DNA of 21,683 bases, taken from positions 1-21,683 of the IMG/VR virus record IMGVR_UViG_3300031951_001383; one strand, given 5' to 3'. This DNA comes from a virus. Within the stretch, counting starts at the first letter, position 1, and each line of letters opens with the position of its first letter. This document shows positions 1 to 21,683 of the stretch, piece after piece. The notes below the pieces were generated by a model, which saw nothing but the letters and a program-made list of their open reading frames with translations, was not told the DNA's origin and did no database searches. A program made the position numbers and the translations under genes.

Positions 1-1579
1 TACCATCGTGTTGCTTGGTCCCGAACAAAGTTGACATTGATGCAACGCCGAATCCTGAGTCCCATTTGTTATTGCCAGTATGGTGTTCCCGCAGTAACAC
101 TCCCCTAGAGGCCAAGTTCGCACGGATTCCTTCATCTTGCGTAAGGAATGATTGGAATGCATTTTTCTCCACGATCCATTCACTAGGACTATAGAGAGAA
201 GTCCAGTCAAAGATTAGCTGACGGATTTGAGCAGGCGTTGGACGAGTAATTTTAATAGCATCAACAATGTAGCGTTTATGTGTAACCCTATCAACAGCGT
301 AACAAATGGCGGCTGTATCACCAACCATAGCGGGATCAAGGCCACAAATAAAACTAAAGCCGTTGACATCACGTGGGTGGCCTGGGTGACCAGGAACCAA
401 GCGACCTGCTTTGCGCATACCATCAATAGAACCTCTTACACACGCTGGATCAAAGATGGCATCATCTGAGATGTCTTGTTGCTGGTAAACCAATGCCCAA
501 GTGGAAGCATCCATAGCTTGGCGTTCGTTGTAGAGGTTACGACCATTCCAACGTGGGTATAGTCGGTCCTCATTAAGATCTGATTCTTCTTGCCCATCGA
601 ATGGAGCATCGGATGCTGGCCAGAGAGTTTCCCATTTGTCAGGGTCCTCATCTGTAGTCAGCAGGGCTGGCATAGCCAGATACTTCCAAGGGACAAGGCC
701 ACCTGGGTATCTGTCTGGGTTACGCAGTTCACGGTATAGGTCAACTGCAGCCACACGGGTACCAATGATAATTAATTTACCAGTAGGGTTAAGACGAGAA
801 CGTACGTCCTGCGTCAACCACTTGATCTGGCGTTCAAACTCATTGGCGTTTTTGAGAGTAACCGCATCGTCTACGATAATCATATCGGCACGTTTACCGT
901 AGATCTGACCGCCGATACCTACAGCCTCAATGTTCGGGTCCTTTTCACTGGACTCACGAAGCTCATCACCAAAGGTGATACGGGTAGCCTGCCACGAGGC
1001 AGACTTGGAGTTAAACCCTACGCCAGCAGCATAAGCATTTTGAAGGTTCTCATACATTGGGTGAGTCAAACGCTGCTTGATGGCGTAGAGAAAGTCTGCG
1101 GCTAGTTGCTGAGTCTGAGAGACTATCAGCACACGAAAGTTAGGGTTGCGAGCTACCTGCCAAGTTACATAATCTACCGTGATGGTAATTGACTTGGCGT
1201 GGTTTGGCGGGATGTTAATAAGGATACGGTTGTTGGCTAGCCCTGGCTCAAACTTCATCGAAGGGTGTAACCAGGAAGGCTCAACGCCTTCGATCATATC
1301 TACCAGATTTTGCTGGTGAGGGAAGGTACGAGAGTTAAGAAAACGTTGGCGGAATTCTGCAAATGAGATGTCGTGGACATCGCCTGCGGCGAAGGATTTG
1401 TCCTTTAGTCCAAGGCGGGTTCTATCAATCTTGTCTGTAAAGATCTTGTCGGTACGTCGGTAGTACTCGTATGTTTTCATAGACTTGCCAGCCGATAGGC
1501 AGGCTTGTTCAATGGTCATACCCTCAGCTACACATCCTAAGATGATTCGCTTTGCTATATCTGCTGAGTTCTCAGCCAT
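1..1579 (-). CDS. terL: Terminase large subunit, 3' end off the window
   Basis: This is the motor ATPase and nuclease that cuts concatemeric phage DNA and pumps it into the prohead. I translated 526 residues from the ATG at 1579; the ORF is still open at base 2. The ATPase domain has a Walker A variant IPPNHAKS at about residues 123-130, Walker B MIIVDD at 233-238 and the GTR coupling motif at 273-275. The RNase H-like nuclease begins at GLDPAMVGD (about 413-421) and continues to IVEKN (about 469-473), giving two of the expected acidic residues. The third acidic residue lies beyond the edge. Residues 5-50 look like a small helix-turn-helix segment of the kind seen in terminase small subunits. 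GGAG lies about 8 bases before the start. No separate small-terminase gene is visible upstream. Family assignment is firm. Confidence 0.95.
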   Translation of the reverse strand, partial: MAENSADIAKRIILGCVAEGMTIEQACLSAGKSMKTYEYYRRTDKIFTDKIDRTRLGLKDKSFAAGDVHDISFAEFRQRFLNSRTFPHQQNLVDMIEGVEPSWLHPSMKFEPGLANNRILINIPPNHAKSITITVDYVTWQVARNPNFRVLIVSQTQQLAADFLYAIKQRLTHPMYENLQNAYAAGVGFNSKSASWQATRITFGDELRESSEKDPNIEAVGIGGQIYGKRADMIIVDDAVTLKNANEFERQIKWLTQDVRSRLNPTGKLIIIGTRVAAVDLYRELRNPDRYPGGLVPWKYLAMPALLTTDEDPDKWETLWPASDAPFDGQEESDLNEDRLYPRWNGRNLYNERQAMDASTWALVYQQQDISDDAIFDPACVRGSIDGMRKAGRLVPGHPGHPRDVNGFSFICGLDPAMVGDTAAICYAVDRVTHKRYIVDAIKITRPTPAQIRQLIFDWTSLYSPSEWIVEKNAFQSFLTQDEGIRANLASRGVLLREHHTGNNKWDSGFGVASMSTLFGTKQHDG

Positions 1580-1629
1580 TGGATCTCCAGTATCTCATTG
1601 GGTTATAGATAGACTACACCCGATTAAAA

Positions 1630-1771
1630 GTTGTGCTTTGCACAACCACGGATACGGTAAACTCCCGAGCAAGCCACAGCGAAGCGAGGGGTAAGTCAGT
1701 ACTCGTCCTAGGGACTCGCGTAGGGTAACCGTAGCGAGTCGGTACGGGGCTATCACAATTACCGCCCCTAC
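1630..1771. other. Cluster of three hairpins, possible structured RNA
   Basis: Three consecutive inverted repeats are visible. GTTGTGC at 1630-1636 pairs with GCACAAC at 1640-1646 around a 3-base loop. GACTCGC at 1713-1719 pairs with GCGAGTC at 1734-1740. GTA-GGGGC at 1742-1750 (one bulged base) pairs with GCCCCTAC at 1764-1771. With the next hairpin at 1780-1808 this gives four stems in about 180 non-coding bases. It is not a tRNA by its arm lengths and I recognise no riboswitch class. It may be a structured leader of terL (minus), a small RNA, or DNA sites. Confidence 0.45.
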
Positions 1772-1779
1772 TGTATATA

Positions 1780-1808
1780 AGGCAGGAAAAAAACTTCATT
1801 TCCTGCCT
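1780..1808. terminator. Perfect 10-bp stem-loop, possible terminator
   Basis: AGGCAGGAAA (1780-1789) is the exact reverse complement of TTTCCTGCCT (1799-1808), with a 9-base loop. The downstream plus sequence has no clear T-run, and on the minus strand the stem is followed only by TATATA. It could insulate the divergent units or act as a regulatory hairpin. Classing it as a terminator is tentative. Confidence 0.35.
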
Positions 1809-1818
1809 ATGGTATAAA

Positions 1819-1854
1819 GTATTTACAGAATGTGACTAACGTCACTATAAATAC
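1819..1854. promoter_or_regulatory. Nested dyad, candidate operator
   Basis: Outer arms GTATTTA (1819-1825) and TAAATAC (1848-1854) enclose inner arms GTGAC (1832-1836) and GTCAC (1841-1845) around TAAC. Two nested symmetric elements between divergent transcription units fit a regulator-binding site. No promoter boxes can be fixed confidently around it. Confidence 0.35.
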
Positions 1855-2255
1855 GGTACAAACTAGGACATTAATAAGTGATCTGGTTCACTTTAGGAAA
1901 TATATTTGTAGTGGGTACATACTATACACACGCACTAAACTTAACACCTAGGGGTCTGCTCGCCGTACCCGCACGGCCTTGCTTGGCCGAAGGCCCCGCT
2001 TGCTCCCCGTACCGTACCGTTAGAAGATTCCCGCGGGATGGCTCCCCTTCTGGCACGGGGATCCCTGTAACAATTACCCCTAACCAAATTAATAAACCGC
2101 CTAACGATCAAAGCCAAGGCCTTACGGCCTAGCGATCCACGGCCAAGGCTCCAAGGATCTACGGCCTAGCCTCGCGCCTTCGATCCTTCCCCGCCTCGCC
2201 TCCATTGATCTATTGAGCCAAGGGTTACGGGCCAAGCCTTCGGCCCCGACTCTTA

Positions 2256-2323
2256 CCTTGGATCCTTCGGGCCTTGGATCCGCCTTGGATCTGGCCCCGC
2301 CTCCCCGCCTTGGATCTGGCCCG
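2256..2323. repeat. Four CCTTGGATC repeats, GATC-rich block
   Basis: CCTTGGATC occurs at 2256-2264, 2272-2280, 2283-2291 and 2308-2316. The last two lie within a perfect 17-base direct repeat, CGCCTTGGATCTGGCCC, at 2282-2298 and 2307-2323 (25-base period). A related CCAAGGATC lies at 2151-2159. The array sits just upstream of the first plus-strand gene. It may be an iteron-like origin, a regulator array or sequence-biased spacer; the sequence does not decide between these. Confidence 0.6.
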
Positions 2324-2385
2324 AGCTCGTGACACGTGGCCGAATCTTCCCGCCTTGCCTCCCTTCCCTATACGGTAAGGTATGT

Positions 2386-2391
2386 TATAGT
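2386..2391 (+). promoter_or_regulatory. Possible -10 box for the small-gene operon
   Basis: TATAGT sits about 50 bases before the first start codon at 2443 and is the best -10-like hexamer in this leader. The matching -35 position (TTCCCT at 2364-2369, 16-base spacer) is a poor match. A promoter must exist near here because the operon starts here, but this exact assignment is weak. Confidence 0.3.
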
Positions 2392-2442
2392 TTTCCTAGT
2401 GGCGAGGATCTGCCTCCTCACTTAATCGGAAGGATCTACATA

Positions 2443-2607
2443 ATGAAGTCGAAAGAGATCATTGAAATAGTTGCTTATGATCTAGCGAATAATGAGTGTA
2501 CGGCACTACTTATTCGCAACTCTATTGATTCACTTAATCGCGCACTAACTCACTTATACCGTGAAGATCTTAATGCGATGATGCTAGAAATCGAAGGAGC
2601 TAACTAA
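2443..2607 (+). CDS. Small hypothetical protein, first gene of plus operon
   Basis: 54 residues starting MKSKEII. The reading frame is open further upstream, but the start at 2443 is preferred because GGAAGGATC lies just before it and the earlier part runs through the repeat-rich leader. The product is mostly helical by appearance, with acidic and Asn residues and a C-terminal leucine/methionine-rich helix. No family is recognised. It shares one base with the next gene (TAATG). Its codons are typical of this operon: GAT-CTA is common and CTG is absent. Confidence 0.65.
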   Translation: MKSKEIIEIVAYDLANNECTALLIRNSIDSLNRALTHLYREDLNAMMLEIEGAN

Positions 2608-2708
2608 TGAAGCTATTAATGCCGTTTATTGCGTTTATTGTGATCGTCGTACTAACGAATGACGAAATAGCGCAAGGTTTATTCAATCTATTCGTGGCCA
2701 CTAACTAA
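2607..2708 (+). CDS. 33-residue membrane peptide
   Basis: Starts MKLLMPFIAFIVIVV, a single hydrophobic segment at about residues 3-17, then a short polar region and TN at the C-terminus. The ATG overlaps the upstream stop (TAATG), so translation is probably coupled. Such one-pass peptides are frequent in phage early operons and can act on host membrane proteins or as holin-like peptides. Function is unknown. Confidence 0.5.
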   Translation: MKLLMPFIAFIVIVVLTNDEIAQGLFNLFVATN

Positions 2709-2721
2709 GGAGATCAATCTA

Positions 2722-3117
2722 ATGAATAACACAATTAACGAGCTTGGCGCACAATTAGAAGAGATCAAGGCCAAGAGTTGCAAGGCCCGAATCGGCCAAG
2801 AGCTAACGGATCGTGAGATCGCGCTCCGTGATCTATTCGCTATCGCCGACGACTACGAAGGCGACGAAGATCTACGGGATCAAGCTAATGAAGAGATCTA
2901 TGAATTCGCCTATGGTTATGAGACTTACAAGGTGACCCGCCTAACGTGGAGCGGAGGAGGCCCCGCCGATTGGATCGAAGTACATCACGACGGCGACGGT
3001 ATTAAGCGGATCGAATACGTGTTCCAAGATTGGTACGACGGAGCGCGAATAGACGTGCCAAGCGTGTCTCCCGTGTGGCGATACGCCTCCATAATGCTAG
3101 ACGGATTGGAGGCTTAA
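2722..3117 (+). CDS. Conserved-looking hypothetical phage protein, 131 aa
   Basis: Begins at the ATG after the ribosome-binding site AAGGAGATC. The N-terminal 50 residues are acidic and helical (ITDRE/EIALRDLFAIADDYE-like). The C-terminal half, from about residue 66 (YETYKVTRLTWSGGG), has alternating aromatic and acidic strands ending FQDWYDGARI. The phrase 'Y-x-V-T-R-L-x-W-S-G-G-G-P-A-D' followed by a strand-rich tail resembles small actinophage proteins of unknown function. It is the largest ORF in the first operon segment and contains many GATC words. It is unlikely to be a shadow, because the opposite strand lacks a long frame. Confidence 0.8.
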   Translation: MNNTINELGAQLEEIKAKSCKARIGQELTDREIALRDLFAIADDYEGDEDLRDQANEEIYEFAYGYETYKVTRLTWSGGGPADWIEVHHDGDGIKRIEYVFQDWYDGARIDVPSVSPVWRYASIMLDGLEA

Positions 3118-3119
3118 TC

Positions 3120-3263
3120 GTGGAGAATCTAACCAAGCGCGGGGCCTTCGTGTTAGGCGTGGCCGTCGGCCTCCTAATCGTCGGAGCTTATTGGATCACG
3201 GGTAACGTGTGGATCAATGAGACGGGGATCTGCATCGGATCAATGGCCGAATGTAATCTCTAG
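3120..3263 (+). CDS. 47-residue membrane protein
   Basis: Starts at GTG 3120 with GGAGG 8 bases before it, two bases after the upstream stop. The product has a basic start (ENLTKRG), one transmembrane helix (about 9-26, FVLGVAVGLLIVGAYWI) and a short C-terminal tail with two cysteines (ICIGSMAEC), presumably outside. No family is recognised. The frame continues upstream to an ATG at 3030, but that overlaps the preceding gene and has no ribosome-binding site. A 15-bp hairpin follows directly. Confidence 0.6.
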   Translation: MENLTKRGAFVLGVAVGLLIVGAYWITGNVWINETGICIGSMAECNL

Positions 3264-3269
3264 GAGCGT

Positions 3270-3303
3270 ACTATCTCGCACGGCGGGAGCCGTGCGGGGT
3301 AGT
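3270..3303 (+). promoter_or_regulatory. 15-bp intercistronic stem-loop with GGGA tetraloop (element A)
   Basis: Left arm 3270-3284 pairs along its full length with right arm 3289-3303 around loop GGGA; two pairs are G-U. It lies in an 82-base gap between coupled genes. A second stem, TCTGCC (3303-3308) with GGCAGA (3314-3319), follows immediately. No T-run follows, so it is not a classical terminator. It may be an mRNA processing or stability element, or a regulatory fold controlling the next start. G-U pairs favour an RNA role on the plus strand. Confidence 0.7.
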
Positions 3304-3319
3304 CTGCCACTAGGGCAGA
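3303..3319 (+). promoter_or_regulatory. Secondary 6-bp stem-loop beside element A
   Basis: TCTGCC and GGCAGA are perfect complements around loop ACTAG. The first base is shared with the big stem, so the two could stack or compete. Confidence 0.45.
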
Positions 3320-3327
3320 ATCTTAAA

Positions 3328-3344
3328 CCTTGGAAGGGGTTAGC
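3328..3344 (+). promoter_or_regulatory. Repeated ribosome-binding leader, copy 1
   Basis: CCTTGGAAGGGGTTAGC ends one base before the ATG at 3346. The same 12-base core CCTTGGAAGGGG at the same distance precedes the gene at 4142. AAGGGG is the Shine-Dalgarno part. The CCTT just ahead could pair with it, so the site might be self-masking. Confidence 0.65.
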
Positions 3345-3345
3345 T

Positions 3346-3501
3346 ATGAAATACGAGAAGAATCGGGTGAGCCTCGTTGATCTTTCAACGGGAGAAGAGA
3401 TAGTGAGCGCGGATCTAACCGCGCCACGGGTGAAGGCTATCGTGAAGGCCTACGCCTTGGCGGGGATCACACTAGGGCAGAAGGAGCGGGTGAGCGCGTG
3501 A
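3346..3501 (+). CDS. 51-residue hypothetical protein
   Basis: Starts MKYEKNRVSLVDLSTGEEIVSADLTAPRV after the strong leader copy 1. Two short strands followed by a helix (VKAIVKAYALAGITLG) give a compact alpha/beta peptide. Its sequence 'V-D-L-S-T-G-E-E' looks like a beta-hairpin. It ends in RVSA, a C-terminus repeated in two other operon products because the terminal codons double as the next gene's ribosome-binding site. It overlaps the next gene by 4 bases (GTGA). No family is recognised. Confidence 0.65.
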   Translation: MKYEKNRVSLVDLSTGEEIVSADLTAPRVKAIVKAYALAGITLGQKERVSA

Positions 3502-3593
3502 GCGGGGATCTATTGAAGGCCTTGCAAGAGGCGGGGATCTTGCAGATTATCCCCGTCGGATCTTACGAAGAGAAGGGTGAGAAGAGTGAGTAG
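3498..3593 (+). CDS. 31-residue peptide
   Basis: Starts at GTG 3498, overlapping the previous stop by 4 bases. The product is MSGDLLKALQEAGILQIIP followed by an acidic, lysine-rich tail. It has one amphipathic helix and no recognised domain. Support comes from the coupled start, the uninterrupted chain of overlaps on both sides and the lack of any alternative frame. Its small size leaves real doubt. Confidence 0.45.
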   Translation: MSGDLLKALQEAGILQIIPVGSYEEKGEKSE

Positions 3594-3729
3594 AGAATTA
3601 GAAGTGTTACGCGAGGAGTATTGGAGGGTAAGGGCTAATCCTATCTTCGATAACCCCGCCGATTATTGCATTCTCTTGGATCTTATCATTGATCGAATTG
3701 AAGTATTAGAGGGGAGCGAAAGTGAATAA
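3586..3729 (+). CDS. 47-residue hypothetical protein
   Basis: Starts at GTG 3586, 8 bases inside the previous gene, with AAGGGTGAGAAGA ahead of it. The product is helical, MSRELEVLREEYWRVR, then a loop and a second leucine/isoleucine-rich helix (LDLIIDRIEVLEG). A two-helix hairpin of this type can dimerise. The pattern 'LREEYWRVRANP' resembles short phage proteins of unknown role. It overlaps the next gene by 8 bases. Confidence 0.5.
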   Translation: MSRELEVLREEYWRVRANPIFDNPADYCILLDLIIDRIEVLEGSESE

Positions 3730-3913
3730 CGGAGTTAGCACGCTACGTCGTGAGCGTGAGATCCAAGGAGCTACGCTCCTAGACGATAACGATAGATTCT
3801 ATGCAATAGTGGAGGGAGAGAGGCGTTACGGGTACCGTACACACTTCTCGGGCCTCTTCGTATGCTATACGTGCGGTCACTTATGCGAGTGTGGAGAGGA
3901 GGGGGAAGAGTGA
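3722..3913 (+). CDS. 63-residue cysteine-rich protein, possible zinc knuckle
   Basis: Starts at GTG 3722 after GGGGAG. The N-terminal half is polar (TLRREREIQGATLLDDNDRFYAIVEG). The C-terminal quarter holds CYTCGHLCECGEE, that is, four cysteines and one histidine in a 10-residue stretch, suited to bind one zinc. It ends in an acidic tail. No family name is secure. It overlaps the next gene by 4 bases. It is one of several small cysteine-rich proteins in this operon. Confidence 0.6.
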   Translation: MNNGVSTLRREREIQGATLLDDNDRFYAIVEGERRYGYRTHFSGLFVCYTCGHLCECGEEGEE

Positions 3914-4035
3914 TAGGAGATACGAAGGAGGAGATCGTTACGCAATTGAATGATCTAATCTATGGCGAGGATCCTTATAGCTTGGCCGACATAGAAGACA
4001 TAATCGGCGACGGGGATCTATTCGAATACTTATAG
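3910..4035 (+). CDS. 41-residue acidic peptide
   Basis: Starts at GTG 3910 (GTGA overlap). The product is MIGDTKEEIVTQLNDLIYG followed by EDPYSLADIEDIIGDGDLFEYL. It is strongly acidic and probably two helices, which fits a DNA-mimic or partner-binding peptide, but nothing proves that. It is the last gene before structured element B. The frame is short and has no homologue that I recognise. Confidence 0.5.
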   Translation: MIGDTKEEIVTQLNDLIYGEDPYSLADIEDIIGDGDLFEYL

Positions 4036-4063
4036 GGTAAGGTAAGGTCATAGCGGTTAGCTA

Positions 4064-4101
4064 TCTCTTCTCCTCCACGGGCAGACGTGGAGGGGAGGGG
4101 A
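4064..4101 (+). promoter_or_regulatory. 16-bp intercistronic stem-loop (element B)
   Basis: Left arm 4064-4079 pairs with right arm 4086-4101 without a mismatch around loop GGCAGA; three pairs are G-U. It sits in the 106-base gap before the gene at 4142 and, like element A, is preceded by a CTATCTC motif and followed by the CCTTGGAAGGGG leader. There is no T-run. The pyrimidine/purine asymmetry of the arms would also make an unusual DNA tract. Confidence 0.7.
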
Positions 4102-4123
4102 GGGTAAATCGCCCTAATAAATA

Positions 4124-4140
4124 CCTTGGAAGGGGTAAGT
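4124..4140 (+). promoter_or_regulatory. Repeated ribosome-binding leader, copy 2
   Basis: CCTTGGAAGGGGTAAGT matches copy 1 at 3328-3344 in 15 of 17 positions, with identical spacing to the start codon. The GCCCT at 4111-4115 could pair with the AGGGG of this site, which would connect the upstream structure with access to the start. Confidence 0.65.
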
Positions 4141-4141
4141 A

Positions 4142-4408
4142 ATGAACGTAGTATGCAAGAGCAAGGAGATCCAGAGCTACGTGAAGGATCTTGAAATAGA
4201 AGTGGAGGGTGAGATCTATCGCGCCACTCTTACTTACGATAGCGAATGCGGTTATGAATTAGCATTCTATGGTAGTGATGATAAGGGAATTGAATGGCCC
4301 GAATGGGCAGATAAGTACGATAACGCTACACGCTCACTAGAGTATGACTTAGATTGGGAGAGCGGTAATTGGAGATTCGTAACGCCTAGTGAAGAGGCGG
4401 TGGCGTAA
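4142..4408 (+). CDS. 88-residue hypothetical protein
   Basis: Starts MNVVCKSKEIQSYVKDLEIEVEGEIYRATLTYDSECGYEL. It begins with a helix, then several beta strands rich in acidic and aromatic residues (IEWPEWADKYD, LEYDLDWESGNWRF). The composition, with several tryptophans and strong negative charge, suggests a small all-beta, possibly DNA-mimicking or protein-binding fold. The start is fixed by the strong leader at 4124-4140. It overlaps the next gene by one base (TAATG). No family is recognised. Confidence 0.75.
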   Translation: MNVVCKSKEIQSYVKDLEIEVEGEIYRATLTYDSECGYELAFYGSDDKGIEWPEWADKYDNATRSLEYDLDWESGNWRFVTPSEEAVA

Positions 4409-4752
4409 TGAATGCTAAGCACGATAGATTCTTAAATCACGTATCGCGTAAGTGCGTGGACACGTGGACGTTAGATAACAATTACCGCGTGAAGGTGTAC
4501 ACCTACCACGATAAGAATAAAAAATCTTATTGGAGCATAATCAGTGAGTGTACGGTAGAAGAGAGTGGTACGACGGGGATCTATTTCGAGAGACACACGG
4601 TACACACTAGCCTTAATCAATTAGCTGGCAAGGTGGAGGCTCTTCGATTTAATGGTGATTCTATGGTGAAGGCGCACGATAGCGCCATTGATTCAGTACG
4701 CGATCTAGTGGATCAATTATTGGAGCTTAATAAGGAGAAGGTGAGTGCATAA
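4408..4752 (+). CDS. 114-residue hypothetical protein
   Basis: The N-terminus MNAKHDRFLNHVSRKCVDTWTLDNNYRVKVYTYHDKN is followed by beta strands (YWSIISECTVEE, TGIYFERHTVHTS) and a C-terminal helical region ending KEKVSA. The repeated strand pattern 'VKVYTY...SYWSIIS' is typical of small globular alpha/beta proteins. It is coupled to both neighbours by one-base TAATG overlaps. The terminal VSA is dictated by the ribosome-binding site of the following gene. Function is unknown. Confidence 0.75.
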   Translation: MNAKHDRFLNHVSRKCVDTWTLDNNYRVKVYTYHDKNKKSYWSIISECTVEESGTTGIYFERHTVHTSLNQLAGKVEALRFNGDSMVKAHDSAIDSVRDLVDQLLELNKEKVSA

Positions 4753-4898
4753 TGGATAAGTGTAGATTCTGCGGGTTACGTGGGCTAGTGCTATCTACTA
4801 TTAATGCAGACTATTCTTGCGAGCATTGCGGAGAGTGGCAGAATGCGATCCTTAATAGTGCTTGGATAATCGTAGGTTATGGGAAGGTGAGCGCATAA
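4752..4898 (+). CDS. 48-residue zinc-ribbon peptide
   Basis: The sequence holds CRFC near the start and CEHC at about residues 23-26, two CxxC knuckles about 17 residues apart, the layout of a rubredoxin-like zinc ribbon. After it comes a hydrophobic segment (AILNSAWIIVGYG) and the KVSA terminus. It probably binds zinc and may contact nucleic acid or a host transcription protein. Both ends are coupled (TAATG overlaps). Confidence 0.65.
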   Translation: MDKCRFCGLRGLVLSTINADYSCEHCGEWQNAILNSAWIIVGYGKVSA

Positions 4899-5182
4899 TG
4901 AGCTACGACTACCGTGTTACCTTCGTAACCGATTACTTAACGATCACTACCAACGTATGTCTAGAAGGTGACGATCACTTTCAGAATTTAAGTGATGAGG
5001 CGTACGAGCAAGCGACTATCAACGGTATGAATAACATAGAAGACGAGATCGGGAAGATAGACGAGACGATTATCAATGACATAACCGTTACCTTATTGCT
5101 AGACGATGAGGAAATAGAACTGGGAGGGTTTGGAGAATTCCCTCCAGTACACGTATCGGTAATAGAAGGAGAGGGAGAGTAA
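4898..5182 (+). CDS. 94-residue acidic hypothetical protein
   Basis: I chose the ATG at 4898 rather than the frame's earlier possible start at 4862, because it follows AAGGTGAGCGCATA and gives the usual one-base overlap. The product starts MSYDYRVTFVTDYLTITTNV, beta-rich, then a helix (LSDEAYEQATINGMNNIEDEIG) and further strands (DITVTLLLDDEEIELGGFG). It has a very acidic C-terminus. No family is recognised. A long minus-strand frame over this region is a shadow. Confidence 0.7.
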   Translation: MSYDYRVTFVTDYLTITTNVCLEGDDHFQNLSDEAYEQATINGMNNIEDEIGKIDETIINDITVTLLLDDEEIELGGFGEFPPVHVSVIEGEGE

Positions 5183-5322
5183 TGGATCAAGACACTATGT
5201 ACTGGAGCGAGCTTGCAGAATTGACACACGCTACCCAAGTGGAGCGATTTAATTTCTGCACGTGTGAAGATAATGAAGGACAAGATAACCCATACGACGA
5301 CTGCCCGAAGGAGGATAAGTAA
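5182..5322 (+). CDS. 46-residue hypothetical peptide
   Basis: Starts MDQDTMYWSELAELTHATQVERF and holds three cysteines in FCTC...DC. It is acidic and ends in KEDK. It overlaps both neighbours by one base and is preceded by GGAGAGGGAGAG, a good ribosome-binding stretch. No domain is recognised; a metal site with three cysteines is possible. Confidence 0.55.
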   Translation: MDQDTMYWSELAELTHATQVERFNFCTCEDNEGQDNPYDDCPKEDK

Positions 5323-5564
5323 TGAATGAAGAGACATCAGCAACGCACGTAATAACGGTAGTGATCCAAGCGGGATCTAAGTGGAATAAGGTAGAGCTAT
5401 TTGATTTCAGCGGTGAAGAGCCTACCTTGTTAGCCTCGGGAGAGGCGAGCAATTGGCGCACGGCGTTAGGAGAGGCACTATCTAAGATCTCACTATCCTC
5501 GGACGTGCCAGACAAGGCCGTGAACGACGTGGTGAAGGAGATCCAAGAGGAGGCGGGTGAGTAA
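5322..5564 (+). CDS. 80-residue hypothetical protein
   Basis: Starts MNEETSATHVITVVIQAG after GAAGGAGGATAAG. Two beta strands (HVITVVIQAGSKWNKVELFDF) are followed by helices (NWRTALGEALSKISLSS; AVNDVVKEIQEEAGE). A compact alpha/beta fold is likely. No family is recognised. It is coupled to the next gene by TAATG. Confidence 0.7.
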   Translation: MNEETSATHVITVVIQAGSKWNKVELFDFSGEEPTLLASGEASNWRTALGEALSKISLSSDVPDKAVNDVVKEIQEEAGE

Positions 5565-5683
5565 TGGGATACGGTAAGTGTTGGGTATGCGCTTCGATTA
5601 TGTCTGGAGATAGTCAGACTATCGAGGGCAAAGTAAAGTGCGATAGGTGCGGTTGGGTATCAATTAAGGACGGGAGTTACTAA
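5564..5683 (+). CDS. 39-residue zinc-ribbon peptide
   Basis: MGYGKCWVC and later CDRCGW give two CxxC pairs about 17 residues apart, consistent with a minimal zinc ribbon. GAGGAGGCGGGTGAG lies ahead of its start. It is similar in plan to the peptide at 4752-4898, so the two may be diverged copies. One-base overlaps on both sides. Confidence 0.65.
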   Translation: MGYGKCWVCASIMSGDSQTIEGKVKCDRCGWVSIKDGSY

Positions 5684-5898
5684 TGGGATACGAGCCAGAG
5701 CTTAACGATCCTATCTTCTATGAAGAGGAGAAGGAGAGGGAGATCAAGTGCTTCTTATGTTCAGAGCCACTAGATCAAGACGACGTAGTGTGGGCAGACT
5801 GTGAAGGCCTATGGCAAGTAAGAGGGAAAGAGGGTAACGATACTGCGTGGTGCGTATCGTGTTTACCAAGCGAGAAGGAAGAGGAGAGTAATGAATAA
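5683..5898 (+). CDS. 71-residue cysteine-rich protein
   Basis: An acidic N-terminus (EPELNDPIFYEEEKERE) leads to CFLC at about residues 23-26 and CVSC at about 57-60, with a conserved-looking WADCEGLWQVRGKEG between. The C(x2)C...C(x2)C plan fits a treble-clef or ribbon zinc site, related in style to HNH or LIM-like knuckles but without catalytic His/Asn. The start GTTACTAATGG gives a TAATG overlap. Unknown role. Confidence 0.65.
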   Translation: MGYEPELNDPIFYEEEKEREIKCFLCSEPLDQDDVVWADCEGLWQVRGKEGNDTAWCVSCLPSEKEEESNE

Positions 5899-6058
5899 AG
5901 AATACTGGCAAGCTAAGGCAGAATTGTGCCGTGACCTAGCCTTAACCCAGATCCAAGAAGAGGAGACAGAGAAGGAGGCGGGTATGAATCTAATGCGTAT
6001 GACCTACGCCTTGTCTATGGTTGATGCCTATTCAGAAGGGAAGGGAGAGAATGAGTAG
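5891..6058 (+). CDS. 55-residue helical hypothetical protein
   Basis: Starts MNKEYWQAKAELCRDLALTQIQEEE, then a second helix (AGMNLMRMTYALSMVDAYSEG). It is probably an all-helical hairpin. GAAGGAAGAGGAGAG precedes the start; the gene overlaps both neighbours by 8 bases. No family is recognised. Confidence 0.6.
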   Translation: MNKEYWQAKAELCRDLALTQIQEEETEKEAGMNLMRMTYALSMVDAYSEGKGENE

Positions 6059-6356
6059 AGTCCTACGCTTCGATAGCAATGGAGATCCATTTTTAGGAGA
6101 TCCAGACGACAGGATAATTGCATTCCACCCTCGCGTCTCGCCACTTGTGAACCTATACGAAGTGGTAGATGAGAAGGGTGAGGCTATCTGGGGTGGCAAC
6201 GACACACACGAAGCTATCCGCTACCTACGCAATAGCCCTGTCAATTGCAGAATCCTTGTGTCGGGGTGGGAAAGTGACGACGAAGATGCTCACCTTGTAG
6301 GCCAACCCATTGACATCACCAAGCTTGTCTATGCGGTATTGGCGGTGAATCAATGA
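6051..6356 (+). CDS. 101-residue hypothetical protein
   Basis: The ATG at 6051 is preferred over the frame's earlier start at 6021 because AGGGAAGGGAGAG lies just upstream and the overlap is then 8 bases. It begins MSRVLRFDSNGDPFLGDPDD. Strands and a short helix (NDTHEAIRYLRNSP) follow, then VNCRILVSGWESDDEDAHLVGQPIDITKLV. The alternation suggests a small alpha/beta domain. From here on CTG/CAG words become common, as elsewhere in the phage, unlike in the first half of the operon. No family is recognised. Confidence 0.7.
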   Translation: MSRVLRFDSNGDPFLGDPDDRIIAFHPRVSPLVNLYEVVDEKGEAIWGGNDTHEAIRYLRNSPVNCRILVSGWESDDEDAHLVGQPIDITKLVYAVLAVNQ

Positions 6357-6436
6357 GCTATTTCTTGGGTATCCTAGGCGTAATGCTAGTGGCATACGTC
6401 CTAATTGTATGGGAGGATAGGATCAATGGACAATGA
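6353..6436 (+). CDS. 27-residue membrane peptide
   Basis: The ATGA overlap with the upstream stop starts MSYFLGILGVMLVAYVLIVWEDRINGQ, a single transmembrane helix with a short charged tail. It overlaps the next gene by 11 bases. It is very short, but the helix, coupling and chain of overlaps support it. Function is unknown. Confidence 0.5.
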   Translation: MSYFLGILGVMLVAYVLIVWEDRINGQ

Positions 6437-6710
6437 GAAGAGATTGGCGAGTGCTGCAAAGCAGGCCGTCTATTACCGTAACTACCGAAGAGCAAGAGAT
6501 CGTGCCTTGGTGAAGCTGGCGCAAGCCTACCCAGACGCGTATAAAGAATTGCTGGAGAAGGAAAAGGTGAGTGATGAGCAAGAAGGCAAAGCGTGGATTG
6601 ATCTTAACGGGACTACTCTTAGTCCTCGTATCGTTGCACGTGCAAAGGCTAGGGGAATTACCATTGCCCAAGCCGATACAAACCAAGGCAACAATGGAGG
6701 AGAAGAGTGA
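6426..6710 (+). CDS. 94-residue conserved-looking actinophage protein
   Basis: I start it at 6426 (after GGGAGGATAGGATCA) rather than 6405. It contains a basic helix YYRNYRRARDRALVKLAQAYPDAYKELLEKEK that resembles a segment common in small actinobacteriophage proteins of unknown function, then a C-terminal region rich in Arg/Ala (RIVARAKARG). The basic helical N-terminal half could bind DNA or RNA. Its last 137 bases are also covered by the start of the transglycosylase-like gene in another frame, so its C-terminus is dual-coded if both calls hold. Confidence 0.7.
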   Translation: MDNEKRLASAAKQAVYYRNYRRARDRALVKLAQAYPDAYKELLEKEKVSDEQEGKAWIDLNGTTLSPRIVARAKARGITIAQADTNQGNNGGEE

Positions 6711-6999
6711 GAACAGAAAACTTGCATACAAATTTAGTAAAGCTCTCGGTTATACGAGAGCAGAAACGACGTGCCTCCTACGACTTTGGACCCGTGAATC
6801 CCGCTTCGACCACCTTGGTTTCCCAAAGAACTCTAAGGGAGAACCAATTAGCTCAGCTTTCGGAATTGCTCAACTCCTTAGAGAACGTAGTAGAGAGCCT
6901 GAACTACAAATCCTTCACGGCCTACGATACATTGGTCACCGCTACGGAGGGAGTGCGTGTCGCGCTCTCAGCCATAGCGACAGACGAGGCTGGTACTGA
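6574..6999 (+). CDS. Lytic transglycosylase-like (SLT) secreted protein
   Basis: 141 residues from the ATG at 6574, after AAGGTGAGTG. The first about 22 residues (basic KKAKRG, then a hydrophobic stretch) form a signal peptide or membrane anchor, which supports this start despite the large overlap with the upstream gene. The catalytic domain begins near residue 59 with GYTRAETTCLLRLWTRESRFD, with Glu75 as the likely catalytic acid. SSAFGIAQLL and LRYIGHRYGGS...GWY follow, all typical of phage and actinobacterial SLT-fold proteins that cleave peptidoglycan glycan strands. It is far from the lysis cassette, so it might act at entry or remodel the wall early. The overlapping frame 6707-7009 competes with it. 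Confidence 0.75.
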   Translation: MSKKAKRGLILTGLLLVLVSLHVQRLGELPLPKPIQTKATMEEKSENRKLAYKFSKALGYTRAETTCLLRLWTRESRFDHLGFPKNSKGEPISSAFGIAQLLRERSREPELQILHGLRYIGHRYGGSACRALSHSDRRGWY

Positions 7000-7009
7000 T
7001 ACAGTCTGA
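6707..7009 (+). CDS. Possible overlapping 100-residue ORF
   Basis: GTG at 6707 overlaps the preceding stop by 4 bases, exactly the operon's habit. The frame stays open for 100 codons (MRTENLHTNLVKLSVIREQ... to GTDTV) inside the transglycosylase gene. The product is Leu/Ser/Thr-rich and helical, with no recognised motif. The SLT frame has clear family motifs, so this is more probably a shadow. The coupled start keeps it open as a dual-coded gene. Confidence 0.25.
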   Translation: MRTENLHTNLVKLSVIREQKRRASYDFGPVNPASTTLVSQRTLRENQLAQLSELLNSLENVVESLNYKSFTAYDTLVTATEGVRVALSAIATDEAGTDTV

Positions 7010-7033
7010 TCCGCTCACCTCTTCCGAGTAACG

Positions 7034-7074
7034 AGAACCCTACTGCACCCTTCCGTGGTAGGGTTCTTTACTTT
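7034..7074 (+). terminator. Intrinsic terminator of the plus-strand operon
   Basis: AGAACCCTAC (7034-7043) and GTAGGGTTCT (7058-7067) form a perfect 10-bp stem with a 14-base loop, followed by TTACTTT. It lies 25 bases after the last plus-strand stop. Confidence 0.85.
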
Positions 7075-7082
7075 GCAAAGAC

Positions 7083-7110
7083 AAAAAGCCCTAGTCATTT
7101 AGACTAGAGC
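7083..7110 (-). terminator. Intrinsic terminator of the minus-strand replication operon
   Basis: Read on the minus strand, GCTCTAGTC (7110-7102) pairs with GACTAGGGC (7096-7088), nine pairs with one G-U, loop TAAAT, and then TTTTT (7087-7083). It sits back to back with the plus-strand terminator, so convergent transcripts stop at separate hairpins. Confidence 0.85.
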
Positions 7111-7161
7111 TTGTTGCCAGCACTCTCAGCAATTTGCTGCCGAGGTACATAAATCATAACA

Positions 7162-7335
7162 CTATCCGCCAGTAGAGTAAAACCCTTTACCCTTGAAGGT
7201 GATGGCAGGTGTGTCCCACTTACGGATCATTGGTATATGGCAATCAAAACAAGAAGGCTCACGTGGGTCCTCGTGGATACTGCGTTCAATAGTTATTTCC
7301 CCATTGCAATCAGGGCAACGATAGTCATACTGCAT
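7162..7335 (-). CDS. FmdB-like zinc-ribbon protein, 57 aa
   Basis: The ORF runs from ATG 7335, overlapping the upstream TGA by one base. The product MQYDYRCPDCNGEI... has CPDC at about residues 7-10 and CFDC at about 29-32, then ITFKGKGFYSTGG at the end. The pattern Y-x-Y-x-C-x-x-C...F-x-G-x-G-F-Y-S-T is characteristic of the FmdB/CxxC-CxxC-SSSS small regulatory zinc-ribbon family. Its role in phages is unknown; a transcription- or protein-regulating partner is likely. It is the last gene before the terminator at 7110. Confidence 0.8.
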   Translation of the reverse strand: MQYDYRCPDCNGEITIERSIHEDPREPSCFDCHIPMIRKWDTPAITFKGKGFYSTGG

Positions 7336-7718
7336 CAGAGCTTTACCGCCTCTTCGATTGGTAGATAACCTACTAACTTACTGACCTTATTAGAACGTGA
7401 GAACTCAGTCGTCGCTGGCATCCAATGACTAAACCATTCAGGCTCTGGCACTTCCATTAGGTCAAAAGAAAAGACCCCTTCTGGGGTCGAGTTAATGTAG
7501 AACGGAACTAGATCTCGTTCTGCTGCCTGCGTTATCAGCTTACGATACTTCATCTCTTCAATCAGTAGTGTGGGATAGTGGGTGTTACGACACTTCAACT
7601 CTATGTATGCAGAAGAGTCACGACTAATGCAATCGAATGAGTCATAGATACCCTCTGACTTCTGCAAGTCAGGGTACTTGGTATCCAATAAGAATAAGAA
7701 TAGATCAATCTCTTTCAT
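7335..7718 (-). CDS. PD-(D/E)XK nuclease-like protein
   Basis: 127 residues. I start at ATG 7718 (ATGA overlap with the upstream gene) rather than the TTG at 7724. The central SFDCISRDSSAYIELKCRNTHY gives an Asp followed about 12 residues later by E-x-K, the catalytic signature of the restriction-endonuclease fold, with a helix (LLIEEMKYRKLITQAAERD) after it. Probably a small DNA nuclease in phage DNA processing or host DNA degradation. The family type is inferred from the motif only. It lies between the sigma-like factor and the FmdB-like protein in one transcription unit. Confidence 0.65.
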   Translation of the reverse strand: MKEIDLFLFLLDTKYPDLQKSEGIYDSFDCISRDSSAYIELKCRNTHYPTLLIEEMKYRKLITQAAERDLVPFYINSTPEGVFSFDLMEVPEPEWFSHWMPATTEFSRSNKVSKLVGYLPIEEAVKL

Positions 7719-8347
7719 TGCCAAGGGTTGTCACCGCCCAAGCCATTCTGTACCTTGCGTAATGCGCTGGTGCATCTACGATCTGCGGTAGATACTGCAC
7801 ACTCTAGTAAACCTGCCACCTGTTGCAAAGTAAGTCCTTCGTGGTAACGCATACGAAGTATGGTCTGGTCCTCTACTTCAAGCTTTAAGTATGAACGCTT
7901 CACATCAATCAAGGTAGCAAGCAGGTTGCCACCTTCTGCTGGAACGCTAGGCTTCTTAGGTGAGCCATCATTGATAAGATTCTGAGCCTGCTCTAGCACC
8001 GTGTCATCCACAATGGATGCGATAACGTGAGGTAAAACCTGTGCGATCATAGCTGTATCGTAGAAGGCTTCATCACCTGTGCGATAGCCAGACTTAGCCG
8101 CCTTCTCTTTACGAGCATAGCGTTCTGCTGCACGTTTCATCTGCCAAGCAATACGCTTCTCATTGATAACACGTTGGACTGGGTTAGGTTCACTAAGAGC
8201 ATCATTGAATTGTGTGCCACGTGTAAGCGCCCAAGCAAGGCACTCTTGTAGTACATCATCTCGTTCTACGTAACCACGAAAGCGACGGGCTATTGCACTT
8301 GCAACGCTAGGTGCTATGTCGTAGATAGATTTATGTAGCTCAATCAC
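7715..8347 (-). CDS. RNA polymerase sigma factor-like protein
   Basis: 210 residues from GTG 8347, overlapping the upstream stop by 8 bases. The N-terminal part (VASAIARRFRGYVERDDVLQECLAWALTRG) matches the start of sigma region 2. The C-terminal part (EVEDQTILRMRYHEGLTLQQVAGLLECAVSTADRRCTSALRKVQ) is a clear region 4 helix-turn-helix of the sigma-70/ECF type that contacts the -35 element. Between them lies a long basic linker (IAWQMKRAAERYARKEKAAKSGY). A phage sigma-like factor could redirect host polymerase to middle or late genes. No cognate promoter set could be fixed by eye. Confidence 0.75.
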   Translation of the reverse strand: MIELHKSIYDIAPSVASAIARRFRGYVERDDVLQECLAWALTRGTQFNDALSEPNPVQRVINEKRIAWQMKRAAERYARKEKAAKSGYRTGDEAFYDTAMIAQVLPHVIASIVDDTVLEQAQNLINDGSPKKPSVPAEGGNLLATLIDVKRSYLKLEVEDQTILRMRYHEGLTLQQVAGLLECAVSTADRRCTSALRKVQNGLGGDNPWQ

Positions 8348-8741
8348 AATTAGGTTCTTCTACCTCTGGCCACACACCATCGAGCACCATCATTGCAATA
8401 GCAGAATAGTTTAATAAATCCACAAAGCTATCACGCAATGACTCATTGCTTGGCTTAACACCTGAGTCTAGTAAGTTATTGATGCGAGCTATCTTGTCCC
8501 ACATACGTACACGCAGACCATTAAGTGGTCCACCTGGTGAATGAGCAATGTTCTTTGGGCCGTAGTCGTGATGCTTACGCACCAATAGATTGCCTGCTTG
8601 ATCCATAATGCGCCAAACATCAGCAATGAACGCTTCATTTACCTTGTCGGCATAGGCCGAAGCAGTATAGTCTCGGTTTCCATATTGATCTCTAGGATCT
8701 GGAAGCCCATATGCTGCAAAATCTGTACCATCTGTAGCCAT
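8340..8741 (-). CDS. DUF1599 / nucleotide-modification-associated protein
   Basis: 133 residues. The conserved block KHHDYGPKNIAHSPGGPLNGLRVRMWDKIARINNLL, followed by ESLRDSFVDLLNYSAIAMMVLDG, is the signature of the DUF1599 family, often found in phages beside DNA-metabolism genes and thought, from context, to be tied to nucleotide modification. The fold is all-helical and related in style to MazG-type nucleotide hydrolases; the conserved acidic residues fit metal binding. It lies between the primase and the sigma-like factor. Substrate and reaction are unknown. Confidence 0.8.
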   Translation of the reverse strand: MATDGTDFAAYGLPDPRDQYGNRDYTASAYADKVNEAFIADVWRIMDQAGNLLVRKHHDYGPKNIAHSPGGPLNGLRVRMWDKIARINNLLDSGVKPSNESLRDSFVDLLNYSAIAMMVLDGVWPEVEEPNCD

Positions 8742-8747
8742 TCGTCT

Positions 8748-9398
8748 CTACTCATCCTTCTGTCCTAGTAGCAAAGCCTTCGTTGCATCTAAACCTTTGG
8801 TCAGATAGAAGTCATTGATGTCCATTGATGGGGGTAATGTTACTATTGTGCTATTAGAAATCTCTTGCGCGACACGCTTGGCAAACTCAGCGCCAGGGTT
8901 GGTGCCATCTTCTTTAATATCATTGTCACCAATAACAAAAACTGTGTCGTAACCAGTAAAGAGCTTGACAAAGTGTGGCTTCCAAGCCTGTACCCCAGGT
9001 ACACCTACTGCTGGTATGCCAACAAGACCAGACAAGACCAGCGCATCTAACTCGCCTTCACATACTGCAATGTATGAAGAGTCAATAGTTATATCGCTAA
9101 CGTTATACAGGTGTGCCTTCTGCCCAGTAGGTGATCCATACTTGGGCTTACCATCATCTAGTCTGCGGAACTTATAACCCACGCAGATACCATTAGCTGT
9201 CATATAAGGGATGGACAACCAGCCTTGGTGCATCTCGTGACCATTGATAGGGTCTGTTACTGTACCCAACGAATACTGTTGGGCAACAGCATCAGATATC
9301 CCACGTTCTTCGAGATAACTTAGAGCTTCTGCGCTTATGTTTTGACTGTAATGTTTGGCCGCTTCCGTCAATGATCTCGATTGCACGATTGAGGGCAT
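8748..9398 (-). CDS. Primase catalytic subunit, Toprim domain
   Basis: 216 residues from ATG 9398, with TTGGAG about 7 bases ahead. An N-terminal helical segment (EALSYLEERGISDAVAQQYSLG) as in DnaG precedes the Toprim core: CEGELDALVLSG (Glu114/Glu116), then GVPGVQAWKP, and VFVIGDNDIKEDG (Asp158/Asp160). It makes RNA primers for phage replication. The zinc-binding half is encoded in a different frame by the overlapping gene at 9292-9669. The frame has a TAG seven codons before the ATG, so a continuous product would require a +1 (or -2) frameshift in the overlap. Confidence 0.9.
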   Translation of the reverse strand: MPSIVQSRSLTEAAKHYSQNISAEALSYLEERGISDAVAQQYSLGTVTDPINGHEMHQGWLSIPYMTANGICVGYKFRRLDDGKPKYGSPTGQKAHLYNVSDITIDSSYIAVCEGELDALVLSGLVGIPAVGVPGVQAWKPHFVKLFTGYDTVFVIGDNDIKEDGTNPGAEFAKRVAQEISNSTIVTLPPSMDINDFYLTKGLDATKALLLGQKDE

Positions 9399-9669
9399 CC
9401 TTAAACTCCAAGTTCTCTATGTGCATAACAACATCTACTGAACTGCCACCCTTACCGCAGGTATGGCAGAAGTAGAGGTTGTCATACGTGTTCATTACAG
9501 CACTACGTCTGCTGTCTGTATGGATACAGCAACGAACCGCTGCTGACTTACCTTCTCTTACTTCTCCACCGTAATAGGAAACAATAGTTCCTATGGGGAT
9601 TGAAGTTGCATCAACGGAGTGCTTTCGTTTGCTCGCTTTATGTACCCTGGACCAGTCTTGTGCTGGCAT
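9292..9669 (-). CDS. Primase zinc-binding subunit, CHC2 domain
   Basis: 125 residues. I choose ATG 9669 over GTG 9675 because AAGGGG is correctly spaced for the ATG. The zinc knuckle is C47-x2-H50 ... C68-x2-C71 (VRCCIHTDSR, FCHTCGKGG), followed by SSVDVVMHIENLEFKDALNRAIEI, as in the N-terminal domain of DnaG primases that recognises template. The final about 25 residues, after AIEIIDGSG, are basic and have no domain match. The 3' 107 bases overlap the Toprim gene in another frame. Confidence 0.85.
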   Translation of the reverse strand: MPAQDWSRVHKASKRKHSVDATSIPIGTIVSYYGGEVREGKSAAVRCCIHTDSRRSAVMNTYDNLYFCHTCGKGGSSVDVVMHIENLEFKDALNRAIEIIDGSGQTLQSKHKRRSSKLSRRTWDI

Positions 9670-9770
9670 ACACACCCCTTATCGTCGCACTTATCGTGCC
9701 ATTGAGCTGAACGCTTATAGTGGGTAAGAGTATTCTCTTCTCCTGCCTTATGACAGTTCTGGCAAATCAT
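9591..9770 (-). CDS. Small Cys/His zinc-binding protein
   Basis: 59 residues from ATG 9770. CQNCHKAGEEN, then H and CDDKGCVCQHKTGPG, give five cysteines and several histidines arranged like short actinophage zinc-binding proteins that share a 'DDKGCVCQHKTG' type ending. GGTAGAAG precedes the start. It overlaps the upstream gene by 23 bases and the CHC2 primase gene by 79 bases, so its last 26 residues or so are dual-coded. The motifs make a chance ORF unlikely, but the exact end is less sure. Confidence 0.55.
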   Translation of the reverse strand: MICQNCHKAGEENTLTHYKRSAQWHDKCDDKGCVCQHKTGPGYIKRANESTPLMQLQSP

Positions 9771-9849
9771 CTTCTACCTCTTCAACTACTTCTTCTACTA
9801 CTGGTACAAGTATCTCTGTTGTTGTTATTTCTCCACCTGGTACTGGCAT
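9748..9849 (-). CDS. 33-residue acidic peptide
   Basis: AAAGGAGAAACAATAATG gives a strong ribosome-binding site, and the start overlaps the upstream stop by one base (TAATG). The product MPVPGGEITTTEILVPVVEEVVEEVEDDLPELS is very acidic with a Val/Glu run. No family is recognised. The strong site and coupled start support it, and such acidic peptides may bind proteins. Confidence 0.55.
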   Translation of the reverse strand: MPVPGGEITTTEILVPVVEEVVEEVEDDLPELS

Positions 9850-10199
9850 TATTGTTTCTCCTTTAGGAATTGAGTTAGGTCTTGGATTACCCAAGCTTGA
9901 TCTATTGAAGCGTTGCGACGCTTAACTACGACGTAAGACAGAGGAACTTCCCCAAGACCCCGTGCCTGTGCATAGTTAAGCGCCTCAACTTGTGCTTCTC
10001 TCCAGAATTCAGGCAGGGAAAGGGTCTGCCTATTCTTGAGTTCTAAGATGTAGGTTTCTCCAGATATGATAACAACCATATCACCTTCATCTTTTGCCCC
10101 AGCCTTGGTCAGACGTTCTGCTATTACGCCTTTACTGCGTAACCATTTCATCACATCTGTCTCAAACTGAGAACCTTTGCGTCCGTTTTTATTAGCCAT
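9849..10199 (-). CDS. PD-(D/E)XK nuclease, Holliday-junction-resolvase-like
   Basis: 116 residues: NKNGRKGSQFETDVMKWLRSKG, then AGAKDEGDMVV and TYILELKNRQTLSLPEFWREAQ. The arrangement, an early Glu in QFE, a GD, and ELK about 14 residues later followed by an Arg/Gln, is the catalytic core of the restriction-fold/resolvase group common in actinobacteriophages. It is likely to process recombination or replication junctions, or act as a structure-specific nuclease. It is followed by SYVVVKRR and a C-terminal helix. The start overlaps the upstream gene by 8 bases. Confidence 0.75.
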   Translation of the reverse strand: MANKNGRKGSQFETDVMKWLRSKGVIAERLTKAGAKDEGDMVVIISGETYILELKNRQTLSLPEFWREAQVEALNYAQARGLGEVPLSYVVVKRRNASIDQAWVIQDLTQFLKEKQ

Positions 10200-10707
10200 T
10201 GAATACTAAACTTTCCATAGGATTAAGGTAAGCAACTGGTACATACCAAGTCCTGTCATTATATCTCCACTCATCACGCTTGCATTCAGATCCAAGTTTC
10301 CAACCAATAGCTGTGTACTCAGGACCCTTCCATTCAGGCGCAACACGTCTTGTCTTGTGACATAAACCATCAGACATTAATACATATACAAGGTTGTCGT
10401 CGTCTCTAGTTGAGTAACGCATTCCCCTTACTGGTGGGAACGAGTAACGGATCTCTCCAAATCCTGGGATGTCAAGTTCTGATTTCCATTTATTGTAATG
10501 TGGAGTGAAGTTATCTTTACCAACCATACGTGCGAATGCAAGTTCTGATCCTGCACACACAACGTGTTGCCACGTTTCCCATAGGTCACCCTCTGAGTAA
10601 TTGATATTCTTTGTTGGGTCACCGAAATATGGCCTCTGTCTTTGGTATCCAACTTCAACACAAGTAGCTTCCTCTTCTATTGTTAAAGCGTATTTAGATT
10701 TGACCAT
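10192..10707 (-). CDS. Conserved phage protein of unknown function, 171 aa
   Basis: The frame opens earlier (10764), but ATG 10707 is the right start, with GGAGGAG about 9 bases before it and a 14-base overlap with the ATPase gene. The first part (ALTIEEEATCVEVGYQRQRPYF) is helical. The second half has GFGEIRYSFPPVRGMRYSTRDDDNLVYVLMSDG and YTAIGWKLGSECKRDEWRY...WYVPVAYLNPMESL. This pattern, RDDD then YVL, then a GW strand and a VPxAxL end, recurs in phage proteins beside replication genes and may have a nuclease-like fold. I assign no function. Confidence 0.75.
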   Translation of the reverse strand: MVKSKYALTIEEEATCVEVGYQRQRPYFGDPTKNINYSEGDLWETWQHVVCAGSELAFARMVGKDNFTPHYNKWKSELDIPGFGEIRYSFPPVRGMRYSTRDDDNLVYVLMSDGLCHKTRRVAPEWKGPEYTAIGWKLGSECKRDEWRYNDRTWYVPVAYLNPMESLVFNG

Positions 10708-11539
10708 AGGTACTCTCCTCCCCCGCACTACGAAGGTAAGCTCTACCTTGTGCATCATCATCACCTATCTGACAAGATGCAAAGTCTACAAATAGTGATG
10801 CCCATTGAGAAGCATCAGCAAAGTGTGGACCAAATCGGTTCTTAACCGAAGCCATCCGCAGTAAACCTTGTGACGGATCATAACCTAATGTCAGTATCAA
10901 AGCAGGTAATTGACTTACCTTTCCGTGGATGGCTCTTCTAGGTGGAGGCATCATAGGAGAACCATACTCGCTTTGTTCGCTGACGTGATGGAGTACTAAG
11001 ACGCAAGCCTCTGTCTTGCGTGCCATATCGTGCAACTCCATCATAATTGCACGTAGCCCTGCCCACTCATTGTCTGTTTCAGCAGCCACATTCATTAGGT
11101 TGTCTATGACAATTAGCTCTGGAGCTATTCCATAGAGTTCAACGTAAGCCTTTATCTCCATCTCAATATCATCAAGAGACGGACTGGAGTCAAAGACCCA
11201 CTGAATGTGTGATGTCTTAGCCAAGTGTGGTACGTAGTAATTTTGTTGCTTCTCTATGTTGTGTTCCACAGTAACTTGACTGTGGCCCGATAGGTGTGCA
11301 GCAGCACGGATCATTACAGTTGCGGTGTCAGTATCGGCAGAGAAGAAAAGCGTAGGCACATTTGCTTTGATTGCATAGATCAATGCGAACATTGACTTAC
11401 CAGCATTAGGTGCTGCAGCTACCATACAGACTTGACCGCGACGAAACTTTATAGATTGCTTAACTAAGTTCTTCCACACATCAGGTAGTGGCGTGGCCTT
11501 TGTGGTCACTCCACTCCAAGCGCGGGAAAGTTTAAGCAC
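10694..11539 (-). CDS. RecA-fold ATPase, DnaB-like helicase or recombinase
   Basis: 281 residues. I start at GTG 11539, where GAGGAG precedes it by about 6 bases; an ATG at 11551 lacks such a site. Walker A is AAPNAGKS at residues 42-49, Walker B LIVIDNLM near 157-164, and a LVLHHVSE sensor-like motif follows. These are features of DnaB C-terminal/RadA/RepA-type hexameric ATPases. There is no N-terminal helicase domain, so it is a short RepA-like helicase. Next to primase subunits, it probably unwinds phage DNA or loads on it. The strand signature GQVCMVAAAPNAGKSMFAL is typical. Confidence 0.85.
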   Translation of the reverse strand: MLKLSRAWSGVTTKATPLPDVWKNLVKQSIKFRRGQVCMVAAAPNAGKSMFALIYAIKANVPTLFFSADTDTATVMIRAAAHLSGHSQVTVEHNIEKQQNYYVPHLAKTSHIQWVFDSSPSLDDIEMEIKAYVELYGIAPELIVIDNLMNVAAETDNEWAGLRAIMMELHDMARKTEACVLVLHHVSEQSEYGSPMMPPPRRAIHGKVSQLPALILTLGYDPSQGLLRMASVKNRFGPHFADASQWASLFVDFASCQIGDDDAQGRAYLRSAGEESTYGQI

Positions 11540-11801
11540 TATTCTCCTCATTCAAAATTATGTGTCTTGCCTTGCGTATCTTTCGTCTATCACCATCGGT
11601 GAGTCCACCCCAGATACCGTGACGTTCCTTACGGATACCCCACTCAGCACACTCAGTAATGTGCTGGCAACCACGACAGATTGATTTAGCTGATGCAATA
11701 CTTAGGCGAACCATTTTGCCTTCGTTTTCCTTGTCAGGAAAGAAGAGATCGCCACCTACTTGAGCACATAAAGGAACCTCAAACTCGTGTGGTTCCCGCA
11801 T
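11532..11801 (-). CDS. whiB: WhiB-family iron-sulfur transcription regulator
   Basis: 89 residues with the four-cysteine WhiB set: Cys12, Cys42-x2-Cys45, Cys51, then GIWGGLT at 62-68 and a basic C-terminus (DRRKIRKARH). These ligate a [4Fe-4S] cluster in WhiB proteins, which bind the host primary sigma factor and change promoter choice. The family is confined to actinobacteria and their phages, so this gene gives the best evidence for the host. In mycobacteriophage TM4 a WhiB-like protein affects host division and blocks superinfection; a similar role here is inference. It overlaps the ATPase gene by 8 bases. Confidence 0.95.
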   Translation of the reverse strand: MREPHEFEVPLCAQVGGDLFFPDKENEGKMVRLSIASAKSICRGCQHITECAEWGIRKERHGIWGGLTDGDRRKIRKARHIILNEENSA

Positions 11802-11804
11802 CTG

Positions 11805-12179
11805 CTATGCCCAGATAGTTGCACACTTGTCTGTGGCACCCTTTGGTGCAGCACACATCCAGCCCTTCCAAGGGCCACGAGCAGAAGTACCTGTACGGAA
11901 ACTCATTACACCGTGCTTACAGCTAGGTGCTTGACCTTCAACAACAGAAGGGGCTGCAACAGGTGTTGCATTGAAAGCTTGTGCTACTGATTCAGCAGTT
12001 GGAGTTGGTGTTTTACCACCATTGAGTTCAGCATCGGTAGTCTTGATAAGTGATGCAACCATTGATAGGTCAGTAAGACCAGTCTCTAGATCTTTAATGT
12101 CAGTTGCATATAGATTAATAAGTGTTCCGCTACTTGTCTTGAAGTTAACTTGGAACTTTGTGTTTTCGTTTGCAGCCAT
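11805..12179 (-). CDS. Conserved phage protein with C-terminal zinc motif, possible ssDNA-binding
   Basis: 124 residues. The N-terminal 60 residues look like a beta barrel then helix (KFQVNFKTSSGTLINLYATD, GLTDLSMVASLIKTT). A Pro/Ala-rich linker follows, then CKHGVMSFRTG...GPWKGWMCAAPKGATDKC, that is C, H, C, C in a zinc-ribbon layout resembling those in topoisomerase and ssDNA-binding proteins. The position, next to the Cas4-like nuclease and the ATPase, fits a single-strand DNA or recombination role, but this is inferred. It starts one base before the Cas4-like gene's stop, and three bases separate it from WhiB. Confidence 0.75.
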   Translation of the reverse strand: MAANENTKFQVNFKTSSGTLINLYATDIKDLETGLTDLSMVASLIKTTDAELNGGKTPTPTAESVAQAFNATPVAAPSVVEGQAPSCKHGVMSFRTGTSARGPWKGWMCAAPKGATDKCATIWA

Positions 12180-13127
12180 TTACTTTCCTCCAGATTGTTT
12201 GATTGTTAACCGTAATGAATCTGCACCTTGCTTAGTTGGTACGAAGCCAAGTTTAGCAAGTACTTCATCTTTGTCTACTGATGTAGGTCCAGCTATCTTG
12301 TTCCAACGTACTTGGATACCTGTATCTGTAACTCCAGCAATACCTTCAAGAGCAGACTTTAGTGAATCTTTTTCCTTTGTCAACTCTTTGATCTTCTCAT
12401 CTAATTGTAAGTATTTCATCGCATTGGTTGAGGCATCCTTGTCCTGGATTAACACCTCTTCACTAGCGATACGTTCTTTTTTTAGACCAACGCATCCTAA
12501 CTGCCCACTTGCGTCATAGAACTTGCAGTAATGTTGGCAGTAGTTTTCTTCTCGCTCTGGCTCTGGTGCTACCTCTGATGCCTTGATAGCTTCTAACCAA
12601 CTCAATGCCTCTAGTGCCATTGCTTCGTTGTAATCTTCTGTGTGTACCTTGACATCCCGCTCATCACCATCACGGGCGATAGCTACTAACGATACACGCT
12701 TTACATCGTGACCATTCTTTGCTAGTAGATAACCATAGGTCTGTACCTGCCAGCGTTGCTGTGTTGATGGGAAGTATGAAAGGTTCCTTACCTTGCTTGT
12801 CTTCCAGTCAATCACATCGCCTGTGCCTGGTACATAGCAGTCAATGTGTGCCTTCATCCCATTGTATTCAACTTCTGTTTCAATGAGAACATCTTTGTTA
12901 TCTGCTAACGCTTCTTCAATAGCAGCGTGGATAGCAGTACCCATAATTGCAGCGAGCTTCATCTCGTTATCATTAGTCTCAGGCTGATCGTTCAGTCTGT
13001 ACCAAACCTTACGACGGCAACCACCTAACTCTGATGGACCAATCTGTACCTGCGTAGAGCGTGAACGCTTTGCATCACCTGCACGTAGTGCATTGAGTAG
13101 CAGTTCCTTTGGATCAGTCGCTGTCAT
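12180..13127 (-). CDS. Cas4/RecB-like PD-(D/E)XK exonuclease with Fe-S cysteines
   Basis: 315 residues. The nuclease core shows His67 (GTAIHAAIEE), Asp96 (HIDCY), D107-W-K109 and Q127-V-Q-T-Y131, the H/D/DxK/QxxxY signature of RecB-type nucleases. Four cysteines, Cys37 near the N-terminus and Cys197, Cys201, Cys212 after the core, match the Cas4/AddB pattern for a [4Fe-4S] cluster. A C-terminal coiled-coil (YLQLDEKIKELTKEKDSLKSALEG) is added. Likely a 5'-3' exonuclease in phage recombination. No CRISPR or cas genes are near, so it is not a CRISPR adaptation protein here. Confidence 0.9.
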   Translation of the reverse strand: MTATDPKELLLNALRAGDAKRSRSTQVQIGPSELGGCRRKVWYRLNDQPETNDNEMKLAAIMGTAIHAAIEEALADNKDVLIETEVEYNGMKAHIDCYVPGTGDVIDWKTSKVRNLSYFPSTQQRWQVQTYGYLLAKNGHDVKRVSLVAIARDGDERDVKVHTEDYNEAMALEALSWLEAIKASEVAPEPEREENYCQHYCKFYDASGQLGCVGLKKERIASEEVLIQDKDASTNAMKYLQLDEKIKELTKEKDSLKSALEGIAGVTDTGIQVRWNKIAGPTSVDKDEVLAKLGFVPTKQGADSLRLTIKQSGGK

Positions 13128-13236
13128 TGTTAGCCTCTTCGTGTAATTTGTAAGCTAGCCTGCAAGCCTTCCAACCCATCTCGTAAAAATAGTGTGCAGA
13201 ATATTCATCTGTCATTGCTATTGATTTGATTTCCAT
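13114..13236 (-). CDS. 40-residue hypothetical protein
   Basis: Starts at ATG 13236 after GGAAAGGATG, two bases past the stop of the protease-like gene, and overlaps the nuclease gene by 14 bases. MEIKSIAMTDEYSAHYFYEMGWKACRLAYKLHEEANNDSD is one amphipathic helix with acidic tail; 'YEMGWKACR' resembles short actinophage peptides. No function is recognised. Confidence 0.6.
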   Translation of the reverse strand: MEIKSIAMTDEYSAHYFYEMGWKACRLAYKLHEEANNDSD

Positions 13237-13238
13237 AA

Positions 13239-13796
13239 CTACATCCTTTCCTGGACCACCAACTGTAAAGGCTTACCCGTGTTAGCGTCAAGAACCGAAG
13301 CTATCTCTACCGCTCTACGGGCGTGTCTCTTTGCGTAGGCTAGGTCAACATCAGGCTTGATAGCTGAATACAGATAGCCAAGAGCAAGCTGACCACCAGA
13401 ACCAATGCCGTACGTTCCGTGATTTGCTTGGAAAAAAGAGAGATCACAAGCAATGCGAAAGATATTGCCGTTAAAAGCAATGAGATAATCGAAGCCACCA
13501 TCTTTGTCCACCTTATTGTAGTCGTAGTTGTTGTCGTTAAATGTTGTGAGAATACTTGGGATAATCTTCTTGCCCATAAATTGTGCTGGTTCTTCACCAC
13601 GATAGAGCGGTGGCTTCCAGTTGTAGGCAAGGATGTCACCAGGTCTAGTATCCCCTGAGATACCAATGAGAAACTTACCTACCTCAATTATCTTTGGAGT
13701 AGATGTAGCAAGGGTTACTAGATTATCTTCTGTGATCTGAGAGTCAGCTACAAGAACTGCGTAATCAATTCCTTCTACACCTACGATTGTTGTCAT
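13239..13796 (-). CDS. Proteasome beta / HslV-like Ntn-hydrolase
   Basis: 185 residues. The product begins MTTIVG, so Met removal would expose Thr as the N-terminal nucleophile of the family. The expected partners are Asp18 (VLVADSQIT) and Lys35 (TSTPKII), and the family's glycine turn is YGIGSGGQLALGYL. FLIGISGDTRPGDILAY matches the second strand region of HslV and proteasome beta subunits. No HslU-like ATPase gene is in the window, so it may act with host ATPases, work alone or be a structural variant. Its role could be to degrade host proteins early. It is first in the minus operon, so it would be made early. Confidence 0.85.
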   Translation of the reverse strand: MTTIVGVEGIDYAVLVADSQITEDNLVTLATSTPKIIEVGKFLIGISGDTRPGDILAYNWKPPLYRGEEPAQFMGKKIIPSILTTFNDNNYDYNKVDKDGGFDYLIAFNGNIFRIACDLSFFQANHGTYGIGSGGQLALGYLYSAIKPDVDLAYAKRHARRAVEIASVLDANTGKPLQLVVQERM

Positions 13797-13811
13797 AGAC
13801 CAAGGCTACCA

Positions 13812-13854
13812 GTAACGGCGTGTCGCTGGTCACACGACACCTGCCTACAGTTAC
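13812..13854. promoter_or_regulatory. Nested inverted repeat in divergent promoter region
   Basis: GTAAC (13812-13816) and GTTAC (13850-13854) enclose GTGTCG (13820-13825) and CGACAC (13835-13840). This lies in the 66 bases between the leftward protease-operon start (13796) and the rightward gene (13863), so it could be an operator or leader fold. A TACAAT-like -10 for the leftward operon also fits nearby, but no -35 is clear. Confidence 0.4.
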
Positions 13855-13862
13855 CATATTGT

Positions 13863-14099
13863 ATGCGAATCCGCCTACCCAGACTGTCCTTACCTCGCCT
13901 CTGGAGTGGCATTCCTAAGCCCTTTGGAGCCGATTTAAGGGCATTAGGCCCTGTTCACGTATGTACCTGTGGCTCGCAGGTCTTTCAGATTATGGCCAGC
14001 TTTGAAGACCACGAGTTGGTCTGGTGGTTCCTTGATGGAACCTGTGTGAACTGTGGAAATCTAGTCACAGTCCCCTGCCCTGCCGACAAAATGGCATAA
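13863..14099 (+). CDS. Lone plus-strand zinc-ribbon protein
   Basis: 78 residues. The N-terminus is basic (MRIRLPRLSLPRLW). The C-terminal domain HVCTCGSQVFQIMASFEDHELVWWFLDGTCVNCGNLVTVPCP has C-x-C and C-x2-C separated by beta strands and a 'PxP' end, as in small actinophage zinc-ribbon proteins. No Shine-Dalgarno is seen before the ATG; a leaderless message, common in actinobacteria, is possible. It is the only plus-strand gene among the leftward modules, inserted between the two leftward operons, as a moron-type gene would be. Function is unknown. Confidence 0.75.
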   Translation: MRIRLPRLSLPRLWSGIPKPFGADLRALGPVHVCTCGSQVFQIMASFEDHELVWWFLDGTCVNCGNLVTVPCPADKMA

Positions 14100-14136
14100 A
14101 AAAAGAGGCCCACCCCCCGTAGGGAGTGAGCCTCTT
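14098..14136 (-). terminator. Terminator of structural/lysis operon (minus strand)
   Basis: On the minus strand AAGAGGC (14136-14130) pairs with GCCTCTT (14109-14103). An inner stem has two C/A mismatches, the loop is CGTA or its complement, and a run of T follows (14104-14098, with the stem's last two bases). It ends leftward transcription of the lysis genes and overlaps the plus gene's stop codon by two bases. Confidence 0.85.
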
Positions 14137-14153
14137 CGCCTCGCAGTTACTTC

Positions 14154-14345
14154 TTACTTGGCCTTGCGACCAAACTCTGTAGCTTTAGGATCCAATGCCT
14201 TTAGCAATGGGCCTGCGATAGCAGCGATACCTGCTGATGCTAGTGCCTTTGGATCTGTCACGCCTGCAAGGTACAAAGCGATTACTGATGCAACACCAGC
14301 ACGTAGATACGTTGCTGCCATTGCCTTTAACTTGTTCTTATCCAT
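14154..14345 (-). CDS. Small holin-like membrane protein
   Basis: 63 residues, MDKNKLKAMAATYLRAGVASVIALYLAGVTDPKALASAGIAAIAGPLLKALDPKATEFGRKAK. Two hydrophobic helices (about 13-29 and 34-50) with charged ends and a basic C-terminus fit a small holin. AAAGGAGTAACA precedes the start, an excellent ribosome-binding site. It is downstream of the endolysin and last before the terminator; it resembles holin-type proteins annotated in actinophages. It may be the second holin/antiholin of the cassette. Confidence 0.7.
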   Translation of the reverse strand: MDKNKLKAMAATYLRAGVASVIALYLAGVTDPKALASAGIAAIAGPLLKALDPKATEFGRKAK

Positions 14346-14347
14346 TG

Positions 14348-14821
14348 TTACTCCTTTGGACTTGTTGGTTCTTTCTTCTTTGGTAAAGGCTTAACTGCTG
14401 CCTTAACCTTTCCGACAACCTTTGGCTTGCCCAACCAAGGGAACCAAGGGGAAGTGTCGTCTCCACATCCTTCTTTGATTGAGATGTGAAGATGCTTGTT
14501 ATGTTTGTTTGACCCTGTGTATTCGCGGTCACCTTCTGATGCACGATCTGCTGACCAGATCTTGCCTTGGAAAATAAGATACTTAACACGCTTGTCTGCT
14601 TTGAGTTGCTGAAATAAATTAAAGCAATCAATGCCACCCAACTTATCGTGGGTTAGATCAACACCATATCCAGTATTATGATCTGAATTAGGATTCTGAT
14701 GGATGTGTGCCTTGCTCGGCAATAGTCCATCCGAAGCCTTCTTGCGTAGTGGACATATCGCTGTGGCTTGTCGAAGGACAGCAATAGCGGCAGGCGTGGC
14801 TTTCTTTGCAACAGGTTTCAT
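14348..14821 (-). CDS. Endolysin, M15-type D-Ala-D-Ala carboxypeptidase/endopeptidase fold
   Basis: 157 residues. The zinc site is visible as SDHNTGYGVDLTHD (His48, Asp55) and NKHLHISI (His110/His112), with LKADKRVKYLIFQGKIW between, the signature of VanY-like M15 peptidases used as phage endolysins. The C-terminus is Lys/Pro-rich (KPKVVGKVKAAVKPLPKKKEP), likely a wall-binding or flexible basic tail. No signal peptide is seen, so a holin would release it. It starts by a 4-base overlap with the upstream holin-like gene. Confidence 0.85.
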   Translation of the reverse strand: MKPVAKKATPAAIAVLRQATAICPLRKKASDGLLPSKAHIHQNPNSDHNTGYGVDLTHDKLGGIDCFNLFQQLKADKRVKYLIFQGKIWSADRASEGDREYTGSNKHNKHLHISIKEGCGDDTSPWFPWLGKPKVVGKVKAAVKPLPKKKEPTSPKE

Positions 14822-15084
14822 CTTGATTCATCTTCCTTCTTCTTACTCTTGAGTCCATTAGCAGATACGATTCCTGCCAGGGTTCCAGTAAGGAACACAG
14901 TCAGGGTAGATACAAGTTCAATAAAGGCTGCATCATTAGGTGCTTGCTTCATTGGTTGTGTTACAAATACCAATGCCCATAGCAGGGCAAAGACTGAGCC
15001 AGCAAATACCAACGCTAATATGATGCCAATAATGACAATCAATCTAGCGTGTAGTTCTTCTGGGGTATATCTATTTCTTGCCAT
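14818..15084 (-). CDS. Holin-like membrane protein with two transmembrane helices
   Basis: 88 residues. I start at ATG 15084 (AGAGG ahead) rather than the TTG just before. After a basic start, two hydrophobic stretches (LIVIIGIILALVFAGSVFALLWALVF; AAFIELVSTLTVFLTGTLAGIV) are separated by a short polar loop and followed by a charged tail (LKSKKKEDESR). This is the layout of class II holins. Directly upstream of and overlapping the endolysin gene, it is a good holin candidate. Confidence 0.75.
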   Translation of the reverse strand: MARNRYTPEELHARLIVIIGIILALVFAGSVFALLWALVFVTQPMKQAPNDAAFIELVSTLTVFLTGTLAGIVSANGLKSKKKEDESR

Positions 15085-15259
15085 CAAATACCTCTGGTAA
15101 TAAGTCGGAGGAACAGGTGCCAGTTACTTCACATTGCGGAGGGTTACACTCAGGCTTTTCCCAGTTCTCAAACTCTTGGCAGGGATACCTAACCCAGCCT
15201 TGATAACCGCAACCGCTAAGAGTTATTGCGAGAAAGAAGGATGCGATAAATCTCTTCAA
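15071..15259 (-). CDS. Small lipoprotein, cysteine-rich
   Basis: 62 residues from TTG 15259 (GGAG about 8 bases before). Residues 1-17 form a lipoprotein signal with lipobox LSGC (Cys17); the mature part is GYQGWVRYPCQEFENWEKPECNPPQCEVTGTCSSDLLPEV with four more cysteines that may pair. This cysteine and proline pattern recurs in lipoproteins of aquatic phages. In Gram-negative phages it could be a spanin; in a host without an outer membrane its role is unclear, perhaps superinfection exclusion. It overlaps the upstream gene by 44 bases. Confidence 0.75.
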   Translation of the reverse strand: MKRFIASFFLAITLSGCGYQGWVRYPCQEFENWEKPECNPPQCEVTGTCSSDLLPEVFDGKK

Positions 15260-15419
15260 CTTGTCGCTCCAATCTTGTAACCGAATCCTTTAATGAACTA
15301 CCAGAGTTGGGCTTGAGCTCATTAAGATAATGCTTAACTAACCAGCGCACTGCTGCAGTAAAACCACCGATGATTGTGCATACTGCAACAGCTACTGTTG
15401 CGTAGTCTTGTGCCTGCAT
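15216..15419 (-). CDS. Single-pass membrane protein with coiled coil, lysis-associated
   Basis: 67 residues: short N-terminus, one hydrophobic helix (about 6-28, YATVAVAVCTIIGGFTAAVRWLV), then a charged helix SSLKDSVTRLERQVEEIYRILLSRN with heptads. Type and position, first in the cassette between the large tail protein and the lipoprotein, fit a holin accessory or spanin-like membrane protein. It overlaps the tail gene's stop by one base (TAATG). Confidence 0.65.
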   Translation of the reverse strand: MQAQDYATVAVAVCTIIGGFTAAVRWLVKHYLNELKPNSGSSLKDSVTRLERQVEEIYRILLSRNNS

Positions 15420-17626
15420 TAGACCGTCCTAATGGTTACTAGGAGCGTTCCACCGTAGCCAGAGAATCGCTTATCTGAAGGGGTGGCGTTTCTAAAGTCA
15501 AGCTCTTCGATAAGTCCGATGTATGATTCACCAGTTCTAAAGTCTTCAACGCGGATGGTGTCACCTACGTTTTCAATAGACTCAAGCTGTGACATACGGT
15601 CATAGGCAGAACCTTCAAAGCCAACCTCAACGCCGAAGTGATCTGATTCGTGGTCAAAGCAAGACAATGGATACTGGATTAAACGCTGACGTGGGATAGC
15701 AGGCAGTGCCTTAATCTGGTAACCAGTAAACAATGGACCCTTAGTAACATCAGTAGATGAACGAGTCAGTGTGAACTGGAAGCCGAGGTATTCTTGTGAT
15801 GCTTGAGGATAGTTGATGTTAACTTCTGGCACAGTAGATTCCTGAGCAAAGGTACCGATGCGATAGAAGTTATCGGCATAGTCAATGGAGTCAATCAACA
15901 GACCACCATTGGTAGTATCAACACGAGCCTGCATCAGCTTAAAGATCTTGAGTTCTAGTGTGTTATATCGGACGTAACCTGTACGTAAGAATCCTTCTTC
16001 TAGCAAAGTAGAAGCAGACTCAATGTAGATAGCACCATCTACACCATTGCCAGCATTACAAAATGCTAAGCGGTTAGTATCACCCAGGAAAGCACAGGCT
16101 GTTGTATAACTAAGCACTGTGTCTGCTGGGTTATACAAGTCATAGGCATAAGGGAACTGAAGGTTACCTAATGGTTGACCCATATCTACACGAGTCACAC
16201 CAACCTGACCATCAACGCCAGAGGCAGCCCAGATGTATCTGTCACGGAAACCAAAGTCATAGACTGGTTGAGTTGATTCAAAGATTAAAGCACCGTATGT
16301 AATGGAGCCATCAAGCTGACTTGCATCTGCCATACGCATACCCTGGCTAGTACCAATAGCCATATTGCCAAGGTAGTAAGCAATCTTAAATACAATTTCA
16401 CCTACTGGTAGTTCTGCTGCAGTGATAGCACTGGTCAGGGTAGGCATAGCACCAGCAGTAGACAAGGTAAACTTGTAGATGTTGGACTGGATACCTGAGT
16501 AGCCTGAGATGTAGATAGCCGCACCACTAGATGTAATACTAGTAAAGATATGATCTGGGTCATTGTGTGAATAGACCGCTGCTGGTAGTGATGTCGCACT
16601 ACTAGAAAACTCATAGACTTTATCGTTGACACACATTACGATACGCTCTTTGGTGTATTCCATAACAGCGTTAGTTACAGTGATGCTGTTTTCAGTAATC
16701 ATTAGAGTTGGTGATACGGTGCTATCGTCAGATAGTAGTTTCTTATATACTCTTAGTCGTGGAGTTCCAGCATTGAGTACGTTAGTAACCCAATAGGCAT
16801 AGACACCATCATCGCAGAGTGCGTGTACTGCGTAGTCAGTTCCTGATGTGTAGTCAACGAAGTGAATAACATCGGCAACGCCTGTACCTACTGGAGATAC
16901 AGCAGTAGATGCAACGTTAGTTGCAGTTTTAGCATAGGTAAAAGTAGTGGTTGTAGGTACACCAGTGATGCGGTACTCACCATTGAAGGTAGCATCCACA
17001 CCAGTAATAGTAATCTGCATACCAGTAGATAGGCCGTGTGCTGCAGTTGTAGTTAGCGTTGCCACGTTAGAAGTCAGGGCCTTGTTGTTAATAGATACTG
17101 TAATTGCTGGGAAAATCTTGTCTACATCAAACTCATCAACAAGCAGCACACCGTTGTAAGTATTGCTGTTCTTGTCCCATTGGATAGAACGCATTAGTTG
17201 CCACGGACGACCATCAGTTCTGATGCCACCTGTGGTGATGTGTTGGCTATCTGATTGCTTGAGTAGTGTTGCCTGTCCCTTAGTCCAGACATCAATACCT
17301 TTAGACTCTGTGTACTGGAAGCGAAGCGACTCATCTTGGATAGGTTCAAAGAACTTGATGCCTTGTCCATAGTGGAAAGAGCTTTGGCTACGTAGCCACC
17401 AACCAGTCAGTGTCTGCTCACCAGGCTCACGGGTCTGGTCAATCTGTTGCTTACGATACTGCGCTGTTACGCGACGATATGGTGAATCATCAGAGTTCAA
17501 CAGAAAGAACGGTAACCCTGCGATTGCTATATCGTAGGCTTCACCTGTTGATGAGTAATTAGTGGCACCTGCTGGATTGGAAAGGGTATAGACCAGTCCC
17601 TCGGTAATGTCGTCGCCATAAGGCAT
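15419..17626 (-). CDS. Large tail protein, beta-rich, 735 aa
   Basis: The start ATG 17626 follows AAGGAG. Residues about 1-180 are a beta-rich N-terminal region (LPFFLLNSDDSPYRRVTAQYRKQQIDQTREPGEQTLTGWWLRSQSSFHYGQG). Residues about 180-255 (LTTTAAHGLSTGMQITITGVDATFNGEYRITGVP) match a module repeated in phage tail proteins ('AHGL...G..v.itGvd..fnG.y.i'). The remainder is a long beta-strand series, probably propeller-like, that ends with strands (GYGGTLLVTIRT). It is upstream of the lysis genes and downstream of the fibres, so it is likely a tail-tip or minor tail structural protein. No enzyme motif is seen. Confidence 0.75.
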   Translation of the reverse strand: MPYGDDITEGLVYTLSNPAGATNYSSTGEAYDIAIAGLPFFLLNSDDSPYRRVTAQYRKQQIDQTREPGEQTLTGWWLRSQSSFHYGQGIKFFEPIQDESLRFQYTESKGIDVWTKGQATLLKQSDSQHITTGGIRTDGRPWQLMRSIQWDKNSNTYNGVLLVDEFDVDKIFPAITVSINNKALTSNVATLTTTAAHGLSTGMQITITGVDATFNGEYRITGVPTTTTFTYAKTATNVASTAVSPVGTGVADVIHFVDYTSGTDYAVHALCDDGVYAYWVTNVLNAGTPRLRVYKKLLSDDSTVSPTLMITENSITVTNAVMEYTKERIVMCVNDKVYEFSSSATSLPAAVYSHNDPDHIFTSITSSGAAIYISGYSGIQSNIYKFTLSTAGAMPTLTSAITAAELPVGEIVFKIAYYLGNMAIGTSQGMRMADASQLDGSITYGALIFESTQPVYDFGFRDRYIWAASGVDGQVGVTRVDMGQPLGNLQFPYAYDLYNPADTVLSYTTACAFLGDTNRLAFCNAGNGVDGAIYIESASTLLEEGFLRTGYVRYNTLELKIFKLMQARVDTTNGGLLIDSIDYADNFYRIGTFAQESTVPEVNINYPQASQEYLGFQFTLTRSSTDVTKGPLFTGYQIKALPAIPRQRLIQYPLSCFDHESDHFGVEVGFEGSAYDRMSQLESIENVGDTIRVEDFRTGESYIGLIEELDFRNATPSDKRFSGYGGTLLVTIRTV

Positions 17627-17709
17627 TGATTACTCCTTGATTGATTGGGTTTGTCGCATAAAAGTAGAGTAGTTTAGCCACGTACTCAGGTGGTAATGCT
17701 TATTAAGTT
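17627..17709. other. Short spacer in structural operon, no gene
   Basis: A gap between the 232-residue gene and the large tail gene. It holds the tail gene's ribosome-binding site and no clear terminator or promoter. A CCAC/GTGG dyad near 17680-17692 is weak. Confidence 0.6.
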
Positions 17710-18408
17710 TTACTTATATTCTTTCTTGTGCCACCACAATTTCTTATAGCGGTCAAAGAATGTTCTGCCAAACTTATGTAAATCAGAATTAAATTTGTTT
17801 CTTTCTTTTTCTCCACCTAAAATAGATTCCCAAGCTTCACGCTTAAATGGAATAATTTGAAGAAACGGTGTGCCTGCAGGAATCAAGCCCTCAAAATTTG
17901 GATCACGTAATTTCAAAAACATATTAAAAGGAATAGAGAAATCATCAGTATCTACAATCCCACTAGCGCAAGTAATCGGGCCTAGTTCGTGGTGTTGCGG
18001 TTCCATTACCATAATGGACCAGCCTTTAGGAGTTTTAATACTCCAAGGGATGTTGATTCTTACTGCATAATTTATATCTCTAGAGTAAGGATGGTTTTGA
18101 AATTGCTCGATAGCCTGAAATACTATTGCATCATTTGATCCCCATTGAAAATGAGGGCCTTCTGGAGTTTGACGGATATAGATGTCATAAGGTGTTTCCA
18201 TAATGTAACCTGCAGTCATCATATCCCAAACTGGCATACATCTTTTGACGGTTGCATATGGTATTCCTACTAAAGAAGGTTCCTTTTTGTTATCAGGATT
18301 ATTGTAAGACTTTGCATCTTTATACCATTGAGGTATATATTCTTTAGCGGGTTTAGGTTTCTCTAAAACACCGTCAGGATTGTGAATATCAGTAAAGATA
18401 ATTTTCAT
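17710..18408 (-). CDS. Phage accessory protein of unknown function (DUF6065-like), 232 aa
   Basis: Conserved-looking blocks: KPAKEYIPQWYKDAKSY, YATVKRCMPVWDMMTAGYIME, INIPWSIKTPKGWSIMVMEPQHHELGPITCASGIVDTDDFSIPFNMFL, and IPAGTPFLQIIPFKREAWE. The pattern of a VDTDDF strand and an 'AGTPxxQxIPFKRE' end recalls a family of proteins in aquatic phages and bacteria described as DUF6065, possibly with a double-stranded beta-helix core; I do not know its reaction. The gene is visibly more AT-rich than its tail-gene neighbours and sits between fibre and tail-tip genes, as acquired accessory genes often do. Confidence 0.75.
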   Translation of the reverse strand: MKIIFTDIHNPDGVLEKPKPAKEYIPQWYKDAKSYNNPDNKKEPSLVGIPYATVKRCMPVWDMMTAGYIMETPYDIYIRQTPEGPHFQWGSNDAIVFQAIEQFQNHPYSRDINYAVRINIPWSIKTPKGWSIMVMEPQHHELGPITCASGIVDTDDFSIPFNMFLKLRDPNFEGLIPAGTPFLQIIPFKREAWESILGGEKERNKFNSDLHKFGRTFFDRYKKLWWHKKEYK

Positions 18409-18423
18409 AATACCTCCTATAAT

Positions 18424-18765
18424 TTACTTGGAGGATACTGTATTCAAATCCCAAACGCAAGTTTCTTCATTAAGTGTCCAATCAAAGACTCTTCCTGACT
18501 CTAAAGTAATTGGTTCAGGCTTAGGAGGTATGAAAGCATCACGTACTGGATCATATGTATATCCAACGCCCGCAAAATTCTTTCTTAAAGGTGTACCACC
18601 TGTTAGATGGACACCTTCTTTTGTGTTGTAAGATGTTTTAATCCATCTTCCTCCAAGGTTATCTAGTAACCATTGGTAACCTTCATCACCATTTGGATCA
18701 TTAGAATCAGTAACTAAAACTTGAACAACAGAATTGTTCTCATTAACCTCTGCCCAATGTGCCAT
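18424..18765 (-). CDS. Fibre-associated small protein, aquatic-phage type
   Basis: 113 residues: MAHWAEVNENNSVVQVLVTDSND, then WLLDNLGGRWIKTSYNTKEGVHLTGGTPLRKNFAGVGYTYDPVRDAFIPPKPEP and WTLNEETCVWD. The 'SYNT...R.NFAGVGYTYD..RDAFIPPKP' core is one I associate with small proteins beside tail-fibre genes in cyanophages and other aquatic phages. It may be a fibre chaperone, tip or decoration. It begins immediately after the Gly-rich fibre gene, with no gap. Confidence 0.8.
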   Translation of the reverse strand: MAHWAEVNENNSVVQVLVTDSNDPNGDEGYQWLLDNLGGRWIKTSYNTKEGVHLTGGTPLRKNFAGVGYTYDPVRDAFIPPKPEPITLESGRVFDWTLNEETCVWDLNTVSSK

Positions 18766-19905
18766 TTAGTCTACCTGCGCTTTCGTATAACGGAAAATAA
18801 CAACACCTGAACCACCATTACCAGCACCAACGGAGCCACCACTTTGACCAACAGATACACCGCCAGAACCGCCGCCTGTATTTGCAGGCGAGTTAGATGA
18901 AGCCGTAGAATTACCACCATCGGTTCCTCCACCTGCGCCGCCTAAACCATTGGCACCGTCATCGCCACGACCACCACCACCGCCAGCAAAGTAATAAGTG
19001 CCGCTTACATTTTGACCTAATCCTGTTACTGAACCCCAACTGCTAAATGCAGAACTTCCAGTACCGCCATCTGCTCTTTGTTGGGTTGTTCTATCTACAC
19101 CTTGAGTGGCAGCACCACCGCCGCCGCGAGAACTTCTTTGAGATGTTCCGCAAGTGCTTCCTCCTGCAGTTCCCTGACCTGATGTTCCAGCACCAGGTGC
19201 AACGCGAACATTTCCAGCGCAGTAAGCCTGATAAATGTAACCGCCACGACCTGAACCAGTTCCACCACCCAATGCAGTTGTATAACCTGTAACTGATGAG
19301 TTGCTTCCAGTTCCGCCACCACCAGCACCTACTGTAACCGTAAGTGTGGATGGAGTTATTGTGCTGCTAGAAGAACTTATCAAACCTCCAGCGCCACCGC
19401 CATAACCAGTAATCCATAAAGCAAAACCAGTGCAAGGGTCAGCAGCATAAACACCACTGCCACCATTTTGACCACCAGCAACAATTAACACATCAGCGGT
19501 TAGATTTGCATTTGAAACTGTCAAATTACCGCTAGATGTAAATGCACGATAGTAGTAAGTAGCATCTGATGTAAGAGTTCCACCAGTAACTGTAGGTTTA
19601 GGAACAGTAGGTGTAATGCTATTAGATGCAGCACTGGCATCAGAGGCTACTCCATAGTTTGTTGTACCAGATACCTTAAATGTGTAAGCAGTACCGTTAG
19701 TTAAACCAGATACTGTAATTGGTGATGCACCAGTTCCTGTAAAAGAACCTGGAGTAGATGTAGCAGTGTAGGTAATTGTTCCCTTACCGATATAGGTAGA
19801 AGGAGTATATGCAACAGTTGCTGAAGCATTGCCAGCAGTTGCAGTACCAATGGTAGGTGTGGTTGGCTTCTTACCGCCAGAAGGTGGATTGCCTACAATT
19901 CTCAT
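18766..19905 (-). CDS. Tail fibre: fibronectin-III-like and glycine-rich receptor-binding domain
   Basis: 379 residues. Residues about 15-100 are a fibronectin type III-like domain (TPTIGTATAGNASATVAYTP...GLTNGTAYTFKVSGTTNYG). Residues about 105-375 begin YYYRAFTSSGNLTVSN..ADVLIVAGG and become extremely Gly/Ser/Ala-rich (GGGGGRGDDGANG, GGTGSGRGG), ending VVIFRYTKAQ. Such domains form collagen-like or polyglycine-II sandwich fibre tips that contact host surface. The GC-rich repeat-like DNA at 18800-19400 is this coding sequence. It overlaps the upstream gene by 4 bases (ATGA). Confidence 0.85.
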   Translation of the reverse strand: MRIVGNPPSGGKKPTTPTIGTATAGNASATVAYTPSTYIGKGTITYTATSTPGSFTGTGASPITVSGLTNGTAYTFKVSGTTNYGVASDASAASNSITPTVPKPTVTGGTLTSDATYYYRAFTSSGNLTVSNANLTADVLIVAGGQNGGSGVYAADPCTGFALWITGYGGGAGGLISSSSSTITPSTLTVTVGAGGGGTGSNSSVTGYTTALGGGTGSGRGGYIYQAYCAGNVRVAPGAGTSGQGTAGGSTCGTSQRSSRGGGGAATQGVDRTTQQRADGGTGSSAFSSWGSVTGLGQNVSGTYYFAGGGGGRGDDGANGLGGAGGGTDGGNSTASSNSPANTGGGSGGVSVGQSGGSVGAGNGGSGVVIFRYTKAQVD

Positions 19906-20696
19906 ACAGATAAATCTCCTACAATTAAGAATGTATTAGCTGCAATACAGATAATTGTTGCTGATGAATACTTTGTACGAAGTACATTTCCTGGTGTTGC
20001 ACGTAAAACTGTGGTGCCATCTGAACCAATAGTTACTAGTCCATCACCTAGAGATGTCACGTTAATTTGCTGGCCTACAGAAAAGACTCCATTAGGCACA
20101 GTAATAGTTGTTGCAGATGCGCTAGTAACTGTAATCAACTTATTAACATCTGATGCAATCAGTGTGTAAGAAGCAGTCTTAGCATTAAGAGTTAAATCTG
20201 TAGGTGTTGGAGTTGCCCACTTGACTCCTAGTGTTTGTGTTGAGTCTGCAGTCAAAACCTGTCCGTTTGTTCCAACGGCAAGGTTATCCACAACTCCAGA
20301 TGAGGCGCCAACGAGCAAGTCTGCCTTAGCAGTTACTACTGACTCAGGTACTGCATCATCTGCTGTTGCCACTCCTGCTGTATAAAAGTTAAGATCAGCA
20401 CTTGTAAGAACGTGCTTGACTGTTGCACCGCCAGTATGTGAGATAGCAGAGGTACCTGCTTGACCACGAACAATGGTAAATGTATCACTATTTACTTGCG
20501 TGATATAGACAATTTCTTCGTTCTGTGTATCTACATCTAGAGCTACTGTAAAGATATCTACGTTCCCAGCAGCAAGAGTTACACCTCCCATAAGGGCAGA
20601 ACCTGTACCAGTAGCAACTGTCATAGTGGTTGCACTATTAGAGATTCCCGAAGCCAGCGTTGTTTCAACACTGATGGACGAATACTTACGAGTCAT
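19902..20696 (-). CDS. Tail fibre/baseplate protein, 264 aa
   Basis: The N-terminus MTRKYSSISVETTLASGISNSATTMTVATGTGSAL is followed by a strand module (VDTQNEEIVYITQVNSDTFTIVRGQAGTSAISHTGGATVKHVLTSADLNFYT) that appears in many phage tail proteins. Then comes KADLLVGASSGVVDNLAVGTNGQVLTADSTQTLGVKWA, a common fibre linker phrase, then a C-terminal beta region (TITVPNGVFSVGQQINVTSLGDGLVTI). Likely the fibre's proximal, attachment half; the next gene supplies the distal domain. AAGGAAAG is the ribosome-binding site. Confidence 0.8.
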   Translation of the reverse strand: MTRKYSSISVETTLASGISNSATTMTVATGTGSALMGGVTLAAGNVDIFTVALDVDTQNEEIVYITQVNSDTFTIVRGQAGTSAISHTGGATVKHVLTSADLNFYTAGVATADDAVPESVVTAKADLLVGASSGVVDNLAVGTNGQVLTADSTQTLGVKWATPTPTDLTLNAKTASYTLIASDVNKLITVTSASATTITVPNGVFSVGQQINVTSLGDGLVTIGSDGTTVLRATPGNVLRTKYSSATIICIAANTFLIVGDLSV

Positions 20697-20709
20697 TGGC
20701 TTTCCTTAC

Positions 20710-21612
20710 CTAGCGGGTGTAGTGAATACGGATTGGATACTTGTCGGACAACTTCAGTGCTTCTTCATTAAGACGCTGTTGATAGAGAGCAAAGATGTAA
20801 CGAGATGCGGCAGCACCTGCAGATGATGGTAACTTGCTATCGTTTAGATCTGACTCAGCCGAAGTGAGATTGATTCGTCCAGCGTCAAGATAAGACAGTA
20901 GTTTGTATGATGCGCCGAGTACGACAACATCCTTACAAGACTCTGGTAGACCAGTAACGTCAGCAAAATCATCTGTGTTTGCGTCAAGAGTGTTCGGCGT
21001 GGCGGTATACCAAACTTGAATTGTACGACCAGGTTGTACGTTCTCATAGATGTTAAGTGTATTGTTTGTGTTAAAGGTAGCAGCGTTTGCCATACCATCT
21101 AAGCGCCAGCGATTTACTGGTAGCCATTCTTGGCTAGAACCTGTTGTCTGCCAAGAGATAAATAAAACACCCTCAACATCATCTGGTAGTGGGTATGTAA
21201 CCTGAGATGCGTTAAAGGTAAATGTGTAAGAGTTAATAATCCAGAGCTTCGGATAGAAGCTGTTGATCGTATCGTTGATAGCCTTCTTAATAGAGTTGCG
21301 TGGGAAGGTTGGAGATAGAGTTACTGGCGCATACTGTGAGTGAGGCGATGCAGTTGTTCCTTGGTATCCACGACCAAAGCCTGGGATAACGTTTAGTACG
21401 TTATTGGCCTTGTCAAATGAATCAATCCAGATGAGTTCATCATCAATTTCGATAATACCTTTGGCTAGGTTAGAAGAAGAGCCAACGGTAATAGAGGTGC
21501 TAGTAGTAGTTAAACCAGCAGGGTTAGCAACATAAGTGATACGGTCTTGGCGCAGCGCATAACCTTGTAGGTTAGCCTTTACCTCGTCCACCAGTTCGTT
21601 GAGTGTTGGCAT
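20710..21612 (-). CDS. Neck / head-to-tail connector-like structural protein
   Basis: 300 residues. It opens with an all-helical segment (TLNELVDEVKANLQGYALRQDR), then a strand module (GLTTTSTSITVGSSSNLAKGIIEIDDELIWIDSFDKANN). A long alternating region with SIKKAINDTINSFYPKLWIINSYTF and a C-terminal helical region follow (CKDVVVLGASYKLLSYLDAGRINL... ASRYIFALYQQRLNEEALKLSDKYP). The combination of helices that pack against a ring, and its position before tail and fibre genes, fit a connector or tail-completion protein. The name is inferred. It overlaps the upstream gene by one base (TAATG). Confidence 0.6.
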   Translation of the reverse strand: MPTLNELVDEVKANLQGYALRQDRITYVANPAGLTTTSTSITVGSSSNLAKGIIEIDDELIWIDSFDKANNVLNVIPGFGRGYQGTTASPHSQYAPVTLSPTFPRNSIKKAINDTINSFYPKLWIINSYTFTFNASQVTYPLPDDVEGVLFISWQTTGSSQEWLPVNRWRLDGMANAATFNTNNTLNIYENVQPGRTIQVWYTATPNTLDANTDDFADVTGLPESCKDVVVLGASYKLLSYLDAGRINLTSAESDLNDSKLPSSAGAAASRYIFALYQQRLNEEALKLSDKYPIRIHYTR

Positions 21613-21683
21613 TATTTCCTTTCATACCAGCCGTCTCCCCATAGAGTAAGAAGTCGTGCAAAGTATTGTTCGTATTGTGGTGC
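21612..21683 (-). CDS. C-terminal fragment of an upstream structural gene
   Basis: The frame reading APQYEQYFARLLTLWGDGWYERK and then TAA is open to the window's right edge. Its stop overlaps the connector-like gene's ATG (TAATG), and AAAGGA inside it serves as that gene's ribosome-binding site. The 23 visible residues are helical and too few to name. Confidence 0.75.
   Translation of the reverse strand, partial: APQYEQYFARLLTLWGDGWYERK

Follow-up and report, generated by a model that had tools for sequence, protein, structure and literature searches.

On the best explanation of the sequence data, two sites in an operon of a freshwater actinophage each carry a copy of a structured RNA module that has not been described before and is located at gene junctions. 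From the comparison of relatives we hold it nearly certain that a conserved RNA structure with the helices P1, P2 and P3 exists at these gene boundaries. Its function is inferred: with a probability of roughly 0.45, the module affects translation at the gene boundary, where a ribosome-sensitive fold most likely insulates the cistrons from each other. First among its parts is P1a, a 5' strand lying at or beside the stop codon of the upstream gene; the long stem P2 comes next, then the hairpin P3 with a loop complementary to P1a, and a spacer leads on to a Shine-Dalgarno box and the AUG. The two copies, element 1 (E1) and element 2 (E2), lie in the window, by which we mean the whole stretch of DNA analysed (21,683 bases of an IMG/VR virus record); their features are listed in Table 1.

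The window encodes a WhiB-like protein on the minus strand, and its terminase has its best matches in the Planktophila phages F5 and E7 (47%), followed by Streptomyces phages (43%); OX376641 is the cultured Nanopelagicales phage F5 (PMC10202952), and F5 and E7 have LanE-43 as their host. The hosts of the window phage and its relatives are probably abundant, mostly uncultured freshwater actinobacteria. The operon, on the plus strand at approximately 2443-7009, consists of small genes that, except at the two element-bearing gaps, mostly overlap or almost abut; Pfam and PHROGs searches with its protein families gave no significant match. As the original prediction had claimed, the hairpins occupy the only long gaps of the operon, 82 nt for E1 and 106 nt for E2. 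At the remaining plus-strand junctions the genes apparently overlap or lie no more than about 12 nt apart, distances being taken from the list of genes together with a reading of the sequence. No tRNA genes were found in the window. Between the divergent terminase and the operon lie some 860 bases without an evident gene (1580-2440), rich in GCCTTGGATC-like repeats, where an origin or promoter region is possible. The sequence GGTAAGGTA is present at 2381-2390 and 4036-4047, ahead of the first operon gene and ahead of E2, and GGTAAGGTAAGG is conserved in relatives at the latter site; a promoter or another shared site is possible.

Table 1. Features of the two elements and of the genes that flank them (window positions).
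Feature	Position	Strand	Basis
E1, upstream gene: small one-helix membrane protein, GTG start	3120..3263	+	
E1, P1a: CTCTAG, complementary to the P3 loop	3258..3263	+	P1 covaries across the family
E1, P2: 15-bp stem, GGGA loop	3270..3303	+	folding, comparison of relatives
E1, P3 hairpin: TCTGCC-ACTAG-GGCAGA, loop contains P1b (CTAG 3310-3313)	3303..3319	+	
E1, ribosome-binding box: AACCTT-GGAA-GGGGTT, with Shine-Dalgarno-like GGAAGGGG	3326..3341	+	
Gene 3' of E1: 51 aa, function unknown	3346..3501	+	
Gene 5' of E2: stop TAG 4033-4035	3910..4035	+	
E2, P1a: GCGGTT, partner AATCGC 4107-4112	4053..4058	+	
E2, P2: 16-bp stem, GGCAGA loop	4064..4101	+	folding, comparison of relatives
E2, P3 hairpin: AGGGT-AAATC-GCCCT	4101..4115	+	
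E2, ribosome-binding box: TACCTT-GGAA-GGGGTA	4122..4137	+	
Gene 3' of E2: 88 aa, exchanged for other genes in relatives	4142..4408	+	

Both long stems were recovered as first described, with the lengths, apical loops and coordinates of Table 1 (ACTATCTCGCACGGC-GGGA-GCCGTGCGGGGTAGT in E1). The stem of E1 had a predicted energy of -27.5 kcal/mol (z = -8.1 versus dinucleotide shuffles, 0 of 200 shuffles being as good), and E2 (z = -6.1 versus dinucleotide shuffles) has three additional pairs beyond the 16 bp. Overlooked at that stage were the 3' hairpin P3 and the loop-to-stop-codon pairing P1, the core of which in E1 is CUAG:CUAG (3260-3263 with 3310-3313). The motif CTATCTC had been said to precede both stems; this was not the case, as it is the 5' arm of the stem in E1 and overlaps the stem base in E2, and it corresponds to (A/C)CUAUC, the consensus of the whole family at the base of P2. 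The repeated leader CCTTGGAAGGGG indeed has two and only two copies in the window (3328-3339 and 4124-4135), each 6 nt ahead of an ATG (3346 and 4142). The box containing it can fold as a separate weak hairpin with a GGAA loop (-4.8 to -5.0 kcal/mol), with an outer pair that is A-U in E1 and U-A in E2, and it is conserved beyond need (CCUU ahead of GGAAGGGG). In relatives, CCTTGGAAGGGG was invariant in 14 element-1 and 10 element-2 sequences; the element-2 sequences were found partly via this motif, and the protein search independently recovered it. Distant groups use other Shine-Dalgarno sequences.

Close relatives were gathered from IMG/VR by two protein searches and a DNA pattern search, and distant relatives by a search with the ORF 4408 family. 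More than 15 distinct related contigs carry both elements in the same position. Distant contigs have wholly different stems on the same plan, often with two to four elements per operon, and the same architecture stands ahead of many other genes. A CUAG-type element is present in L072 (1179-1243). A MAFFT alignment of 16 distant elements yielded the consensus nCTAGTGnTTGACTATC...GGTAGnnnGnnACTAG. At 40 bits or more, the covariance model R1, built from P2 and P3, matched the sense strand 51 times in about 35 contigs, a tally that treats the window and its near-identical relative as separate contigs and includes the model-building sequences. Run on both strands of 15 whole records, it returned one to four matches in each of 14, at operon places already known. 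E2 was not scored by R1, and its membership therefore rests on architecture and position. A strict DNA pattern in IMG/VR matched only within the same contig group, where one contig was new. Two candidates were rejected: the single pattern match in an 84,980-species genome collection, a Sphingobacterium MAG, was considered chance because R1 does not match it, and L011 has a match to the leader pattern only, without an element. One element, compared by BLASTN with 50,697 phage records, had no match, and none was found in cultured phages.

Relatives without compensatory base pairs or a conserved leader would have refuted the original prediction. Such pairs were present and, along with the conservation of the leader, support the proposal that RNA elements divide the operon. 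Covariation over the 24 pairs of 16 divergent elements was 0.629, compared with 0.222±0.023 for shuffled alignments and at most 0.228 for slid registers; 89.3% of the cells in this alignment pair, and both sides have changed in 20 of the 24 pairs. P1 alone scored 0.464 (shuffled: 0.234±0.042) and P3 alone 0.589 (shuffled: 0.206±0.046). Because loop length varies, only 71.6% of the P3 cells pair in a fixed register and the slid controls fall less sharply (0.450 at -1). For P1, a second set (A5) gave 0.700 versus 0.350, with 2 of 500 shuffles as high. In an E2-like group (L046, L047, L059, L060, L061) P3 keeps an unchanged stem while its loop covaries with the 5' strand (AUCA with UGAU, AUCC with GGGU, ACUU with AAGU), both sides having changed in three of six P1 pairs; the stem of E2 has five doubly changed pairs. 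In the 19 curated elements the loops have 110 positions, 97 of which pair with the 5' strand, and the complementarity of loop and strand was 11.37, against 8.41±0.38 for shuffled and 9.24±0.41 for swapped sequences (0 of 2000 in each case). This curated list was cleaner than the output of the automatic element finder, which contained some false positives in coding regions; it was curated with the architecture in view, so that the slid-register controls are the more independent ones.

The suggestion that the G-U pairs of the stems fit selection on RNA held in a set of 18 P2 stems, where U is on the 5' arm in 34 G-U pairs and G in 11. Folding is much more favourable for the sense than for the antisense strand (-41.1 versus -29.0 and -40.8 versus -19.9 kcal/mol), and R1 always scores the sense strand of a match above the opposite strand (e.g. 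60.2 versus 35.6 bits). These asymmetries bear on a reading at the level of DNA, as a protein-binding inverted repeat or a recombination boundary of the kind proposed for ESAS. The swapping of genes immediately after E2, with the flank unchanged, would suit such an element. However, the stems diverge completely and yet keep their pairing, U-G pairs make the two strands asymmetric, and R1 scores are much higher on the sense strand. The compensatory changes, including those involving G-U pairs, thus disfavour a DNA-level element, which we regard as extremely unlikely.

The boundary and stop-codon anatomy of E1-type elements is well supported by the comparison. An upstream ORF of at least 30 codons stops at -4 to +5 nt of the start of P1a in 19 of 28 curated elements, while no stop was called in this interval in the other 9, and the AUG lies 18-30 nt past P3 in 24 of the 28. 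Given the general footprint of an initiating ribosome, the end of P3 would therefore fall near the 5' edge of the initiating-ribosome site. E1 obeys the rule for the position of the stop codon, with the TAG at 3261-3263 lying within P1a, whereas E2 breaks it, the upstream stop ending 17 nt ahead of P1a. Genes for a small one-helix membrane protein precede an E1-type element in L009, L042 and L051 as well. The protein encoded at 3120-3263 has a C-terminal Cys pair (CIGSMAEC; in relatives CIGTLASC, CLGSMTKC and CWGTLAQC), and a Cys-pair one-helix protein is found directly 5' of E1-type elements in several distant phages. Stop-codon read-through or frameshifting at E1 was considered and rejected: the upstream frame has a further stop where the stem ends, and several relatives have the downstream frame closed on its upstream side.

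From the position of P1a at the stop codon we infer a gene-junction RNA that senses ribosomes as they complete the upstream gene, or gives insulation from them. A terminating ribosome would cover P1a, so that P1 and translation of the upstream end would be exclusive in time. With such a ribosome in place, P1 would be blocked and P2 plus P3 would remain; in its absence P1 would be free to form and would either make a pseudoknot with P3 or replace P3 by an extended rod. The strong structure just past the stop codon would limit run-on or re-initiation, the downstream gene would initiate from its own Shine-Dalgarno box immediately 3' of P3, and the structure would thereby separate or couple the two cistrons. 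According to a review (PMC12548453), Chemla et al. found lower translational coupling with structure immediately past a stop codon, which favours an insulating role.

Either P1 and P3 coexist in a pseudoknot or they are alternative states, with similar computed stabilities, and comparison cannot separate the two. A loop of 4-7 nt in nearly all elements and a complementarity that is often exact (L042, both elements of L066) are compatible with a pseudoknot; the extension of P1 pairing into the P3 stem in several elements is compatible with alternation. The energy of the rod minus that of P3 ranged from -9.1 to +6.3 kcal/mol; in 15 of the 19 elements the two differed by no more than 4 kcal/mol. 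These values are nearest-neighbour estimates that exclude pseudoknots. Neither P1 nor P3 masks the Shine-Dalgarno box of E1 or E2, and a direct on/off route to initiation is therefore not visible. It is possible, if rather doubtful, that the module belongs to a new class of intercistronic RNA switch, or switchable pseudoknot, on the stop codon, whose fold is set by the terminating ribosome via the pairing of the P3 loop with P1a. If true, phages would reuse this portable device at many junctions to decide on the joint or separate reading of neighbouring genes. What appears to be an undescribed phage RNA family offers a natural covarying series linking the stop codon to a downstream fold, and gene spacing and tuning within one phage operon thereby become directly testable.

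The main rival of an action on translation is mRNA processing or stability, in which an RNase III cut or 3'-end shielding upstream, with 5'-end protection downstream, would create segments of different lifetime. It would account for long stems placed just past stop codons and 18-30 nt ahead of the AUG, for rods of approximately 25 bp formed by P1 plus P2, for the sequence independence of the apical loop of E1 and for the confinement of the elements to the only long gaps of the operon. Processing alone, however, leaves unexplained that the P3 loop is complementary to the stop-codon strand while P3 is conserved too. We thus infer that translation at the boundary is the favoured reading and consider processing unlikely.

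A hairpin right past a stop codon is the usual place of a terminator, and alternative pairings close to a stop codon resemble attenuators. Both features would suit a transcription attenuator or anti-terminator site, terminators without a U-tract included. Nevertheless, the terminator scan revealed no U-tract at E1 or E2 and one terminator at the end of the operon (7047), and genes resume directly after each element, which leaves control of transcription very unlikely in our judgement.

E2 is nearly invariant among close relatives, and the gene that follows it differs between them: the slot is occupied by an 88-aa, a 43/44-aa or a 114-aa protein (the last being the window's next gene) or by a longer unrelated one. 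An element that stays constant while the following gene changes is therefore not owned by that gene. At 4136-4150 of the window and in close relatives, at least three unrelated genes were seen directly behind the unchanged E2 leader. The gene downstream of E1 (DLTEARAKAIVKAYALAGL type) is found in L042-L049 directly behind other genes and without the element; that gene thus does not need the element, and gene and element are separable both ways.

Several copies per operon, a foot of conserved sequence, (A/C)CUAUC, with one pair that is almost always U-G (13 of 16), and balanced alternative pairings are also what might be expected of an operator bound by an RNA-binding protein of phage or host, or of a ligand-sensing leader, that co-regulates several genes (compare the T4 gene 32 pseudoknot, which serves one gene). 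Against this, apical loops and most of the stem sequence are free to vary and no conserved pocket was seen. Among close relatives of E1 the apical loop varies freely and stem pairing is kept (C-G to U-A and G-C to U-G changes), which argues against an apical loop that binds a ligand or protein, and the family alignment, inspected for a riboswitch ligand core, contained no invariant unpaired core, its loops varying freely. We consider an operator or ligand-sensing leader quite unlikely.

The nearest analogue of the module is SAS/ESAS of cluster K mycobacteriophages, with similar motifs in Microbacterium cluster EF phages (PMC3203893, PMC7302621). Common to both are several copies among actinophage non-structural genes, in unusually long gaps, and an inverted repeat 5' of a conserved ribosome-binding-site box ahead of genes of different families; the SAS/ESAS trait of an imperfect inverted repeat with a short spacer in a non-coding gap before different gene families is met. 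Membership, however, fails on sequence and on RNA pairing. Module sequences differ, and the 13-bp SAS consensus GGGATAGGAGCCC had three matches with 2-3 mismatches versus 4.4 expected, none of them at E1 or E2. The ESAS authors found that repeat variation does not support RNA pairing and argued for DNA-binding sites over RNA hairpins, whereas repeat changes in the module do support RNA pairing; moreover, the module has the extra 3' hairpin and the loop pairing at the upstream stop codon. For the SAS/ESAS motifs of other actinophages, which are unexplained, it provides a concrete counterpart made of RNA.

The leader of T4 gene 32 was in 2010 called perhaps the sole viral pseudoknot for translational autoregulation (PMC3014915). 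Like the module, the T4/T2 gene 32 mRNA is a phage transcript with a possible pseudoknot 5' of its ribosome-binding site, but it concerns a single autoregulated gene with an A+U-rich gp32-binding stretch (PMC3014915), whereas the module is present in multiple copies before unrelated small genes, contains a long inserted stem and is tied to the stop codon upstream. Translational coupling by RNA unfolding (f1 VII/IX, MS2 coat/lysis, rpmI-rplT) likewise involves a structure between cistrons that ribosomes can disturb, in single cases with a masked downstream start site (PMC12548453); the module, in contrast, is repeated and its own Shine-Dalgarno box is at most weakly paired. A stop codon in or adjoining a strand of the structure, as in these systems, is met by E1 and at least 19 of 28 elements, not by E2.

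No Rfam 15 family exceeded its gathering cut-off, either in the window or in any of 12 related loci; within 3200-4200 nothing matched at E values up to 5. No description of this RNA was found in the open-access literature; most subscription journals lie outside this coverage, and novelty is therefore provisional. A weak R1 match in the cultured phage F5 (11.3 bits, E = 0.57 over 60 kb) is a lead and not a member of the family. This strong rod (L103, OX376641, about 6650-6715, minus strand) has its start at the stop codon that closes a 399-codon ORF and extends into AAGGAGG and the ATG of an 89-aa gene. Its outer helix is predicted to join CUCUC to the Shine-Dalgarno region downstream, and the sequence of the rod is identical in E7 (OX376640).
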